Below are positions 1 to 64,000 of a stretch of 64,000 nucleotides of DNA, piece by piece. A model generated the notes under the pieces. It saw only the letters and a list, made by a program, of their open reading frames with translations. It was not told the DNA's origin and did not search any database. The stretch is from the NCBI RefSeq assembly GCF_008974325.1, contig NZ_BKCG01000002.1:310001-374000 (forward strand). Reading direction: 5' to 3'. Both the position numbers and the translations under genes were made by a program. The stretch comes from Patiriisocius marinus. Lineage in GTDB: Bacteria; Bacteroidota; Bacteroidia; Flavobacteriales; Flavobacteriaceae. How positions within the stretch are numbered: position 1 is the stretch's first letter; each line of letters starts with the position of its first letter.

Positions 1-102
1 TGCGCGAGTACCTTCACTATATGGTACAAAATATATGAATGCAATATATGCCATATAAATAGCTAACAATCCGAAAAGGATAAAAAAGAGTATTTTTTTC
101 AT
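1..102 (-). CDS. Small membrane-anchored protein, N-terminal part only (cut by window edge)
   Basis: The first 34 codons are visible; the rest lies beyond the left edge. The protein starts with Met-Lys-Lys and one hydrophobic helix (about residues 4-27), then an aromatic segment ending in VPYSEGTRA. This resembles a family of about 130 residues in Flavobacteriia that databases often label 6-phosphogluconate dehydrogenase, although it lacks any Rossmann or dehydrogenase motif (from memory). It is the last visible gene of the minus-strand operon, 18 bases after its neighbour. Its function is unknown and the dehydrogenase label should not be copied. Confidence 0.6.
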   Translation of the reverse strand, partial: MKKILFFILFGLLAIYMAYIAFIYFVPYSEGTRA

Positions 103-120
103 AATGTATTTAATGTATTT

Positions 121-381
121 TTAGTCACTTTTTGAGTTTTGATATTCACGGTATATTTCTACGGCTTTAACAAAACAAGCCCAAGCTACTAAAATTCCAA
201 TGAGTAAAGATACTATACCCATACTTAGATACATAGTTGCTAAGTAATCTTTTCTGAAATATTCTGTTTGTGAGTAATAGATAGCGTAAATACCACCAAT
301 AACTGGGATAAGACCATATGCGGTATATAGCGTTAGTTGTGTCGCTACCCAAATCTTTTCTAAAAATTTAACCCAATCCAT
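121..381 (-). CDS. Small membrane protein with two transmembrane segments
   Basis: The 86-residue protein has two hydrophobic stretches, near residues 20-36 and 50-72, separated by a charged loop (YSQTEYFRKDY), and a polar C-terminus. The ATG is preceded by an A/T-rich leader typical of Bacteroidota. It lies 22 bases after another two-helix membrane protein and 18 bases before the edge gene, so it is probably co-transcribed with rmuC. I do not recognise the family and assign no function. Confidence 0.65.
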   Translation of the reverse strand: MDWVKFLEKIWVATQLTLYTAYGLIPVIGGIYAIYYSQTEYFRKDYLATMYLSMGIVSLLIGILVAWACFVKAVEIYREYQNSKSD

Positions 382-403
382 AAAACGTATAAATAATAAA
401 AAT

Positions 404-637
404 TTAGGTTACTTTTCTAAGTCTGTCGTACGCTAGATATGTAGTAGCTATTCCTAAAATTAATATAAATGTTCCTACATACAGGTTTAAGTCTTCTAAA
501 TGAGTTCCAATTGTACTTTGGTTTTCTTCTAAAAAAAACATACTAATTCCTCCTACAATCATTAAAATTCCAAAAACAATTAGTACAATGGAATCAAGGC
601 GTAATAAATTGCGTGGTACCTTATTCTGCTTCATCAT
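404..637 (-). CDS. Small membrane protein with two transmembrane segments
   Basis: The 77-residue protein has hydrophobic helices near residues 15-35 and 50-70, joined by an acidic loop. It starts with ATG ATG inside the end of rmuC and overlaps it by 17 bases, so translation is probably coupled to RmuC synthesis. I do not recognise the family. The overlap and tight packing make it very likely a real gene despite its size. Confidence 0.68.
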   Translation of the reverse strand: MMKQNKVPRNLLRLDSIVLIVFGILMIVGGISMFFLEENQSTIGTHLEDLNLYVGTFILILGIATTYLAYDRLRKVT

Positions 638-1946
638 TGAGTGCTTTATTTAACAATTTATCATTAATATGTTTTCGTTGTTTTATACCTAGTTTTTTAA
701 TGCTTTCAACTTTCTTAATTAAGTTGCCTTGGCCTGTTAGCTTTTTCATAGTTCCATCATAACTACCTTTTACAGTGTTTAGTTGGTTTCCTACTTTAAT
801 TAAATCTTCAGTTAGGTTGACAAATTGATCATATAATCTACCAGCTTGCGTTGCTATCTCTAAGGCATTCTGTTGCTGTTTTTCATTGTTCCACATAGTA
901 TCAATGGTTCTCAATGTAGCAAGTAATGTAGAGGGAGTTACTATAACAATATTCTTTTCAAATGCCCAAGCATATAGGTTTTCATCGTGATTAACAGCTA
1001 CTGCAAAAGCAGGTTCTATAGGCACAAATAATAAAACAAAGTCTGGACTCTCAATTTTATAAAGTTCGTGATAATTTTTACTACTTAATTGTTCAATGTG
1101 CTTTTTAAGTGATCTAACATGTTCTGCAAGAAATCCCGAACGAATTAACTCATCATCTTCATTTACAAATCGTTCATAAGCAATTAGAGATACCTTAGAG
1201 TCAATAATCATTTTATTAGAATCTGGCAGATGAATTACAACATCCGGTAATACCCTTTTACCATCATCTGTCACAAAACTTTGCTGAACAAAATACTCTC
1301 TTTCTTTTTCTAATCCGCTTTTTTCTAAAACACGTTCTAAAACCAATTCACCCCAATTACCTTGTATTTTATTATCTCCCTTTAAGGCTTTGGTTAGATT
1401 GGTAGCCTCTTTACTCATTTGCTCGTTTAACTCTTTTAAACCAAGTATTTGCTGGCGTAACGAAGCTTGACTTGTTAAACTTTCTTTGTGAGTATCATCA
1501 ACACGTTTTTCAAATTTGTCTATTTTATCCTGTAGTGGTTTTAATATAGTATCAATATTTTCTTTGTTCTGTTTCGTAAATTTTTCAGATTTATTATCAA
1601 GTATCTTGTTTGCTAAATTTTCAAATTCTATTGTAAATTTTTCATTTATTTTTTCAAGTTCATTTGATTGTTCCCTAAGTTTAGTTTCAAGGTTTTCAAC
1701 GATGGTATTTCGTTTAGTTAATTCCATATTGAGGAAATCCTTTTCTTTTCTAATATTTTCTCTTTGTTGTAAAGCACTATCAAATCGTTCTTCAAGTTTT
1801 TCACTTTGTGATTTAGATTGAAGTAACCTTTCTTCAAGCGTTCCTATTTCGGTTTTAGATTTTAAACGCGAGAATAGATTCCCTAAAAAGGCTCCAGCTA
1901 AAAGACAAATAAGTCCTATGATGCTAAAAATGATGATTTCGTTCAT
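621..1946 (-). CDS. rmuC: DNA recombination protein RmuC
   Basis: RmuC-family proteins limit DNA rearrangement and are thought to be membrane-tethered and related to nucleases. The 441-residue product has an N-terminal membrane helix (about residues 4-22), a long coiled coil (about 25-185) and the RmuC domain, with the typical GNWGELVLERVLEKSGLE and PDVVIHLPD...IIDSKV segments at about 195-260. Length is normal. It starts 18 bases after the ABC ATPase gene and overlaps the next small membrane gene by 17 bases, so it sits inside the transporter operon. There is no functional reason known to me for that linkage. Confidence 0.93.
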   Translation of the reverse strand: MNEIIIFSIIGLICLLAGAFLGNLFSRLKSKTEIGTLEERLLQSKSQSEKLEERFDSALQQRENIRKEKDFLNMELTKRNTIVENLETKLREQSNELEKINEKFTIEFENLANKILDNKSEKFTKQNKENIDTILKPLQDKIDKFEKRVDDTHKESLTSQASLRQQILGLKELNEQMSKEATNLTKALKGDNKIQGNWGELVLERVLEKSGLEKEREYFVQQSFVTDDGKRVLPDVVIHLPDSNKMIIDSKVSLIAYERFVNEDDELIRSGFLAEHVRSLKKHIEQLSSKNYHELYKIESPDFVLLFVPIEPAFAVAVNHDENLYAWAFEKNIVIVTPSTLLATLRTIDTMWNNEKQQQNALEIATQAGRLYDQFVNLTEDLIKVGNQLNTVKGSYDGTMKKLTGQGNLIKKVESIKKLGIKQRKHINDKLLNKALNDEAE

Positions 1947-1964
1947 TGGGTAATAAAGCTAAGA

Positions 1965-2759
1965 TTATTTAATAGTAAAACGTCCAGTCATTTTATCAAA
2001 GACTATAAAATCTTCTGGGAATAAGGTGTTAAAAACATTTTGCTCAATTAACCTACAAGGGGTGTTATGAACCGTTGTTTCGGGTGTCATAATAATCATA
2101 GTATCGGTTAATTGAATTGCAAGGTCTATTTCGTGAGTAGAAAAAAGAATTGTTTTCTGCTTTTTGTGAGCAATAGTTTTAAGCAATTTTAAAATAGAAG
2201 CTTTATGAAATAAATCTAAATGGGTGGTAGGCTCATCAAGTAAAATTATAGGAGTATCCTGCGCTAAAGCTCTTGCGATATATACACGTTGAAGCTGGCC
2301 GTCACTCAATTCAAAGCATTTTTTATGTTGGATTTCAGATAACTGTGTTGCCTCTAGTGCTTCTAATATTATGGCGTTATCATTATTGCTTAAACTTCCC
2401 ATCCAGTTTGTGTATGGTTGTCTACCAAGGCTAACTAATTCTAATACGGTCAAGTTTTTAGAGACAGCAGCTTCTGTTAATACAATACTTAATAAGGACG
2501 CTAGTTCTAAAGGAGAATAGCTTTTAGATGGTTTGTCTAGAAAATCAATAGTTCCATTTAGAGGTGATTGTATCCCTGCTAAAGTTCGTAATAGCGTAGA
2601 TTTTCCAATACCATTACTTCCCACAATAGCAATTAGTTGACCTTTAGTGATAGATAAATCAATATCCTTAGCCACTATAATAGCAGGCTTTTTGCCATTG
2701 CTATAGCCAATGCTTAAGTTTTTAGCCGAAATAATATGTTCTGAAATATGGTGCTGCAT
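1965..2759 (-). CDS. ABC transporter ATP-binding protein, iron-complex/cobalamin type
   Basis: This ATPase subunit (264 residues) powers a FecCD/BtuCD-type importer at the inner membrane. It shows Walker A GSNGIGKST (47-55), an ABC signature in the variant form LSDGQ (151-155), Walker B IILLDEP (171-177) and the switch histidine in STHE near 209. The start ATG directly abuts the TAA stop of the permease gene (no gap), so the subunits are made together. The substrate, a siderophore, haem or cobalamin, cannot be told from sequence. No B12 riboswitch is visible upstream of the operon. Confidence 0.92.
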   Translation of the reverse strand: MQHHISEHIISAKNLSIGYSNGKKPAIIVAKDIDLSITKGQLIAIVGSNGIGKSTLLRTLAGIQSPLNGTIDFLDKPSKSYSPLELASLLSIVLTEAAVSKNLTVLELVSLGRQPYTNWMGSLSNNDNAIILEALEATQLSEIQHKKCFELSDGQLQRVYIARALAQDTPIILLDEPTTHLDLFHKASILKLLKTIAHKKQKTILFSTHEIDLAIQLTDTMIIMTPETTVHNTPCRLIEQNVFNTLFPEDFIVFDKMTGRFTIK

Positions 2760-3791
2760 TTAGAAAAATAGTTTTCGTTTTCGAACTAATAACCAAATAA
2801 CAACAGGAGCTCCTACTAATGAAGTAATAGCATTTATTGGTAATGTGTAGTCTGTGAATGGTACTTGTGCTATACTATCGCATAAAAGCATTAAAATAGC
2901 TCCCACCATCAGTACAGCTGGTATTAAAATAAAGTGATTTGAAGTTTTTACAAATTGACGTGTTAAATGTGGTACTGCTAAACCTACAAATGCAATGGGG
3001 CCAGCAAATGCTGTAATACCACCTGCTAGAATACTTGTTGCTAAAATGATTAATACCATTTTCTGTTTTAGTTTCAATCCCATACTTTTTGCGTATTGTT
3101 CACCTAATAACAATGCGTTTAAAGCTTTTGCGCTCAAGATGCTTAGACCTACTCCTAAAATAAAACAAGTAGCTAAAATTAATATTCCACTCCAGGATTG
3201 ATTACCTAAACTACCAAATGACCAAAATATAAATTGCTGTAACTTTTCAGCATTACTAAAATAGGAGAGTACTGAGACTACAGCTGCTGTAACACTTCCA
3301 AACATAAGACCAATAATTAATATGGCCATGGTATCTTTTATCTTGAAAGTAACAGCAAGTACTGCCAATAACACGAGAAAACTACCTAGTGCACTTGCAA
3401 GTACTAAACTCCAAGAGCTTGCTAATAAGCTTCCTAAAGTTCCTCCAAACACACCTGCTCCTAAAATTAACAAAGCGACACCTAAACTTGCACCGCTACT
3501 AAGTCCTAATACAAATGGCCCAGCTAAAGGGTTTCTAAATAAGGTTTGCATAAGTAATCCCGAAATAGCAAGACCACCTCCAGCAATAATTGCCGTAAGC
3601 GCCTTTGGGAGTCGATACTCTAAAATAATATAACGCCAAGAATCTTTTATAACTTCTCCACCTGTTAGGCTTGCAAAAATTTCTTTAAAAGGAACCGTAA
3701 CTGAGCCTAAACTTAAATTAATAAGAAAGCTACTTACTAGACATAAACCCAGTAGTAAAAACAATATAGTATTGGGTTTTCTTTGGATCAT
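2760..3791 (-). CDS. Iron-complex/cobalamin-type ABC transporter permease (FecCD family)
   Basis: This 343-residue inner-membrane permease has about 9-10 hydrophobic helices and family landmarks: the LPKALTAIIAGGGLAISGLLMQTLFRNPLA-type region (about residues 60-90) and GPIAFVGLAVPHLTR (about 265-280). It partners with the ATPase that follows and the binding lipoprotein that precedes it. Its ATG overlaps the binding-protein stop as ATGA (4 bases), and its own TAA abuts the ATPase ATG, a compact operon with translational coupling. Substrate class is inferred from family only. Confidence 0.93.
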   Translation of the reverse strand: MIQRKPNTILFLLLGLCLVSSFLINLSLGSVTVPFKEIFASLTGGEVIKDSWRYIILEYRLPKALTAIIAGGGLAISGLLMQTLFRNPLAGPFVLGLSSGASLGVALLILGAGVFGGTLGSLLASSWSLVLASALGSFLVLLAVLAVTFKIKDTMAILIIGLMFGSVTAAVVSVLSYFSNAEKLQQFIFWSFGSLGNQSWSGILILATCFILGVGLSILSAKALNALLLGEQYAKSMGLKLKQKMVLIILATSILAGGITAFAGPIAFVGLAVPHLTRQFVKTSNHFILIPAVLMVGAILMLLCDSIAQVPFTDYTLPINAITSLVGAPVVIWLLVRKRKLFF

Positions 3792-4921
3792 TTAATAGCG
3801 GTGAAAAAGAAAGGTTCGTGTTCTAGTTCTAATTCAGGGTGTAAAATTTTAATAATATCTTTTAAAACAATATCAGGTCTATTAGGCGCAAGTTCATAGT
3901 ATAAAACACCACCAGTAGCACCTACTTTACTAGTAAAAGTGTAGAGCGCATTATTTTTAAAAGCATCAAACTGGCCATATACTGGATTAGACTCTAATAA
4001 CTGTGTTTTAGAATTAAACTGCCCAGGACCAATCCATACTTCTGCAAACTGGCCTTTATCTAATACACTCTCAATATTTAATGCGATACTTCCAGTCCCT
4101 TTATGGTCATTCCATAAATAAGTTCCATTAGCATCTGTTATAAATTGTGCAGCCCAACTATCGCCTTGTGGCATATACCAAACATCTTTGTACATCGCAC
4201 CGCTTAAAACTGTAGGAGACTTAGCAGCACCTTTTGCTAATTTTTTTGCATCTGAATAATCTTTAGAAATAGCATTGAAAATACTATCTGCTTCTTTTTC
4301 TTTGTCATATAAAACGCCAAAAAATTTAATCCATTCGGCTTTTCCTAAAGGATGCGTTTCAGTCCAATCTGCATTAATAAACACAGGGATTCCAGCGTTT
4401 TTAATAACTTTAAGTGACTGTCCTTCGCCTTCCACAGCAAAACTTACAACAGCGTCAGGGGAGAGGTCAATAAGTGTTTCAGTATTTAAAGCTTCATTTT
4501 TACCAAGTTCCTTAATGGTTCCTTCCGAAATTTTAAGGCGAGCCGCTTCGCTCGATATGTAATCTAGATTAGGAAACCCTACAAGCGTCTCAATTTCGTT
4601 AAGCATTTCTAATGAAGGAATATGTGTTGTAGAGGTAACTACCATATTTTTTACCGGAACTTCCACAACAGCATCGTACATTGTTGCATCTTCAATAAGA
4701 TCAAGGTTTTTTGCAAAAGCGTATGTGTACGCTTTATCTGCTCCTGGCCAAGGGTTGGTAACCTTTATAACAGTATAATTAGAAATATGATTTATCGTAA
4801 AGCCTTTAGCATAATCAACACTAGTGTTTAGAGGTGCAACATCAATACTTTGAGATTGATCATTTTTACAAGCTACAAATAGCGTAATTACTATAAACAG
4901 GTATAATAGTTTTTGAAGCAT
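3788..4921 (-). CDS. ABC transporter substrate-binding lipoprotein (FecB/BtuF-like)
   Basis: This is the periplasmic binding component of the importer, a class III (helical backbone) binding protein of about 377 residues. A lipoprotein signal ends at Cys18 (LFVAC), so it is probably lipid-anchored. Segments such as VGFPNLDYISSEAARLK and DLSPDAVVSF are typical of the family. I choose the ATG at 4921 rather than an in-frame TTG at 4942, because the TTG lies inside a good -7 element (TATATTTG, 4940-4947). The first gene of the operon, it overlaps the permease by ATGA. The ligand is not determined. Confidence 0.88.
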   Translation of the reverse strand: MLQKLLYLFIVITLFVACKNDQSQSIDVAPLNTSVDYAKGFTINHISNYTVIKVTNPWPGADKAYTYAFAKNLDLIEDATMYDAVVEVPVKNMVVTSTTHIPSLEMLNEIETLVGFPNLDYISSEAARLKISEGTIKELGKNEALNTETLIDLSPDAVVSFAVEGEGQSLKVIKNAGIPVFINADWTETHPLGKAEWIKFFGVLYDKEKEADSIFNAISKDYSDAKKLAKGAAKSPTVLSGAMYKDVWYMPQGDSWAAQFITDANGTYLWNDHKGTGSIALNIESVLDKGQFAEVWIGPGQFNSKTQLLESNPVYGQFDAFKNNALYTFTSKVGATGGVLYYELAPNRPDIVLKDIIKILHPELELEHEPFFFTAIK

Positions 4922-4939
4922 TAAAATTAATTTTTGCAA

Positions 4940-4947
4940 CAAATATA
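4940..4947 (-). promoter_or_regulatory. -7 promoter element for the ABC importer operon
   Basis: On the minus strand this reads TATATTTG, a full match to the Bacteroidota -7 consensus TAnnTTTG, placed about 19 bases before the ATG of the binding-protein gene. I see no clear -33 TTG at the usual distance. It would drive a seven-gene operon and leaves only a short leader. Confidence 0.45.
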
Positions 4948-5299
4948 GGAATTAGATATGCACTAATAGGTAGATATTACAACTCAAAACCGATTATTTA
5001 AATCTTCGAATTTTAACTTTAGTTTCAAAGAGAACTATGAATTAGCAAATATGTAAGCACGTTAGATTTTAATTTTAGACGTGAAATTCGAGGTTTTTTG
5101 CTTCTGAAATATTTAAAATGATATAGCTTTTTGGCGACTCAATTTGTTGATTGTCGAAAATGTACTAAATCCGTATCAATTCCGAATCGAGAGAGCATAA
5201 ACCGCTGTAAATTAATGAATAGATTCTTTATTGGAACGTATAAAATTTGTAATTTAGTAGCAGTAATAATAAAATAGTAATCTTAAAAATTAAAATACA
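4948..5299. other. Intergenic region with nested inverted repeats
   Basis: About 350 bases without a convincing gene. Visible structure includes arms TCGAATTT (5006-5013) and AAATTCGA (5084-5091), with CACGT (5058-5062) and ACGTG (5079-5083) nested inside and a T-rich run just after, and a smaller hairpin CGAC...GTCG around 5133-5155. A 20-codon open frame at about 5215-5277 precedes the DUF2853 gene but has nothing to support it. No B12 box or tRNA-like fold was found. Confidence 0.4.
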
Positions 5300-5632
5300 A
5301 TGAGCGAAACAGCAGACAAATTAGCTAAAATGAAAGAAACAGCAGTTGCACAATTAAAAGAGTGTGGCGTAAGCAATGTTGATCACGATCAATTAGATGG
5401 TTATGTAAATAGTCTAAGAACGATGGTTAATAATAGAGATGCAGTTTTAGTTTCAGGAACAGATAAATCTGAATTAGAAACAGTATACCGTAATTTTGTA
5501 GTTAAAAAATGTGGTGTGGATGATAAAGATAAAGGGATGGCAGCTATTCAATCAGTAGCAGAAAAAATGTCTTCTATCAAGCAAAAAAGTCGACCAGCAT
5601 TTTATTATATGGTAGCTCACGAGCTTAAATAA
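5300..5632 (+). CDS. DUF2853 family protein
   Basis: A small soluble protein (110 residues), without signal peptide or membrane helix. The segments FVVKKCGVDDK near residues 74-84 and RPAFYYMVAHELK at the C-terminus are typical of DUF2853, a helical family with no established biochemical role. It stands alone, followed by a strong terminator shared with the convergent gene. The ATG follows an A-rich leader, as usual for highly expressed Bacteroidota genes. Family placement is confident; no function is assigned. Confidence 0.85.
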   Translation: MSETADKLAKMKETAVAQLKECGVSNVDHDQLDGYVNSLRTMVNNRDAVLVSGTDKSELETVYRNFVVKKCGVDDKDKGMAAIQSVAEKMSSIKQKSRPAFYYMVAHELK

Positions 5633-5651
5633 TAAAACCTTGGTTTTGAAA

Positions 5652-5692
5652 TAAAAAAAAGACTGTTTTTAATTAAACAGTCTTTTTTTTAT
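5652..5692. terminator. Bidirectional rho-independent terminator
   Basis: AAAGACTGTTT and AAACAGTCTTT form a long perfect stem around TTAATT, with A and T runs on the two sides. It can end both the DUF2853 gene and the convergent DinB-like operon. Confidence 0.85.
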
Positions 5693-5707
5693 TTCAATGC
5701 TTTTCTA

Positions 5708-6166
5708 TTATAATAACCTTTTAAGTAAAACTATTTGTCCTAAATGATAATGAGAGTGTTCTAGTAAGCCTATTACGTTTCGTAAAGTACTTCCGTAGGC
5801 TCCAGTTCCAAAAGGCTTCTCAAATTGTGAGCTATCCATTGATTTCAGTAATCCAGAAACAATTTCAATATTATTAAATAATACAGTTTTTAACGTATCC
5901 CAGTCTTTTTTTGAAGTTACAGGAGGATGAATAAAACTTAGTGAATCTTTTGCCTCTAATGGACCTCCTTCAAGAACTTGCTTTACAGCAGCAATGTAAT
6001 AGTCTATATGAAATACTAATGTTGAAATAGAATTTAAAGATTTTATTTGAACAATAGAATCCTCCCATGAAACACCTTCAAGAGCTTGTTCTAAACTAAC
6101 ACCTGCATAATTACCTCCAAGAGAAAACTTTTTAAATAGTATTGCTAATTGTTCGCTTGTTGTCAT
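5708..6166 (-). CDS. DinB-like four-helix protein
   Basis: This 152-residue protein matches the DinB/YfiT-like four-helix bundle superfamily, whose members often bind a metal through three histidines. Candidate ligands are the His in STLVFHIDYYI (near residue 53) and two in EHSHYHLGQI (near 137-141). The position of the last motif close to the C-terminus fits the family. It starts 5 bases after the S41 protease gene, so the two are co-transcribed. Members serve as thiol transferases or are uncharacterised. No specific reaction is claimed. Confidence 0.8.
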   Translation of the reverse strand: MTTSEQLAILFKKFSLGGNYAGVSLEQALEGVSWEDSIVQIKSLNSISTLVFHIDYYIAAVKQVLEGGPLEAKDSLSFIHPPVTSKKDWDTLKTVLFNNIEIVSGLLKSMDSSQFEKPFGTGAYGSTLRNVIGLLEHSHYHLGQIVLLKRLL

Positions 6167-6171
6167 AGCCT

Positions 6172-7569
6172 CTATTTTTCAATAACCATTACTCCATCAA
6201 TGGGGTTATTACTATTACTATCACCAACTTCAGAAAGTACTTGAAAATTATAGTTAGGACTTCTTGTTGTAAATATATCATCTAAAGCAGCGGCAAGTAA
6301 AGGTTCATTTGCGTCACCTAAAACACCTAAATTTGCATAATCTTCATTAAGGTCGATATCTGGGAAAAGCCCATCAATGTAATCTGTATTACCTATTGAA
6401 TTAGCTGTTTTAAATACTAGTGGTAACATTGCGTATGTATGACTTTGGTTAGCTTCAGATCTACTAAAATTAGGTGCTGGCGCATCATATAATAAAAATG
6501 AAGCCTGAAATTTACCAGTTGTAGTATCACCTACTTGGACCACATTTATATAAGGAGAAAGTCCATTAATTACTAATTCACTAGCAGAAGCAGTTCGGCT
6601 TGAAGTTAATACATAAACAGTAGTTAAGTTCAAACTGTTAATAGCATCTCCATTACTTATTTGTGTGTTAAAAAGTCCTGGACTAGAATATTCTTCTTGT
6701 CTATCGTCATTCCATTGTTCAGTGTAGAAAATTTGATTGTTAAATTGACCAGTTATCATAGCACTTAAATCGGTTGCAGTTTCTACGGAACCTCCGCTGT
6801 TGTAGCGCAAATCTAAAACCAAATGATCAATTGCTTCCGCTTTAAAATTTCCGAAGGCAGCATTTAATTGTGGGTCAAAATCGCGTGTAAATGCATTATA
6901 CATTAAATACCCTACTTTTTCACCATCTACAGTAAATGTGCGTTCCAAGTGTATTGGGTTTTCTGTGTATTCCGTTTTTGTTAAAACAATAGTACTGTCT
7001 GTAATAGGTTCAACATTCTCCCCATCAAAAGTAGCAAGCCCTATGGAGTATGAGTCAGGTGCGAGTAAATCTCTAAAATTAGTTTCGGTTAGTTGCTGGC
7101 CATCTACGCTATTAAAAATCATTCCGCGTTCTAAGTTAGCTGCTGAAGCGCTTGTGTTTGGCAGGACGTAACGTACATAACCAAAAACATTTCCACTTTC
7201 ATCTGGATAAAAAACTAGGCCGTATTCCATTCCGTTATTTAGGGTAACACCACTTAAAGCATTTTCTAGAGAGATGTAATCGTCCACTAAAACGCTAAAT
7301 CGATCTTGAGGAGATTTTAAAAAATCAAATAAACTTTCAGGCGTATCAAATGAACTTAAAAAAGCGTTTTTAGAATCTGCGTCTGCAAAAGCATCATTCG
7401 CTAACTCAGGAGTATCACTTTTATAGAGATAGAAAAAATTAAGTCCGCGGTAAATAAAATCCTGAATTTCGATATTAGATGCTTGCTGAACATTGTCGTC
7501 AAGATCTTCAAAACAAGAAGTAAATAGAATAAAGCTGCTTAATAGGCCAGTGAAAAGGTACTTTTTCAT
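6172..7569 (-). CDS. S41 family peptidase lipoprotein (C-terminal-processing-protease type)
   Basis: A 465-residue lipoprotein: the signal peptide ends at Cys19 (LFTSC) and is followed by acidic residues. A PDZ-like segment lies around 120-165 (LERGMIFNSVDGQQL) and the tail-specific protease core follows, with DLRYNSGGSVETA (253-265), the catalytic serine in RTASASE (about 325-331) and the dyad lysine in GDTTTGK (353). Such proteases cleave C-terminal regions of envelope proteins. It heads a two-gene unit with the DinB-like gene and is divergent from the sigma-factor gene. Confidence 0.9.
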   Translation of the reverse strand: MKKYLFTGLLSSFILFTSCFEDLDDNVQQASNIEIQDFIYRGLNFFYLYKSDTPELANDAFADADSKNAFLSSFDTPESLFDFLKSPQDRFSVLVDDYISLENALSGVTLNNGMEYGLVFYPDESGNVFGYVRYVLPNTSASAANLERGMIFNSVDGQQLTETNFRDLLAPDSYSIGLATFDGENVEPITDSTIVLTKTEYTENPIHLERTFTVDGEKVGYLMYNAFTRDFDPQLNAAFGNFKAEAIDHLVLDLRYNSGGSVETATDLSAMITGQFNNQIFYTEQWNDDRQEEYSSPGLFNTQISNGDAINSLNLTTVYVLTSSRTASASELVINGLSPYINVVQVGDTTTGKFQASFLLYDAPAPNFSRSEANQSHTYAMLPLVFKTANSIGNTDYIDGLFPDIDLNEDYANLGVLGDANEPLLAAALDDIFTTRSPNYNFQVLSEVGDSNSNNPIDGVMVIEK

Positions 7570-7740
7570 AGTTTTTTAATAAAGTGATGTTGAAACTTCT
7601 AAATTACTCACTTTAAAGTTTCTATTAAAATGTTAGTTGCTTTTTTAGGCTATTTTATGTGTTATTGCTAATTGTAATGAGGATTAGCAGGTTTTTGTTT
7701 ATTAGAATTTCAGAAATATTAATTTTTTTTGAAATAGTGA

Positions 7741-7766
7741 TGTAACAAAAAATAAGGTGTCTCGTC
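7741..7766 (+). promoter_or_regulatory. Candidate ECF-type promoter, probably autoregulatory
   Basis: TGTAAC (7741-7746) and CGTC (7763-7766) are separated by 16 bases. AAC in the -35 and CGTC in the -10 are hallmarks of promoters recognised by ECF sigma factors, and the pair lies about 55 bases before the ECF sigma gene. No housekeeping TAnnTTTG element is seen there. This suggests the sigma factor transcribes its own operon. Confidence 0.5.
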
Positions 7767-7819
7767 AACATTATAGAACGGCATAATAATTTATATTGTT
7801 CACTAACCAAAACCAACAA

Positions 7820-8326
7820 ATGAAACAGCAGGAGTTTTTAGAAACAGTGCTTCCTATTAAGGATAAGCTATTTCGTATAGCGAAACGCTTGCTAGTGTCA
7901 AGAGATGAAGCTGATGATGCAGTGCAGGAAGTATTTTTGAAATTGTGGAAAGGAAAAGAAAAAATTAAACAGTACCGTAGTGCTGAAGCTTTCGCAATTA
8001 CAATGACAAAAAATTATTGTCTTGATAGATTGAAATCTAAACAGGCGTCTAATTTAAAAATAGTGCACAGTAATTATGAGGCTTCAAATAATCTTGAAAA
8101 ACAACTAGAAGCAGCGGACGGAGTAGCGCGAGTGTTTGAGATAATGGATACACTACCCGAACAACAAAAATTAATATTACATCTACGGGATGTAGAACAA
8201 CTAGATTTTAGTGAAATAGCTAAAATGCTTGATTTAAATGAAACAGCAGTGCGTGTTACATTGTCAAGAGCAAGAAAAAAAGTAAGAGATCAATTGATCA
8301 AACAAAACAATTATGGAATTAAATAA
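7820..8326 (+). CDS. ECF-type RNA polymerase sigma factor
   Basis: A 168-residue sigma-70 family protein with only regions 2 and 4. Region 2 covers about residues 10-75 (SRDEADDAVQEVFLKLWKG is the core-binding part) and region 4 about 110-160, ending in DLNETAVRVTLSRARKKVR, the -35-reading helix-turn-helix. I take the ATG at 7820; an in-frame TTG at 7796 would add eight polar residues with no family support. The next gene overlaps its end by 14 bases and looks like its anti-sigma partner. Autoregulation is suggested by the ECF-like promoter upstream. Confidence 0.92.
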   Translation: MKQQEFLETVLPIKDKLFRIAKRLLVSRDEADDAVQEVFLKLWKGKEKIKQYRSAEAFAITMTKNYCLDRLKSKQASNLKIVHSNYEASNNLEKQLEAADGVARVFEIMDTLPEQQKLILHLRDVEQLDFSEIAKMLDLNETAVRVTLSRARKKVRDQLIKQNNYGIK

Positions 8327-8750
8327 TATAGAACAGCTTCTGGAGTCGTATTTTGAAGGGACAACGTCTCTTGCCGATGAACAAATATTGCGAAATTATT
8401 TTGCAACAGATTTAGTTGACGATAGTTTGAAACAATACAGTTCGCTATTTAATGCGATGACGGTTTCAGCTTCCGAAACATCAACTACAACTTTTACAGT
8501 GCCAGTAACCGAAAAAAAACCATTTAACAAATGGTGGTTATCTATAGCAGCATCTATAGTAATAGTTTTAGGAGTTGCAGGGTTTGTTTTCTCAGAAAAC
8601 TCACTTACTCAAGAAGAACAGAAAGCGCTAGCAGCATTAAAACAAAGTAAAGAAGCGATGCTTTTACTTTCTAATAATTTACAAAAAGGAACAAGTCAAT
8701 TACAGCTTGTTGAAACATTTAGTAAAACCAAGAATAAATTTTTAAAATAA
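8313..8750 (+). CDS. Putative anti-sigma factor, single-pass membrane protein
   Basis: The 145-residue protein has a soluble N-terminal part (about 1-68, starting with ELNNIEQLLESYFEGTTSL, a pattern common in Bacteroidota anti-sigma domains), one transmembrane helix (about 70-90) and a periplasmic tail rich in Lys and Gln. It overlaps the sigma gene by 14 bases, so the two are made in a fixed ratio. The role, holding the sigma factor at the membrane until an envelope signal arrives, is inferred from order and topology. No zinc-finger motif is present. Confidence 0.72.
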   Translation: MELNNIEQLLESYFEGTTSLADEQILRNYFATDLVDDSLKQYSSLFNAMTVSASETSTTTFTVPVTEKKPFNKWWLSIAASIVIVLGVAGFVFSENSLTQEEQKALAALKQSKEAMLLLSNNLQKGTSQLQLVETFSKTKNKFLK

Positions 8751-8773
8751 TATAACACTTAAATACAAAAACT

Positions 8774-9307
8774 ATGAAAAAGATAACACTAATACTCGTT
8801 TTATTGATTGCTCCTTTAGTAGCAATGGCACAAAGCCCATTTGATTCGTTTGAAAATGACAAGGACGTTTCGTCTGTAGTTGTTACAAAGAATATGTTCA
8901 AATTATTGAGCAAAATGGATTTAGATTCTAATGATCCTGAAGCTAAGGAATACCTTAATATGGTAGATAACTTAAATGACATTAAAATATATACAACAGA
9001 CAACCCAACAGTCGCTGCAAAAATGTCTAGTACTGTTGCTAGCTACATTAAGTCTAATGGTTCATTAAGTGAATTAATGCGTGTAAAGAGCGATGGGCAA
9101 AATGTGAAGTTTTATTCAAAAGAAGGTAAAAATGAAAATTTTGTAAGTGAATTATTAATGTTTGTTGACGGGGTAAATGAAGGGAAGCCTATGACTGTGG
9201 TTATGAGTATTTCAGGAAACATTGACTTAAAGCAAATAGGGAAATTAGCTGAACAGCTTAATGTACCAGGAAGCGAAGAGCTTAAAAATATTAAGAAGGA
9301 AAAATAA
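8774..9307 (+). CDS. DUF4252 domain-containing exported protein
   Basis: The 177-residue product has a cleavable signal peptide (MKKITLILVLL...AMAQ, about 1-20) and no lipobox, so it is likely periplasmic. The rest matches the DUF4252 pattern: an acidic start, then a long domain with IKIYTTDN near residue 74 and a late VVMSISGNIDLKQIGKLAEQL helix. DUF4252 genes commonly sit in ECF sigma operons in this phylum. It lies 23 bases after the anti-sigma gene. Function is unknown; an envelope-sensing or effector role is a guess from context. Confidence 0.82.
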   Translation: MKKITLILVLLIAPLVAMAQSPFDSFENDKDVSSVVVTKNMFKLLSKMDLDSNDPEAKEYLNMVDNLNDIKIYTTDNPTVAAKMSSTVASYIKSNGSLSELMRVKSDGQNVKFYSKEGKNENFVSELLMFVDGVNEGKPMTVVMSISGNIDLKQIGKLAEQLNVPGSEELKNIKKEK

Positions 9308-9345
9308 ATTCCAGCTTTATACTACTAACCATTAAACCATAAAAC

Positions 9346-9891
9346 ATGCAAATAATTGTAAAATATACCGTAGCAGCAGCAATTGCGCTAATCTCACTAA
9401 TAAGTTGTGATGGAAGTAAATCATTGCAATCATATATTGTAGATAAACAAGAGGACGATCGTTTTATGAAAGTTGATCTTGCAACAAGTTTATTAGCTAA
9501 TTTAGATTCAATTCCATCAGACCAAAAAGAGGTATTGAACACTGTTAAAAAAATGAATGTTGTAGCTTATCCTAAATCTGAAGGAACAGATGCAGATTAC
9601 AAAGTTGAAAAAGCAAAGCTTGATCTTATCTTTAATCAAGAGAAATATAAAGTTTTAGGTTCATTTAAGTCAAATAACCAAAATATGAAACTTATGTATT
9701 TAGGTGATGAAGAAGCTATTGATGAAGTTATTGTTTATGGAAGAGATGACGAAAAAGGCTTAGCTGTCTTTAGACTTTTAGGAGACAAAATGAATCCAGC
9801 TTCTATGATGAAGTTAGCTGCTAATCTTGAAGATGGTGATCTGAATTTATCTCAACTTGCAGGACTAGAAGATATATTCAATAAAAAGTAA
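9346..9891 (+). CDS. DUF4252 domain-containing lipoprotein
   Basis: A 181-residue protein with a lipoprotein signal ending at about Cys21 (LISLISC), so it is probably lipid-anchored. It shares with the preceding gene the overall DUF4252 layout (KMNVVAYPKSE...; a late MNPASMMKLAANLEDGDL helix), so the two are paralogues, one soluble and one anchored. It is the fourth gene of the ECF cassette and ends before a terminator. Function unknown. Confidence 0.8.
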   Translation: MQIIVKYTVAAAIALISLISCDGSKSLQSYIVDKQEDDRFMKVDLATSLLANLDSIPSDQKEVLNTVKKMNVVAYPKSEGTDADYKVEKAKLDLIFNQEKYKVLGSFKSNNQNMKLMYLGDEEAIDEVIVYGRDDEKGLAVFRLLGDKMNPASMMKLAANLEDGDLNLSQLAGLEDIFNKK

Positions 9892-9910
9892 AATAAAATC
9901 ATATCTCATT

Positions 9911-9941
9911 AAAGCCTCCTATATTAGGGGGCTTTTTTTAT
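9911..9941 (+). terminator. Rho-independent terminator of the ECF cassette
   Basis: AAAGCCTCC and GGGGGCTTT pair (one G-U) around TATATTA and run into seven T residues. It closes the sigma/anti-sigma/DUF4252 operon. Confidence 0.85.
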
Positions 9942-9978
9942 GTCGTTTAATTGAAGCTACTATTAGTATCTTTATCAA

Positions 9979-11817
9979 ATGAATTTAATTAGTTTGTTGT
10001 CACGTTTCTTTATAATTACTTCATTAATATTCTTAAGTAATTGCTCATCAGCAGTACCTAGTATTGTACAGACAGATGAGAATAATATTCCTAAAACAGT
10101 GCCATCTACCGCTATACCTAAAAATGTACCAATAGCGGGATCTACAATGCAAGAGATTAATGCATCGGTTTATGGTTGTAAAGGTGATGGAGTGCAGCTA
10201 AATGATTTTTCTTTAAGCGGAAATGTGCTAACGTCAAGTTCAGCTAGTTTTAGTTCATTAGATACTGGTAAAACGGTTAGTATAGCAAATGCTGGTGAAA
10301 ATGGAGAGCATTTGTTAAGTACAATTAAAACAATAATTTCTCCAAATAAAGTGTTGCTAACAAATAAAGCAGCTTCAAATGTTTTAAACGTAATGGGTAG
10401 TTATGGAACAGATAATATACGTTTTATTCAGAAAGCAGTCGATGCTGCAATCGCGCAACAAAAAACACTACGATTTGATCCAGGAGTATTTTTAATTGGA
10501 GATTATAATATAAACACAAAAACTTCAGTCATAAAAATAGCAATAAATAATCCTGGTGATAATGTGGTTATTGTAGGAAGTGGTAAACACAAAACTATTT
10601 TTAGAGAGCTTGATGGAAAAACGCAACGAAAAGGTAGGTATACTAAAATATTTTATCATTATTTAAAAGACTCTCCTAATGTAGGTGCTATAGTGCTGAG
10701 TGATTTTTCTTTAGATAAAAATGGACGATCACTAACTAAAAACCCTGAAAGTATTTATACCTGGGAACAAGCACACGCTTGGTCTTGGGCTGGGCATAAA
10801 AATGGTGCAGAATTTATTGATAGTATACATATTTCGAATATTGAGATAGTTGACAAAATAGGAGGAGGGATTAATTTTTCGTCAAGTGGTACAAGGGTAA
10901 ATCACTTCACTCTTGAGAAAATTTCTGAATCAAGATTTAAAAGCAATACCAATGAAGTATTTTATGCGGCAAGAGGCGATCTGGAGATTAGTTGTTTTAG
11001 CGATGATATAGTTATAAAAAATGTAGATTTAACCTATGTACAATTGGAGCCAGTTAGATCTAAAAAATCAACTTTAGAAAATAATAGATATTGTGAGGTG
11101 ACAGACAGTTCAATTGATACTATTGAATATACAGAAGATGGAATAGAAGGTTTGGGTGTAAATGTCTTGAAGATGAACAATATTACTACAAAAAACTTCA
11201 GAAATCATGGTGTTGAGTTTTTAGTAGAGAATAGTACTATTAGTGCACCACATACCATTAATAGTATAAATGGGAATTTTGTAAACTGTAAGTTTTTATT
11301 AAAATATGATGCTTCAGAAAACAAGGTAAAGCCTATAAATGCTACTTATTTTAGAAATATTTCTAGCAATAATTCTATAACATTTTCTAATTGCGAGTTT
11401 ATAATTGATAGTGAATTAACTACTATCAAACCGAAAGGTTATGCGCTTTTCTCAAGTAGTAAAATAAGCGATATATTGATAAACGAAATAACAGTTGACA
11501 ATTGCACGTTTGACAAACGATTACAAAGTAGTATTAACGCTTATGCGAACGGTAAATGGACGATTAAGAATTCTACTTTAGCAGGGAGTAGTGTAGCTAT
11601 TCAAGCAGGAGGATATGAAGAGTATTATAGCGAGGTTAATTTAAGTAATAATAATTATTCTCAAGTTTTAGATAACGCTAAACTACTTAACATAAATAAC
11701 CATAATTCTTTATGGAAAGTAAAAGGTTCAGAAAAAAACAAAAACTTTTCCTCTAGAATTATATCCAAAGGAAAAGTGGGAAGTTTAAAAAATCAAAATA
11801 CTTTAAAAATAAATTAG
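9979..11817 (+). CDS. Lipoprotein with predicted right-handed beta-helix (pectate-lyase-like fold)
   Basis: The 612-residue protein has a lipoprotein signal ending at Cys23 (LSNC), a Pro/Thr-rich linker to about residue 50, then a segment INASVYGCKGDGVQLNDF that resembles the start of pectate-lyase-3 / tailspike-type beta-helices. From about 190 to 580 there are many short Asn-rich strands (DIVIKNVDLTYVQ, VLKMNNITTKNFRNHG, ITFSNCEFII, WTIKNSTLAGSS), as expected for beta-helix turns. Many such proteins act on polysaccharides, but I see no defined catalytic motif. It overlaps the purB stop by 4 bases, convergently. It has no neighbour of related function. Confidence 0.72.
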   Translation: MNLISLLSRFFIITSLIFLSNCSSAVPSIVQTDENNIPKTVPSTAIPKNVPIAGSTMQEINASVYGCKGDGVQLNDFSLSGNVLTSSSASFSSLDTGKTVSIANAGENGEHLLSTIKTIISPNKVLLTNKAASNVLNVMGSYGTDNIRFIQKAVDAAIAQQKTLRFDPGVFLIGDYNINTKTSVIKIAINNPGDNVVIVGSGKHKTIFRELDGKTQRKGRYTKIFYHYLKDSPNVGAIVLSDFSLDKNGRSLTKNPESIYTWEQAHAWSWAGHKNGAEFIDSIHISNIEIVDKIGGGINFSSSGTRVNHFTLEKISESRFKSNTNEVFYAARGDLEISCFSDDIVIKNVDLTYVQLEPVRSKKSTLENNRYCEVTDSSIDTIEYTEDGIEGLGVNVLKMNNITTKNFRNHGVEFLVENSTISAPHTINSINGNFVNCKFLLKYDASENKVKPINATYFRNISSNNSITFSNCEFIIDSELTTIKPKGYALFSSSKISDILINEITVDNCTFDKRLQSSINAYANGKWTIKNSTLAGSSVAIQAGGYEEYYSEVNLSNNNYSQVLDNAKLLNINNHNSLWKVKGSEKNKNFSSRIISKGKVGSLKNQNTLKIN

Positions 11818-13157
11818 ATTCCTGTATAGTTAGCAGGAGTAATAACTCTCATTTCAGCTTTTAATTCTTCTGAAATATCAAGTGTTTCGATAAAGTCTGC
11901 TATAGATTTTTTTGAAATTGCTTCATTAGTTCTTGTTAAGCCTTTTAACGCTTCGTAAGGATTTGGGTATGCTTCTCTTCTAAGGATAGTTTGTAATGCT
12001 TCAGCAACTACAGCCCAATTTTTTTCTAAATCTTCGTGAAACTTAGCTTCGTTTAATAATAATTTATTCAATCCTTTTAAAGTAGATTGAAATGCAATTA
12101 ATGTGTGACCAATTGGTACACCAATATTTCTTAACACTGTACTATCCGTTAAATCACGTTGTAATCTACTAATAGGAAGTTTCGCAGATAAGTGTTCGAA
12201 AATAGCATTCGCAATTCCTAAATTACCTTCGCTATTTTCAAAATCAATAGGATTTACTTTGTGTGGCATTGCGCTACTTCCTATTTCACCTTTCTTAATT
12301 TTTTGCTTAAAGTAATCCATAGATACATACGTCCAGATATCTCTATCAAGATCAATAAGTATGGTGTTAATACGTTTTAGGCAATCAAATAATGCTGCCA
12401 TATGATCGTAATGTTCAATTTGAGTTGTAGGGAAAGAGTGGTGTAAACCTAAAACTTCCTGTACAAACGTAGCGCCAAAATTTTTCCAATCTATTTGTGG
12501 ATATGCAACATGGTGTGCATTGAAATTTCCTGTGGCACCACCAAATTTTGCTGCGCTTTTAATATCGTTAAGCAAATCAAACTGCTCTTTTAATCTAACA
12601 ACATATACATTTATTTCTTTTCCTAAACGAGTAGGAGAAGCTGGTTGTCCGTGCGTACGAGCTAACATAGGTACATCTGCCCATTCAGCTGCTAATTCCT
12701 CTAATTTATTTTTAACTTCAAAAAATTGAGGAACATATGCATCATTCATAGCATCTTTCAATGATAATGGAATGGCTGTATTGTTAATGTCTTGAGAGGT
12801 TAATCCAAAATGAATAAACTCTTTGTATTGTTGTAAACCAAGATTGTCAAACTTTTCTTTTATGAAATATTCAACAGCTTTTACATCGTGATTTGTAATT
12901 TTTTCAGTGTCCTTAATTTTTTGAGCATCTTCCGTTGAAAACTCTGTATATAAAGCACGAAGTTTAGGGAATAATGTTGTGTCAAATTCTGCTAGCTGAG
13001 GTAAAGGAATATTTACTAAAGCGATAAAATATTCTACTTCAACTTGAACACGATATTTAATCAATGCTTCTTCAGAGAAAAAAGGAATAAGGCTTGAGGT
13101 TTTAGACGCGTAACGTCCGTCAATAGGAGAAATGGCTTTTAAAGCTTGGGTTGACAT
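11814..13157 (-). CDS. purB: Adenylosuccinate lyase
   Basis: Cleaves adenylosuccinate to AMP and SAICAR to AICAR in purine synthesis. The 447-residue protein starts MSTQALKAISPIDGRYASK and carries the fumarase/aspartase superfamily signature GSSAMPHKVNP and the catalytic region ARTHGQPASPTRLGKE. A longer frame with an ATG at 13214 exists, but the -7 element TATCTTTG at 13212-13219 overlaps that codon, so the real start is the ATG at 13157. It lies 89 bases after the alpha-solenoid gene and appears to have its own promoter. Confidence 0.95.
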   Translation of the reverse strand: MSTQALKAISPIDGRYASKTSSLIPFFSEEALIKYRVQVEVEYFIALVNIPLPQLAEFDTTLFPKLRALYTEFSTEDAQKIKDTEKITNHDVKAVEYFIKEKFDNLGLQQYKEFIHFGLTSQDINNTAIPLSLKDAMNDAYVPQFFEVKNKLEELAAEWADVPMLARTHGQPASPTRLGKEINVYVVRLKEQFDLLNDIKSAAKFGGATGNFNAHHVAYPQIDWKNFGATFVQEVLGLHHSFPTTQIEHYDHMAALFDCLKRINTILIDLDRDIWTYVSMDYFKQKIKKGEIGSSAMPHKVNPIDFENSEGNLGIANAIFEHLSAKLPISRLQRDLTDSTVLRNIGVPIGHTLIAFQSTLKGLNKLLLNEAKFHEDLEKNWAVVAEALQTILRREAYPNPYEALKGLTRTNEAISKKSIADFIETLDISEELKAEMRVITPANYTGI

Positions 13158-13211
13158 AATTGGTTGTTTTAGTGGTTTTTCTGATACGTTATATTTCAGA
13201 AAATAAAGATG

Positions 13212-13219
13212 CAAAGATA
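13212..13219 (-). promoter_or_regulatory. -7 promoter element of purB
   Basis: On the minus strand this reads TATCTTTG, a full match to TAnnTTTG. It predicts transcription starting about 45-50 bases before the ATG at 13157 and rules out the upstream in-frame ATG at 13214. Confidence 0.6.
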
Positions 13220-13246
13220 CTATTTTAGAGTGATTAGGTGTTCCGT

Positions 13247-13825
13247 TTATAAGCCTTTCTTTTCAAACTTTTCTATTTGTTTTAAAACCGATTTTCCTCT
13301 GGCTTTATAGGCAGGTTGCTCCTCGTGTATATTTTGTAAAATTATTGATTTTAATTCTGGATGTATCCATTTAAACTCAGTTCCAAGGTAGACTAAAGAT
13401 GTCATTCCATAAACCTTGCAAGCAACTTTTTGATCTGTAATAAACCAGTCAAACATGCAGTTTACCCATTGTTGTTTATGCATTGGGGTAATCGTGTTTA
13501 TAAGTGCTTCATCTTTGTCTTTGTAATAAGAAATTGCAAGCATTTGGCAAATTTTAGCAAGAGGTCTCAGAGCTTGATCTTTTTTTGTGAGTGGTAGTTT
13601 GGTAAAAAATTCATCTAAATGAGGATGTAGCAACGCTAATCGTTCGGCACAAACAAATTCTAAAATCCAAGTTGCTTTATAAGAAATACTACTCGAATCA
13701 TTAAAGCATAGTGCAAGTAACTCTGGAAAAGACCCAGGGTTGTCTAATACCCATTGCGCTAAATCTAGCCTAGACTTCCTGTACGCTTTTAGTGTGGTTA
13801 ATGATGTTGTTAAATAAGATTCCAT
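13247..13825 (-). CDS. Alpha-helical (HEAT-like) protein of unknown function next to purB
   Basis: A 192-residue soluble protein made of amphipathic helix pairs (SYKATWILEFVCAERLALLHPHLDEFF; KVACKVYGMTSLVYLG...HPELKSIILQNI), like a short HEAT/ARM solenoid. Homologues beside purB in flavobacteria are sometimes named adenylosuccinate lyase (from memory), but this protein lacks the lyase signature and is less than half the size, so that label is an error carried from its neighbour. It begins 3 bases after the sirtuin gene stop. Function unknown, perhaps protein binding. Confidence 0.75.
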   Translation of the reverse strand: MESYLTTSLTTLKAYRKSRLDLAQWVLDNPGSFPELLALCFNDSSSISYKATWILEFVCAERLALLHPHLDEFFTKLPLTKKDQALRPLAKICQMLAISYYKDKDEALINTITPMHKQQWVNCMFDWFITDQKVACKVYGMTSLVYLGTEFKWIHPELKSIILQNIHEEQPAYKARGKSVLKQIEKFEKKGL

Positions 13826-13828
13826 TGT

Positions 13829-14503
13829 TTAAAGTTTCAGAAAAGAGATAGCTTTTATTACTCCGCTAGTCGCATTTTCTGCGATAATATGAATTTTACT
13901 TGTAGGAGAAATAGCTGGGTTTGGGTCAATATATACTGTTTGAGCACTTTCTTTAGCATACTGTATTAGTCCAGCGGCTGGATATACTTGCATTGACGTA
14001 CCAATAATTATTATTGCATCAGCACCTTCTACAACTTCAGCAGCGTTTTCAATAAGGGGTACAGCCTCTCCAAACCAAACAATATCTGGACGCATTTGAT
14101 GGCCGTTAGGACAAAGATCACCTATCAGTATATCATTATTAATTTCTATAGAATACGATTCGTCTTTGTCACTTTTAGCTTTAAGTAATTCGCCGTGTAA
14201 ATGCATTACTTTTTTACTACCAGCACGTTCGTGGAGGTCATCCACATTTTGTGTAATTACTATAACTTCATGAGTTTGTTCAAGTGTAGCAATAGCCTTG
14301 TGCGCTTCGTTAGGTTCAACCTCTAATAACTGTCTTCGTCGTTGATTGTAAAAGTCAAGTACAAGGGCGGGATTTGCTTCAAACCCTTGAGGGCTAGCAA
14401 CGCTCATTACATCGTGACCTTCCCAGAGGCCGTTACTGTCTCTAAAAGTTTTCAAACCACTTTCTGCTGAAATGCCCGCACCTGTTAAAACTGCTATCTT
14501 CAA
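13829..14503 (-). CDS. cobB: NAD-dependent protein deacylase (sirtuin, CobB-like)
   Basis: Sirtuins remove acyl groups from lysine using NAD. The 224-residue protein has the NAD-binding GAGISAESGLKTFR (8-21), TQNVDDLHERAG and the catalytic His in HLHGEL. Tyr and Arg three residues apart in FYNQRR match the YxxR pair that favours succinyl/malonyl substrates in class III sirtuins. Of the four zinc cysteines of E. coli CobB only one is left (GDLCPNGHQ). The start is TTG at 14503; the next Met lies beyond the NAD motif. It is divergent from the methyltransferase gene. Confidence 0.9.
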   Translation of the reverse strand: MKIAVLTGAGISAESGLKTFRDSNGLWEGHDVMSVASPQGFEANPALVLDFYNQRRRQLLEVEPNEAHKAIATLEQTHEVIVITQNVDDLHERAGSKKVMHLHGELLKAKSDKDESYSIEINNDILIGDLCPNGHQMRPDIVWFGEAVPLIENAAEVVEGADAIIIIGTSMQVYPAAGLIQYAKESAQTVYIDPNPAISPTSKIHIIAENATSGVIKAISFLKL

Positions 14504-14510
14504 AGCTTAA

Positions 14511-14518
14511 TATTTTTG
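14511..14518 (+). promoter_or_regulatory. -7 element of the TrmH-family gene in a 40-base divergent spacer
   Basis: TATTTTTG matches TAnnTTTG and lies 26 bases before the TTG start of the rightward gene. On the other strand, 14530-14537 reads TATTTTTA (one mismatch) and could serve the leftward sirtuin gene. The two starts would then share a very short bidirectional promoter. Confidence 0.5.
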
Positions 14519-14543
14519 ATTAATTTAGCTAAAAATAACCATT

Positions 14544-15236
14544 TTGGATCAAGCATTACACGACTACCTTAAAACTTTTTTAACCGAAAGACGACTCAAT
14601 TTATTTGAGCGAATTCTATCACAACGTACTAGGCATTTTACTGTTGTTACAGAGGATGTGTATCAACTACATAACACAAGTGCTGTAATGCGAACTTGCG
14701 ATGTATTTGGTGTGCAAGATTTACACGTTGTAGAGGAAAAGCTTGGAAAAAGCATTGATAAAGAAATTGCAATGGGTGCTCAAAAATGGGTTAATTTAAA
14801 CCGAAGTACAAGTATAAAGGCTTCGCTAGAATCGTTGAGAGCTCAAGGATATCAAATTGTCGCAACCACCCCTCATAAAAACGCAACCTATTTACATGAC
14901 TTTGACGTAACTAAAAAAAGTGCTTTTTTCTTTGGTACTGAAAAGGAAGGGTTGAGTGAATATGTATTAGAAAATGCAGATAGTGCTCTAAAAATACCGA
15001 TGTATGGATTTACTGAAAGTTTAAATATTTCAGTTTCGGCAGCTATTATTTTACAAGATGTAGTAACTCGTCTACATCAATCCAATGTGAAGTGGGAATT
15101 ATCTGAAATCGAAAAACAAGAACTTACTTTACAATGGATGAAAAACACTATTAAAAACCCTGAAGAAATCATCGATAGATATTATGAAGATTTAGATATA
15201 GGGGTTAATGAAAAAGAGCAAAACTCAAATAATTAA
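14544..15236 (+). CDS. trmH: TrmH-family RNA 2'-O-ribose methyltransferase
   Basis: A SPOUT-class methyltransferase, probably acting on tRNA G18 (TrmH). The 230-residue protein has the N-terminal RTRHFTVVTEDVYQLHNTSAVMRTCDVFG, FFFGTEKEGLSEYVLENAD (SAM-binding loop) and GFTESLNISVSAAIIL, the trefoil-knot motifs of SpoU/TrmH. The start must be TTG: it is the only start codon ahead of the conserved region. It is followed after 46 bases by the ITPase gene. The tRNA target is inferred from overall likeness to TrmH rather than to rRNA enzymes. Confidence 0.87.
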   Translation: MDQALHDYLKTFLTERRLNLFERILSQRTRHFTVVTEDVYQLHNTSAVMRTCDVFGVQDLHVVEEKLGKSIDKEIAMGAQKWVNLNRSTSIKASLESLRAQGYQIVATTPHKNATYLHDFDVTKKSAFFFGTEKEGLSEYVLENADSALKIPMYGFTESLNISVSAAIILQDVVTRLHQSNVKWELSEIEKQELTLQWMKNTIKNPEEIIDRYYEDLDIGVNEKEQNSNN

Positions 15237-15282
15237 AATTTCAGAATACTTAAAAGTATCTTTTACCCAAATAATAACCTAA

Positions 15283-15870
15283 ATGAACAAAAAACAAGAA
15301 CGTACGTTAGTATTTGCAACCAATAATTTAAATAAATTAAAAGAGGTGCAATTACTATTACCATCACATATTAAACTTTTAAGTTTAAAAGATATTAACT
15401 GTTTAGTTGATATTCCAGAAACGGCAGATACTATAGAGGGTAATGCAATATTAAAAGTAGCATATATATCTAATCATTATGGTTATGATTGTTTTGCTGA
15501 TGATACAGGATTAATAGTAGATGTTTTAAATGGTGAGCCTGGTGTTTATAGTGCGCGTTATGCAGGTGAAAATGCTACATCAGAACAAAATATAGATAAG
15601 TTACTTACTAATTTAGCAGACAAAGAGAACAGATCAGCAAGATTTAAAACTGTTATTGCGCTACATTTAGGAGTAACCCACGTATTATTTGAAGGTATTT
15701 GTGATGGCTCTATTACAAAGGATAGACGTGGAGATAAGGGTTTTGGATATGATTCTGTTTTTCTTCCAGAAGGTAAAGATGAAACTTTTGCTCAAATGAC
15801 ATTGGGCGAAAAAAGTGAAATTGGACATAGAGGCAAGGCTATGCGCCAGTTGATAGCCTATTTTTCTTAA
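15283..15870 (+). CDS. rdgB: Non-canonical purine NTP pyrophosphatase (RdgB/HAM1 family)
   Basis: Hydrolyses ITP, dITP and XTP to the monophosphates and so keeps deaminated purines out of nucleic acids. The 195-residue protein has the substrate-binding FATNNLNKLKEV (11-22), FADDTGLIVDVLNGEPGVYSARYAG and the late GFGYDSVFLPEG and SEIGHRGKAMRQL motifs. Length is typical. It follows the TrmH-type gene in the same direction. Confidence 0.95.
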   Translation: MNKKQERTLVFATNNLNKLKEVQLLLPSHIKLLSLKDINCLVDIPETADTIEGNAILKVAYISNHYGYDCFADDTGLIVDVLNGEPGVYSARYAGENATSEQNIDKLLTNLADKENRSARFKTVIALHLGVTHVLFEGICDGSITKDRRGDKGFGYDSVFLPEGKDETFAQMTLGEKSEIGHRGKAMRQLIAYFS

Positions 15871-15922
15871 TTTAAAAAGTTTTGAAAGGATTAAAAATCA
15901 TTTAAATGACTATTTAATAGTG

Positions 15923-15949
15923 TTGTGTTAATAATTAGCAGTACTTTTG
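15923..15949 (+). promoter_or_regulatory. Promoter of the DEAD-box helicase gene
   Basis: TTG (15923-15925) and TACTTTTG (15942-15949) form a -33/-7 pair with a 16-base spacer, slightly shorter than usual. The -7 matches TAnnTTTG fully. It predicts a leader of about 110 bases before the helicase ATG at 16069. Confidence 0.6.
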
Positions 15950-15955
15950 CAGCTT

Positions 15956-16068
15956 CGTAGAGAGAAATTTCTACACAAATTCCTCAGGGAGAGGTAGTGC
16001 AAAGTGAAGTTCGTAGGTATATGTATATCGCTTCCCATAGCACATATAACATATACTTAAATTAAAAA
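15956..16068 (+). promoter_or_regulatory. Structured 5' leader of the DEAD-box helicase mRNA
   Basis: Three possible hairpins are visible: GTAGAGA/ATTTCTAC (about 15957-15975) with a GAAA loop, CCTC/GAGG (about 15983-15996), and GTATATGT/ACATATAC (about 16017-16055). Long structured leaders are common on cold-induced RNA helicase genes. Autoregulation or a temperature response is an inference. Confidence 0.4.
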
Positions 16069-17970
16069 ATGACCGCATTTAAAGCATTAGGTCTTGATGA
16101 GCAATTGCTCCAAGCCATTACAGACATGGGTTTTGAAACCCCATCAGAAGTTCAAGAAGAAGCAATTCCATTATTATTAGACGAAGACAGAGATCTTGTT
16201 GCGCTAGCGCAAACTGGAACTGGAAAAACTGCAGCCTTTGGTTTCCCAATGTTGCAAAAAATTGACGTTGAAAGTAGAACTACTCAAGGACTTATATTAT
16301 CTCCTACACGTGAGTTGTGTATGCAGATTACTAACGAAATGAAAGCTTACGGTAAGTACAAAAAAGGACTTAACGTTGTCGCTATTTATGGTGGTGCTAG
16401 TATTACAGACCAAGCACGTAACATTAAAAAAGGAGCACAAGTAATTGTAGCAACTCCTGGCCGTATGAAAGATATGATTAGCCGTCGTATGATTGATATT
16501 TCTAAAATTCAGTACTGTGTACTTGATGAAGCAGATGAAATGTTAAACATGGGATTCTATGAAGATATCACTGAAATTTTATCACACTCACCAGAAGAGA
16601 AATCTACTTGGTTGTTTAGTGCTACAATGCCAAAAGAAGTTTCTACAATAGCTAAAAAGTTTATGCACGACCCTCTTGAGGTGACTGTAGGTTCTAAAAA
16701 CGTAGGTTCTGAAAATGTAGAGCACGAATATTTTATCGTTTCAGGTAGAGACCGTTATCCTGCATTAAAACGTTTAGCAGATGCAAATCCTGATATCTTT
16801 TCAGTAGTATTCTGTAGAACAAAGCGTGATACACAAAAAGTAGCAGAGCAATTAATTGCAGATGGATATAGCGCAGGAGCAATCCACGGAGATTTAAGTC
16901 AAAATCAACGTGATATTGTAATGAAGCAATTTAGAAATCGCCAAATCCAAATGTTAGTAGCAACTGATGTTGCTGCACGTGGAATTGATGTTGATGATAT
17001 TACTCACGTAATTAATTATCAATTACCTGACGAAATCGAGACATACACTCACCGTAGTGGACGTACAGGTCGTGCAGGTAAAAACGGAATCTCAATGGTT
17101 ATTGTAACTAAAAGTGAGGTACGTAAAATTAAAGGTCTTGAAAAGAAGCTTCAAAAAGCTTTTACTAAAAAAGATGTTCCTTCAGGAATGGAAATTTGTG
17201 AGAAGCAATTAATGCATCTTGCAAACAATATAAAAGCGACTGAAATTAATCATGATATAGATGCATATTTACCTCAAATTAATGCAGCTTTAGAAGATTT
17301 TTCTAAAGAAGAATTAATTAAGAAGTTTTTCTCTGTTGAGTTTACACGTTTTTATAACTACTATAACAAAGCAAAAGATATTAACCAATCTGCAGGTCCT
17401 GATCGTGAATATAGCGATGATACAGGTAGTACACGTTTCTTCTTAAATGTAGGAAATAAAGATGATTACGATTGGATGAGTCTTAAGGATATGTTGAAAG
17501 AAGTCTTAAACCTTGGTAAAGATGAGGTTTATAAAGTTGATGTAAAAGACAGTTTTTCATTTTTCAATGTAGATGAACAACATAAAGATTTAGTATTATC
17601 AGTATTTGCTGACTTCGAAATTGACGGTCGTAAAATTAATGTTGAAGAATCTACAGACAAAGGTCGTGGAGGTTCAAAAGGACGCGGTCGAAGTGGCGGC
17701 GGAGGTGGACGTAGTTACGGAGGCGGCGGAGGTCGTTCACGTGGTGGAAGAGATGGTGAACGTGGCGGTCGTAGCGGTGGAGGCTACAAAGGTAAATCTC
17801 GCAGTAGCGATGGTGGCGGACGCTCAAGAGGTGGAAGCAGCGAAGGTAGAAGTAGCGGAGGACGCAGCGAATCTCGTAGCGAAGGTGGTAAACCTAAGTT
17901 TTCAGGAAAAAGACGTGGAGGTTCTAGACCAGAAAGTGGCGGAACTGGCGGAAGACGTCGTAGAGGATAA
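16069..17970 (+). CDS. DEAD-box ATP-dependent RNA helicase with RGG-rich tail
   Basis: Unwinds RNA duplexes, probably in ribosome assembly or cold adaptation (DeaD/CsdA class). The 633-residue protein has a Q motif, Walker A AQTGTGKT (47-54), DEAD (153-156), SAT (184-186) and HRSGRTGRAG in the second RecA domain. A DbpA-like RNA-binding domain lies at about 460-530 (RFFLNVGNKDDYDWMSLKDML). Residues from about 535 to the end are almost only Gly, Arg, Ser and Lys. The gene has its own promoter and long leader and ends before a strong terminator. Confidence 0.95.
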   Translation: MTAFKALGLDEQLLQAITDMGFETPSEVQEEAIPLLLDEDRDLVALAQTGTGKTAAFGFPMLQKIDVESRTTQGLILSPTRELCMQITNEMKAYGKYKKGLNVVAIYGGASITDQARNIKKGAQVIVATPGRMKDMISRRMIDISKIQYCVLDEADEMLNMGFYEDITEILSHSPEEKSTWLFSATMPKEVSTIAKKFMHDPLEVTVGSKNVGSENVEHEYFIVSGRDRYPALKRLADANPDIFSVVFCRTKRDTQKVAEQLIADGYSAGAIHGDLSQNQRDIVMKQFRNRQIQMLVATDVAARGIDVDDITHVINYQLPDEIETYTHRSGRTGRAGKNGISMVIVTKSEVRKIKGLEKKLQKAFTKKDVPSGMEICEKQLMHLANNIKATEINHDIDAYLPQINAALEDFSKEELIKKFFSVEFTRFYNYYNKAKDINQSAGPDREYSDDTGSTRFFLNVGNKDDYDWMSLKDMLKEVLNLGKDEVYKVDVKDSFSFFNVDEQHKDLVLSVFADFEIDGRKINVEESTDKGRGGSKGRGRSGGGGGRSYGGGGGRSRGGRDGERGGRSGGGYKGKSRSSDGGGRSRGGSSEGRSSGGRSESRSEGGKPKFSGKRRGGSRPESGGTGGRRRRG

Positions 17971-18009
17971 TTTTTTTTTTCAGTTTTAATGCTGAAATTT
18001 TAAATAAAG

Positions 18010-18048
18010 AAGCTCAGTTAACTTGTTTGTTAATTGGGCTTTTTTTTA
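18010..18048 (+). terminator. Rho-independent terminator of the helicase gene
   Basis: AAGCTCAGTTAAC pairs with GTTAATTGGGCTT (two G-U pairs) around TTGTTT, followed by a run of T. Confidence 0.85.
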
Positions 18049-18136
18049 TTAGTTATTTGGTAGTTAGGATTTAAATTATTAGTTTTAAATTAAATAATAA
18101 TGGCTCCCCATAATTAATAAATTTAAATTCTTTTTT

Positions 18137-21082
18137 ATGAGGACACCTTTCGCACACCTTTCGCACACCTTTCGCACATTTTTTAGCACGTTATTTTTAG
18201 TCATTGCCAGTATGTCACTCTATGCGCAAAATAATGTTTTTTATAAAATAGAATTTAAAGAAGATCAAAGTGTTGAAATACTTAATACTTCTGTAAATAA
18301 TGATAATACCTTAAGCATTACAACTGACAAAGCTAATTTTAATTCATTTATAACTGGCAAACCCATATACAAATTTGAAAAAGCGTTCCCGCTCTTTACA
18401 ACACCTAGGTTACAACGTGTTTATCTTATTGAGGTTCCTGTAAGTTATAATATTACATCTTTTACTCAACGTACAGATGTAGAACAATTAGTACCTTACG
18501 AGGAAGAGGTGCCTATTTTATTATCAAACATAGAGCCTAATGATTATATCGAGAATTTACAAGAAGATAGACCAAATCCTTCACTAGATTTAATTAAAGC
18601 ACCCCTTGCTTGGTCAATAACCACAGGAGACCCAAATATTTATATTGGTATTATTGATGGCGATTTTTGGACTGGACACGAGGAATTGCAAGGCAAAGTT
18701 ATTACCAATCTTGATGATGAAAATCCAAATAGTAATTCTAACACAGCATTTAATTATCTTAAACACGGTACTCAAGTCTCTGCTGTTGCGGCAGGCAATA
18801 CTGATAATGGGTTAGGAATGGCAGCAATAGGTTACAATACAAGCATTGTAACAGCTGATGATTTTGGCAGTGTCAATAGAGTAAAAGAAATTTCATTAAT
18901 TCCAGGAGTAAAAGTTATTAACTGTAGTTGGATTAGACGATGTAGCTTTGATACATATGAGGATATAGCATATCAAGAAATTTTAGATAGTGGAGTATTA
19001 GTAGTTGCCGGAGCAGGAAATGGTCCCAATGGTGGTAGTTGTGGAGGAGGTCATGGATATGCTTACCCAGCATCTTATGACGCTGTAATTTCTGTAACAG
19101 GGGTAGGAAATAGGTACGATATTGGAGAAAATAACCCGTTGATAAATCCTCAGGGTGATTGGGATTTTGGTATAGTAAAATCTTGGTATGATTGTCATTA
19201 TTACAATCCAGATAATATACCAGTGGGATCACTTACACATAATGATAAAGTAAATGTCAGTGCTCCGGGTCTTTTTGTGCAATTAAGTTCTATTGAATCA
19301 CCTAGCATTCCTTTGACAGAGAAGTATGAATATGGAATAGGAACTTCAATGGCAGCTCCTTTTGTTTCTGGATTAGCTGCTTTAGTTTTTGCGGCAAACC
19401 CAAATTTAACAGCAGTTGAAGTAAAAGATATTATTGAATCTACAACAGATGATATATATCATATTCCACAAAACAGGAATGTAGATCCAAATTTAGATTT
19501 ACATGGAAAATTAGGAACGGGTCGCATTAATGCATTTAGAGCAGTAAAAAAAGCTAAATGCTCAGAAGTAGCTTCACCCGAAAAAGATTGGGCAATGCAG
19601 AACTCTAGATATGATATGTTTATAGAACCTGATATTTATACAGATGAGGTTTTTTGGCAAAGTGAAGATATTTGGGTACGTAATACAAATGATGGACAAC
19701 TAATACAAACTCATCAAAACCCAGAATTTGATCCTTCGGAACCTAATTATGCTTATGTTGAAGTAACTAATAATAGCTGTTGGGAAACGCAAGAAAATGA
19801 ATTTACTACTGTTACACTTTATTGGGCAAAAGCAAGCACCTCACTTTCCTGGCCAAATAATTGGGACGGTTCTACTACAATCCCAAATCCAAACGGAGGA
19901 GCACCTATAGAATTGGGTGGCGTTGTTGGTACTATGCAAATTCCTAGTTTAAAAATTGGACAATCTAAAATTTTAGAATTTCCTTGGTTAATTCCTAATC
20001 CAGAGGATTATATAGATATTAATCCTAATCCTTGGCATTTTTGTTTACTTGCAAGAATTACATCTCACGATGACCCTATGGCAATAGCAGAAACTGATGC
20101 TATTACATTAAATGTTAAAAATAATAATAACTTAGCTTGGAAAAATACAACAATAGTCGATTTAAGAACTATGGTAGATGCAACAGTGGGTGGGGTTATT
20201 GCTATTGCAAATAATACTGATGTAGCTAAATCTTATATATTAGAATTAAGGCCAAAAGCAGATGAGTTAGGGAAACCATTGCATGAGGAAGCCGAAATTA
20301 CGGTAACTTTAGATGCTAATTTATTGGCCGCTTGGCAGGGAGGTGGTAGTTTATCTCAGGATTTATCACTACAATTTTTAGTAAATAAAAAAACTGTAGA
20401 TGGATCACTTGCACAATTACAGAATATTCAATTAGCACCTGGTGAAATAACAACCGCATATATCAGTTTTAATTTTCTTACTCAAGAATTAACCGATAAG
20501 AAAAAGTTTGTTTATGAAGTGGTGCAAAGAGATGCAGTAACAAATGAGATTATAGGTGGGGAAACCTATATAGTACGTAAAGATGAAAGACCAATTTTTA
20601 CAGCAAATGCAGGAGCGGACAAAGAGATTGAAAAAAATGAAAATGTAACACTGCAAGCCTCAGTAATTGACGAGAATGCTACATATAATTGGTATGACCC
20701 ACAAGGAACACTTATATATACAGGAACTGATTTTACACTTTCTCCAGATATTACAAAGAAGTATAAGTTAGAAATTATTTCAGATATAGATGGATTAAAA
20801 GATTATGATGAAGTTGAGGTTGTTGTAAATCCATATAAGATAGAATCTATTTCGCCTAATCCAGTTTCTAATGTTGCCACAATAGCCTATGATGCAGAAC
20901 TAGCAAACTCCGCATATTTACGTGTTGTTAATACTAATACTGGTAATGAGTATAATTACATACTCGACATTAATGAAACCGAATACGTAATTGATACAAC
21001 ATTATTTACGATAGGTTCTTACGTGGTCGCACTTATATGCAATGGCGAATTTCAAACATCTAAAATTTTAGTTAAACAATAA
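18137..21082 (+). CDS. Secreted subtilisin-like (S8) serine protease with T9SS sorting domain
   Basis: A 981-residue secreted protease. The signal peptide (about 1-31, ending LYAQ) is followed by a pro-region, then the S8 catalytic domain with Asp174 (IIDGD), His210 (KHGTQVSAVAAG), oxyanion Asn295 (VAGAGN) and Ser404 (GTSMAAP). Beta-rich domains follow, and the last 80 residues (ISPNPVSNVATI...SKILVKQ) form a type A sorting domain for type IX export. Directly after the start codon are three perfect 11-base repeats inside the signal peptide. It is 11 bases from the next gene, also a T9SS cargo. Confidence 0.93.
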   Translation: MRTPFAHLSHTFRTFFSTLFLVIASMSLYAQNNVFYKIEFKEDQSVEILNTSVNNDNTLSITTDKANFNSFITGKPIYKFEKAFPLFTTPRLQRVYLIEVPVSYNITSFTQRTDVEQLVPYEEEVPILLSNIEPNDYIENLQEDRPNPSLDLIKAPLAWSITTGDPNIYIGIIDGDFWTGHEELQGKVITNLDDENPNSNSNTAFNYLKHGTQVSAVAAGNTDNGLGMAAIGYNTSIVTADDFGSVNRVKEISLIPGVKVINCSWIRRCSFDTYEDIAYQEILDSGVLVVAGAGNGPNGGSCGGGHGYAYPASYDAVISVTGVGNRYDIGENNPLINPQGDWDFGIVKSWYDCHYYNPDNIPVGSLTHNDKVNVSAPGLFVQLSSIESPSIPLTEKYEYGIGTSMAAPFVSGLAALVFAANPNLTAVEVKDIIESTTDDIYHIPQNRNVDPNLDLHGKLGTGRINAFRAVKKAKCSEVASPEKDWAMQNSRYDMFIEPDIYTDEVFWQSEDIWVRNTNDGQLIQTHQNPEFDPSEPNYAYVEVTNNSCWETQENEFTTVTLYWAKASTSLSWPNNWDGSTTIPNPNGGAPIELGGVVGTMQIPSLKIGQSKILEFPWLIPNPEDYIDINPNPWHFCLLARITSHDDPMAIAETDAITLNVKNNNNLAWKNTTIVDLRTMVDATVGGVIAIANNTDVAKSYILELRPKADELGKPLHEEAEITVTLDANLLAAWQGGGSLSQDLSLQFLVNKKTVDGSLAQLQNIQLAPGEITTAYISFNFLTQELTDKKKFVYEVVQRDAVTNEIIGGETYIVRKDERPIFTANAGADKEIEKNENVTLQASVIDENATYNWYDPQGTLIYTGTDFTLSPDITKKYKLEIISDIDGLKDYDEVEVVVNPYKIESISPNPVSNVATIAYDAELANSAYLRVVNTNTGNEYNYILDINETEYVIDTTLFTIGSYVVALICNGEFQTSKILVKQ
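18143..18175 (+). repeat. Three tandem 11-bp repeats at the start of the protease gene
   Basis: The unit ACACCTTTCGC occurs three times in a row without mismatch, starting 6 bases into the coding region. Because 11 is not a multiple of three, a change of one unit shifts the frame. I worked out both cases: two copies lead to a TAG after 12 codons, four copies to a TAG after 24 codons. Only the present number keeps the protease in frame among these. Confidence 0.9.
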
Positions 21083-21093
21083 AATCTCTTATT

Positions 21094-21831
21094 ATGAAAA
21101 ATATATTTTTAGTTTTGATAAGTCTGTTCTCTTTACAGCAGGTAGTGTCTCAAAATCCAGATCCGCAGTTGTTTGAAAATATTTGGTATTTAACTAGTTT
21201 GACTATCGAAGGTTCACCAATAGAATTTCCTGAAAACAGCGAGTTTACTCCACCAGATTTAAATTTTGATTTAAATAGTGGAGATGTAACATTATTTACT
21301 TGTAATTGTTATTGTCACGAAAGCGACGGCGTTTTATTTGTTTCAGGGTTTTTTACATTGCCAAATGGTTTACCTTTTTTAATTGATGTTGGTTGTCCTA
21401 TTTCAGAAAACATGAATTTCCATGATATTTATTTCGATGATTTTTTTCAACATGAAATACCCGAAGTTAGCAATCCAATAGCCTATGAAATTTTAACAGA
21501 TAGCGATGGCAATAAACAACTTACGCTAACCAACAGCAATGGAGATATTGCCGTGTATGGCGATCAGTTATTACTTACTTTAGAAAATACGGCAGCTACT
21601 TTTTCACTAGTTACAAATCCTGTACAAAATAATTTAGAGTTACAATTTCCAAATGCTACTCAAAACCGAGCTGTGCAGATTTATGATATTACAGGGAAAT
21701 TGGTTAAGTCAACAACTTCAAACCAAGAGACTAATTTAAAATTTGATGTTTCTGTATTAGAAGGTGGAATGTATTTAGTAGTTGTTGCTGAAGGAACCAA
21801 AAAAAGTATTCGTAAATTCATAAAAAGATAA
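21094..21831 (+). CDS. Secreted protein of unknown function with T9SS sorting domain
   Basis: A 245-residue secreted protein: signal peptide (about 1-19, ending VVSQ), a domain of about 140 residues that I do not recognise, with a cysteine cluster CNCYC (near residue 70) and one more Cys near 107, and a C-terminal sorting domain (about 165-245; NPVQNNLELQF...YDITGKLVKS...YLVVV). The gene starts 11 bases after the protease stop, so the two are co-transcribed and both go to the type IX route. It might be an inhibitor, partner or substrate of the protease, but that is only context. Confidence 0.8.
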   Translation: MKNIFLVLISLFSLQQVVSQNPDPQLFENIWYLTSLTIEGSPIEFPENSEFTPPDLNFDLNSGDVTLFTCNCYCHESDGVLFVSGFFTLPNGLPFLIDVGCPISENMNFHDIYFDDFFQHEIPEVSNPIAYEILTDSDGNKQLTLTNSNGDIAVYGDQLLLTLENTAATFSLVTNPVQNNLELQFPNATQNRAVQIYDITGKLVKSTTSNQETNLKFDVSVLEGGMYLVVVAEGTKKSIRKFIKR

Positions 21832-21851
21832 AAATATAGTATTTTAATACT

Positions 21852-21889
21852 AAAGCCCATTCAATTTTAAATTGTCTGGGCTTAATTTG
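21852..21889 (+). terminator. Probable terminator after the T9SS cargo genes
   Basis: AAGCCCA and TGGGCTT enclose a second inner stem (CAATTT/AAATTG). The T-tract after it is short, so termination may be partial. Confidence 0.6.
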
Positions 21890-22006
21890 TATCTTAAAAT
21901 TTCAGCAGAAATTAGAACCACATTAAAATTTCCGAAGAAATCATCGCTTCATCGAAACTTTTGCACGTTATTATCGTCTATATAATTATATTTACAATTC
22001 TATCTT

Positions 22007-22771
22007 ATGAAAAAACTTCTATTTTTACTTTTAATTACCATCCCTGTTTTAAACATACAGGCGCAAGACATTATTTCTATAAAAGGAAAAGTGGAAAACG
22101 CTGCTGATGATAAGGTGCTAGAAAATGTGAATATTGTAAACCTTAATCAAGTTTGGGGTGCTACAACTGATAAAGAAGGAGATTTTGAAATTAGAGCAGC
22201 CGTAAATGATACGTTGTTTTTCTCGTATTTAGGTTTTAAATCTATTCGTGTAAGAGTTACAAATGATTGGGTTGCATACGGTGAAGTTAAAGTGAAAATG
22301 ACGGAACTTGGGATTGCACTTGAAGAGGTGTTGATTAAGCCAGTTACGCTTACAGGTTATGTAGAAGTTGATGCTCGTACTATTCCTATTTATGATAATT
22401 ACCGCTACCGTATTGAAGGTATAGGAAGTGGATATGAAGGTGGTTCATCACAACCAGGTGCTGTAAATAAAGTGTTAAGCGCTATTTTTAATCCAGCCGA
22501 TTTCCTTTATAATGTTTTTGGTAAACGACCAAGGCAGATGAAAAAACTGCGACAAATGAAAGAGAATGACGAAATTAGAAATTTACTAAACAGTAAGTTT
22601 GATAGAGAAACTTTAATGGCTGTTTTGCAATTAGAACGTTTAGATATTGACGAAATATTAAATAATTGTAGCTATTCTTCAGATTTTATTAAAACGGCTA
22701 ATGATCTTCAAATCTTAGATGCAATAAGCGAATGCTACGAAGAGTATCGTGTTTTAAATCGCGATAAGTAA
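22007..22771 (+). CDS. Exported protein with carboxypeptidase-regulatory-like domain
   Basis: A 254-residue protein with a signal peptide (about 1-19, ending IQAQ). Residues about 22-105 form a CarboxypepD_reg-like beta-sandwich (ISIKGKVENA...WGATTDKEGDFEIRAAVNDTLFFSYLGFKS), the module found at the N-terminus of SusC/TonB-dependent receptors, but no barrel follows. The C-terminal part (150-250) is helical and charged (RPRQMKKLRQMKENDEIRNLL). Such stand-alone proteins are common in flavobacteria and are of unknown function. Confidence 0.82.
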   Translation: MKKLLFLLLITIPVLNIQAQDIISIKGKVENAADDKVLENVNIVNLNQVWGATTDKEGDFEIRAAVNDTLFFSYLGFKSIRVRVTNDWVAYGEVKVKMTELGIALEEVLIKPVTLTGYVEVDARTIPIYDNYRYRIEGIGSGYEGGSSQPGAVNKVLSAIFNPADFLYNVFGKRPRQMKKLRQMKENDEIRNLLNSKFDRETLMAVLQLERLDIDEILNNCSYSSDFIKTANDLQILDAISECYEEYRVLNRDK

Positions 22772-22827
22772 TCTTATAATTTTCATAACGCTAAGCATTA
22801 GCTTATGCGATTTTATTATATTTCGCT

Positions 22828-24189
22828 ATGGAACAAATAATAGCGAGACAACGTACCTTTTTCAATACACAAGCTACTAAGGATTTGAAATTTAGAATAA
22901 CGCAACTTGAAAAGTTAGAGCGAATTTTAAAAAATAATATCCCAGCTTTAGATGATGCGATTTTCAAAGATTTTAAAAAGAGTGCTTTTGAAAATTATCT
23001 AACCGAGTTGGCTTTATTATTCCACGATATTAAAGATGCTAAAAATAACCTTAGACGTTGGTCTCGAAAACGAAAGGTATCTACAAACATTACTAATTTT
23101 CCTGCAAGTAGTTATATTATTCCTGAACCTTTAGGGGTTTGTCTTGTAATGGGCGCTTGGAATTACCCTTATCAACTTTCATTTGCTCCAGTAATAGCAG
23201 CAATAGCAGCGGGTAATACAGTTGTGTTAAAACCTAGCGAATTACCCTCAAACACCTCGGCGATAATTGCAAAGCTTGTAAACGAAAATTTTGATCCTAA
23301 GGTTTTTAAAGTTGTTGAAGGAGGAATTCCCGAAACAACGGAGTTGTTAGAACAAAAATTTGATAAAATATTTTTTACTGGAAGTACTAAAGTTGGTACA
23401 ATTGTCTACAAAGCTGCAGCCAAGTATTTGACTCCTGTAACGTTAGAGTTAGGGGGTAAGAGCCCTGCTTTTATTTTGAAAGATGCTAACTTAAAAATGG
23501 CGGCAAAGCGATTAATTTGGGCTAAATATTTAAATGCTGGACAAACGTGTATAGCTCCAGACTATGTTTTAGTTGACAATAACGTAGCATCTAAATTTCT
23601 GGAATATTGCAAAGCCGAAATTTTAAAGGCTGATTACTCGTTCGATAATGGAAATTTTCTTCAAATTATCAATGATTCTAATTTTGATAGGTTGACAAGA
23701 ATGCTAGATATTTCTAAAATTTATCACGGTGGAAAAACTGATAAAGCCGATAGATATATAGAGCCTACAATATTGAACAATGTCTCGTTTAATGATGCTT
23801 GTATGCAAGAAGAAATTTTTGGTCCCATTTTACCAATCATAGCCTATGACAATTTAGACGACGTATTTCCAAAAGTAAGAGCGCTTTCAAAGCCATTGTC
23901 TTGTTATATTTTTACAAGCAGTTCTAAAACTAAAAAACGTTTAATGAATGAGTTTTCATTTGGTGGTGGAGCAATTAATGACGCTGTAATGCATATTTCT
24001 AATTCTAATTTACCTTTTGGAGGTGTAGGTGATAGTGGAATAGGGAATTATCATGGTGAGGCTGGTTTTAAAGCTTTCTCTCACTATAAAAGCATTCTTG
24101 ATAAACCAACTTGGTTAGAACTTCCATTAAAGTACAGTCCATACTCTAAAGGTAAGTTATCACTATTAAAACGCTTAATGAATTTCTAA
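22828..24189 (+). CDS. Aldehyde dehydrogenase
   Basis: A 453-residue NAD(P)-dependent aldehyde dehydrogenase of the short class that includes fatty aldehyde dehydrogenases. Catalytic residues are in place: Asn112 (WNYPYQL), Lys135 (KPSE), Glu207 (LELGGKSP) and Cys241 (GQTC). The C-terminal SNLPFGGVGDSGIGNYHGEAGF is typical. The natural substrate cannot be read from sequence; long-chain aldehydes are the likely class. The next gene follows after 4 bases. Confidence 0.92.
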   Translation: MEQIIARQRTFFNTQATKDLKFRITQLEKLERILKNNIPALDDAIFKDFKKSAFENYLTELALLFHDIKDAKNNLRRWSRKRKVSTNITNFPASSYIIPEPLGVCLVMGAWNYPYQLSFAPVIAAIAAGNTVVLKPSELPSNTSAIIAKLVNENFDPKVFKVVEGGIPETTELLEQKFDKIFFTGSTKVGTIVYKAAAKYLTPVTLELGGKSPAFILKDANLKMAAKRLIWAKYLNAGQTCIAPDYVLVDNNVASKFLEYCKAEILKADYSFDNGNFLQIINDSNFDRLTRMLDISKIYHGGKTDKADRYIEPTILNNVSFNDACMQEEIFGPILPIIAYDNLDDVFPKVRALSKPLSCYIFTSSSKTKKRLMNEFSFGGGAINDAVMHISNSNLPFGGVGDSGIGNYHGEAGFKAFSHYKSILDKPTWLELPLKYSPYSKGKLSLLKRLMNF

Positions 24190-24193
24190 ATTT

Positions 24194-24517
24194 ATGCTTC
24201 AAACTGTAGTACATTACTCGCTTCATTTTATTGCGCCCATTGCAATAGGTTACTTTTTCTTTCCTAATCATTGGGTGAAAGTGGTATTGATACTTTGGGC
24301 AACGATGTTTATTGATTTAGACCATCTATTAGCGTCACCAATTTTTGATCCAAATAGATGTAGTGTTGGTTTTCACCTATTACATAGCTATTGGGCTTTT
24401 GCTTTTTATGTTTTATTCTTGTTTTTTAAGAAGACCCGAATAATTGGTATAGGTTTAGTAATGCACATTTTGACTGATGCGCTAGATTGTTACTGGATGG
24501 GTTTACCGTTGCTTTAG
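24194..24517 (+). CDS. DUF6122 family membrane protein
   Basis: A 107-residue protein with about three to four hydrophobic helices and polar motifs inside or next to them: a His near residue 11, IDLDHLLA (41-48), HLLHSYWA (61-68) and HILTD (91-95). This His/Asp pattern recalls YdjM/YfhO-type membrane metal-dependent hydrolases, and the protein fits the DUF6122 family. It is 4 bases downstream of the aldehyde dehydrogenase gene and likely co-transcribed. No reaction is known. Confidence 0.78.
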   Translation: MLQTVVHYSLHFIAPIAIGYFFFPNHWVKVVLILWATMFIDLDHLLASPIFDPNRCSVGFHLLHSYWAFAFYVLFLFFKKTRIIGIGLVMHILTDALDCYWMGLPLL

Positions 24518-24533
24518 AGTAATTATTTAAGGT

Positions 24534-25007
24534 TTATTGATGGTGATAAGGTTCATTTCTAAGTATTGTAAAACCTCTATATAATTGTTCAATAAAGAAA
24601 GGGCGCACCATTTGGTGGGAGAATGTCATAGAGGATAACGATAACTTACCATTTGCTCTACTGTAAATTTCTTCACTAAAACCATATGGGCCGCCAATTA
24701 CAAAGACAAGATTTTTTAAACCGCTATTCATTTTCTTTTGAAGAAATTTTGAAAAACCTACAGAAGTATAGGTTTTACCATTTTCATCAAGCAAAATTAT
24801 AGTATCACTATTTTCTACTCTTTTTAATATTTCATCACCCTCAGCAACTTTTTGTTGTGATTCACTTAAGTTTTTGGAATTTTTAATATCAGGAATAATT
24901 TCAAATGTAAAATTGATGTAGTGTGATAGACGTTTTATATACATATCAGTAAGTTCGATTATGTTTTTGTCGTCTGTTTTTCCTATAGCAAAAAGGGTGA
25001 CCTTCAT
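24534..25007 (-). CDS. rlmH: 23S rRNA (pseudouridine-1915 N3) methyltransferase RlmH
   Basis: Methylates pseudouridine 1915 in helix 69 of 23S rRNA on assembled 70S ribosomes. The 157-residue SPOUT enzyme has LLDENGKTYTSVGFSKFL, FVIGGPYGF and the invariant C-terminal block FSHQMVRPFFIEQLYRGF...EPYHH. Length is normal. A -7 element (TATTTTTG on the minus strand, 25024-25031) lies just upstream. It is convergent with the DUF6122 gene. Confidence 0.96.
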   Translation of the reverse strand: MKVTLFAIGKTDDKNIIELTDMYIKRLSHYINFTFEIIPDIKNSKNLSESQQKVAEGDEILKRVENSDTIILLDENGKTYTSVGFSKFLQKKMNSGLKNLVFVIGGPYGFSEEIYSRANGKLSLSSMTFSHQMVRPFFIEQLYRGFTILRNEPYHHQ

Positions 25008-25023
25008 AGAATTTTTTAAAATT

Positions 25024-25031
25024 CAAAAATA
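25024..25031 (-). promoter_or_regulatory. -7 promoter element of rlmH
   Basis: TATTTTTG on the minus strand, 16 bases before the rlmH ATG. It is a full match to TAnnTTTG; no clear -33 is seen. Confidence 0.45.
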
Positions 25032-25156
25032 GTAAGATATTTAAGATGTAAAATAAAATAGTACAATTTCTAAATCGTTCAAATTTAGGTTAAAAATTAG
25101 TGTTGTATGATTATGGTGTGCTTGCGTTTTTTTAACTTAGCAGAAAATAGATTCAG

Positions 25157-26014
25157 ATGATTTCAGAAAAACAATTTAATAAGGAAATTGGAATTATTAT
25201 CGCAAATGCGATTAGAGAAGATGTGGGTGATGGTGATCATAGTTCGCTTGCTTGTATTCCAGAAGATGCGACTGGTACGGCAAAGTTATTAGTTAAGGAA
25301 GATGGAATAATTGCAGGAATAGATTTTGCTTTGCAAGTATTTGATTATGTAGATCCGGGTCTAGAAATAGATGTGAAAATTAAGGATGGATCTCACGTTA
25401 AATACGGTGATGTATGTTTTTATGTTTCGGGTAACTCTCAATCTATTCTTAAGGCTGAGCGCTTAGTTTTAAACGCGATGCAACGAATGAGTGCTATTGC
25501 AACTAAAACAAATAAGTTTGTAAAATTACTGGAAGGGACTGGAACTAAAATACTTGATACTCGTAAAACTACACCTGGAATTCGCGCTTTAGAAAAGTGG
25601 GCTGTTAAAATTGGTGGTGGTGAAAATCACCGTTTTGCTTTGTATGATATGATTATGTTGAAAGATAATCATATTGATTTTTGTGGTGGTGTTGTTAAGG
25701 CAATTGAGCAGACCAATGCTTATTTAGAAGAAAAGTCACTTGACATTAAAATTATAGTGGAAGCTCGTGATCTTGATGAAATTAAAAAGATACTAACTAC
25801 AAAGGGTGTTTATCGTATTTTGATTGATAACTTTAATTATGAAGATACCCGTAAGGCTGTGGAATTAATAGGGGATACTTGTTTGACAGAATCTAGCGGT
25901 GGAATCACTCTGGATACCATTAGGCAATATGCTGAATGTGGTGTCGATTATATTTCAAGTGGAGCCCTAACTCACTCGGTCTATAACTTAGATTTGAGTT
26001 TAAAAGCTGTTTAA
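25157..26014 (+). CDS. nadC: Nicotinate-nucleotide pyrophosphorylase (carboxylating)
   Basis: Converts quinolinate and PRPP to nicotinate mononucleotide, CO2 and pyrophosphate in de novo NAD synthesis. The 285-residue protein has ILDTRKTTPGIRALEKWAVKIGGGENHRFALYDMIMLKDNHI (about 130-172), the PRPP/quinolinate site, and ESSGGITLDTIRQYAECGVDYISSGALTHS near the end. It overlaps the next gene by one base (TAATG), so both are in one operon. Confidence 0.96.
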   Translation: MISEKQFNKEIGIIIANAIREDVGDGDHSSLACIPEDATGTAKLLVKEDGIIAGIDFALQVFDYVDPGLEIDVKIKDGSHVKYGDVCFYVSGNSQSILKAERLVLNAMQRMSAIATKTNKFVKLLEGTGTKILDTRKTTPGIRALEKWAVKIGGGENHRFALYDMIMLKDNHIDFCGGVVKAIEQTNAYLEEKSLDIKIIVEARDLDEIKKILTTKGVYRILIDNFNYEDTRKAVELIGDTCLTESSGGITLDTIRQYAECGVDYISSGALTHSVYNLDLSLKAV

Positions 26015-26991
26015 TGCTAAACGGCGAAGGTCCTTTAAATAACAGCCCCGAGCCAGAGGGGGAGGAAATTAATATTCCTGTAGTTAAGCAACTAGTTCGC
26101 TTGAGTAAGCGTATTAGATTGCCAGGACTTGATGGTTTAACACTTTACGATTTCAACAACTTATACTTAGCTGGAATTGTAGAGGGAACTTTTTCACCTC
26201 GAGCAAGTTCTATTGCTTATAGTTTTTTTGTAGCTCTATTTCCGTTTTTGTTGTTTATTTTAAACTTGATACCGTATATTCCAATTGAGGGATTTCAAAC
26301 AAGGTTTCTAATATTTATTGAGGATAATTTACCTCCTCAAACAGCCGATTTGTTTTACCCGGTTATTGCGGATATTGCTGTTAATCCTCGTGGTGGATTG
26401 CTATCCTTTGCTATTATTCTATCAATATTTTTAGCAGCAAATGGTGTAAATGCCATTTTTAGTGCTTTTGAGTATTCTTTTCACGTAACCATAAATAGAA
26501 ACTTTTTTAAACAATATGGTATTGCTTTATTGGTCTCTATTTTTTTGGCATTGTTGTTGTTAATTACCGTTATAGTAATCCTTTATGGAGAATATCTGAT
26601 CAATAATTTAAAAGGAAGAGCCTTTATTAGCGACGATGTTTTTTGGGTTTCGGCTTTACAGCTTTCGGTCTTTGTAGTAATGATTTACATTGTGATAGCC
26701 ACATTATACTATTTTGGTATAAAAGAAGGTAGAATGTCAAAATTCTTTTCTTTGGGTGCAATTATCACGACATTAATGTTTATGCTAACAACCTATTTAT
26801 TTGGTATTTACATTAATAATTTTTCGACATATAATGAGTTATATGGTTCACTTGGTGCACTTTTAATAATGTTGTTATATATTTGGATAAATAGTAATCT
26901 ATTACTCTTAGGTTTTGAACTTAACTTGTCGTTACAGAAATTAAGGGGTAATCAAAACAATAGTCAATCTAAATTTAAACAAACAAAATGA
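26014..26991 (+). CDS. YihY/BrkB family inner-membrane protein
   Basis: A 325-residue protein of the YihY/virulence factor BrkB family (once called ribonuclease BN by mistake). It has a cytoplasmic N-terminus of about 65 residues, then six hydrophobic helices. Signature segments are RASSIAYSFFVALFPFLLF, the NGVNAIFSAFEYSFHV stretch and LYGSLGALLIMLLYIWINSNLLLLGFELN near the C-terminus. Its role is unknown, possibly transport. It is coupled to nadC by a one-base overlap and to the next gene by ATGA. Confidence 0.92.
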   Translation: MLNGEGPLNNSPEPEGEEINIPVVKQLVRLSKRIRLPGLDGLTLYDFNNLYLAGIVEGTFSPRASSIAYSFFVALFPFLLFILNLIPYIPIEGFQTRFLIFIEDNLPPQTADLFYPVIADIAVNPRGGLLSFAIILSIFLAANGVNAIFSAFEYSFHVTINRNFFKQYGIALLVSIFLALLLLITVIVILYGEYLINNLKGRAFISDDVFWVSALQLSVFVVMIYIVIATLYYFGIKEGRMSKFFSLGAIITTLMFMLTTYLFGIYINNFSTYNELYGSLGALLIMLLYIWINSNLLLLGFELNLSLQKLRGNQNNSQSKFKQTK

Positions 26992-27551
26992 AAAATTTTC
27001 TTTTATTAGCCATCGCAGTATTTACGCTTAATATGGCAACAGCACAAACCGAAGTTGGAGAAGTTACTATGCCAAATTCTCTTGAATTTAATGGCGAAAA
27101 CTTAACGATGAATGGTGGTGGAATTCGTAAAAAAGCTATGTTTTTAAAATTGTATTCTGGTGCGTTATATTTACCTACTAAAAGTAAAGACGCAAAAGCA
27201 ATTGTTTCAGCAGATGCAAACCAAGCAATTCGTTTAGTTATTACTTCAGGATTTGTTTCTAGCGAAGCTATGAGTGATGCAGTTGAAGAAGGTTTTGTTG
27301 CCTCAACTAATGGGAATACAAGTGGTATTTCTTCTGAAATAGCAAAATTTAAAAGCTTTTTTAGTGACGAAATAGTTGAGGGAGATACTTTTGATATTAC
27401 ATATCAAAAAGGTAAAGGAGCAGTTTGTTATAAAAATGATAAAGAGCTAGGAGCTATCAAAGGTCTTGAGTTCAAGAAAGCTTTATTTGGAATATGGTTA
27501 GGAGATAATCCAGCCGATTCAAAACTTAAAAAAGGAATGTTAGGTAAATAA
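26988..27551 (+). CDS. Chalcone isomerase-like exported protein
   Basis: A 187-residue protein with a signal peptide (about 1-19, ending ATAQ). The remainder fits the bacterial chalcone-isomerase-like fold (CHI family): a start like LEFNGENLTMNGGGIRKKAMFLKLYSGALYLP and an end like LGAIKGLEFKKALFGIWLGDNPAD. Bacterial members are not known to isomerise chalcones and may bind fatty acids. It overlaps the yihY-like gene by 4 bases, so it ends the nadC operon. Confidence 0.88.
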   Translation: MKNFLLLAIAVFTLNMATAQTEVGEVTMPNSLEFNGENLTMNGGGIRKKAMFLKLYSGALYLPTKSKDAKAIVSADANQAIRLVITSGFVSSEAMSDAVEEGFVASTNGNTSGISSEIAKFKSFFSDEIVEGDTFDITYQKGKGAVCYKNDKELGAIKGLEFKKALFGIWLGDNPADSKLKKGMLGK

Positions 27552-27569
27552 GCCTAAAATTTATACAAG

Positions 27570-27609
27570 AATGTCTGGGATTGAAAACTTCAATTTCAGA
27601 CATTTTTTA
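27570..27609 (+). terminator. Rho-independent terminator of the nadC operon
   Basis: AATGTCTG and CAGACATT form the outer stem with an inner ATTGAA/TTCAAT stem, followed by six T. Confidence 0.85.
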
Positions 27610-27634
27610 GTTTATTAATACTCAATTTAGATTT

Positions 27635-28063
27635 ATGAAATCAATTATCACAATAGTAGCTTTGTCTTTATTAACTATTTCATCAGCATTTGCACAAGAT
27701 GTTTTTGGAAAATGGAAAACTGTTGATGACAAAACAGGAGAGGCAAAATCTATTTTGGAAATTTTCGAGAAAGATGGTAAAGCATACGGAAGAGTCCTTG
27801 AAATACTAAATAAAGAACATAAAGATGATGTTTGCGAGGAGTGTGAGGGAGAAAACAAAGGCAAGCCTATTGAAGGCTTGGTGATTATGAAAGCATTAGA
27901 AAAAGACGATAATGAATGGAATGATGGAACCATTATGGATCCTGAAAGTGGAAAAGAATACAGCTGTTACATTAAATTACAGTCTAATGATAAATTAAAA
28001 GTACGAGGATATCTTGGTTTTGCGGCTCTTGGGAGAACTCAATACTGGTATAGAGTGCAATAA
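27635..28063 (+). CDS. DUF2147 domain-containing exported protein
   Basis: A 142-residue protein with a signal peptide (1-20, ending AFAQ) and a DUF2147 domain: GKWKTVDDKTGEAKSILEIFEKDGK at the start and the late TIMDPESGKEYSCYIKL...LKVRGYLGFAALGRTQYWYR. Family members are small beta-rich periplasmic or secreted proteins of unknown role. The pair CEEC (near 66-71) could form a disulfide or bind metal. It lies between two terminators, so it is its own transcript. Confidence 0.88.
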   Translation: MKSIITIVALSLLTISSAFAQDVFGKWKTVDDKTGEAKSILEIFEKDGKAYGRVLEILNKEHKDDVCEECEGENKGKPIEGLVIMKALEKDDNEWNDGTIMDPESGKEYSCYIKLQSNDKLKVRGYLGFAALGRTQYWYRVQ

Positions 28064-28088
28064 TATATTTGTGCATAAATTATAAGAT

Positions 28089-28125
28089 GGGCTGCCTCAT
28101 AGTTGGGTAGCCTTTTCTATTTTTA
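28089..28125 (+). terminator. Rho-independent terminator after the DUF2147 gene
   Basis: GGGCTGCC pairs with GGGTAGCC (one G-U) around TCATAGTT, followed by TTTTCTATTTTT. Confidence 0.75.
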
Positions 28126-28151
28126 CTTATTAATAATCAAGATCAATTACA

Positions 28152-30602
28152 TTGTATTTTATAGACGTAATACTTCCTATTCCTCTAAAGCAAACGTTTA
28201 CGTATAGCGTTAATAAAGATGAAGCTGCTTTTTTGAAGCAAGGATTTCGTGTTGCCGTACCTTTTGGGAAATCAAAATTATATACAGCGATTGTCTATCA
28301 AGTTCATGATACTGCTCCTCATGGTTACGAAACAAAATCAATAGATCACATACTGGATGAAGAAGCAATTATTACAGCGTCTCAAATAAAGCATTGGGAG
28401 TGGATAGCTTCATATTATATGTGTACTTTAGGTGAAGTAGTTAAAGCTGCATTGCCCAGCGCATTTCTTCTTGAAAGTGAAACTATTATTAGCTTAGTTA
28501 AAGATAAAGTAGTTGAAGATACTTCTTTGAGAGACGAAGATTTTCTAGTGTATGAAGCATTACAACATCGTTCACCGTTAAATGTTGATGATGTAAAATC
28601 AATTTTAGATAAGAAAAATGTAGTACTTGTATTAAAGCGCCTACTTGATATTGGGGTAATTGAAGTTCAAGAAGAAGTTTATGAACAATATAGCCCAAAG
28701 TTAAAGAAGTATATTAAGTTAGCTCCCGCTTACGAAAAAGAAGAATCCCTAAAAGAGCTGCTAGATCAATTATCTCGAGCTCCTAAGCAGCGTGAAGTGC
28801 TAATGCAGTTGTTTATGTTGCAAGCTCAACTTAAAAAACCAGTGGGAATTGATGCATTGCTTGCAAAGAGTAATGCAAGCGCTAGTAGTGTAAAATCCTT
28901 AGTGGCTAAAAACATTCTTGAAGAATACTATATAAGAAAAGATAGAATTAATTACGAAGGTGAAGATGCTACTGAAGTTAAAACACTTTCCGATTCTCAA
29001 GAAACAGCATTACAAGAAATTATAACATCATTTAAACGGCACGATGTAACCTTATTGCACGGTGTAACTTCAAGTGGAAAAACAGAAGTATATGTCCGAC
29101 TTATTGAGGAGCAGCTTAAAGCGGGTAAACAAGTGCTTTATATGCTTCCTGAAATAGCACTAACTACTCAGCTTATTTCACGATTACAACAATATTTTGG
29201 AGCTCAAGTGTCTGTGTATCACTCTAAGTACTCAATTCATGAGCGCGTAGAGGTTTGGAATAATGTATTAGCGCAAAAGGAAAAGGCTCAGATTATTATT
29301 GGAGCTAGATCTTCACTCTTCTTACCATTTCAGAATTTAGGTTTAATAATAGTAGATGAAGCGCACGAGCCGTCATTTAAACAGTATAATCCATCACCCA
29401 GATATCATGCTAGAGATAGTGCTATTGTTTTAGCATCACTGCATAAGGCTAAAACATTATTAGGTTCTGCCACACCTTCACTAGAAAGTTTTCATAATGC
29501 TGAATTAGATAAATACGGATTTGTAGAGCTGAAAAGGCGCTTCGGAAATGTGCTGTTGCCATCAATTGAATTAATTGATATAAAAGAAAAGCACAAGAAA
29601 AAATTAATGACTGGCCATTTTAGTGATAGATTGTTAGAGGAGATACACGAAACACTAAATAATAATGAGCAGGTTATCCTATTTCAAAATAGACGAGGTT
29701 TTTCGCCTATAGTAGAATGTAAAACTTGTGGAACTTCACCACAATGTCCTAATTGTGATGTGAGTTTAACTTACCACCAATATAAGCGCCAATTACGTTG
29801 TCATTACTGCGGTTATCATATGGCAATGTTAGTGGAGTGTAATGCTTGTGGAAGTGATTCAATAGATAGTAAAGGATTTGGTACGGAGCAAATTGAAACC
29901 GAGTTGCTTAGTTTATTTCCAAAACATTCAATAGCACGAATGGATCAAGATACTACTAGAGGTAAACACGCCTATGCTAAATTAATTGCTCGATTAGAAA
30001 ATGAAGAAATCGATATTTTAGTAGGTACTCAAATGATTGCAAAAGGACTTGATTTTAGAAACATAGGCCTTGTAGGTGTTCTAAATGCAGATAACCTATT
30101 AAATTTTCCAGATTTTAGAGCTCACGAACGCAGTTTCCAACTTTTGCAACAAGTTGCAGGAAGGGCAGGGCGTACTCAAAAAAGAGGGAAAGTGCTTATT
30201 CAAACCTACAACCCACATCACACTATTTTAAAACAAGTGAGTGTTAATGATTATAGAGGTATGTATAAAGAGCAGTTAGAGGAGCGCTATCAATACAAGT
30301 ATCCGCCTTATTACCGAACTATCCGAATTACCTTTAAGGATAAAAATTTAACTAAAAATGACCAAGCCGCATTGTGGTATACGCTTGCTTTACAGAAACA
30401 ATTAGGTGCAAATGTTTTAGGACCTGAAGTTCCTCCTGTTGCTAGAGTTCGTAATAAATATATAAGTAACGTGTTGGTTAAAATCCCTAAACCGCAATCG
30501 TTAGCGAAAACCAAGGAGTATATTAATTCTGTTCAAAGAGCATTTAACCTTACAAAGGAATTTTCTTCAATACGCGTAAGTATAGATGTAGATAATTATT
30601 AG
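28152..30602 (+). CDS. priA: Primosomal protein N' / replication restart helicase PriA
   Basis: PriA binds stalled replication forks and reloads the replisome. The 816-residue protein has the N-terminal DNA-binding domain (YFIDVILPIPLKQTFTYSV), Walker A GVTSSGKTEVY (near 305), DEAH (IVDEAHEPSFKQ), two zinc-binding clusters (CKTCGTSPQCPNC and CHYCGYH...CNACG, about 520-575) and GRAGRTQKRG in motif VI. The start is TTG at 28152; there is no ATG before the conserved N-terminus. Confidence 0.96.
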   Translation: MYFIDVILPIPLKQTFTYSVNKDEAAFLKQGFRVAVPFGKSKLYTAIVYQVHDTAPHGYETKSIDHILDEEAIITASQIKHWEWIASYYMCTLGEVVKAALPSAFLLESETIISLVKDKVVEDTSLRDEDFLVYEALQHRSPLNVDDVKSILDKKNVVLVLKRLLDIGVIEVQEEVYEQYSPKLKKYIKLAPAYEKEESLKELLDQLSRAPKQREVLMQLFMLQAQLKKPVGIDALLAKSNASASSVKSLVAKNILEEYYIRKDRINYEGEDATEVKTLSDSQETALQEIITSFKRHDVTLLHGVTSSGKTEVYVRLIEEQLKAGKQVLYMLPEIALTTQLISRLQQYFGAQVSVYHSKYSIHERVEVWNNVLAQKEKAQIIIGARSSLFLPFQNLGLIIVDEAHEPSFKQYNPSPRYHARDSAIVLASLHKAKTLLGSATPSLESFHNAELDKYGFVELKRRFGNVLLPSIELIDIKEKHKKKLMTGHFSDRLLEEIHETLNNNEQVILFQNRRGFSPIVECKTCGTSPQCPNCDVSLTYHQYKRQLRCHYCGYHMAMLVECNACGSDSIDSKGFGTEQIETELLSLFPKHSIARMDQDTTRGKHAYAKLIARLENEEIDILVGTQMIAKGLDFRNIGLVGVLNADNLLNFPDFRAHERSFQLLQQVAGRAGRTQKRGKVLIQTYNPHHTILKQVSVNDYRGMYKEQLEERYQYKYPPYYRTIRITFKDKNLTKNDQAALWYTLALQKQLGANVLGPEVPPVARVRNKYISNVLVKIPKPQSLAKTKEYINSVQRAFNLTKEFSSIRVSIDVDNY

Positions 30603-30660
30603 AGCGGAAGGTGTTTTTTGTTGAATATTTCAGAATAGAATACTGAAATATTAATATATA

Positions 30661-30695
30661 AAAAAACCGATTAGTGTTTCAACTAATCGGTTAGA
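30661..30695 (-). terminator. Terminator of the LytTR regulator gene
   Basis: AACCGATTAGT and ACTAATCGGTT form an 11-bp stem. On the minus strand it runs into six T, so it ends the leftward regulator gene. It has no T-tract for priA on the plus strand. Confidence 0.7.
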
Positions 30696-30713
30696 TAATA
30701 TGCGATAATCTTT

Positions 30714-31427
30714 TTAACCTCTGCTGGTTGCAGCAAGAGCTTCTACAAGATCTGTTTTTCTATTTCTGCTTAAAGGTAGTTCTTCGTTATCAAGTTCAAT
30801 AACCTTACTATTATAACGTTCCACTTTATCTAGATTAACAATATACGATTTATAAATTCTTAAAAAACGATCTTTTGGAAGCAAAGCTTCAAAAGCTTTC
30901 ATCGTTGAAAGAACAACTAAAGCGTCGTGTTCAGTTACAAGTTTAACATAATCTCCAAGAGCTTCAATATAGCGTAACTCATTTAAAAATACTTTACGTT
31001 TTTTAAGGTTACTCTTAACGAATATGAAATCTTCATCATTAAATCCATCGTCATTTTTTAATTTGAAGTTGGTAACAGCTTTATGTACTGCGTTTAGAAA
31101 ACGTTCTTTAGAAATAGGTTTTCTTAAATAATCAACAGCATCATAATCAAAAGCTTTGAATGCGTATTTTGTTTTACCTGTTACGAAGATAATTTGCGGC
31201 TTGTGTGTTAAATCATCAAGAAGGTCAAAACCAGAAAGAATAGGCATTTCAATATCTAAAAATATAAGGTCTATTTCAGTTGTCGCTAAACCCATTTTTG
31301 CTTCAATTGCATTGTTGTATTCAGCAACAAGGTTAAGAGCTGGGTGATTTTCTATCAACTTTACGATAGAAAGACGCTGAAGTGTTGAGTCATCAACGAT
31401 AGCGCATTTTAGTAACGGTTTGTCCAC
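30714..31427 (-). CDS. LytTR-family response regulator
   Basis: A 237-residue two-component regulator. The receiver domain (about 6-125) has acidic VDD near the start, the phospho-acceptor Asp in FLDIEMP (near 56) and the Thr/Lys switch in FVTGKTKYAF and LRKPI. The C-terminal LytTR DNA-binding domain (about 135-230) has the typical FLRIYKSYIVNLDKVERY and LPLSRNRKTDL. The start is GTG at 31427. No histidine kinase is next to it, so its partner lies elsewhere. Confidence 0.93.
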   Translation of the reverse strand: MDKPLLKCAIVDDSTLQRLSIVKLIENHPALNLVAEYNNAIEAKMGLATTEIDLIFLDIEMPILSGFDLLDDLTHKPQIIFVTGKTKYAFKAFDYDAVDYLRKPISKERFLNAVHKAVTNFKLKNDDGFNDEDFIFVKSNLKKRKVFLNELRYIEALGDYVKLVTEHDALVVLSTMKAFEALLPKDRFLRIYKSYIVNLDKVERYNSKVIELDNEELPLSRNRKTDLVEALAATSRG

Positions 31428-31563
31428 GATTAAGTATGTTTATTAAAGCAATAATAGGTATTTTATCGATGAAATGCAACATTTCTTAATTTTAAACGCA
31501 AATTTGCACTTTTAATCTAGTTTTAAAAGTTAAAAAAGATATGAAATTCTTTTAGAGAATACG

Positions 31564-31593
31564 TTGTAGATTATTAATTATATAGTATTTTTG
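31564..31593 (+). promoter_or_regulatory. Promoter of the rpsF-rpsR-rplI operon
   Basis: TTG (31564-31566), a 19-base spacer and TATTTTTG (31586-31593) match the Bacteroidota consensus TTG-N19-TAnnTTTG exactly. It is the clearest full promoter in the window. Confidence 0.8.
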
Positions 31594-31597
31594 CACG

Positions 31598-31618
31598 CTC
31601 TTGGCAAAGTGCTAAGAG
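31598..31618 (+). promoter_or_regulatory. Hairpin at the 5' end of the rpsF leader
   Basis: CTCTTGGC and GCTAAGAG form an 8-bp stem (one G-U) with loop AAAGT, starting about at the predicted transcription start. It could stabilise the mRNA or bind an S6:S18 complex. The CCG bulge typical of the known S6:S18 leader motif is not visible. Confidence 0.45.
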
Positions 31619-31646
31619 TTAAATAATCATTATTAATAGATTTTAT

Positions 31647-31988
31647 ATGAATCATTACGAAACTGTTTTCATCTTAAATCCCGTTTTATCTGAAGATCAG
31701 ATAAAGGAAACAGTAAAGAAATTTGAAGATCTTCTTGTTTCTAAAGGTGCTAAGATGATATCCAAGGAAAATTGGGGGCTAAAAAAATTAGCTTACGAAA
31801 TTCAAAACAAAAAAAGTGGATTCTACCACTTATTTGAGTACACATCACCAGGTGATGCTATTAACGATCTTGAGATTGCTTTCAGAAGAGATGAGCGTGT
31901 TATGCGTTACTTAACTGTATCTCTTGACAAGCATGCAATTGCTTGGGCAGAGAAAAGAAGAATCCGTGATAACAAAAAAACAGCATAA
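31647..31988 (+). CDS. rpsF: 30S ribosomal protein S6
   Basis: The 113-residue small-subunit protein S6 binds 16S rRNA together with S18. MNHYETVFILNPVLSEDQIKETVKKF, KENWGLKKLAYEIQNKKSGFYHLF and FRRDERVMRYLTVSLDKHAIAW are all characteristic. It is the first gene of the standard S6-S18-L9 operon, 3 bases before rpsR, with a consensus promoter and short structured leader. Confidence 0.98.
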   Translation: MNHYETVFILNPVLSEDQIKETVKKFEDLLVSKGAKMISKENWGLKKLAYEIQNKKSGFYHLFEYTSPGDAINDLEIAFRRDERVMRYLTVSLDKHAIAWAEKRRIRDNKKTA

Positions 31989-31991
31989 GCC

Positions 31992-32288
31992 ATGGCAACT
32001 ATTCAAGAACAAGCAAAAGGAAAAAAAGACGGAGAAATTAGATATTTAACTCCGCTTAATATAGAGACTTCTAAAGCAAAGAAATATTGCCGTTTTAAAA
32101 AGTCTGGTATCAAGTATGTTGATTACAAAGATGGTGATTGGTTACTAGGATTTGTAAACGAGCAAGGTAAAATTTTACCAAGAAGACTTACAGGTACATC
32201 TTTAAAATACCAACGTAAAGTTGCTGTAGCAGTTAAAAGAGCACGTCACTTAGCTTTAATGCCGTACGTAGCCGATTTATTAAAATAA
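31992..32288 (+). CDS. rpsR: 30S ribosomal protein S18
   Basis: The 98-residue S18 forms the S6:S18 pair on the platform of the 30S subunit. [16 protein letters not shown] and [33 protein letters not shown] are diagnostic. The slightly long N-terminus ([14 protein letters not shown]) is normal in Bacteroidota. It lies between rpsF and rplI. Confidence 0.98.
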
Positions 32289-32303
32289 AAACAAGATAGG
32301 AAT

Positions 32304-32759
32304 ATGGAACTTATATTAAAAAAAGACGTTGAGAATCTTGGTTTTGCAGATGACTTAGTTACTGTAAAGAACGGATACGGAAGAAACTTTTTGATCCCTA
32401 CTGGACACGCTGTACTGGCTACACCTTCTCAAAAGAAGATGCTTGCTGAAACTTTAAAGCAACGTGCTTATAAAGAGAAGAAAATAGTTGAAAGCGCACA
32501 AGGAGAAGCTGCTAAATTAAACGCATTAACTGAGTTTAAAATTACAGCTAAAACAGGTGAAGGTAATAAGTTATTTGGATCAGTTACTAATGCTGATCTT
32601 TCTGAAGCTATTGCTAAAGAAGGTGTTGTAATTGAAAAGAAATATATCTCTATTGCTGGTGGTTCAGTTAAAACTACAGGTCAGTATGAAGCGAGTATTC
32701 GTTTCCACAGAGATGTAATCGTAAACTTTACATTTGACGTAGTAGAAGAAAAGAAATAA
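32304..32759 (+). CDS. rplI: 50S ribosomal protein L9
   Basis: The 151-residue L9 has the N-terminal domain (MELILKKDVENLGFADDLVTVKNGYGRNFLIPTGHAVLAT), a long connecting helix and the C-terminal rRNA-binding domain (KLFGSVTNADLSEAIAKEG). It closes the operon and is followed by a strong terminator. Confidence 0.98.
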   Translation: MELILKKDVENLGFADDLVTVKNGYGRNFLIPTGHAVLATPSQKKMLAETLKQRAYKEKKIVESAQGEAAKLNALTEFKITAKTGEGNKLFGSVTNADLSEAIAKEGVVIEKKYISIAGGSVKTTGQYEASIRFHRDVIVNFTFDVVEEKK

Positions 32760-32783
32760 TTTTCTACAACTATAATTTATATA

Positions 32784-32818
32784 AATCCTCTTTCAGAAAT
32801 GAAAGAGGATTTTTTGTT
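32784..32818 (+). terminator. Rho-independent terminator of the ribosomal protein operon
   Basis: AATCCTCTTTC and GAAAGAGGATT form an 11-bp perfect stem with loop AGAAAT, followed by TTTTTG. Confidence 0.9.
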
Positions 32819-32845
32819 TATTGGGATTGCTATTCTTGTTGATTC

Positions 32846-32866
32846 CTTATTTTTATAGAAAATAAG
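32846..32866. repeat. Inverted repeat just before the pxpA start
   Basis: CTTATTTT and AAAATAAG are perfect 8-bp arms around TATAG, ending 4 bases before the TTG start of pxpA. It could be a repressor operator or an RNA hairpin that limits initiation. Confidence 0.5.
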
Positions 32867-32870
32867 ATAC

Positions 32871-33605
32871 TTGATAACTTCTATAGATATAAATGCAGAC
32901 TTGGGTGAAGGTGCTAGAGATGATGCTTTAATAATGCCATTGATTAGTTCGTGTAGTGTTGCTTGTGGTGGTCACTATGGTTCTGAATATACGATTTTGC
33001 AAACTGTTAAGCTGGCTATGGCTAATGGTGTTAAAGTAGGTGCACATCCATCTTTTCCTGATAAGGTGAATTTTGGTAGAAAGAAAATGAGCCTTTCACC
33101 TTCTGAATTAAAATCTACATTAAGTCTTCAATTAAATTCTTTTATTAAAGTTTGCAATGGTTTAGGGGTTTCTTTGAATCATGTAAAACCACACGGTGCA
33201 TTGTATAATTTTGCTGCGATTGATGAGGCTACCTCTAAGATATTGGTAGCGTCAATAATGGAAACGGGTTTAGAGCCTGTTTTGTATGCACCCAAAAACT
33301 CAGTGCTTAGTTGTGTTGCTAAGGATTATTTGCCTGTGGCGTTTGAAGCTTTTGTGGATAGGCGTTATACTGATGATCTTCAATTGGTTTCACGAACTCT
33401 TAATGATGCAGTTATAAGTTCTCCTATTCAAGCTTTTGAGCAATTAATGTCTATATGCGCTGAGCAAAAAGTGCGTACTATTTCCGGTAAAACTAAAGAT
33501 TTAGAAGCTCACACCTTCTGCGTGCATAGTGATAATCCTAATGCTTTAGAAATTTTAAATCTTATATATGAAGAGTTAACCCGATTACAAATTCATATAA
33601 AATGA
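32871..33605 (+). CDS. pxpA: 5-oxoprolinase subunit A (LamB/YcsF family)
   Basis: With PxpB and PxpC it forms the ATP-dependent 5-oxoprolinase that opens pyroglutamate to glutamate. The 244-residue protein has the family start SIDINADLGEG, SCSVACGGHYGS, VKVGAHPSFPD and SLNHVKPHGALYN. The start is TTG at 32871, since no ATG precedes the conserved N-terminus. It overlaps pxpB by ATGA. A perfect inverted repeat lies 4 bases upstream. Confidence 0.93.
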   Translation: MITSIDINADLGEGARDDALIMPLISSCSVACGGHYGSEYTILQTVKLAMANGVKVGAHPSFPDKVNFGRKKMSLSPSELKSTLSLQLNSFIKVCNGLGVSLNHVKPHGALYNFAAIDEATSKILVASIMETGLEPVLYAPKNSVLSCVAKDYLPVAFEAFVDRRYTDDLQLVSRTLNDAVISSPIQAFEQLMSICAEQKVRTISGKTKDLEAHTFCVHSDNPNALEILNLIYEELTRLQIHIK

Positions 33606-34321
33606 TGGACTTACCTAGGATACAGCGTTTTGGAGATAGAGATTTGCTGGTGGAATGGCGTTCAGTGATAAGTGATCATACGCATAGTTGTATTTTGGGG
33701 CTTGTAGAGTTTTTAAATTCATGCGATGATAAGGGTATTATAGAAGTTACTTCAACGTATTGTTCTGTTGCTATATATTTATCTAAAATGTCTAATATAG
33801 AGTTGGTTGGCTCGCTAGTGAAGGATTGGTTGGCTAAGGAGGTGAATTTTGTTGATTCGTTGCCAAAACGGATCATAGAAATTCCGGTTTGTTATGATCA
33901 GGTGTTTGGATTGGATTTAGAAGAAATGTCACAAGCTTTAGAGTTGCCTATTTCAGAGATAATACGAAGGCATACAGCTCCTTTCTATAGGGTTTATTTT
34001 TTAGGATTTCTCCCCGGCTTCCCTTATTTAGGTGGCTTAGATAATTCTTTATGTGTTTCAAGAAAAATTACACCACGAATATTAGTCGAAAAAGGATCCG
34101 TCGCTATAGGAGGTTGTCAGACGGGAATTTATACGTTCGATTCACCAGGTGGTTGGAATATTTTAGGTAAAACACCTCTGTCGATATTTGAAGTCTCTCA
34201 CGATTCACCTGCTTTGTTATCTGCAGGAGATTTTATAAAGTTTAAATCAATTAGTAGTGAAGAGTATTTAAATATTGAAAGAAATATTAATAATGGGGTT
34301 TATAAAAATACTGCTAGATGA
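33602..34321 (+). CDS. pxpB: 5-oxoprolinase subunit B (KipI family)
   Basis: The 239-residue subunit of the 5-oxoprolinase complex, in the carboxyltransferase/allophanate hydrolase subunit 1 family. The core ITRHTAPFYRVYFLGFLPGFPYLGGL-type segment (here with IIRRHTAPFY, about 120-145), KITPRILVEKGSVAIGG and IYTFDSPGGWNILGKTPL are characteristic. Overlaps by 4 bases on both sides couple it to pxpA and pxpC. Confidence 0.94.
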   Translation: MMDLPRIQRFGDRDLLVEWRSVISDHTHSCILGLVEFLNSCDDKGIIEVTSTYCSVAIYLSKMSNIELVGSLVKDWLAKEVNFVDSLPKRIIEIPVCYDQVFGLDLEEMSQALELPISEIIRRHTAPFYRVYFLGFLPGFPYLGGLDNSLCVSRKITPRILVEKGSVAIGGCQTGIYTFDSPGGWNILGKTPLSIFEVSHDSPALLSAGDFIKFKSISSEEYLNIERNINNGVYKNTAR

Positions 34322-35172
34322 TTGAGGTATTAAAGCCAGGACTGTATACTACTTTGCAAGACGGCGGGCGCTATGGCTTTCGGTCTATTGGGGTTCCTTT
34401 ATCGGGCTTTATGGATAGAGCGAGTGCTCAATATGCTAATTATTTGGTTGGAAATGATATTAATGAGTGTGCGCTAGAATTTGTGGGTATCCCTCCAATG
34501 TTGCGATTTAATGTAGCTACCCAAATTGTTATAGCGGGTTCTAGTCAATCCATATTGTTAGATGGGATTTCGCGAAATAGAGGTGAAGTTATTATGGTAG
34601 AGAAGGGGGCTATCCTGTCATTCTCGTCAATTAAGGCCGGATGGAGGGGGTATATAGCTTTTAAGAACGGAATAGATTCTCAGGTATCTCTAAATAGTCA
34701 AAGTCAATATAAAGGCATTACAGAGCGACTTAAAATTGAAAAGAATGATGTATTGTCTTTAAAACTTGAGAATTTTAATTCTCGAGTTTTTAAAAAATAT
34801 AAATATAACTCCAATTTTTATAACTTGAATATTGTTGAAGTTTATAAAGGACCGGAATTTGAGTTTTTGTCTCAAGAAGTTAAGCGGCAACTTTTAGAAT
34901 CTACATTTACAATTTCGCCATCAAGTTATCGAATGGCGACTTTAATTGAAGAAAATATAAATGGCAAAATTTTAGATATAATTACGGCTCCGGTTCAACC
35001 AGGAACTATACAATTAACACCTTCAGGAAAACTTATAATTTTGATGCGAGATGCACAAACGAGTGGGGGATACTCTAGAGTATTTCAGTGTAGTGAAAAT
35101 GCTATAAATTTACTGTCTCAAAAACGACCTAAAGAGCAAATTATTTTTAAACTTAAGTCTTATGGTATTTAG
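34318..35172 (+). CDS. pxpC: 5-oxoprolinase subunit C (KipA, biotin-dependent carboxyltransferase family)
   Basis: The 284-residue third subunit of 5-oxoprolinase, in the allophanate hydrolase subunit 2 family. LKPGLYTTLQDGGRYGFRSIGVPLSGFMD at the start, NECALEF and the late APVQPGTIQLTPSGKLIILMRDAQTSGGYSRV are diagnostic. Overlaps pxpB by ATGA. The three-gene unit ends here; the transporter sometimes linked to it is absent. Confidence 0.94.
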   Translation: MIEVLKPGLYTTLQDGGRYGFRSIGVPLSGFMDRASAQYANYLVGNDINECALEFVGIPPMLRFNVATQIVIAGSSQSILLDGISRNRGEVIMVEKGAILSFSSIKAGWRGYIAFKNGIDSQVSLNSQSQYKGITERLKIEKNDVLSLKLENFNSRVFKKYKYNSNFYNLNIVEVYKGPEFEFLSQEVKRQLLESTFTISPSSYRMATLIEENINGKILDIITAPVQPGTIQLTPSGKLIILMRDAQTSGGYSRVFQCSENAINLLSQKRPKEQIIFKLKSYGI

Positions 35173-35256
35173 TTCTTACCATGTTTAATCTTACAATTGT
35201 TTTAATAATTTAAAAGTTGCGAAAGTCAAAAAATTAGAATATTAAAATATTTTAGC

Positions 35257-35296
35257 CTAATCTAAAAATTATCATTAAAAGATTAGTTTCTAATTA
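35257..35296. terminator. Weak inverted repeat between convergent genes
   Basis: CTAATCT and AGATTAG are separated by 16 A/T-rich bases and followed by TTTCTAATTATTT. It may end pxpC transcription, but the stem is short. Confidence 0.35.
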
Positions 35297-35317
35297 TTTA
35301 ACTGTGATTATGTTAAG

Positions 35318-36025
35318 TTATTGTTTAGATATTGATTTCCAGACATTATCACTAGGAACTGGTGCGGTAATAGTAATTTCTTCCTTTTTTACGGGATGGA
35401 CAAAAGTGATTTTTCTTGCGTGAAGATGTATGCTTCCATCTTTATTGCTTCTGTCAGACCCATATTTTAAATCCCCTTTTATTGGACAATTTATTGATGA
35501 TAATTGTGCTCTAATTTGATGGTGTCTTCCGGTTTCTAATTCTATTTGTAGGGCTGTAAAATTGTCTAGTTTTTTTAAAATTTCATAATGTAAAACTGCT
35601 CTTTTACTATCAGGAACTTCTTTAATATTTGCGTAACTTTTGTTCTGTTTTGGATTCCTTTTTAGAAAATGAACGAGTGTACCTTTTTTGTTTGGAGGAT
35701 CGTTTTTTACCACTGCCCAATAGATTTTTTTAGTTTCTCTATCTGCAAATAATTTATTGAGTCGAGTTAATGCTTTAGAAGTTCGTGCAAAAATAATTAC
35801 TCCACTAGTAGGTCTATCTAGTCTGTGAGCAACTCCTAAGTAAACAGCACCGGGTTTATCATATTTATCAGCAATATATGCTTTACCAACCTCTACAAGT
35901 GGTATATCACCTGTTTTATCGCCTTGAACAATGTCGCCTGGACGTTTGTTGACAATTAGTAAGTGATTATCTTCAAAAAGTACTTGAAGATTTTCTTTAG
36001 TGCTGTGGATGGTTTTTGTGTTGAT
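35318..36025 (-). CDS. RluA-family pseudouridine synthase with a non-standard start codon
   Basis: Converts uridine to pseudouridine in rRNA or tRNA. About 235 residues: conserved EDNHLLIVNKRPGDIVQGDKTG near the start, the catalytic HRLDRPTSG with its Asp, LETGRHHQIRAQL and GDLKYG. The frame is open and conserved back to a TAG at 36032-36034 but holds no ATG, GTG or TTG before the catalytic region; the first GTG (35713) would cut off the active site. I infer an ATC start (36023-36025, or 36008-36010). A change of the start codon or a sequence error are the alternatives. It lies downstream of panB on the same strand. Confidence 0.82.
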   Translation of the reverse strand: MNTKTIHSTKENLQVLFEDNHLLIVNKRPGDIVQGDKTGDIPLVEVGKAYIADKYDKPGAVYLGVAHRLDRPTSGVIIFARTSKALTRLNKLFADRETKKIYWAVVKNDPPNKKGTLVHFLKRNPKQNKSYANIKEVPDSKRAVLHYEILKKLDNFTALQIELETGRHHQIRAQLSSINCPIKGDLKYGSDRSNKDGSIHLHARKITFVHPVKKEEITITAPVPSDNVWKSISKQ

Positions 36026-36076
36026 GAGTTGCTAATTTAAAGGGTTAAGATATCTAAAAGATGTTTAATAAACGTC

Positions 36077-36135
36077 AAATGAGTGTTTAAAAAGCTTTGT
36101 AGGCTTTCTAAACACTCATTTTATAATTTTTTTTA
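36077..36135. terminator. Large hairpin between panB and the pseudouridine synthase gene
   Basis: AAATGAGTGTTTA and TAAACACTCATTT form a 13-bp stem with an inner AAGC/GCTT-type stem. A T-rich run follows on the plus strand only. For the minus-strand genes it is more likely a processing or attenuation structure than a strong terminator. Confidence 0.5.
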
Positions 36136-36140
36136 AAAAA

Positions 36141-36959
36141 TTAATATTGTTCTTTTTCACTTGGAAAATCACCACTTTTTACATCTTCAATATAATTTTG
36201 AAAGGCTCCCGTCATTTCGTTATAAAGATCTAAATAACGACGTAAAAACCGAGGATTGAATTCGTGTGTCATTCCTATCATATCGTGTGTTACAAGTACT
36301 TGTCCATCAACACCATTACCAGCACCAATACCTATAACAGGTATTGTTAAGCTATCAGCAACTTCTTTAGCAAGTTTGGCTGGGACTTTTTCTAAAACAA
36401 TAGCAAAACATCCAGCTCTTTCTAATAGAAGTGCATCTTCCTTTAACTTTTCAGCTTCTTCTTCTTCTTTGGCACGAACGGTATAGGTTCCAAACTTATA
36501 AATACTTTGAGGTGTTAGTCCTAAATGCCCCATTACTGGGATACCTGCGTTTAGAATACGCTTTACAGATTCTTTAATCTCTTTACCACCTTCAACCTTT
36601 ACAGCATGTCCACCACTTTCTTTCATAATTCTAATGGCAGAGCGAAGCGCTTCTTTAGGGTCACTTTGGTAGCTTCCAAATGGAATATCTACTACTACTA
36701 GACTTCGCTCTATAGCACGAACTACTGAAGCTGCGTGGTATATCATTTGGTCTAATGTAATTGGTAATGTAGTTTCGTGACCTGCCATCACATTTGATGC
36801 AGAATCACCCACGAGTATCACGTCAATACCTGCGCCGTCTACAATTTTAGCCATTGTAAAATCATATGCGGTTAACATAGAGATTTTTTCTCCACGTTTT
36901 TTCATATCAACCAAGGACTTAACCGTGATTCTTTTGTACTCTTTTTTTGCTACAGACAT
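36141..36959 (-). CDS. panB: 3-methyl-2-oxobutanoate hydroxymethyltransferase
   Basis: First committed enzyme of pantothenate synthesis: it transfers a hydroxymethyl group from 5,10-methylene-THF to alpha-ketoisovalerate to give ketopantoate. The 272-residue protein has [45 protein letters not shown], the Mg-binding acidic residues and [13 protein letters not shown]-type motif ([15 protein letters not shown]). It lies divergent from the NTF2-like gene. No panC or panD is in the window. Confidence 0.96.
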
Positions 36960-36986
36960 ATATTAGTTATAAGAATGTAAAAATAC

Positions 36987-36994
36987 TAAATTTG
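36987..36994 (+). promoter_or_regulatory. -7 promoter element of the NTF2-like gene
   Basis: TAAATTTG, a full match to TAnnTTTG, 24 bases before the ATG at 37018. The opposite strand shows TATTTTTA (one mismatch) nearby, possibly for panB. Confidence 0.4.
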
Positions 36995-37017
36995 AGGGGT
37001 AACCTAATTTTTCTTTT

Positions 37018-37488
37018 ATGAAGTTTCTAATGTTTATATTTCTGTTATTATTTAGTGTTCATATTTCGGCACAAAAATCTTTTTCTAAAGACGATGCAAT
37101 TTTTGTGATTGATACGTTTTTTAATGGTTTTCATAAAGCTGATACATTGATAATGAAATCGGTAGTTATGGACGGTGCTATTTTACAAAGTGCATTTAAA
37201 AATAGAAAGGGAGTGGATGTTGTAGAAGAAACTAACTTCGGAAATTTTATAAATTCAATAGCATCTAAACCATCACACCAAGTTTGGAATGAAAAAATAT
37301 TGGACTATATAGTTTCTATTGATGGAAACTTGGTACACGTTTGGACTCCTTATGAATTTTATTTAAATGGTGTTTTTAGTCATTGTGGTGCAAATTCATT
37401 TACAATCGCTAATATAAACGGTAGTTGGAAAATCATTCACTTAATTGATTCAAGAAGACGTGAAGACTGTAGTGAGTTTAAAAAGTAG
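37018..37488 (+). CDS. Exported NTF2-like (SnoaL/DUF4440-type) protein
   Basis: A 156-residue protein with a signal peptide (1-18, ending ISAQ). The rest fits an NTF2-like cone fold: VIDTFFNGFHKADTLIMKSVVMDGAIL, then VVSIDGNLVHVWTPYEFYLNGVFSHCGANSF-type strands and a final SWKIIHLIDSRR. Such domains bind small molecules or act as enzymes; nothing points to a reaction here. Its last 11 bases overlap the convergent zincin gene. Confidence 0.82.
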   Translation: MKFLMFIFLLLFSVHISAQKSFSKDDAIFVIDTFFNGFHKADTLIMKSVVMDGAILQSAFKNRKGVDVVEETNFGNFINSIASKPSHQVWNEKILDYIVSIDGNLVHVWTPYEFYLNGVFSHCGANSFTIANINGSWKIIHLIDSRRREDCSEFKK

Positions 37489-37975
37489 TAGCAGTTATTA
37501 TACTTTGATTCTTTTTGTAAGTAGGGGATTGCTTAAATAAAATTTCAAGTTGGTTTTCCCAATCGTTAGAGATTTTAAAATAACTAGAGTTCACTCGTGC
37601 CATAATAATATCGCAATCATTACATACGTGTTCTGAATAATCTAAGAAATAGTGTCCAAACTCGTGAAAAGCTACCACCTTTAATATTTCGGTATCAAGC
37701 ATTGCTATCCAGTTTATAGCAATGGTGTGTATGTTGCCTGCTTCATCTCGTTGCACCATTCCTAAAACAGAACCATCTGGAGATGTTTTAAGATCTTCAA
37801 CAATAGCTATTTTTTTAAGAGCGAATAATTTTTCGTGATATTCTATACCGTAACTATCACAGAGTTCAAAAAAGTTATCTAATAATGGCTTTAATCTACC
37901 ATCAATAGAGACCTCTTGGGCACTTGAGTTTAAAACTGAAAAAATAATTAATAGTAGTAGCAAAGCTCTTCTCAT
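37478..37975 (-). CDS. Small exported putative zinc metalloprotease
   Basis: About 165 residues, with a signal peptide (1-20, ending NSSAQ). The motif HEFGH (near 107-111) has the HExxH form of zincins, followed by an extra His eight residues after the second zinc His (HEFGHYFLDYSEH) and two close cysteines (CNDC). The His spacing is not that of standard metzincins (HExxHxxGxxH), so the third ligand is uncertain. I use the ATG at 37975; a GTG at 37981 would add two residues. The family is not recognised. The 3' end overlaps the convergent gene by 11 bases. Confidence 0.72.
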   Translation of the reverse strand: MRRALLLLLIIFSVLNSSAQEVSIDGRLKPLLDNFFELCDSYGIEYHEKLFALKKIAIVEDLKTSPDGSVLGMVQRDEAGNIHTIAINWIAMLDTEILKVVAFHEFGHYFLDYSEHVCNDCDIIMARVNSSYFKISNDWENQLEILFKQSPTYKKNQSIITATTF

Positions 37976-38121
37976 AAACACATAACTTTATGAATCAATA
38001 AATTGATAATAATGATTCTTGTTAGTAGAAAAGTAGCTTTATAGCATAAAAATTGTTAATATATTATTTAAATAACAAAACTTACGGCTTTATATTGTAG
38101 TGTGAGAAATTATTTAGAAAA

Positions 38122-39546
38122 TCAACAATCACTAATGTTTACTTGAACGGCAAGTCCTCCTTCGCTAGTTTCTTTATATTTTGAGGTCATATCTTTAGCG
38201 GTTTCCCACATTGTAGCGATTACTTTGTCTAAAGGTATTTTAACGTCATTGGGATCTCTATCTAGTGCCATTTCGCAAGCATTAATAGCTTTTATAGCTC
38301 CCATAGCATTGCGCTCAATGCAAGGAATTTGAACTAAACCAGCGATAGGGTCACAAGTTAAACCTAGATGATGTTCCATTGCAATTTCAGCAGCGATTAA
38401 TACTTGAGCAGGAGTTCCTCCCATTAGTTCGGTTAATGCACCAGCAGCCATTGCAGAACTTACACCTATTTCAGCTTGACAACCTCCCATTGCAGCACTA
38501 ATAGTGGCATTCTTTTTAAATAAACTACCAATTTCTCCTGAAACTAATAGAAACTTTTTAATATGTTCGAAATCTGCTTTGTGGTTTTCAATAACTAAAT
38601 AATACATTAAAACTGATGGTATAACACCAGCGCTTCCGTTAGTAGGAGCAGTAACTACACGACCTAATGAGGCATTTACTTCGTTAACTGCTAGTGCAAA
38701 ACAAGTAACCCATTTTAATATTTGTCTGAATTTCACTTCAGTATTTCGAATAGATGTTATCCATTCGTATTTGTTAGAATATGACTTTGCACCCTTTAAT
38801 GTTTCGTGTGTATCGTAAGCTCTTCTTCTCACGTTTAATCCACCAGGAAGAACTCCTTCAGTGTGGCAACCAATGTACATCGAATCTAACATTACATCCC
38901 AAATAGCTTTGAGTTTTGTGTCAATTCTATCAGGATCTCTTAAGGAAAGTTCATTTTTAAGAACTAATTCGCTGATTGTGATATTTTCAGCAGTACAATA
39001 CTCTAGTATTTCAGTTGCTTTTTCAATAGGGAAAGGGAAGTTGTTGAATTTCTCAATCTGTCTTTTTTTTCTTGCACGTTCTTTTTGTATTACAAATCCA
39101 CCTCCAATGGAATAATAGGTATCTCTAGTTTTTTTTCCGTTGCGTAACGTTGCTTCAAACTTAATTCCGTTAGGGTGAAACTCTAAAAAACTACGATTAA
39201 ATTTGATGTTTTCTGAAATGTTAAATTCAATTTCTTTCTCGTTATTTAGTTTTAAAATATTGTTTAGTTTTAATTGATCAATTGCTGGTTGAATTGAATC
39301 AATTTCAACTGTAACGGGATCTGTACCCATTAACCCCATTATAACAGCAATGTCAGTCGCATGGCCTTTACCGGTTAGCGATAGTGACCCATACAAGTTA
39401 ACTTGAACACTAGCAACTCCTGTGAAATTTTCACGTAGTTGTAGTTTTTTAATCCACATTTGTGCTGCACGCCATGGACCCAAAGTGTGAGAACTTGAAG
39501 GGCCTACGCCAATACTTAACATATCAAAAACAGAAATACTTTCCAT
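38122..39546 (-). CDS. sdaA: L-serine ammonia-lyase (single-chain, iron-sulfur type)
   Basis: Deaminates L-serine to pyruvate and ammonia with a 4Fe-4S cluster. The 474-residue protein joins the beta part ([24 protein letters not shown] at the N-terminus) to the alpha part, with [32 protein letters not shown] and [20 protein letters not shown], which supply the cluster cysteines. Length is as for the fused type. It runs leftwards from the region beside kdsC. Confidence 0.96.
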
Positions 39547-39616
39547 AAAATATTATATAGCCACGCTTTAATATTGGGCACGTAAACGTACTAAAAAAAG
39601 AGAAGCTTTTAATTAT

Positions 39617-39641
39617 AAAATTATAACCAAACTAGTTGGTT
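39617..39641 (-). terminator. Possible terminator between kdsC and sdaA
   Basis: AACCAA and TTGGTT (39625-39641) enclose ACTAG; on the minus strand the stem is followed by ATAATTTT. It may end kdsC transcription or serve as an operator for sdaA. Confidence 0.35.
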
Positions 39642-39677
39642 TTGCAACGTTATTTTTTGAGGGGCTATTACCTCTTT

Positions 39678-40205
39678 TTAATCGTATTTAGCGCTTATGT
39701 TCATTTTAAAATCCCATTTGTGCTGTACTTTAAGTACTTGTTCTATTATATCGCGAACACAGCCTTTTCCACCATTTTTGTGAGAGACATATTGGCTCAT
39801 TGCTTTAATTTCAGGCACAGCATCCTGCGGGCAAACAGGTAAACCTACTAATTGCATAACGTGATAATCAGGAATATCATCACCCATATATAAAACGTTT
39901 TTTAGGTCAATATTGTTTTTAGCTACAAACTCATTGATTGTTTTAACTTTATCGTGAGTACCTAAATGAACATCTTTAATACCTAAACCTTCTAATCTTT
40001 TGCGTACACCTTCATTGCTTCCACCAGAAATAATACACATTTTAAATCCTTTATTCATTGCTTCTTTTAAAGCAAAACCATCTTTAACATTCATTGTACG
40101 GTACATCTCACCATTAGTTGTTATGTTGATACTTCCGTCAGTTAAAACACCATCAACGTCAAAAACGAATGTCGTGATATTGTTAAGTTTTAATTTATAG
40201 CTCAT
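39678..40205 (-). CDS. kdsC: 3-deoxy-D-manno-octulosonate 8-phosphate phosphatase (KdsC family)
   Basis: A 175-residue HAD-superfamily phosphatase that removes phosphate from KDO-8-P in lipopolysaccharide synthesis. The nucleophile motif is FDVDGVLTDGSI (about 15-26), then MCIISGGSN, and GDDIPDYHVMQLVGLPVCPQDA with the metal-binding Asp pair. No cap domain, as expected for this class. It follows the DUF2520 gene by 71 bases in the same direction. Confidence 0.92.
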   Translation of the reverse strand: MSYKLKLNNITTFVFDVDGVLTDGSINITTNGEMYRTMNVKDGFALKEAMNKGFKMCIISGGSNEGVRKRLEGLGIKDVHLGTHDKVKTINEFVAKNNIDLKNVLYMGDDIPDYHVMQLVGLPVCPQDAVPEIKAMSQYVSHKNGGKGCVRDIIEQVLKVQHKWDFKMNISAKYD

Positions 40206-40276
40206 TTATTTATGTGTTTTATGAGTAGATTTATATTGTTATGAATAAATTATTCGAATCCTTCAACTTGGTTTCA

Positions 40277-41038
40277 CTAATCATTATTACGTCTATTAAT
40301 AATGCTCTTAGTTAAAAGTTCGTAGATTTCTTTATGATCTTTATTTTTTAATTGTCCTAAATGCCTTTCAATAGTTTTCTTGTCATTACGTTTAGCTGGT
40401 CCAGTTTGTGCTGAGGCAGGTGAAAGGCTCTGAACTTTATTTGCAGTTTCTTTAATTAAAGGTTTAAATAACTTAAAATCTAAGTTATGCTCTTTCATAA
40501 TATCTTCGGAAATATGATATAGTTCATTTACGAAGTTATTTACAAATACAGCAGCTACGTGCATTTCGCTTCGTTCTTTAGATGAAATTTCACTAACATT
40601 TTTAGAAACTAAGTGACCTAATTTTTTAAGCAAGTTTAAATCTTGTTTGTTTTCAGCTTCTAAACAAACGGGTATTTCACTAAAATCTACGGTAGTCCCT
40701 TTTGAAAAAGTTTGTAATGGATAAAAAACACCTCTACGGTGTTTAGAGCTAATTTCATTCATAGAAACGCTACCTGAAGTATGAACAACTAGCTTATTTT
40801 CTAATGATAATGTATTAGATACTTTAGAAATTGCATCGTCTGGAACAGCTACTATGTATACTTCGGCAGTTTTATTTAATTCCGCTAGATCCACTATTCT
40901 TATAGATTCCAAAGGGTTAACGTTATCAAATTTCCGAGTAGAGAAAACTTGAATTAAGTTAATGCCTTTAGTACTTGTAAATACTCGAGCGAGGTGGCTG
41001 CCTACGTTTCCGTGACCTATGAGAACTACATCAATCAT
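40277..41038 (-). CDS. Rossmann-fold DUF2520 protein
   Basis: A 253-residue protein with an NAD(P)-binding N-terminal domain (VVLIGHGNVGSHLARVF, glycine motif at about 6-14) and a helical C-terminal DUF2520 domain (AAVFVNNFVNELY...PLIKETANKVQSLSPASAQTGPAKRNDKKTIERHL). It resembles small reductases related to ketopantoate and pyrroline-carboxylate reductases, but the reaction is unknown. A -7 element (TATTTTTG, minus strand) overlaps its leader. It is upstream of kdsC. Confidence 0.9.
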   Translation of the reverse strand: MIDVVLIGHGNVGSHLARVFTSTKGINLIQVFSTRKFDNVNPLESIRIVDLAELNKTAEVYIVAVPDDAISKVSNTLSLENKLVVHTSGSVSMNEISSKHRRGVFYPLQTFSKGTTVDFSEIPVCLEAENKQDLNLLKKLGHLVSKNVSEISSKERSEMHVAAVFVNNFVNELYHISEDIMKEHNLDFKLFKPLIKETANKVQSLSPASAQTGPAKRNDKKTIERHLGQLKNKDHKEIYELLTKSIINRRNND

Positions 41039-41043
41039 AGGGT

Positions 41044-41051
41044 CAAAAATA
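41044..41051 (-). promoter_or_regulatory. -7 promoter element of the DUF2520-kdsC unit
   Basis: TATTTTTG on the minus strand, only 5 bases before the DUF2520 ATG, so the mRNA would be leaderless or nearly so. Confidence 0.4.
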
Positions 41052-41167
41052 CGTGAAATTTGTTTGAGAAATATACCTAAATAGCTCTTCCATTTTTAGA
41101 AACGTTAAAATGGGTATTTAGAAGCTTTCTTCTAGCTTGTTTCTTCTCTTTTAATCTCATTTTGTAG

Positions 41168-41175
41168 TATTTTTG
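41168..41175 (+). promoter_or_regulatory. -7 promoter element of ccsBA
   Basis: TATTTTTG, a full match to TAnnTTTG, followed by GCAC, 16 bases before the ccsBA ATG. No TTG is seen at the usual distance upstream. Confidence 0.5.
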
Positions 41176-41191
41176 CACAAAAATTTTTCGC

Positions 41192-44100
41192 ATGCAAAAG
41201 AAACTGGCTTCCATCTTGTTCTCCACACGTTTAACCGCAGTTTTATTTATCACATTTGCTCTTGCAATGGCTGTGGGAACTTTTTTAGATGCTTCATCTG
41301 AAACTTCGCCAACTCCTTACTCAAGGGCTTTAATTTATAATGCTTGGTGGTTTGAGGCAATAATGATCATTTTCGTTATTAATTTTTTAGGAAATATTGT
41401 TCGATATAAAATGTGGAGTAAAGAGAAAGCAACAACGCTTATTCTACATTTAGCTTTTATATTTATATTAATTGGGGCCGGTATAACTAGATACATAGGC
41501 TACGAGGGAATTGTTGAAATTAGAGAGGGAGAAACATCTAATGTACTCTTAACTCAAAAAACTTATTTAGATACGTTTATTGATGGTAATTATGTTGTTG
41601 ATGGACAACAACAGCGAAGAAAACTACCTCTAAAACACGTAGATTTTTCTGATAGATTAGATAATAGTTTTACTATAAACACTGATTATAAAGATATTCC
41701 AGTAACAATTAGATATAAAGATTTTATAAAAAATGCTAAGTCTGGAATCATTGAAGATGAAAATGGAAAGGGGTATTTGAAAATTGTAGAAGCTGGTGAT
41801 GGAAATCGTCATGATCATTGGGTAGAGTTAGGTACAGTGTCAAACATTCATAACGTTTTATTTGCTGTAAATAAGCCAACTCCTGGCGCAATTAATATTA
41901 AGTACGATAAAGCGGAGGATACTTATAGTTTAGAGTCAGCTTTTGGAGGAGACTATATGCGAATGGCTGATCAATTAAGAGGTAATGTTGTAAAAGATAG
42001 TGTACAGCCCTTAGTGTTAAGATCTCTTTATCAGTTAGCAGGTATGGCTTTTGTAATTCCAGAGCCAGTTTTATATGGTAGAGAAGGAGTGATAAAAGAA
42101 GACAAATCAATACCTACTGGACAGGATGCTTTAATTGTTGAAGTTAGTTCAGGTAACGATACAAAAACACTTGAGTTATTAGGAGGTCAGTTTAGACATC
42201 CAGCCCATAAAAATGTAACTGTTAATGGTATGGATGTATATATGTCCTATGGAGCAGAAGAAAAAGAATTACCTTTTAGTATTACGCTAAATGATTTTAT
42301 AGCTGATAAATATCCTGGAACGGAAAAGAGTTATAAATCATTTAAAAGTAAAGTAACTATTAATAATGCTGATGGAACTAAAGAGGATAAAGAAATCTAT
42401 ATGAATAATGTACTAGATAAAGAAGGGTATCGTTTTTTCCAATCTGGTTTTGATCCAGATGAGTTAGGAACTAAGCTTTCAGTTAATCACGATAATTGGG
42501 GTACTTGGATTACTTACTTAGGTTATTTCTTACTTTATTTTGGAATGATGGCTATATTATTTGATCCTAATTCGCGTTTCGGATTTTTAGAAAAGTACTT
42601 AGATAAAATTAAAAAGAAAAAAGCAGCACTTTCATTAATCGCCATTTTATGTATATCTAGTTTTGGTTTTGCTCAGGATCAATCTACTCAAAACCACGCG
42701 CATCTTGCAACTGAAAAGGTACAGCTAGACTCTATTATACTAGCGAACGCGGTAGATAAAGATCATGCTGCTAATTTTGCTCGTCTTGTGATACAAGATA
42801 ATGGTAGAATGAAACCAGTAAGTACTTTTGCTAGTGAATTGTTACGTAAAGTAAGTGGAAGCAATACGTACGAAGGTCTTAATGCAGATCAAGTATTTAT
42901 GTCAATGACACAGTATCCACGTTTATGGTCTCAAGTTCCTATTATCGCTTTAAAACGAGGTAATGATAGTATTCGTGAAATTCTTGAAGTTCCTAAAGAT
43001 ACTAAGCACGTGTCTCTATTAGATTTATTTGATGACAATGTTAGATTAAAACTAGAGCCTTACTTAGAAGCAGCAACTAGTACTAATACACCAAATCAAT
43101 TTCAGAAAGATTTTATTAAAGCATATGAAAGTTATTATATCTATAACCAAGCTTTAAGTGGATCGATCCTAAAAATATTCCCGATTCCTAACGATGAAGG
43201 AAATAAATGGGTTGCTTTTTCTGAATTAGGTGAAACTAATATGAAAGGGCAAGATTCATTATTTACTAGAAACGTTCTTCCATTATATTTTGAAAGTTTA
43301 CGAAACGCTAAAGACAGTAAAGATTATTCTAAGCCAGACGAAATTTTAGAGTTGATTAGAACTTTTCAAGATAAATATGGGAAAGAAGTGGTTCCTTCTG
43401 ATGAAAAGATAACTACTGAAATTACATATAACAAGGTAGATATATTCAATAGATTGTATGAATATTTTACCGTTATAGGGATATTAATGTTCATTGGAAT
43501 TATCGTTCAAATTTTTAGAGAAGGAAAAGTTGTAAATGGATTTGTCAAAACTTGTAAGTATATAATTTGGGCATTCTTTGTAGCGATGACTTTGGGTTTA
43601 ATTGCGCGTTGGTATATTAGTGGTCACGCGCCTTGGACTGATGCATATGAGTCAATTATTTACGTTGCTTGGGCAACCGTATTTTTTGGTCTTGCCTTTG
43701 GAAGAAAAAGTGATTTAACTATTGCTTCTACGGCTTTTGTAGCTGCTATTATTTTATGGGTAGCACACAGAAATTGGTTAGATCCTTCAATTTCGACTTT
43801 AGTTCCTGTTTTAGATAGTTATTGGTTAATGATTCATGTTGCTGTAATTGTAGCAAGTTATGGACCATTTACTTTGGGGATGATTCTAGGAGTTACAGCT
43901 TTGATATTAATGATTTTTACCAATAGTAACAATAAAAAGAAAATGGAGCTTAACATCAAGGAAATAACAACTATTACAGAGATGGCTTTAACTGTAGGTT
44001 TAGTTATGTTAACTATCGGAAATTTTCTTGGTGGACAATGGGCTAATGAAAGTTGGGGTCGTTACTGGGGATGGGATCCAAAGGAAACTTGGGCTTTAAT

Positions 44101-44371
44101 TAGTATTATGCTTTATGCATTTGTTATACACGTTAGACTTATTCCAGGATTAAGAGGGAGATGGACTTTCAATTTTCTTGCTATATTAATGTATGCGTCA
44201 ATAATGATGACGTACTTTGGAGTAAATTTCTACTTAACTGGATTACATTCATACGCGAGTGGAGATCAACCTATTACTCCTACATTTGTATTCTATATAG
44301 TAGCTATATTTATGGTGCTATCTGTAGTGTCATTATTAGCTTATAGAAAGCACTATTTAAAATCTAAATAA
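41192..44371 (+). CDS. ccsBA: Cytochrome c biogenesis protein, CcsB-CcsA (ResB-ResC) fusion
   Basis: System II haem exporter and cytochrome c synthetase in the inner membrane. The 1059-residue protein joins a ResB/CcsB part (helices at about 10-30, 45-65, 75-95 and a large periplasmic domain to about 440) to a CcsA part. The CcsA half has the haem-binding WWD-type motif [21 protein letters not shown] and conserved His in HRNW, MIHVAV and GLHSYAS. A predicted signal-like helix (about 475-495) joins the halves, as in other Bacteroidota. It is a single-gene transcript ending in a strong terminator. Confidence 0.95.
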   Translation: [1059 protein letters not shown]

Positions 44372-44395
44372 TATTTCAGTATAATATTAGAGTAT

Positions 44396-44433
44396 AAAAA
44401 AACGCCAAGCAATTTCTACTGCTTGGCGTTTTT
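44396..44433. terminator. Bidirectional rho-independent terminator
   Basis: AACGCCAAGCA and TGCTTGGCGTT form an 11-bp perfect stem with A and T runs on either side. It serves ccsBA and the convergent 7TM gene. Confidence 0.9.
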
Positions 44434-44461
44434 AACAATCTAATAAAAATAATTATGAAAA

Positions 44462-45649
44462 TTAATTATAAAGGTAGTCTGGTTGTGATTCTAACAATCT
44501 GTAGTCTTCTTCTATAGCTTCACTAATTTCTAGTTTTTGATATAAGTCCTTTGTTATTAGCTCAATGTCTTCTTCTGTTGTGTTTAGTTTTTTCGCAATT
44601 TTAGCATTCTTTTTTCCTTCGCTAATATATTGTAATAGCTTAATTTCAAGACCATCAAGATCATATTGCATAATTAAGTTTTCTAAGTAAACATCCTCCA
44701 TCATTTTAGCTAAAGAGTCTCTACTTAAAGTTTCCTGACGTTTTAAAAACAATTGCATTTCAGATTTACGAATTACAATTTCTTCTTTAATTACGTTCAT
44801 TCTATAAACTATTGCATACGTCATTATTAGCATTTCGATAAAAAATGCAGTTTTAATATGTATAGTTTGTGTATTTAAAAACTCTATACCTAAACCGTGT
44901 AATAGAAAATAGTCAACAGCAAATAGTAGTGGGATACTACTAGTTATAACATATAGTTTGGCGTAATTTTTTTTATTGAAAAGTGCAACACCCACACAAA
45001 AGTAAATTCCTATTAAAACAAACGATAACACATTAGATACTATTACAAAAAATGAAATATCAGAATACCACGTACATAAAGCAGTGGTTGCCGCGATTGC
45101 AAATAATGGTTTAGTGTAGGCTTTTAACTTTGGGAAGCTATCTTCGGTAGATAGAAACGAGGCAGAAAATAATGCCATCATTCCCATAGTAAAGCAGATT
45201 AATGTTGTTGTTATTGGCGTATAATTAGATGAAATATCAACAACTAACAATGAAAGTAAACTATCTGCATTGAAAAAAAGCATTGCAAAAGCGATTAAAG
45301 CAAAGCTGAAATAGCCAAATACTTTATCATTAAATAAGAAGTAACACAATGAGTTAATTAATATTACCATCATCAAAAAACCATAGAAAAAACCTTGATT
45401 AAATAATGATATATTTAAAGCTGAAGCGACAGGTATTGAAGCTTCATTTAAAAGCGAGGTGGCTGCAGCAAAATTACTTGTAGATGTACTAATGGTTATT
45501 GATTGATTTGCGTCAAATCCCTGATTAAGGGTATTTTCAATCACACAAGTAATTGGTGGGTTAATAGATTTAGCAGTCTTTGCAAATGTGTTAAAGCTTA
45601 ATATTAAAGCGAGTACACACAATAGGGGCGAACGTAGGTATAGTCTCAT
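44462..45649 (-). CDS. 7TM membrane protein with C-terminal coiled coil and HTH-like segment
   Basis: A 395-residue protein: signal peptide (1-23), a short outside part (about 24-80), then about seven hydrophobic helices (about 85-285) like the 7TMR-DISM sensor class, a coiled coil (about 285-325) and a C-terminal segment LEIKLLQYISEGKKNAKIAKKLNTTEEDIELITKDLYQKL (about 337-377), which reads like a degenerate LuxR/GerE helix-turn-helix. It may be a membrane-bound regulator that senses an outside signal. The HTH call is by eye. No partner kinase is next to it. Confidence 0.7.
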   Translation of the reverse strand: MRLYLRSPLLCVLALILSFNTFAKTAKSINPPITCVIENTLNQGFDANQSITISTSTSNFAAATSLLNEASIPVASALNISLFNQGFFYGFLMMVILINSLCYFLFNDKVFGYFSFALIAFAMLFFNADSLLSLLVVDISSNYTPITTTLICFTMGMMALFSASFLSTEDSFPKLKAYTKPLFAIAATTALCTWYSDISFFVIVSNVLSFVLIGIYFCVGVALFNKKNYAKLYVITSSIPLLFAVDYFLLHGLGIEFLNTQTIHIKTAFFIEMLIMTYAIVYRMNVIKEEIVIRKSEMQLFLKRQETLSRDSLAKMMEDVYLENLIMQYDLDGLEIKLLQYISEGKKNAKIAKKLNTTEEDIELITKDLYQKLEISEAIEEDYRLLESQPDYLYN

Positions 45650-45743
45650 ATTGTATAGGTTAAAATCAATTTGGGACCGGCAAGATACGAAATAATCGCA
45701 CTTTATCTAGTTAAAATGCATTTAATCGATGAAATACACAAAT

Positions 45744-45778
45744 AAAATAGCCGTATCGATAAATACGGCTATTTTAAA
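45744..45778 (-). terminator. Terminator of fumC
   Basis: AAAATAGCCGTAT and ATACGGCTATTTT form a 13-bp stem around CGATAA; on the minus strand the T run continues as TTTTATTTG. Confidence 0.8.
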
Positions 45779-45798
45779 GTATGATATTTTATTTTTTT

Positions 45799-47193
45799 TT
45801 AGTGTCCAACCATATTTTCTGGCTTAACCCAAGCATCAAACTCATCCTCAGTAAGATATCCTAATCTTACAGCTTCAACCTTTAAAGTAGTTCCATTTTT
45901 ATGAGCAGTATTTGCAATTTCGGCTGCTTTGTAGTAACCTATTTTTGTATTTAATGCTGTAACTAACATTAATGAGTTATTTAATTGAGTTTTAATCACC
46001 TCAGTATTAGCTTCAATTCCTGCAGCACAGTGTTCATTGAACGATACACAAGCATCACCTATTAATTGAGCACTTTGTAAAAAGTTAGCAGCCATTACTG
46101 GTTTGAAAACATTTAACTCATAATGTCCTTGCATTCCGCCAACAGCTATAGCCATATCGTTACCAATTACTTGAGCGCAAACCATAGTTAGAGCTTCACA
46201 CTGTGTAGGATTTACTTTACCTGGCATAATAGAAGATCCTGGCTCATTAGCAGGAATACTAATTTCACCAATTCCACTACGAGGTCCACTTGCAAGCATT
46301 CTAATGTCGTTTGCAATTTTATTAAGTGAAACAGCTAGTTGTTTTAAAGCTCCGTGACTCTCTACGATAGCATCGTGAGCAGCGAGTGCTTCAAATTTGT
46401 TCTCAGCAGTAATGAAAGGTAGTTTTGTAAACTGAGCTATATAGCCTGCTACATTTAATGCGTAACCTTTAGGGGTATTAATTCCTGTTCCCACAGCGGT
46501 GCCTCCTAAAGCTAATTCAGCTAAATGCGGTAATGTATTTTTAAGTGCTTTTAAGCCATGTTCTAATTGAGATGCATAACCACTAAATTCTTGTCCTAAA
46601 GTTAAAGGAGTTGCATCCATTAAGTGTGTACGTCCTATTTTTACTACAGAACTAAACTCAGCTGACTTGGCTTTTAAAGTTTCATATAGAGCAGTTACTC
46701 CTGGTATTGTATTTTCTATAAGTTTAGTGTAAGCAGCAATATGCATTCCTGTAGGAAACGTATCATTAGACGATTGTGACTTATTCACATCATCATTAGG
46801 TTGAAGTGTTTTTTCACCTTCGCCTATAGTTTTACCAGCTAGTTGGTGTGCTCTATTAGCAATTACCTCGTTCACATTCATATTAGATTGTGTTCCACTA
46901 CCTGTCTGCCAAATAACTAAAGGAAATTGGTCATCGTGTTTTCCAGCAAGAATTTCATCACACACTTGTGCAATTAAATCACGCTTCTCTTCACTTAATG
47001 CTCCAAGTTCACAATTAGAATAAGCAGCAGCTTTCTTTAAATAAGCAAAGCCGTATACTATTTCTAGTGGCATTGAAGCTGCACTTCCTATTTTGAAATT
47101 ATTTCTTGAACGCTCGGTTTGTGCTCCCCATAAAACGTGAGCAGGCACCTTTACTTCGCCCATTGTATCTTTTTCAATTCTGAAATTTTCCAT
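45799..47193 (-). CDS. fumC: Fumarate hydratase, class II
   Basis: Interconverts fumarate and malate in the citric acid cycle, without iron-sulfur cluster. The 464-residue protein starts [30 protein letters not shown] and has the superfamily signature [13 protein letters not shown], plus [19 protein letters not shown] and the catalytic region [17 protein letters not shown]. Length is normal. A -7 element lies 19 bases upstream and a terminator follows. Confidence 0.97.
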
Positions 47194-47211
47194 AGTTGTT
47201 TATTTAGGCTG

Positions 47212-47219
47212 CAAAAATA
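47212..47219 (-). promoter_or_regulatory. -7 promoter element of fumC
   Basis: TATTTTTG on the minus strand, 18 bases before the fumC ATG, followed by GCAG, a common context for this consensus. Confidence 0.5.
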
Positions 47220-47400
47220 CTAGTTTGTCATACAAGTAGAAAAGAGTAGAGGGCTTGGTTATTAACTTTTTTATACGATTGATTAACAGTATTTGCTCGT
47301 TTACAATGTTCTTCATGTAGGCTGATACTTCGCATAAAAAATTAGTTAATAAAAGTGGTTATTTTTTTTACTTTCTCATTTCAGATTAAAAAAATCATTT

Positions 47401-47408
47401 TATCTTTG
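47401..47408 (+). promoter_or_regulatory. -7 promoter element of the 55-residue membrane peptide gene
   Basis: TATCTTTG, a full match to TAnnTTTG, 20 bases before the ATG at 47429. Confidence 0.5.
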
Positions 47409-47428
47409 CTAAAACTTAAACTACTATT

Positions 47429-47596
47429 ATGTTCGATTTTGATCAATACCTAGGATTTCTCGCATTTTTAACGATATTAACTATTGGATTTTGGTTAATG
47501 ATTTTCCTAGTATCAATTATCCCTTATTGGATAGGTGGACAATTGATTGAAAATATGAAGTTGAAGCGTGAAGCTAAAAAGAATGAAAATAACTAA
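47429..47596 (+). CDS. 55-residue single-pass membrane peptide
   Basis: A short gene: ATG at 47429, TAA at 47594-47596. The peptide begins MFDFDQYLGF, has one long hydrophobic segment (about residues 8-37, with WLMIFLVSIIPYWIGG) and a charged tail ending KREAKKNENN. A -7 element lies 20 bases upstream and a good terminator follows, so it is an independent transcript between divergent neighbours. I do not recognise the family and assign no function. Confidence 0.68.
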   Translation: MFDFDQYLGFLAFLTILTIGFWLMIFLVSIIPYWIGGQLIENMKLKREAKKNENN

Positions 47597-47613
47597 TTAA
47601 CACTTAGTTCGAT

Positions 47614-47653
47614 ATATAAAAAAAGGAAACCAAATTGGTTTCCTTTTTTTATA
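47614..47653. terminator. Bidirectional rho-independent terminator
   Basis: AAAAAGGAAACC and GGTTTCCTTTTT form a 12-bp stem with loop AAATT and A/T runs on either side. It ends the small membrane peptide gene and the convergent arsC-like operon. Confidence 0.88.
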
Positions 47654-47666
47654 AAATAATTACACT

Positions 47667-48005
47667 TTATAAGTTTAATACATTTTCAGGAGGTCTTCCT
47701 ATAACAGCTTTCCCGTTTTTAATCGCAATAGGGCGCTCTATTAATTTTGGGTTGTTAATCATAGCTTCAATGAGTTGCTCTTCTGTTAGATCTTTTCCTT
47801 TATAGTTTTCTTTCCAAACAGCTTCATTTGTTCGCACTAATTTACGTGCAGGAATGTCTAGCATTTTTAAAATCTTTTTTAATTCGTCAATAGTTGGAAC
47901 TTCTTTTAAGTATTCAACAATTGTAACCTCTTCATTAGCATCTTTTAGTACTTGTAATGTTTGTCGAGATTTTGAACATCTTGGGTTGTGATATAGTGTA
48001 GTCAT
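47667..48005 (-). CDS. arsC: ArsC-family thioredoxin-fold reductase (glutaredoxin-type arsenate reductase)
   Basis: A 112-residue ArsC/Spx family protein. The N-terminal YHNPRCSKSRQTL holds the catalytic Cys (residue 9) and the C-terminal LIERPIAIKNGKAVIGRPPENV includes the RPI loop with the usual Arg. Glutaredoxin-dependent arsenate reduction is the family role, but no other arsenic gene is nearby, so the true substrate is open. It starts 5 bases after the GH3 gene and is last in the operon. Confidence 0.9.
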   Translation of the reverse strand: MTTLYHNPRCSKSRQTLQVLKDANEEVTIVEYLKEVPTIDELKKILKMLDIPARKLVRTNEAVWKENYKGKDLTEEQLIEAMINNPKLIERPIAIKNGKAVIGRPPENVLNL

Positions 48006-48010
48006 TTTTA

Positions 48011-49117
48011 TTAGTTATTTGCTTGTAATAATCCTAAAGCTAATTTCAATCTAATAATTTTTTTAACCGATTGATAAATCTGTTGTTTATAATTATCATC
48101 CTTTAGCATTTCGGCTAAAATAGAATTAATTGTGTGGGTTTCATCTTGAGGCATTAACAACATGTCATTACCGGCTTTTGATGCCACTAAGGGAGCGTTA
48201 TCTATTATGGTTACTGCTTTCATGATATTTAATGCGTCTGTGATTACAAGTCCTTTAAAGCCTAATTTTTCTTTAAGCAGTCCAGTTACAATATTTCTAG
48301 AACAACTTGATGGTAGTCCATTTGTGTTGTACATCTCGTTATTATTAATTGTAATATGTGCCATCATTATAGATAAAACCCCAGCTTCAATTAATGGTGG
48401 ATAAACATCTAACTCTTGTAAAGCTCCATCAATATAAACCGAATTTTTATGGGTATCTCCTTTAACAAGACCGTGACCAGGAAAATGCTTTGCCGTAGCA
48501 ATAATACCTTGATCTTGCGTAGTATTAATGAACTGTTTGCTAAGTGAAATTACTTTCAGTTTATCATCGCCAAAGCTTCGGTTTTTAATGGCTTCATTTT
48601 GCGGACTTATATCTACCACTGGAGCGAAATTTTGTCTAAATCCTATTTCTAACAATGTTTTGTTGATAATGCGAGCAATTGAATCAGCCTGTACATTAGT
48701 TTTAATGTCAATAGTATTCATTAATGGTGCAGTACCTTTTAATCTTCCATTATACAAACTAGGTTCAGCATCAATAGAATAGAGTAGAGGTAATTGGTTT
48801 AATGATTTATTAATAGCATTAAGGCTATCGATTATACGTTTGTGATTTTCAATAGTTCCTTTTAGAAAAACAACGCCTCCTATTTTATTTTCTTGGGCTA
48901 ATTTTAAAACTGTTTTTTCTGGTTTCCCTAATTCTCCTGCCGATGTAACAATCATTTGCGCAACTTTTGCTTCTTCGCTCAATGATTGAAAAATTTGATC
49001 AACACGATGTTCGATTTCAGGATTATAAGTATAGAAATCGTTTAGTTCAAAATCTTGGCTTTTTACATTGTGCATAAAAAGTATAGATAGTATTAATAAG
49101 AGTAGTGTATTTCTCAT
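48011..49117 (-). CDS. Glycoside hydrolase family 3 (NagZ-like) exported enzyme
   Basis: A 368-residue enzyme with a signal peptide (about 1-20) and a single GH3 TIM-barrel domain. KHFPGHGLVKGDTH is the KHFPGHG motif of beta-N-acetylhexosaminidases, which includes the His/Asp acid-base pair, and FKGLVITDALNI holds the probable nucleophile Asp. Cell-wall recycling (removal of N-acetylglucosamine from muropeptides) is the likely role. It sits 13 bases after the MepB-like gene. Confidence 0.9.
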   Translation of the reverse strand: MRNTLLLLILSILFMHNVKSQDFELNDFYTYNPEIEHRVDQIFQSLSEEAKVAQMIVTSAGELGKPEKTVLKLAQENKIGGVVFLKGTIENHKRIIDSLNAINKSLNQLPLLYSIDAEPSLYNGRLKGTAPLMNTIDIKTNVQADSIARIINKTLLEIGFRQNFAPVVDISPQNEAIKNRSFGDDKLKVISLSKQFINTTQDQGIIATAKHFPGHGLVKGDTHKNSVYIDGALQELDVYPPLIEAGVLSIMMAHITINNNEMYNTNGLPSSCSRNIVTGLLKEKLGFKGLVITDALNIMKAVTIIDNAPLVASKAGNDMLLMPQDETHTINSILAEMLKDDNYKQQIYQSVKKIIRLKLALGLLQANN

Positions 49118-49130
49118 AGTGATGTAGTGC

Positions 49131-49622
49131 TTATATTTTATAAAGACTTCTTATTCTTTTAAAGTCTAATGTGTCATTCAAAATATAAAAATATTCGAGT
49201 TGCCATTTTTGACTTCTAAGAGCTTGCTTGCTTGTTGGGTTATCCCAACTAGGATAAATTCTAAAACCTCTTTTCCCATCTTTTTTTAAAGTTGAGATTA
49301 TCCCGTGTTTAATTAATGCAGCCTTCGGAAAAACAAATTGTCCTTTATTTTTTGAATACTTAACGTTAATTACATAAAAGTCAAAGTCATCATTTTCATT
49401 AAAAGGAACAGTGATTTTGTCGTTATTTCTTTTCCAAAACGTAACAAATTGCCCAATTTTTTTAGGTGTAATCTTACCATTTCTGCAAATTACGGTACGC
49501 TTGTTTATTCTAAAATTACAAGCATTATAATCTTGGCCTTCATTTTCAAAGGTAAAGTTAGATATTTCTAATTTTAAAGGCTTATAAATTTTTGATTCTA
49601 TAAGCTGTAAGAGATCATTCAT
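49131..49622 (-). CDS. MepB family protein
   Basis: A 163-residue soluble protein matching the MepB family, first named in the S. aureus mepRAB operon. Typical parts are NACNFRINKRTVICRNGKITPKKIGQFVTFWKR, FYVINVKYSKNKGQFVFPKAALIKHGI and GKRGFRIYPSWDNPTSKQAL. Function is unknown in all species I recall. The gene lies 16 bases after prfB and 13 before the GH3 gene, and no efflux pump is linked here. Confidence 0.85.
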   Translation of the reverse strand: MNDLLQLIESKIYKPLKLEISNFTFENEGQDYNACNFRINKRTVICRNGKITPKKIGQFVTFWKRNNDKITVPFNENDDFDFYVINVKYSKNKGQFVFPKAALIKHGIISTLKKDGKRGFRIYPSWDNPTSKQALRSQKWQLEYFYILNDTLDFKRIRSLYKI

Positions 49623-49638
49623 TGAATTATAAAATGCG

Positions 49639-50749
49639 TTATAATTTATTGTCTGGCGTCCCTTGTTGTCCCATCATCATTAAATAGGCTTTTAAAAACT
49701 CGTCAATATTACCATCAAGTATAGCATCAGGATTGGTGCTTTCGTGATTTGTACGCACATCCTTAACTAATTTATAAGGTTGCAATACATAGTTACGTAT
49801 TTGTGAGCCCCATTCAATGGCCATTTTATTTCCTTCAATTTCTGCACGTTGGGCTTGTTGTTTGCGCAATTCAATTTCGTATAATTGAGATTTAAGCATT
49901 TGCATCGCTTTTTCCCTATTTTCTAATTGTGAGCGCGTTTCAGAATTATGAATAATTATCCCGGAAGGTTTATGTGTTAATATGGCTTTAGTTTCAACTT
50001 TATTTACATTTTGACCACCTGCACCAGAACTGCGTGCAAAATCCCAAGAAATATCTGCTGGGTTTATATCAATTTCAATAGTATCATCAGCAAGAGGATA
50101 TACGTAAACACTTGCAAAACTAGTGTGCCTTTTAGCGTTACTGTCAAAAGGGGAAATGCGTACCAATCTATGAACGCCATTTTCACCTTTTAGCCATCCA
50201 AAACCAAACTCTCCATCAATTTCTAAGGTCACCGTTTTAATACCGGTAACATCTCCTGCTTGAAAGTTGAGTTCTTTTACTTTATAACCATTTTTCTCTG
50301 CCCACATTAAATACATACGCATAAGCATATTGGCCCAATCACAACTTTCAGTACCACCAGCACCAGCAGTGATTTGAAGTACGGCACTCATTGCGTCACC
50401 TTCTTCGCTTAACATATTTCTAAACTCAAGCGCTTCAATAGCTTCAGAAGCTTCGTTATATCTATTTTCTACATTTTTTGCAAGGCCTTCACCTTCTTTA
50501 AAAAACTCATAAATAATTTCAGCATCATCAGTTAGCGCAATAGCTTTTTCATAATCTGTAACCCATTTTTTCTTAGTTCGTAACACCTTCATAAAAGCTT
50601 CAGCTTCTCGTGCATTATTCCAGAAATTAGGATCGAAAGTTTTTTCTTCGTCGTTTTGTATTTCTATTTCTTTGCGTTCAATGTCAAAGATATTGCCTTA
50701 ACGCGTCCAGGCGGGAGCGAAGGTCTTGGAGTTGATCGTTTGTAATCAT
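49639..50749 (-). CDS. prfB: Peptide chain release factor 2, read by programmed +1 frameshift
   Basis: Releases peptides at UAA and UGA. The first 21 codons start at ATG 50749 (MITNDQLQDLRSRLDALRQYL) and meet a TGA at 50684-50686. Skipping the T of that TGA continues as DIERKEIEIQNDEEK and gives a protein of about 369 residues, the normal RF2 length. The RF2 tripeptide SPF (in RISPFDSN) and GGQ (GAGGQNVN) are present. The parts are 50749-50687 and 50685-49639. The ATG at 50592 seen in a simple frame is not the real start. It heads the prfB-mepB-GH3-arsC operon. Confidence 0.94.
50683..50700 (-). promoter_or_regulatory. Programmed +1 frameshift site of prfB
   Basis: On the minus strand the sequence is TTAAGGCAATATCTTTGAC. 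CTT TGA C is the conserved RF2 slippery site. In E. coli it is helped by an AGGGGG three bases upstream; here only AAGG is found six bases upstream, a weak stimulator. Confidence 0.9.
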
Positions 50750-50992
50750 ATTTGTATTCCGCAGAAGCGGTTACTTTTAAAAGTCATCTTATCGTGACTT
50801 GGTTATTAACAATTTTACTGTAAAAATACTTCTTAATTTGATAACCTCGTAGTTATGCTTTTAGAGATTGAGGTTAATGGGTAATTATTTTAGTAATTAG
50901 TGAGGTAATAAAATGATTAGTAGTTTGTACTTTGATATTTACTAAGGTATCAACAGTTTTCTGTATTTTTAAAATCTATCAAAACTCACAAA

Positions 50993-53416
50993 ATGTTACA
51001 ACGTTCAATGGTTATTATACTGTTGTTTTTCTTCGGAAATATGACAGTATCAGCACAATTTTTAGAATCAAAAAAGGATTTACAACACTTTTCGGGATTT
51101 TTCAATTTTCATTATTCTGAAATGGAAGGAAAAATTTATTTAGAAGTTCCTAAGAACAAAATAGAAATCGAATTTTTATATGCACATTCCCTTCGTACAG
51201 GGTTGGGTAGTAATGACATAGGTTTAGATAGAGGGCAATTAGGAGACCAAGCTGTAGTTAAGTTTGTTAAAAGCGGAAACCAGCTTTTGTTAATGCAACC
51301 TAATTTAAAATATAGAGCTATTACTGATAATGTTTTAGAACAAAAATCTATAAAAGAAGCATTTGCAACATCGGTTATTTATGGTGCAAATATCAATGAA
51401 ACGAATAACAGTAGTTATATTATTGATATTTCGGCATTTATTATGGAAGATGCACACGGAATCGCAACTCGTTTAAAAAGTAAAAAAGAAGGGAGTTATA
51501 AAGTTGATGCGTCACGCAGCTCTGTTTGGATGGAACGTACCAAAGCATTTCCTAAAAATGTAGAATTTGAGGCATTACTTACTTTTAAAGGTACTCCTTC
51601 AGGACATAATATTAGAAGTATTGCACCAGATGCAACGTCAATTTCTGTGATACAACATCACAGCTTTATTGAATTACCAGACACCAACTTTAAGCCAAGA
51701 GAATTTCATCCACAAAGCGGAAGTTTCAGCATTGATTTTTTAGATTATAGTACTCCTATTTGGGAACCAATAAAAAAGCGATTTATTACAAAACATCGCT
51801 TAGAGAAAAAAAATCCTTTAGCATCAGTTTCGGAAGCAGTTGAGCCAATAATTTATTACCTCGATCCAGGTACCCCAGAGCCTATTCGTTCGGCATTATT
51901 AGAAGGAGCAAGCTGGTGGAATCAAGCCTTTACTGCAGCAGGGTATAAAAATGCATTCCAAGTACAAATGTTACCTGAAAATGCAGACCCTATGGATGTG
52001 AGATACAATGTTATTCAATGGGTACATAGAAGCACACGTGGATGGAGTTATGGAGGTAGTATTTTAGACCCTCGTACTGGAGAAATTTTGAAAGGACATG
52101 TAAGTTTAGGTAGCTTAAGGATTCGTCAGGACTTTTTAATTGCTCAGGCTTTAATGGATAAACCCTTTGCACAACGAGATGATAATCACAACCAAATGTT
52201 ACAAATGGCTTTGGCTAGAATTAGACAGCTTTCTGCTCACGAAATAGGCCATACACTTGGCTTTGCACACAATTTTGCAGCTAGTGCAATTGAGCGATCA
52301 AGTGTTATGGATTATCCCCATCCTACTTTAAAACGTATCAACGGCAAAGTAGATTTTAGTAATGCGTATGCAACTGGAATTGGTATTTGGGATGAGCAAA
52401 CGGTTAAATATACCTACGGAAATGCGCCAGCGGGAACAACTGAGAAGGAATTTTTAGCCTCAGTGTTAGAGCAATCTCGCTCTAAAGGACTCCGATTTAT
52501 TAGTGATAGTGATGCAAGAGCAGTTAATGGAGCGCATGCAACAGCTCATTTGTGGGATAATGGTGCTAACGCGGCAACAGAACTCGAAAATGTATTGACC
52601 CTTAGAGAGACAGCAATTAAACAATTTTCTGTAGATAATATTAGAACAGGTGAAGCATATTCAGTACTTGAAGATGTGTTTGTACCACTATATTTTTATC
52701 ATCGTTTCCAGACCGAAGCTGCTGTTAAATTAATTGGTGGGATGGATTATAATTACGCTGTAAAGGGAGACAATCAATTAGTTACTACTGCACTTCCAGT
52801 TTCAGAACAAATAGAAGCATTAAATGCAGTTGTGAATACATTACAGGCAAAAGCGTTACGTATTCCAGAAAATGTTTTGGCTCTTTTTCCGCCACGTGCT
52901 TATGGTTATAGAAGGGGGAGAGAAAGTTTTAAAAGCAATATTGGTGTTGCTTTTGATGCAATAGGTGCTGCAGCTACAGCAAGTGAAATGACATTGACCT
53001 TATTGGTAAACCCGCAAAGAGCCAATAGATTAGTACAGCAAAAAGCTATGAATACGGAGCAATTAGGTTTACAAGAAGTTTTAGACCACTTAGTAGATCG
53101 AATTTATAAATCAACAAAAGGAAGTGATACATATATAGGTGAAATAAATAGAACAGTACAGTTTCAAGTAATACAGCAGTTGTTTAATTTGTCAATTAAC
53201 TCACAGAGTATTTCGCAAACCAAAGCCCTTGCTTTTAGTTCATTAAAAAAAATACAAAAATCATTGAAAAGAAATAAAGATGAGTTTTCAATATTTATAA
53301 TTCAAGAAATTGAAAATTTCATAAAACACCCTGAAAATTTTAAACAATTAAAATCACCTAAAATTCCAGATGGAAGTCCGATAGGTAGTTTTAATTGCGG
53401 ATTTTTTGAAAATTAA
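50993..53416 (+). CDS. Large exported zinc-dependent metalloprotease (DUF5117/DUF4953 type)
   Basis: An 807-residue protein with a signal peptide (about 1-22, ending VSAQ). The N-terminal region (about 40-270; DLQHFSGFFNFHYSEMEGKIYLEVPKN) looks like the DUF5118/DUF5117 modules, and the protease domain has HEIGHTLGFAH at 416-426 (HExxHxxGxxH zincin) with a Met-turn-like SVMDYP. The C-terminal part fits DUF4953. Such proteins are frequent in Bacteroidota and largely uncharacterised. It stands alone. Confidence 0.88.
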   Translation: MLQRSMVIILLFFFGNMTVSAQFLESKKDLQHFSGFFNFHYSEMEGKIYLEVPKNKIEIEFLYAHSLRTGLGSNDIGLDRGQLGDQAVVKFVKSGNQLLLMQPNLKYRAITDNVLEQKSIKEAFATSVIYGANINETNNSSYIIDISAFIMEDAHGIATRLKSKKEGSYKVDASRSSVWMERTKAFPKNVEFEALLTFKGTPSGHNIRSIAPDATSISVIQHHSFIELPDTNFKPREFHPQSGSFSIDFLDYSTPIWEPIKKRFITKHRLEKKNPLASVSEAVEPIIYYLDPGTPEPIRSALLEGASWWNQAFTAAGYKNAFQVQMLPENADPMDVRYNVIQWVHRSTRGWSYGGSILDPRTGEILKGHVSLGSLRIRQDFLIAQALMDKPFAQRDDNHNQMLQMALARIRQLSAHEIGHTLGFAHNFAASAIERSSVMDYPHPTLKRINGKVDFSNAYATGIGIWDEQTVKYTYGNAPAGTTEKEFLASVLEQSRSKGLRFISDSDARAVNGAHATAHLWDNGANAATELENVLTLRETAIKQFSVDNIRTGEAYSVLEDVFVPLYFYHRFQTEAAVKLIGGMDYNYAVKGDNQLVTTALPVSEQIEALNAVVNTLQAKALRIPENVLALFPPRAYGYRRGRESFKSNIGVAFDAIGAAATASEMTLTLLVNPQRANRLVQQKAMNTEQLGLQEVLDHLVDRIYKSTKGSDTYIGEINRTVQFQVIQQLFNLSINSQSISQTKALAFSSLKKIQKSLKRNKDEFSIFIIQEIENFIKHPENFKQLKSPKIPDGSPIGSFNCGFFEN

Positions 53417-53457
53417 AAACTAATTAAAAGTATTATAAATCCTTACGGTATATAGAT

Positions 53458-54483
53458 ATGACAATAGATTTAAGAAGTGACACAGTAACTAAACCATCAA
53501 AAAGTATGTTAGAGGCGATAATTTCGGCTAAAACAGGAGATGATGTATATAAAGAAGACCCAACAGTAAATGAATTAGAAAGAAGGATGGCGGAAATGTT
53601 TGGTGCAGAGTCGGCCTTATTTTTTCCTACAGGTAGTATGGCGAATCAAGCAGCTATTAAATTACACACTCAGCCAGGAGAGCAATTAATATGTGATAAA
53701 TGGGCACACGTTTATAATTACGAAGGAGGGGGAGTTTCTTTTAATAGTGGTGTTTCATGTAAGTTAATTGATGGGGAAAGAGGGTTGATTACTGCAGCGC
53801 AAGTAGTTGATAATATAAATCCACCAGATTTTTACCATAGCCCATTATCTAGTTTAGTTTGTTTGGAAAACACTACTAATAAAGGGGGAGGAGCTTGCTA
53901 TAGTCATTCTGAAATATTAAAAATTAGAAAAGTGTGCGATGAACATAACCTTGGACTTCATTTAGATGGGGCTAGGTTAATGAATGCCATTGTAGAGAAT
54001 AAAGAAGACCCTTCGTTTTATGGAACTACGTTTGACACAGTTTCAATTTGTTTAAGTAAGGGACTTGGAACACCACTAGGGACTGTTTTAGTAGGGCAGG
54101 AGCGATTAATGAAAAATGCGATACGTGTTAGAAAAGTTTTAGGAGGAGGTATGCGACAAGTTGGTTTTATGGCTGCAGCTGCAATATATGCACTAGATAA
54201 CAATGTAGAAAGACTAGCTGAAGATCATAAAAGAGCTAAAGAAATTTCAGAAGTGTTAGAATCTAGTAATTATATCACTAAAGTAGAACCAACAGAGACT
54301 AATATTGTGATTTTCTATTTAAATGATAGCATTTCAGAAGATAGTTTTATAAGAGACTTAGAAAAAGAGCAAATAAGAATAAGTAATATGGGACATGGAA
54401 AGTTAAGAATAGTTACTCATTTAGACTATACTCAGGAGATGCATAATATGTTATTATCATTCCTTAAAAATTACTGCCTTTAA
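53458..54483 (+). CDS. Threonine-aldolase-type PLP enzyme (GntG/LtaE family)
   Basis: A 341-residue fold-type I PLP enzyme that probably splits beta-hydroxy-amino acids such as L-threonine into glycine and an aldehyde. It starts MTIDLRSDTVTKPSKSML and has EDPTVNELERRMAEMFGAESALFFPTGSMANQ, LHLDGARLMNA and Lys201 in CLSKGLGTPLG as the PLP lysine. Length is typical. It begins 41 bases after the metalloprotease gene. Substrate preference (allo versus threo) cannot be read. Confidence 0.92.
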   Translation: MTIDLRSDTVTKPSKSMLEAIISAKTGDDVYKEDPTVNELERRMAEMFGAESALFFPTGSMANQAAIKLHTQPGEQLICDKWAHVYNYEGGGVSFNSGVSCKLIDGERGLITAAQVVDNINPPDFYHSPLSSLVCLENTTNKGGGACYSHSEILKIRKVCDEHNLGLHLDGARLMNAIVENKEDPSFYGTTFDTVSICLSKGLGTPLGTVLVGQERLMKNAIRVRKVLGGGMRQVGFMAAAAIYALDNNVERLAEDHKRAKEISEVLESSNYITKVEPTETNIVIFYLNDSISEDSFIRDLEKEQIRISNMGHGKLRIVTHLDYTQEMHNMLLSFLKNYCL

Positions 54484-54669
54484 CAAAACGTTAAGAATTC
54501 TATTTTCTCAATGAGAATCATCTTTTTGGTTGTTTTTTTTCGATGTATTTAGCGATTTTGACTATAAAAATAAAAATTAAATTACTCAACACGAGTTGTT
54601 TATCAGATATACCTACACTTTATCTGCATTTTGCGTAAAATAGTCGAAAAACTTAGAAATGAACTTTAT

Positions 54670-54694
54670 TTAAGGCCAAATCTAGTGGCTTTAA
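54670..54694. repeat. Inverted repeat at the promoter of the OmpA-like gene
   Basis: TTAAGGCCA and TGGCTTTAA are 9-base arms (one mismatch) around AATCTAG, located where the -33 region of the promoter at 54708 would be. A repressor site is possible. Confidence 0.4.
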
Positions 54695-54707
54695 CATTCT
54701 AAATATA

Positions 54708-54715
54708 TACTTTTG
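54708..54715 (+). promoter_or_regulatory. -7 promoter element of the OmpA-like gene
   Basis: TACTTTTG, a full match to TAnnTTTG, followed by TATCG, 33 bases before the ATG at 54749. The A-rich start region suggests high expression. Confidence 0.6.
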
Positions 54716-54748
54716 TATCGTAATTTAATAACCATTAATTAAACAAAC

Positions 54749-55465
54749 ATGAAAAAAACTATTTTATTAGGTTTTGCACTTATGGTCGCTTCAGTGACTT
54801 TTGCTCAAGATCTTCCAACTAACCCAGAACCTGGGAAATGTTATGTACGTTGTGTGACACCTGATGTATGGGTTAACCAAGAAGTAACAGTACAAACTGC
54901 TCCAGCATACAAAAAGTTAAGTGTAACTCCAGCTACATATACAACTGAAACTATCACTGTAGAATCAAGATCTGCTGCTGAAAACTTAGAAGTTGTTCCA
55001 GCGGAATACACTAACGAGTCTTTTACTATTGTTACTAAAGAACCTTCTCAACGTTTAATCGTTGTTCCTTCTGAGCGTAGCACATCAACTGAAACAGTTG
55101 TTACTGAAGATGCAAGTTACAGCTTAAGAGTTGTACCTGCAGTTTACGAAAATCAAACTTTTGAGATCGTAACTCAGCCAGCTTACCAGAAAATCGAAAC
55201 TGTTCCTGCTGTATACGAAACAAGAGATGTTACCATCACAGTTAAAGAGCCTTCTCAACGTTTAGAAGTTATTCCTGCTGAGTTTGGAACTGAAACAGCT
55301 TCTTATAAGAAAAGAGAATTTGGATCTTCTATTAGCACAAGTCCAGCAACATTCACAACAGACTACGAAACTGTAGAGGTTAAGCCTGCAACTGCTCGTT
55401 GGGAAATGAGTGATACACCTGCTGCAGACTGTCAGTCTAGTGACCCTAACGATTGTCGTTACTAG
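54749..55465 (+). CDS. N-terminal half of the OmpA-like protein (exported repeat protein)
   Basis: Translated alone, this gives 238 residues: a signal peptide (1-19, ending TFAQ), then at least six repeats of about 23 residues with the theme SQRL-VVPA-Y-x-TET-x-V (for example SQRLIVVPSE, LRVVPAVYENQ, IETVPAVYETR, SQRLEVIPAEF). It ends in a Cys-containing stretch CQSSDPNDCRY just before the TAG. Without the second half it would be exported but lack a peptidoglycan anchor. Confidence 0.6.
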   Translation: MKKTILLGFALMVASVTFAQDLPTNPEPGKCYVRCVTPDVWVNQEVTVQTAPAYKKLSVTPATYTTETITVESRSAAENLEVVPAEYTNESFTIVTKEPSQRLIVVPSERSTSTETVVTEDASYSLRVVPAVYENQTFEIVTQPAYQKIETVPAVYETRDVTITVKEPSQRLEVIPAEFGTETASYKKREFGSSISTSPATFTTDYETVEVKPATARWEMSDTPAADCQSSDPNDCRY

Positions 55466-55585
55466 TGTTACAAAGGAATTCCAGCTGAATACACTACTAT
55501 TCCAGTACAACGTATTTCATCTCCTGCTTCATTTGTAAAGACTCCAGATTGTGATCCTAACAACAATGGTGGTGAGCCTTGTGGT

Positions 55586-56431
55586 ATGGGTACTTATACA
55601 AGAACTGTATTAGTTCGCCCAGCTTCAACAAGAGTAATTGATATTCCTGGTGAAACTACAACTGTACAAACTACTGTTATGGTAACTCCTCCAACAACAA
55701 GAGTTATCGATGTACCAGCTGTAACTAAGACTATGACTAAAAGAGTTATGGTTACACCTCCTACAACTGAGCGTATTGAAATTCCTGCTGTAACTTCTAC
55801 AGTTAAGAAAACGATGTACACTAACGAAACTACTAGAGTTGAAGATATCGCTCCAGTTTCTAAAACTTTCTCTAAGAGAGTTATGTCAACTCCTCCTACA
55901 ACAAGAGCTGTTGCTATCCCAAGTCAGTCTAAAACTTTAAAAGTTACTAAATTAGTATCTGATGCTTCTGTAACAGAAACTGATATCCAAGGAACTACAA
56001 GAACTGTTACTAAAGAAGTATTACAATCAAAAGGTGGACTTACAACTTGGAAAGAAGTTGAATGTGCTTTAGTTGAGTACCAAGCGTTACCTATCAACTG
56101 GAACTTAGGTTCTGCAACATTAACTCCTCAAGCTAAAAACATCATTGACACTCGTTTAATGCCTGTATTAGCTAACAACCCAGGAGTTAAATTAGAGATT
56201 GCTTCTCATACAGATTCTAGAGGTGGAGCTTCTTCTAACCAAGATCTTTCTGAAAGAAGAGCACAAGCAGTAGCTAAATACTTAGAGACAAAAGGAATCA
56301 ACAGTAGCTTATTAGTTGCTAATGGTTTTGGTGAGCGTAAATTAACTAACAGATGTAAAGATGGTGTTTCTTGTACTGAGCGTGAGCACTCTGCAAACCG
56401 TCGTACTGAGTTTAGATTGATTAACAACTAA
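55586..56431 (+). CDS. C-terminal half of the OmpA-like protein (repeats plus OmpA domain)
   Basis: Starting at the first ATG after the TAG, this would be 281 residues: repeats of about 23 residues with the theme VMVTPPTTRVIDVPAVTKT, then the OmpA-like domain with HTDSRGGASSNQDLSERRAQAVAKYL, which holds the Asp and Arg that bind diaminopimelate in peptidoglycan. It has no signal peptide, so as an independent product it would stay in the cytoplasm. It therefore makes sense only as the end of the full protein. Confidence 0.55.
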   Translation: MGTYTRTVLVRPASTRVIDIPGETTTVQTTVMVTPPTTRVIDVPAVTKTMTKRVMVTPPTTERIEIPAVTSTVKKTMYTNETTRVEDIAPVSKTFSKRVMSTPPTTRAVAIPSQSKTLKVTKLVSDASVTETDIQGTTRTVTKEVLQSKGGLTTWKEVECALVEYQALPINWNLGSATLTPQAKNIIDTRLMPVLANNPGVKLEIASHTDSRGGASSNQDLSERRAQAVAKYLETKGINSSLLVANGFGERKLTNRCKDGVSCTEREHSANRRTEFRLINN

Positions 56432-56477
56432 GATTTAAGTACATATTCTACTATCTTAATTGATAGTTCATAATAAA

Positions 56478-56515
56478 AGAGAATTCCCATTTATTTGGGA
56501 ATTCTTTTTTTTTTT
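56478..56515 (+). terminator. Rho-independent terminator of the OmpA-like gene
   Basis: AGAATTCCC and GGGAATTCT pair around ATTTATTT, followed by about ten T. Confidence 0.88.
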
Positions 56516-56564
56516 GCCAACTTTGGCATAGATTATGTAAAATCTTCTTTATAAAAATGTAACA

Positions 56565-57083
56565 ATGAAAAAGATCTTTTTATTTTTTATGATGGTCAGT
56601 GCAATGAGTATTTCTGCACAACAAGTTAATTTTAATGAGCAGGTTGACGACATGGAAGAAACTTCAAGTACTGAAGAAACTGTGTCTGTTTCTAAATTAC
56701 ATTGGTTAACTAATTTAGAAGAAGCAAAAAAACAAGCTAATAAAGAGAATAAGAATATAATATTATTTTTTACTGGAAGTGATTGGTGCGCACCTTGTAT
56801 TGCACTTAAAGACGATTATTTTAATACTCCAGCATTTGAAGATAATGCTGATAAGTTCGTATTGCTTTTAATAGATTATCCTAGAAGAAAGGATATCATT
56901 TCTCCAGAACAAATGAAATACAACCGAACTATAATTGATAAATATAATAAAAGTAAATCTTTTCCAAAAGTTGTTATGGTGAGTAAAGGTGGAAGAGAAT
57001 TAGGGAAAATATCAGGATATAGTTCTTTTAATTCATATAAAGATATCTCACATCATGAAAAATTTATAAATAAGTATTTATAG
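56565..57083 (+). CDS. Exported thioredoxin-fold protein
   Basis: A 172-residue protein with a signal peptide (1-18, ending SISAQ) and a thioredoxin-like domain with the redox motif WCAPC (about residues 73-77) inside LFFTGSDWCAPCIALKDDYF. The cis-Pro is in SFPKVVMVS. It probably reduces or handles disulfides in the periplasm. It is a single gene between two terminators. Confidence 0.9.
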   Translation: MKKIFLFFMMVSAMSISAQQVNFNEQVDDMEETSSTEETVSVSKLHWLTNLEEAKKQANKENKNIILFFTGSDWCAPCIALKDDYFNTPAFEDNADKFVLLLIDYPRRKDIISPEQMKYNRTIIDKYNKSKSFPKVVMVSKGGRELGKISGYSSFNSYKDISHHEKFINKYL

Positions 57084-57103
57084 AATACTATTATAATTTT
57101 ATT

Positions 57104-57140
57104 AAAAAAAGCCTGAAGATACACTTCAGGCTTTTTTTAA
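57104..57140. terminator. Bidirectional rho-independent terminator
   Basis: AAAGCCTGAAG and CTTCAGGCTTT form an 11-bp perfect stem with loop ATACA and A/T runs on both sides. It serves the thioredoxin gene and ybaB. Confidence 0.9.
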
Positions 57141-57166
57141 TAAAATTATTTAATAAACTGCATTTA

Positions 57167-57493
57167 CTATTTAAACATTCCGTCCATTCCAGGTATATTA
57201 GGCATTCCTTCTTTAGCGACAGCTGCAAGTTCAGTATCATTAATCTCAGTTGCTTTTGCAATAGCTTTATTTAAAGTTAGTATTAAATAATCTTCAAGCA
57301 TTTCTTTGTCTTCTAATAAACTGTCATCTAGTGAAATAGACTTAATATTTCTGTTGGCTGTAAGTGTTACTGATAATAATCCATCAGCACTTTTTTCGTC
57401 AACTAAAACAGTGTCTAAACGAATCTTAGTAGCTTCAACTTTTTCTTGGGTCTCTTTGATTTTACCCATCATACCCATAATATCTCCAAACAT
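57167..57493 (-). CDS. ybaB: YbaB/EbfC family nucleoid-associated protein
   Basis: A 108-residue DNA-binding protein that forms dimers and coats the nucleoid. The helix [20 protein letters not shown], the middle [23 protein letters not shown] and the helix [14 protein letters not shown] are the YbaB pattern. It is divergent from the S9 peptidase gene and has a -7 element (TAAATTTG on the minus strand, 57517-57524) upstream. No recR or dnaX is next to it here. Confidence 0.92.
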
Positions 57494-57516
57494 AATTTAT
57501 AGTTTTTAATTCATTA

Positions 57517-57524
57517 CAAATTTA
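57517..57524 (-). promoter_or_regulatory. -7 promoter element of ybaB
   Basis: TAAATTTG on the minus strand, a full match to TAnnTTTG, 23 bases before the ybaB ATG. Confidence 0.45.
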
Positions 57525-57556
57525 GTACTTTGTATTGTCATTTTTAATCAATTTTT

Positions 57557-59692
57557 ATGAACTATTTACACTCCTTAGGACTTGCATCACTTATTTTTGC
57601 AACCGCTTGTGAAACTAAACAAAAGAAAACCCCTTCCATGGATATAATGCCTCCTAAAGTAGAAAAGATAGCAAAGAACCTTGAAATGCACGATGATGTT
57701 CGCGATGATAGTTACTATTGGTTAAATGATCGAGAAAACCCTGAAGTTATTGATTACCTAGAACGTGAAAACGATTACTACGAAAAAATGACTGCCCATA
57801 CAAAAGGATTTCAAGATGATTTGTTTGAAGAAATGAAAAGTAGGATAAAAGAAGATGACGAATCTGTTCCTTATAAGCTTAATGGCTATTATTATATAAC
57901 GCGTTTTGAAACTGGAAAAGATTATCCAATTTATACCCGTAAAAAAGATAGTTTAGAAGCTGAAGAAGAAATTATGTTTGATGCAAATGAACTTGCTGAA
58001 GGTCATTCTTATTTCAATTTAAATTCCATTAGTGTTAGTCCGGATAATACCTTGGCAACTTTTGGGATTGATACTGTAAGTAGACGTAAATATACTATCT
58101 ACATTAAAAACTTAATTACTGGTGAAATTTTAAAGGAAAAGATCCCTCTTACAACTGGTGGTGCTACTTGGGCGAGTGATAATAAAACTATATTTTACAC
58201 TCGTAAAGATGAGCAAACACTTCGTTCAAATGAAATTTACAGACATACATTAGGGGAAAATCCTGATAGTGATGTGAAAATATTTACAGAAGAAGATGAA
58301 ACATTTGGGACTTATGTCTATAAAACAAAATCTAAAAAATTTATCGTAATTGGTTCATACAGTACTCTAACATCAGAATATCAAATTTTATCTGCTGATA
58401 CTCCAAAAGGAGAATTTAAAGTATTTCAACCTCGAACCAGAGGTTTAGAATATGATATTGCTCATTATGGTGATGATTTCTATATCGTTACTAATAAAGA
58501 CAAGGCAACGAATTTCAAATTAATGAAAACACCTGATAATAAAACAGGTATGGAGAATTGGAAAGATGTAATACCGCACAGAAAAGATGTTTTTCTAGAA
58601 GATATAGAAATTTTTAAAGATTACTTAGTTGTTAGTGAACGTTCAAATGGTCTAAATAAAATTAATATAAAGCGTTGGGATAATACTGCAGATTACTATT
58701 TGCCTTTTGATAACGAAACCTACACAGCAGGAGCTAGTACAAATCCCGATTTTGATAGCGAAGTATTGCGTTATGGTTATTCATCATTAACAACACCATC
58801 TTCAACTATCGATTTCAATATGAGAACTAAAGAAAAAACTGTCTTGAAAGAAACAGAAGTTCTAGGTGGAAAATTTGACAAATCAAATTATGAATCTAAG
58901 CGCGTTTGGGCAACTGCAGAGGATGGGACTAAAATTCCAGTTTCTATGGTTTATAAAAAAGGTATGAAGAATAATGGAGAAAATCCATTATTACTTTATG
59001 CGTATGGTTCATACGGTGCTACTATAGATCCATATTTCTCGAGTGTAAGATTAAGTTTATTGGATCGTGGTTTTATATATGCAATAGCACATATTCGTGG
59101 AGGTCAATATTTAGGTAGAGATTGGTACGAAGATGGAAAATTACTCAATAAGAAAAATACTTTTACTGATTTTGTAGATGCTTCGAAGTTTATGATTTCA
59201 GAAGGATATACTTCTAACAAGCATTTATATGCTCAGGGTGGATCTGCAGGTGGTTTATTAATGGGAGCGGTTGTAAATTTAGCTCCAGAATTATATAATG
59301 GAGTTATTGCTGCAGTGCCTTTTGTAGATGTTGTCACAACTATGCTAGATGATACTATCCCTTTAACAACTGGAGAGTATGATGAGTGGGGTAATCCTAA
59401 TGATCCTGATTATTATAACTATATGAAATCATATTCGCCCTACGATAATGTAGAAGCTAAGGCATACCCAAATATGTTTGTTACCACTGGACTTCACGAT
59501 AGTCAAGTACAATACTGGGAACCTGCAAAATGGGTTGCTAAATTACGCGAAATGAAGACAGATAATAATGTATTATTTATGGATACAAATATGGAAGCTG
59601 GCCACGGAGGTGCATCTGGGAGATTTGAGGCATTGAAAGAAGTTGCTAAAAATTATGCATTTATATTTGATTTAGAGGGTATTACAAAATAA
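57557..59692 (+). CDS. S9 family peptidase (oligopeptidase B-like) lipoprotein
   Basis: A 711-residue prolyl-oligopeptidase-family peptidase. The start resembles a lipoprotein signal with Cys18-like FATAC, so the enzyme is probably anchored in the periplasm. An N-terminal beta-propeller (about 70-430) is followed by the alpha/beta-hydrolase domain with Ser in QGGSAGGLLMG (about 562), Asp in TGLHDSQVQYWE (about 646) and His in EAGHGG (about 682). HDDVRDDSYYWLNDRENPEVIDYLERENDYY is typical of protease II, which cuts after basic residues. Confidence 0.93.
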   Translation: MNYLHSLGLASLIFATACETKQKKTPSMDIMPPKVEKIAKNLEMHDDVRDDSYYWLNDRENPEVIDYLERENDYYEKMTAHTKGFQDDLFEEMKSRIKEDDESVPYKLNGYYYITRFETGKDYPIYTRKKDSLEAEEEIMFDANELAEGHSYFNLNSISVSPDNTLATFGIDTVSRRKYTIYIKNLITGEILKEKIPLTTGGATWASDNKTIFYTRKDEQTLRSNEIYRHTLGENPDSDVKIFTEEDETFGTYVYKTKSKKFIVIGSYSTLTSEYQILSADTPKGEFKVFQPRTRGLEYDIAHYGDDFYIVTNKDKATNFKLMKTPDNKTGMENWKDVIPHRKDVFLEDIEIFKDYLVVSERSNGLNKINIKRWDNTADYYLPFDNETYTAGASTNPDFDSEVLRYGYSSLTTPSSTIDFNMRTKEKTVLKETEVLGGKFDKSNYESKRVWATAEDGTKIPVSMVYKKGMKNNGENPLLLYAYGSYGATIDPYFSSVRLSLLDRGFIYAIAHIRGGQYLGRDWYEDGKLLNKKNTFTDFVDASKFMISEGYTSNKHLYAQGGSAGGLLMGAVVNLAPELYNGVIAAVPFVDVVTTMLDDTIPLTTGEYDEWGNPNDPDYYNYMKSYSPYDNVEAKAYPNMFVTTGLHDSQVQYWEPAKWVAKLREMKTDNNVLFMDTNMEAGHGGASGRFEALKEVAKNYAFIFDLEGITK

Positions 59693-59705
59693 AATTAAAA
59701 TTGAT

Positions 59706-59713
59706 TATCTTTG
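59706..59713 (+). promoter_or_regulatory. -7 promoter element of the cystathionine-beta-synthase-like gene
   Basis: TATCTTTG, a full match to TAnnTTTG, followed by CACCG, 46 bases before the ATG at 59760. Confidence 0.5.
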
Positions 59714-59759
59714 CACCGTTTTAAAAATCATTTTTTCGATTTTTACCTAACACTCCTCT

Positions 59760-60797
59760 ATGAAGAAAAACATACAAGCACATAGCTCAGTACTTGAATT
59801 AATAGGAAATACTCCTTTAATTGAGTTACAAAAAATAACTAAGGGAATGAAAGGTTCATTCTACGCTAAAGTAGAAGCTTTTAACCCAGGACACTCCTCT
59901 AAAGATAGGATTGCACTTTATATATTAGAACAAGCAGAAAAAAAAGGAATCCTTAAGCCCGGCGATACAATTATTGAAACTACAAGTGGAAATACTGGAT
60001 TCAGTATAGCTATGGTTAGTATCATTAAAGGGTATAAATGTATTTTAGCTGTAAGTTCAAAATCTTCAAAAGACAAAATAGATATGCTGCGAACAATGGG
60101 AGCAGAAGTGTATGTTTGTCCTGCTCACGTACCAGCAGATGATTCAAGGTCATATTATGAAGTAGCTAAAAGATTACATCAAGAAACTAAAGGGTCTGTT
60201 TATATTAACCAATATTTTAATGAGCTTAATATAGAAGCACATTATCATACTACTGGAAAAGAAATTTGGGAACAAACAAATGGGCAGATTACACATTTAG
60301 TTGCTTGTAGTGGTACTGGTGGAACAATTTCTGGAATAGGAAGATATTTGAAAGAGCAAAATCCAGAAGTGAAAATTTTAGGAATTGATGCCTATGGATC
60401 AGTTCTTCAGAAATTTCACGAAACTAAGGAATTTGATAAAGATGAAATTTACCCTTACAGGATAGAAGGTCTAGGAAAAAACTTGATCCCATCAGCGACT
60501 GATTTTGATGTAATTGATAGTTTTACGAAAGTTACTGATGAAAATAGTGCACACACTGCAAGAGAAATAGCTAAAACAGAAGGACTTTTTGTAGGGTACA
60601 CTAGTGGAGCTGCAATGCAAGGTATTAAGCAGATGAGCGAAGAAGGTGTTTTTGACAAAGATAGTATAGTAGTTGTAATTTTTCCAGATCACGGTTCACG
60701 ATATATGAGTAAAATATATAGTGATGAGTGGATGAGTCAACAAGGTTTCTTTGATTCTGTGAATCAAGAAAGCAACGCTATTTCATATATAAAATAA
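59760..60797 (+). CDS. PLP-dependent beta-replacement enzyme (cysteine synthase / cystathionine beta-synthase core)
   Basis: A 345-residue fold-type II PLP enzyme of the cysteine synthase/CBS family. It follows the catalytic core of CBS closely ([53 protein letters not shown]) but lacks the haem and regulatory domains. PLP Lys48 lies in NPGHSSKDR, where relatives usually have NxGGSVKDR, and the usual MP after SGNTG is replaced by SS ([10 protein letters not shown]). These changes suggest a special substrate. It lies before an alpha-oxoamine synthase gene but is separated from it by a strong terminator. Cysteate or cysteine synthesis is a guess. Confidence 0.85.
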
Positions 60798-60820
60798 AAA
60801 GAACAATTGACAAATGCTTA

Positions 60821-60858
60821 AAATTTCCGAAGTTAAACGCTTCGGAAATTTTCTGTTT
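60821..60858 (+). terminator. Rho-independent terminator after the PLP enzyme gene
   Basis: AAATTTCCGAAG and CTTCGGAAATTT form a 12-bp perfect stem with loop TTAAACG, followed by TCTGTTT. It separates this gene from the alpha-oxoamine synthase gene. Confidence 0.75.
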
Positions 60859-60922
60859 ATTACCTGTTTGTAAATGAATGTTTACAAATCATTAAAAACT
60901 ATGCAATAAGGAGAAAATTCGC

Positions 60923-60930
60923 TAATTTTG
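60923..60930 (+). promoter_or_regulatory. -7 promoter element of the alpha-oxoamine synthase gene
   Basis: TAATTTTG, a full match to TAnnTTTG, 28 bases before the ATG at 60959. Confidence 0.5.
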
Positions 60931-60958
60931 CGGCTTACTCTGAAACAAAACTTAATAG

Positions 60959-62218
60959 ATGAAAGATTTATTTGATAAGATTTATAAAGATAAGGGACCA
61001 TTAGGAAAATGGGCGGAAGTAGCTGAAGGATATTTTGTGTTTCCTAAGCTTGAAGGTCCTATCTCTAATCGTATGAAATTCAATGGTAAAGAGGTAATCA
61101 CTTGGAGTGTAAATGATTACTTAGGGCTTGCGAATAATCCTGAAGTTCGTAAAGTTGATGCAGAAGCAGCAGCAGCATACGGATCTGCTTACCCGATGGG
61201 AGCAAGAATGATGAGTGGTCACACAGATCTTCACGAACAATTACAAAACGAATTAGCAGCCTTTGTAAATAAAGAAGCAGCATATTTATTGAACTTTGGG
61301 TACCAAGGTATGGTATCTACTATTGATGCATTGGTGTCAAAAGATGATGTAATTGTTTATGATGTTGACGCTCACGCTTGTATTATAGATGGTGTTAGGT
61401 TGCACATGGGGCAACGTTTTACATACAAGCATAACGATATGGAAAGTATCGAAAAAAACCTTACTCGTGCAACTAAAATGGCAGAGAAAACAGGTGGAGG
61501 AATCTTATTGATTTCGGAAGGTGTTTTTGGAATGCGTGGTGAACAAGGAAGGTTAAAAGAAATTGTTGCTCTTAAGAAAAAATTTAATTTTAGGTTATTT
61601 GTTGATGATGCACACGGTTTTGGTACTTTAGGTAAAACTGGTGCTGGTGCAGGTGAGGAGCAAGGAGTGCAGGATGATATAGATGTGTACTTTGCAACGT
61701 TTGCTAAGTCTATGGCAAGCACAGGAGCTTTTATAGCAGGTGATGAGGAGATTATGAATTACTTAAAGTATAATCTTAGATCTCAAATGTTTGCTAAATC
61801 ATTACAGATGCAACTTGTTGTAGGAGCATTAAAACGTTTAGATATGATGCGTTCAAGTACTGAGTTTAAAGATAAACTTTGGGAAAATGTACGAGCTTTA
61901 CAAGGCGGTTTAAGAGAGCGTGGCTTTGATTTAGGAACGACACAAAGTTGTGTGACTCCAGTATACTTAAAAGGATCTGTACCTGAGGCTATGGCTTTAG
62001 TTAAAGATTTACGTGAAAACTATGGGGTGTTTACTTCTATTGTAGTTTATCCAGTAATTCCTAAAGGTTTAATTTTATTACGTATGATTCCAACAGCAAC
62101 TCATACTATGGAAGATATTAATACTACATTAGAAGCATTCTCAGGTATTAGAGAACGTTTAGAAAATGGTACTTATAAAAGACTATCAGCTTCAGTAGCT
62201 GCGGCTTTTGGTGAATAA
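60959..62218 (+). CDS. Alpha-oxoamine synthase (serine palmitoyltransferase / cysteate acyltransferase-like)
   Basis: A 419-residue PLP enzyme that condenses an amino acid with an acyl thioester. Family motifs are NDYLGLANNPEV, GARMMSGHTDLHEQLQ, DVDAHACIIDG, FVDDAHGFGTLG and the PLP Lys250 in ATFAKSMASTGAF. It is closer in feel to Bacteroidota serine palmitoyltransferase-like enzymes than to BioF. In gliding flavobacteria a relative joins cysteate and an acyl group to start capnine (sulfonolipid) synthesis, so that role or sphingolipid synthesis is likely; sequence alone does not decide. It has its own promoter and terminator. Confidence 0.9.
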   Translation: MKDLFDKIYKDKGPLGKWAEVAEGYFVFPKLEGPISNRMKFNGKEVITWSVNDYLGLANNPEVRKVDAEAAAAYGSAYPMGARMMSGHTDLHEQLQNELAAFVNKEAAYLLNFGYQGMVSTIDALVSKDDVIVYDVDAHACIIDGVRLHMGQRFTYKHNDMESIEKNLTRATKMAEKTGGGILLISEGVFGMRGEQGRLKEIVALKKKFNFRLFVDDAHGFGTLGKTGAGAGEEQGVQDDIDVYFATFAKSMASTGAFIAGDEEIMNYLKYNLRSQMFAKSLQMQLVVGALKRLDMMRSSTEFKDKLWENVRALQGGLRERGFDLGTTQSCVTPVYLKGSVPEAMALVKDLRENYGVFTSIVVYPVIPKGLILLRMIPTATHTMEDINTTLEAFSGIRERLENGTYKRLSASVAAAFGE

Positions 62219-62242
62219 ATTTCTACGTTTTAAATATTACAT

Positions 62243-62270
62243 AAAAAAGCCCTCATTTGAGGGCTTTTTT
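62243..62270. terminator. Bidirectional rho-independent terminator
   Basis: AAAAAAGCCCTC and GAGGGCTTTTTT form a perfect 12-bp stem with loop ATTT. It serves the alpha-oxoamine synthase gene and the convergent GNAT gene. Confidence 0.9.
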
Positions 62271-62274
62271 ATGT

Positions 62275-63393
62275 TTACAAATCTTTTCTAAAGGTAGATC
62301 TTTCTTTATGTTGTTTTGGTTCGTAATCCTTCCAAAGTAACTGTACCGCTGTGTTCTCTTGTAGTTCTGGATTAGTTTCTACTTTATCAATCCCTTTACT
62401 ATTAAAAAGGTATTGCATTTCTTCAAAGATAATTGCTGTGACTCCTTTTCCTTGATATTCTGGGTCAATACCAATTAAATAAAATGCTGCACGATCATTT
62501 TTTCGTTGTGCTTGCCATAAATGGTACCAACCAAAAGGGAACATACTTCCTTTCGCTTTTTTTAATGCTTCGCTAAATGAAGGCATAACAATTGAAAAAG
62601 CTATCAAATTATTATCCTTATCTTGAATACAAGTAATATAATCTGGATGTATAAATTTGAAATACTTTTCTTTATAGTAATCTATTTGATATTGTTGTAT
62701 TGGTACAAATGTTTGTAAAGTGTTATAGGTCTTATTCAATAATTCGAACATTGTATCCACATAGGGGATAATTTCTTTCTTATTGTTAAATGGAATAACT
62801 GATAAGCCATACCGTTTCTTTACAATTCCTGAAAATTTCGCTACTTTTTCTTTTATAGTAGGAGGAATGCTTAGTTTATATTCAACCCAGGTAGCTTGTT
62901 TTTCGAAACCAAGTTTTTCAAAATGCTCTGCATAGTAGGGATATTGATACCAAGTTATCATAGTATTCAATTCTTCAAAACCTTTTGTAAGTATACCAGC
63001 TTTTTCCATGTTACTAAAACCAACAGGACCTTCAACATATTCAAGATTTTGAGCATTTCCTATCTCATACGCTTTGGCTAATAATGCTTGAGTTACGTCA
63101 AGGTCATCTATCATGTCTAACCAACCAAAACGTACCTTTTTCTTGCCAATATTATTTACCTCTAAATGGTTTACAATAACCGCAATACGGCCTACAATTT
63201 CGCCGTCTTTATACGCAAGATAATACCAAGCATCAGCATTTTTAAACACAGGGTTTATATCCTTGTCAAGTGTTTCTAACTCTTCGTTAGTTAATGGGGC
63301 TACCCAATATGGGCAGTTTTTGTAAAGTTTAAAAGGGAACTTTACAAATTGCTTTAACTCACTTTTTGATGTAATTTCTTTTACTGTAATCAT
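62275..63393 (-). CDS. GNAT-fold acyltransferase-like protein
   Basis: A 372-residue protein with an N-terminal GNAT-like domain (FVKFPFKLYKNCPYWVAPL, about 15-35; AYKDGEIVGRIAVIVN near 60-75) and a second one whose acetyl-CoA-like motif is IGIDPEYQGKGVTAIIFEEM (about 304-325). It contains FGWLDMIDD and EGPVGFSNMEKAG, landmarks of a poorly studied Bacteroidota family of about 370-390 residues. Next to an alpha-oxoamine synthase gene it is a candidate N-acyltransferase for an aminolipid, but this is context only. It lies 25 bases after the edge gene. Confidence 0.78.
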   Translation of the reverse strand: MITVKEITSKSELKQFVKFPFKLYKNCPYWVAPLTNEELETLDKDINPVFKNADAWYYLAYKDGEIVGRIAVIVNHLEVNNIGKKKVRFGWLDMIDDLDVTQALLAKAYEIGNAQNLEYVEGPVGFSNMEKAGILTKGFEELNTMITWYQYPYYAEHFEKLGFEKQATWVEYKLSIPPTIKEKVAKFSGIVKKRYGLSVIPFNNKKEIIPYVDTMFELLNKTYNTLQTFVPIQQYQIDYYKEKYFKFIHPDYITCIQDKDNNLIAFSIVMPSFSEALKKAKGSMFPFGWYHLWQAQRKNDRAAFYLIGIDPEYQGKGVTAIIFEEMQYLFNSKGIDKVETNPELQENTAVQLLWKDYEPKQHKERSTFRKDL

Positions 63394-63418
63394 ATAGTAC
63401 TTTCAAACTTCAGTTTTA

Positions 63419-64000
63419 TTATTTTTTACCACCGTCATCATCATCTTCTCCTTCAAAACCATCTTTACGTCTTTTCTCTTTTTTCTTCTTTTCTTTTACT
63501 TCGTCTTTCTTTCCTTTCTTTTTATTTTTTTCAGCGCGACGTATTTCTCTTCCGGCTTTTCCTTTTTCTTCTAAAAATTCATCTTCTCCGTGAAAATCTA
63601 ATCTATATGAAACACCTACACGTACGTATGCTCTACTTGGCGTATCTTTTAAACTATAAAGTCCAGAAACATCTACTTGAAAATCTTTAGATACTAAAGC
63701 AGCAACCCCACCTCGTAGTAACTGATCTGCGTAAAAATCACTTTTAAATCCTTGGTTTTCAACAAAAATAGAAAACCAGTCTGTTAGTGTATGAGTTAAT
63801 GTTAGTATGTAACCGTAAGTGGGAGTAGGTGTTGACACACGGTCTGCTATAATATTCGTTACAAATACAAAACCACCTTTAAAGTTGTTTTGGGTTGCAA
63901 GCACAATTTTAGGGCTAATTGTAAGTTCGTCCTCTGGAGTGAATGGGTTGTCATCAAAATCAAAATTTGCTCCAGCATATATTGAAACAGCAGGTATCAA
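63419..64000 (-). CDS. Putative outer-membrane beta-barrel protein, C-terminal part (cut by window edge)
   Basis: 193 codons are visible; the start lies beyond the right edge (the TTG at the boundary is only the first codon in view). The visible part has alternating amphipathic strands ending at aromatic residues (GGFVFVTNIIADRV, YGYILTLTHTLTDWFSIFVENQGF, VDVSGLYSLKDTPSRAYVRVGVSYRLDF), like the transporter/MetA-pathway barrel family. After the barrel comes an unusual 60-residue tail of mostly Lys, Glu, Asp and Gly. It lies 25 bases before the GNAT gene and shares its direction. Confidence 0.7.
   Translation of the reverse strand: MIPAVSIYAGANFDFDDNPFTPEDELTISPKIVLATQNNFKGGFVFVTNIIADRVSTPTPTYGYILTLTHTLTDWFSIFVENQGFKSDFYADQLLRGGVAALVSKDFQVDVSGLYSLKDTPSRAYVRVGVSYRLDFHGEDEFLEEKGKAGREIRRAEKNKKKGKKDEVKEKKKKEKRRKDGFEGEDDDDGGKK

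What the first reader, a model, noticed from the sequence alone, without database searches (positions are those of the whole stretch)
18143..18175. Three 11-bp repeats behind the start codon of a secreted protease: candidate phase-variation switch
ACACCTTTCGC occurs three times in perfect tandem, 6 bases after the ATG of the T9SS-exported subtilase. Eleven is not a multiple of three, so slipped-strand gain or loss of one unit shifts the frame. With two units the frame meets TAG after 12 codons; with four units it meets TAG after 24 codons. Both outcomes remove the whole protease and, by polarity, may reduce the downstream T9SS cargo. The repeat lies in the signal-peptide n-region, where amino-acid changes are tolerated. 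I know of no description of this switch in this protease family.
Basis: partly seen in the sequence, partly recalled or inferred. Interest (0 to 1): 0.75.

Follow-up and report, generated by a model that had tools for sequence, protein, structure and literature searches.

The report
Repeat-driven on/off switch on secreted proteases
A short DNA repeat right behind the start codon of a secreted protease very probably works as a random on/off switch, because the gene's sister copies and its relatives in other genera carry different repeats at the same spot, several of them caught in the off position.

Summary
In detail: ACACCTTTCGC x3 lies at 18143-18175, one codon behind the ATG of a 981-aa subtilase. 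It is the only perfect array of three or more copies (period 7-30) in the window, and about 0.005 are expected by chance. Only 0, 3 or 6 units leave the frame open. The same genome holds a 73% identical paralogue with a different 11-bp array at the same place (6 units plus 9 bp). That paralogue is frame-shifted OFF in the assembly, although its 950 remaining codons are intact and under purifying selection. Another paralogue (poly-C7), a T9SS metalloprotease (poly-C11) and a decayed copy (poly-C8) are also OFF. Homologues in other genera carry poly-C13/14 (ON), an 8-bp array (OFF) or a 10-bp array in the same position. The repeat type changes, but the site between ATG and signal-peptide core and the non-multiple-of-three unit do not. 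I conclude that this is one locus of a flavobacterial set of repeat-switched secreted proteases. It works like neisserial Opa and NalP but arose in unrelated genes. Switching itself (reads, clones) could not be tested. The three-unit array may switch slowly.

The parts
18104..18109 (+). CTCCCC leader motif 27 bp before the ATG, shared by the repeat-headed protease genes of this genome and by several in other genera; probably close to the transcription start (inferred)
   Evidence: the motif alone is not enriched genome-wide over the reversed-pattern control (14 vs 13)
18137..18139 (+). ATG start codon; no other start yields the protein with its signal peptide
18143..18175 (+). Switch: ACACCTTTCGC x3 (36-bp array to 18178 counting the partial fourth unit); open frame at 0, 3 or 6 units only
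18137..18229 (+). Signal peptide MRTPFAHLSHTFRTFFSTLFLVIASMSLYAQ; the repeat encodes the basic n-region, ahead of the hydrophobic core
   Evidence: sequence reading; no predictor was run
18137..21082 (+). Secreted subtilase (S8), 981 aa, phase ON in this assembly
18635..19453 (+). Peptidase_S8 catalytic domain (PF00082, E 6e-29); motifs HGT and GTSMAAP present
   Evidence: motifs read from the translation
20618..20833 (+). Ig-like CHU_C-associated domain (PF19081, just under the curated cut-off)
20831..21079 (+). C-terminal tail like a T9SS type A sorting domain; below cut-off here, weak matches in homologues (G119 E 1.6e-5, G296:C45 E 5.5e-4)
21094..21831 (+). Small secreted protein with T9SS sorting domain (PF18962, 4e-14), second gene of the cassette, 11 bp behind the protease; conserved downstream of the paralogues and homologues

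Best explanation
The array is a translational phase-variation switch. Slipped-strand mispairing during replication (inferred) adds or removes 11-bp units. Because 11 is not a multiple of three, only unit numbers 0, 3, 6 and so on join the ATG to the signal-peptide core and protease frame; all others stop after 12-35 codons (shown by translation). The repeat lies in the basic n-region, where sequence and length are tolerated, so ON alleles differing by three units still make a signal peptide (inferred). Each such gene in the genome has its own tract (11-bp arrays, poly-C), so cells of one clone can display different sets of surface or secreted proteases and, through the operon, possibly of the small paired T9SS protein (inferred). 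The window copy is ON. Four other loci with the same kind of head are OFF in the assembly, one of them also decayed.
For: (a) The array is real and non-random. (b) The 73% identical paralogue G000:C6 has ATGAGG + ACACCATTCGC + 5x GCACCATTCGC + 9 bp at the same site. It is OFF at 6 units and open at 2, 5 and 8; dN 0.184 and dS 1.55 over 945 codons with no internal stop. Each array is uniform inside but differs from the other, so units have turned over since the genes split. (c) Paralogue G000:C2:157275-160115 has poly-C7, OFF, open at 6 and 9; G000:C1:760229 is a reprolysin-like T9SS metalloprotease with poly-C11, OFF, open at 10 and 13. (d) Only 9 poly-C tracts of >=7 exist in the genome; 3 of them sit behind an ATG, ahead of a signal peptide and behind the CTCCCC leader. 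(e) In other genera: G296 subtilases with C14 and C13, both ON; G119 CACAAGCA x4, OFF, open at 2, 5 and 8; G074 a ~10-bp array; metalloproteases in G296, G075, G087 and G307 with C9-C11, OFF. (f) On the protease tree the repeat-bearing genes cluster (0 of 500 shuffles as low) while repeat type changes between sister rows. (g) Of 15 intact repeat-headed secreted genes 3 are ON, compatible with a random one-in-three phase (own count).
Against: No reads, clones or second strain of the species were available, so no copy-number change has been seen. Three units (36 bp) of an 11-bp repeat may slip rarely. Some homologues (G032, G075:C1, G431, G146) carry no repeat, so the switch is not needed for the protease as such. 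Some repeat-headed copies are truly decayed (C1:949k, G296:C62, G074, G060), so OFF can also be a step towards loss.
Confidence: 0.85

Rival explanations
1. Neutral tandem duplication: the repeats arise by slippage in a tolerant n-region, the window gene is simply expressed, and the frame-shifted relatives are ordinary pseudogenes.
For: Some relatives are clearly decayed: C1:949k with internal deletion, G296:C62 truncated, G074 with a broken signal peptide. No switching observed.
Against: The C6 copy keeps ~950 intact codons with dN/dS about 0.12; C2b, C1:760k and G119 also keep full frames that a one- or two-unit change reopens. Different repeat types recur at one spot and always with units not divisible by three, which neutrality does not predict.
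Confidence: 0.1
2. The repeat tunes amount rather than on/off: unit number changes the n-region or early codons and so export or translation efficiency, with ribosomal or transcriptional slippage on the repeat giving some product in every state.
For: The repeat encodes basic residues of the n-region; long poly-C tracts can cause transcriptional slippage (general knowledge, not tested here).
Against: 11, 8 and 1 bp units change frame at each step, so most states stop within 8-51 codons; tuning would favour units divisible by three.
Confidence: 0.04
3. The protein starts downstream of the repeats and the array is in a leader.
For: An in-frame ATG exists at 18212; the mechanical ORF caller starts the C6 copy at such an ATG.
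Against: That start removes the hydrophobic core of the signal peptide in the window gene, C6 and C2b; none of them has an in-frame ATG, GTG or TTG between the repeat and the core.
Confidence: 0.01

Closest known systems
Neisseria Opa proteins (CTCTT pentamers in the leader-peptide coding region)
   Same: Coding repeat inside the signal-peptide region; unit not divisible by three; frame-shift ON/OFF by slipped-strand mispairing; several paralogues switching independently (PMC3960869)
   Different: Opa are adhesins with one repeat type in the hydrophobic leader; here proteases, probably T9SS-exported, in Bacteroidota, with 11-, 8-, 10- and 1-bp units in homologous genes, in the n-region
Neisseria meningitidis NalP (phase-variable autotransporter that cleaves surface proteins)
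   Same: Phase-variable exported protease controlled by a coding poly-C tract (lengths 6-15, ON at 7, 10, 13; PMC3723659); subtilisin-like by general knowledge. The poly-C relatives here behave in the same way on paper
   Different: NalP is a type V autotransporter; here T9SS-type cargo in flavobacteria, with 11-bp arrays in the window pair
Putative phase variation of FSD adhesin genes in Ornithobacterium hominis (Flavobacteriales)
   Same: Another flavobacterial surface-protein set with a putative phase variation mechanism (PMC13183296)
   Different: Adhesins, not proteases; mechanism not detailed in the passage read
Invertible promoters of Bacteroides
   Same: Phase variation of surface features in the same phylum (general knowledge)
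   Different: DNA inversion by recombinases acting on promoters; here no recombinase or inversion is implied

Membership tests
Simple-sequence-repeat (contingency) phase-variable locus, translational type | Tandem repeat inside the coding region, unit not a multiple of three | tested here: met
   11-bp unit x3 at 18143-18175; open at 0, 3, 6 units only
Simple-sequence-repeat (contingency) phase-variable locus, translational type | ON and OFF alleles exist with an otherwise intact gene | tested here: met
   Met across paralogues and homologues (window ON, C6/C2b/G119 OFF, G296 ON), not for alleles of one gene
Simple-sequence-repeat (contingency) phase-variable locus, translational type | Repeat number varies between strains or cells of one species | not testable with these tools
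   One genome per species held; no reads. Indirect: arrays of the two sister genes are each uniform but differ in unit and number
Simple-sequence-repeat (contingency) phase-variable locus, translational type | Expression follows repeat number | not testable with these tools
   needs reporter or protein data
Peptidase S8 (subtilase) | S8 domain with Asp/His/Ser motifs | tested here: met
   PF00082 E 6e-29; HGT and GTSMAAP motifs in the translation; closest solved chain AK.1 protease
T9SS cargo | N-terminal signal peptide and C-terminal type A sorting domain in a T9SS-positive genome | tested here: inconclusive
   Signal peptide evident by reading; sorting domain below cut-off in the window protein, weak in homologues; SprA present in the genome
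NalP | Type V autotransporter beta-barrel | tested here: not met
   No autotransporter barrel family reported for the window protein; works like NalP but is not a member

The most novel reading that the evidence does not exclude
Members of the Flavobacteriaceae keep sets of randomly switched, mostly secreted proteins, chiefly proteases of two unrelated catalytic kinds (subtilases and reprolysin/M43-like metalloproteases). They are controlled by exchangeable simple repeats inserted between the start codon and the signal-peptide core. The switch is retained while the repeat itself is replaced (poly-C, 8-, 10- and 11-bp units), so each cell of a clone presents its own combination of secreted proteases.
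Probability: 0.6. Interest if true: 0.75.

Novelty: new variant of a known kind. Interest (0 to 1): 0.64.

Why it matters
Repeat-driven phase variation is best known from host-adapted Proteobacteria; in Bacteroidota the known switches are mostly DNA inversions (general knowledge). A set of secreted proteases under independent repeat switches in flavobacteria would mean that clonal populations are mixtures in their extracellular digestion, for instance producers and non-producers of a shared good, or variants that escape phages or grazers. It would also mean that gene callers routinely mis-start or lose these genes, as happened here for the C6 copy. The replacement of one repeat type by another in homologous genes gives a natural series for studying how contingency loci evolve.

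Tried and rejected
Named relatives (search for related loci in genome contigs): only a metalloprotease with the same C-terminal module and a distant hit. Same genus: no full-length orthologue, only a ~560-aa subtilase without a repeat. CTCCCC leader as a stand-alone predictor: not enriched over its reversed control, and most family-wide matches are chance, so it is reported only as a shared feature. Fold of the small second protein: PDB profile search matched only its T9SS tail; its N-terminal part has no named family. Structure prediction of its alignment was not submitted because most rows come from loci outside the tool's stated sources. Literature: no paper found on repeat switches of T9SS cargo or of flavobacterial proteases; the library is open-access only.

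Full report
OBSERVATION. The window gene at 18137-21082 begins ATG AGG and then has ACACCTTTCGC three times without a mismatch at 18143-18175, plus three more matching bases. It is the strongest tandem array in 64 kb (TRF score 72). It is the only perfect array of at least three copies with a period of 7-30 bp, and 200 dinucleotide-preserving shuffles gave one such array in total. Rebuilding the gene with 0-7 units shows open frames only at 0, 3 and 6 units; 1, 2, 4, 5 and 7 units stop after 13, 12, 24, 23 and 35 codons.

THE GENE. The product is a subtilase (PF00082, E 6e-29) with an Ig-like domain and a tail resembling a T9SS sorting domain. The tail falls below the Pfam and NCBIfam cut-offs in this protein and matches weakly in homologues. 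The T9SS translocon protein SprA is encoded in the genome. No family of autotransporter barrels was reported. Eleven bases downstream is a small protein with a clear T9SS sorting domain. The same pair of genes recurs at the paralogous loci and in other genera. The repeat encodes the basic start of the signal peptide; the next in-frame ATG (18212) would remove the hydrophobic core.

THE SISTER GENE. The same genome holds a 73% identical copy on contig C6. Its start reads ATG AGG ACACCATTCGC, five times GCACCATTCGC, then GCACCATTC. It is an 11-bp array at the homologous place with a slightly different unit. With six full units the frame closes after 40 codons, and it is open at 2, 5 or 8 units. 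The rest of the gene is intact (950 codons, no stop), with dN 0.184 and dS 1.55 against the window copy by NG86 (dN/dS about 0.12; dS is near saturation, so only the direction matters). The OFF copy has therefore been selected as a protein for most of its history. Each array is uniform inside while the two differ from each other, so units have been gained and lost since the genes separated. This is the nearest thing to evidence of slippage that sequence alone can give.

OTHER LOCI IN THE SAME GENOME. A third paralogue (47% identity, C2:157275-160115) has seven C behind ATGAAAAATTTTAACTTTA and is OFF; six or nine C open it. A fourth (C1:949k) has eight C, is OFF, and has also lost its middle. 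A fifth locus (C1:760k) is an unrelated reprolysin-like metalloprotease with PKD and T9SS domains. It has eleven C behind ATGAAAAAATTTA and is OFF; ten or thirteen C open it. A sixth (C1:540k) is a leftover head of one repeat unit in front of an orphan small T9SS gene. The genome has only nine poly-C tracts of seven or more, and three of them are these heads. All of these loci share a CTCCCC motif some 25-45 bp before the ATG. That motif alone is not enriched in the genome.

OTHER GENERA. In a sample of 399 Flavobacteriaceae genomes the full-length protease is rare: own genome plus six others, with one more in the genus of G296. In G296, two copies carry C14 and C13 behind a near-identical ATGGATA...TATTTTA head and both are ON. 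In G119 the unit is CACAAGCA x4, OFF, open at 2, 5 or 8. In G074 a long ~10-bp array precedes a decayed signal peptide. G032, G146, G075 and G431 have no repeat. Secreted metalloproteases in G296 (two), G075, G087 and G307 have C9-C11 in the same position and are OFF; one of the G296 pair shares the C-terminal module of the subtilase. On the tree, repeat-bearing subtilases cluster (0 of 500 shuffles as low), while repeat types differ between sister rows: 10-bp G074 is sister to poly-C13 G296, support 100/99. Support for a single origin is weak (43/55). At one chromosomal site, between an RNase H gene and a ribokinase-like gene, the own genome has the poly-C metalloprotease and G296 has a poly-C subtilase remnant. 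Cassettes are thus exchanged at a fixed address.

MECHANISM. Shown: position, unit size, reading frames, ON and OFF states across the gene family, conservation of OFF frames, replacement of repeat types. Inferred: slippage as the cause, reversibility, effect on secretion, effect on the downstream gene. Counting intact repeat-headed secreted genes (window, C6, C2b, C1:760k, G296 C74, C82, C45 and C10, G075:C2, G087, G119, G307, G006, G249 and one in G408), 3 of 15 are ON. This is not far from the one in three expected if frame is random, but several of these loci were read only to the edge of the fetched stretch. The three-unit window array probably switches more slowly than the six-unit array or the long poly-C tracts; this is an expectation, not a measurement.

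COMPARISON. The mechanism matches Opa (CTCTT repeats in the leader-peptide region, PMC3960869) and NalP (phase-variable exported protease with a poly-C tract, ON at 7, 10 and 13 C, PMC3723659). The genes are not members of those families. For flavobacteria, one paper mentions a putative phase-variation mechanism of adhesins in Ornithobacterium hominis (PMC13183296). I found no description of repeat switches on T9SS cargo or flavobacterial proteases in the open-access library.

VERDICT. It is a new variant of a known kind: repeat-driven contingency loci, here on flavobacterial secreted proteases, with exchangeable repeat types. The missing piece is direct observation of copy-number change.

Noticed in passing
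L223 (G408:C31:6397): DNA methylase (PF01555), by sequence a type III-like Mod, with poly-C10 a few codons behind its ATG, ON: a possible phase-variable methyltransferase in the same family.
   Followed up: partly
L217 (G006:C1:246451, same genus as the window): Lipoprotein-like gene without a Pfam family, poly-C8 behind ATGAAAATTTGCAATA, OFF; the only repeat-headed gene found in a congener.
   Followed up: partly
L207 (G249:C10:123123) and L228 (G408:C96:73551): Surface-type proteins (DUF285/InlB-like; DUF2911) with poly-C9 and C10 behind the ATG, both OFF.
   Followed up: partly
L166, L180, L181 (genus of G296, G075, G431): Intergenic TTTA followed by C9, with similar AT-rich flanks, outside any reading frame and repeated in the genomes; function unknown.
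   Followed up: no
G296:C20:1, G296:C80:161646, G060:C5:1: Assembly contigs that end exactly inside poly-C tracts, as expected if tract length varied among reads, though homopolymer sequencing trouble gives the same.
   Followed up: no
L063 (G000:C1:539841): Head remnant ATGAGGGTGACATTCGTGCACCATTC with one repeat unit and the shared leader, now directly in front of an orphan small T9SS gene; the protease between them is gone.
   Followed up: partly
L077 (G000:C1:758500-766000) and L172 (G296:C62): Same neighbours (RNase H, ribokinase-like) flank two unrelated poly-C protease cassettes in two genera: an exchange site.
   Followed up: partly
L078 (G000:C6:165853): Poly-C8 ending one base before an ATG of a >2000-codon open frame (5' untranslated position); a possible switch of translation initiation.
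   Followed up: no
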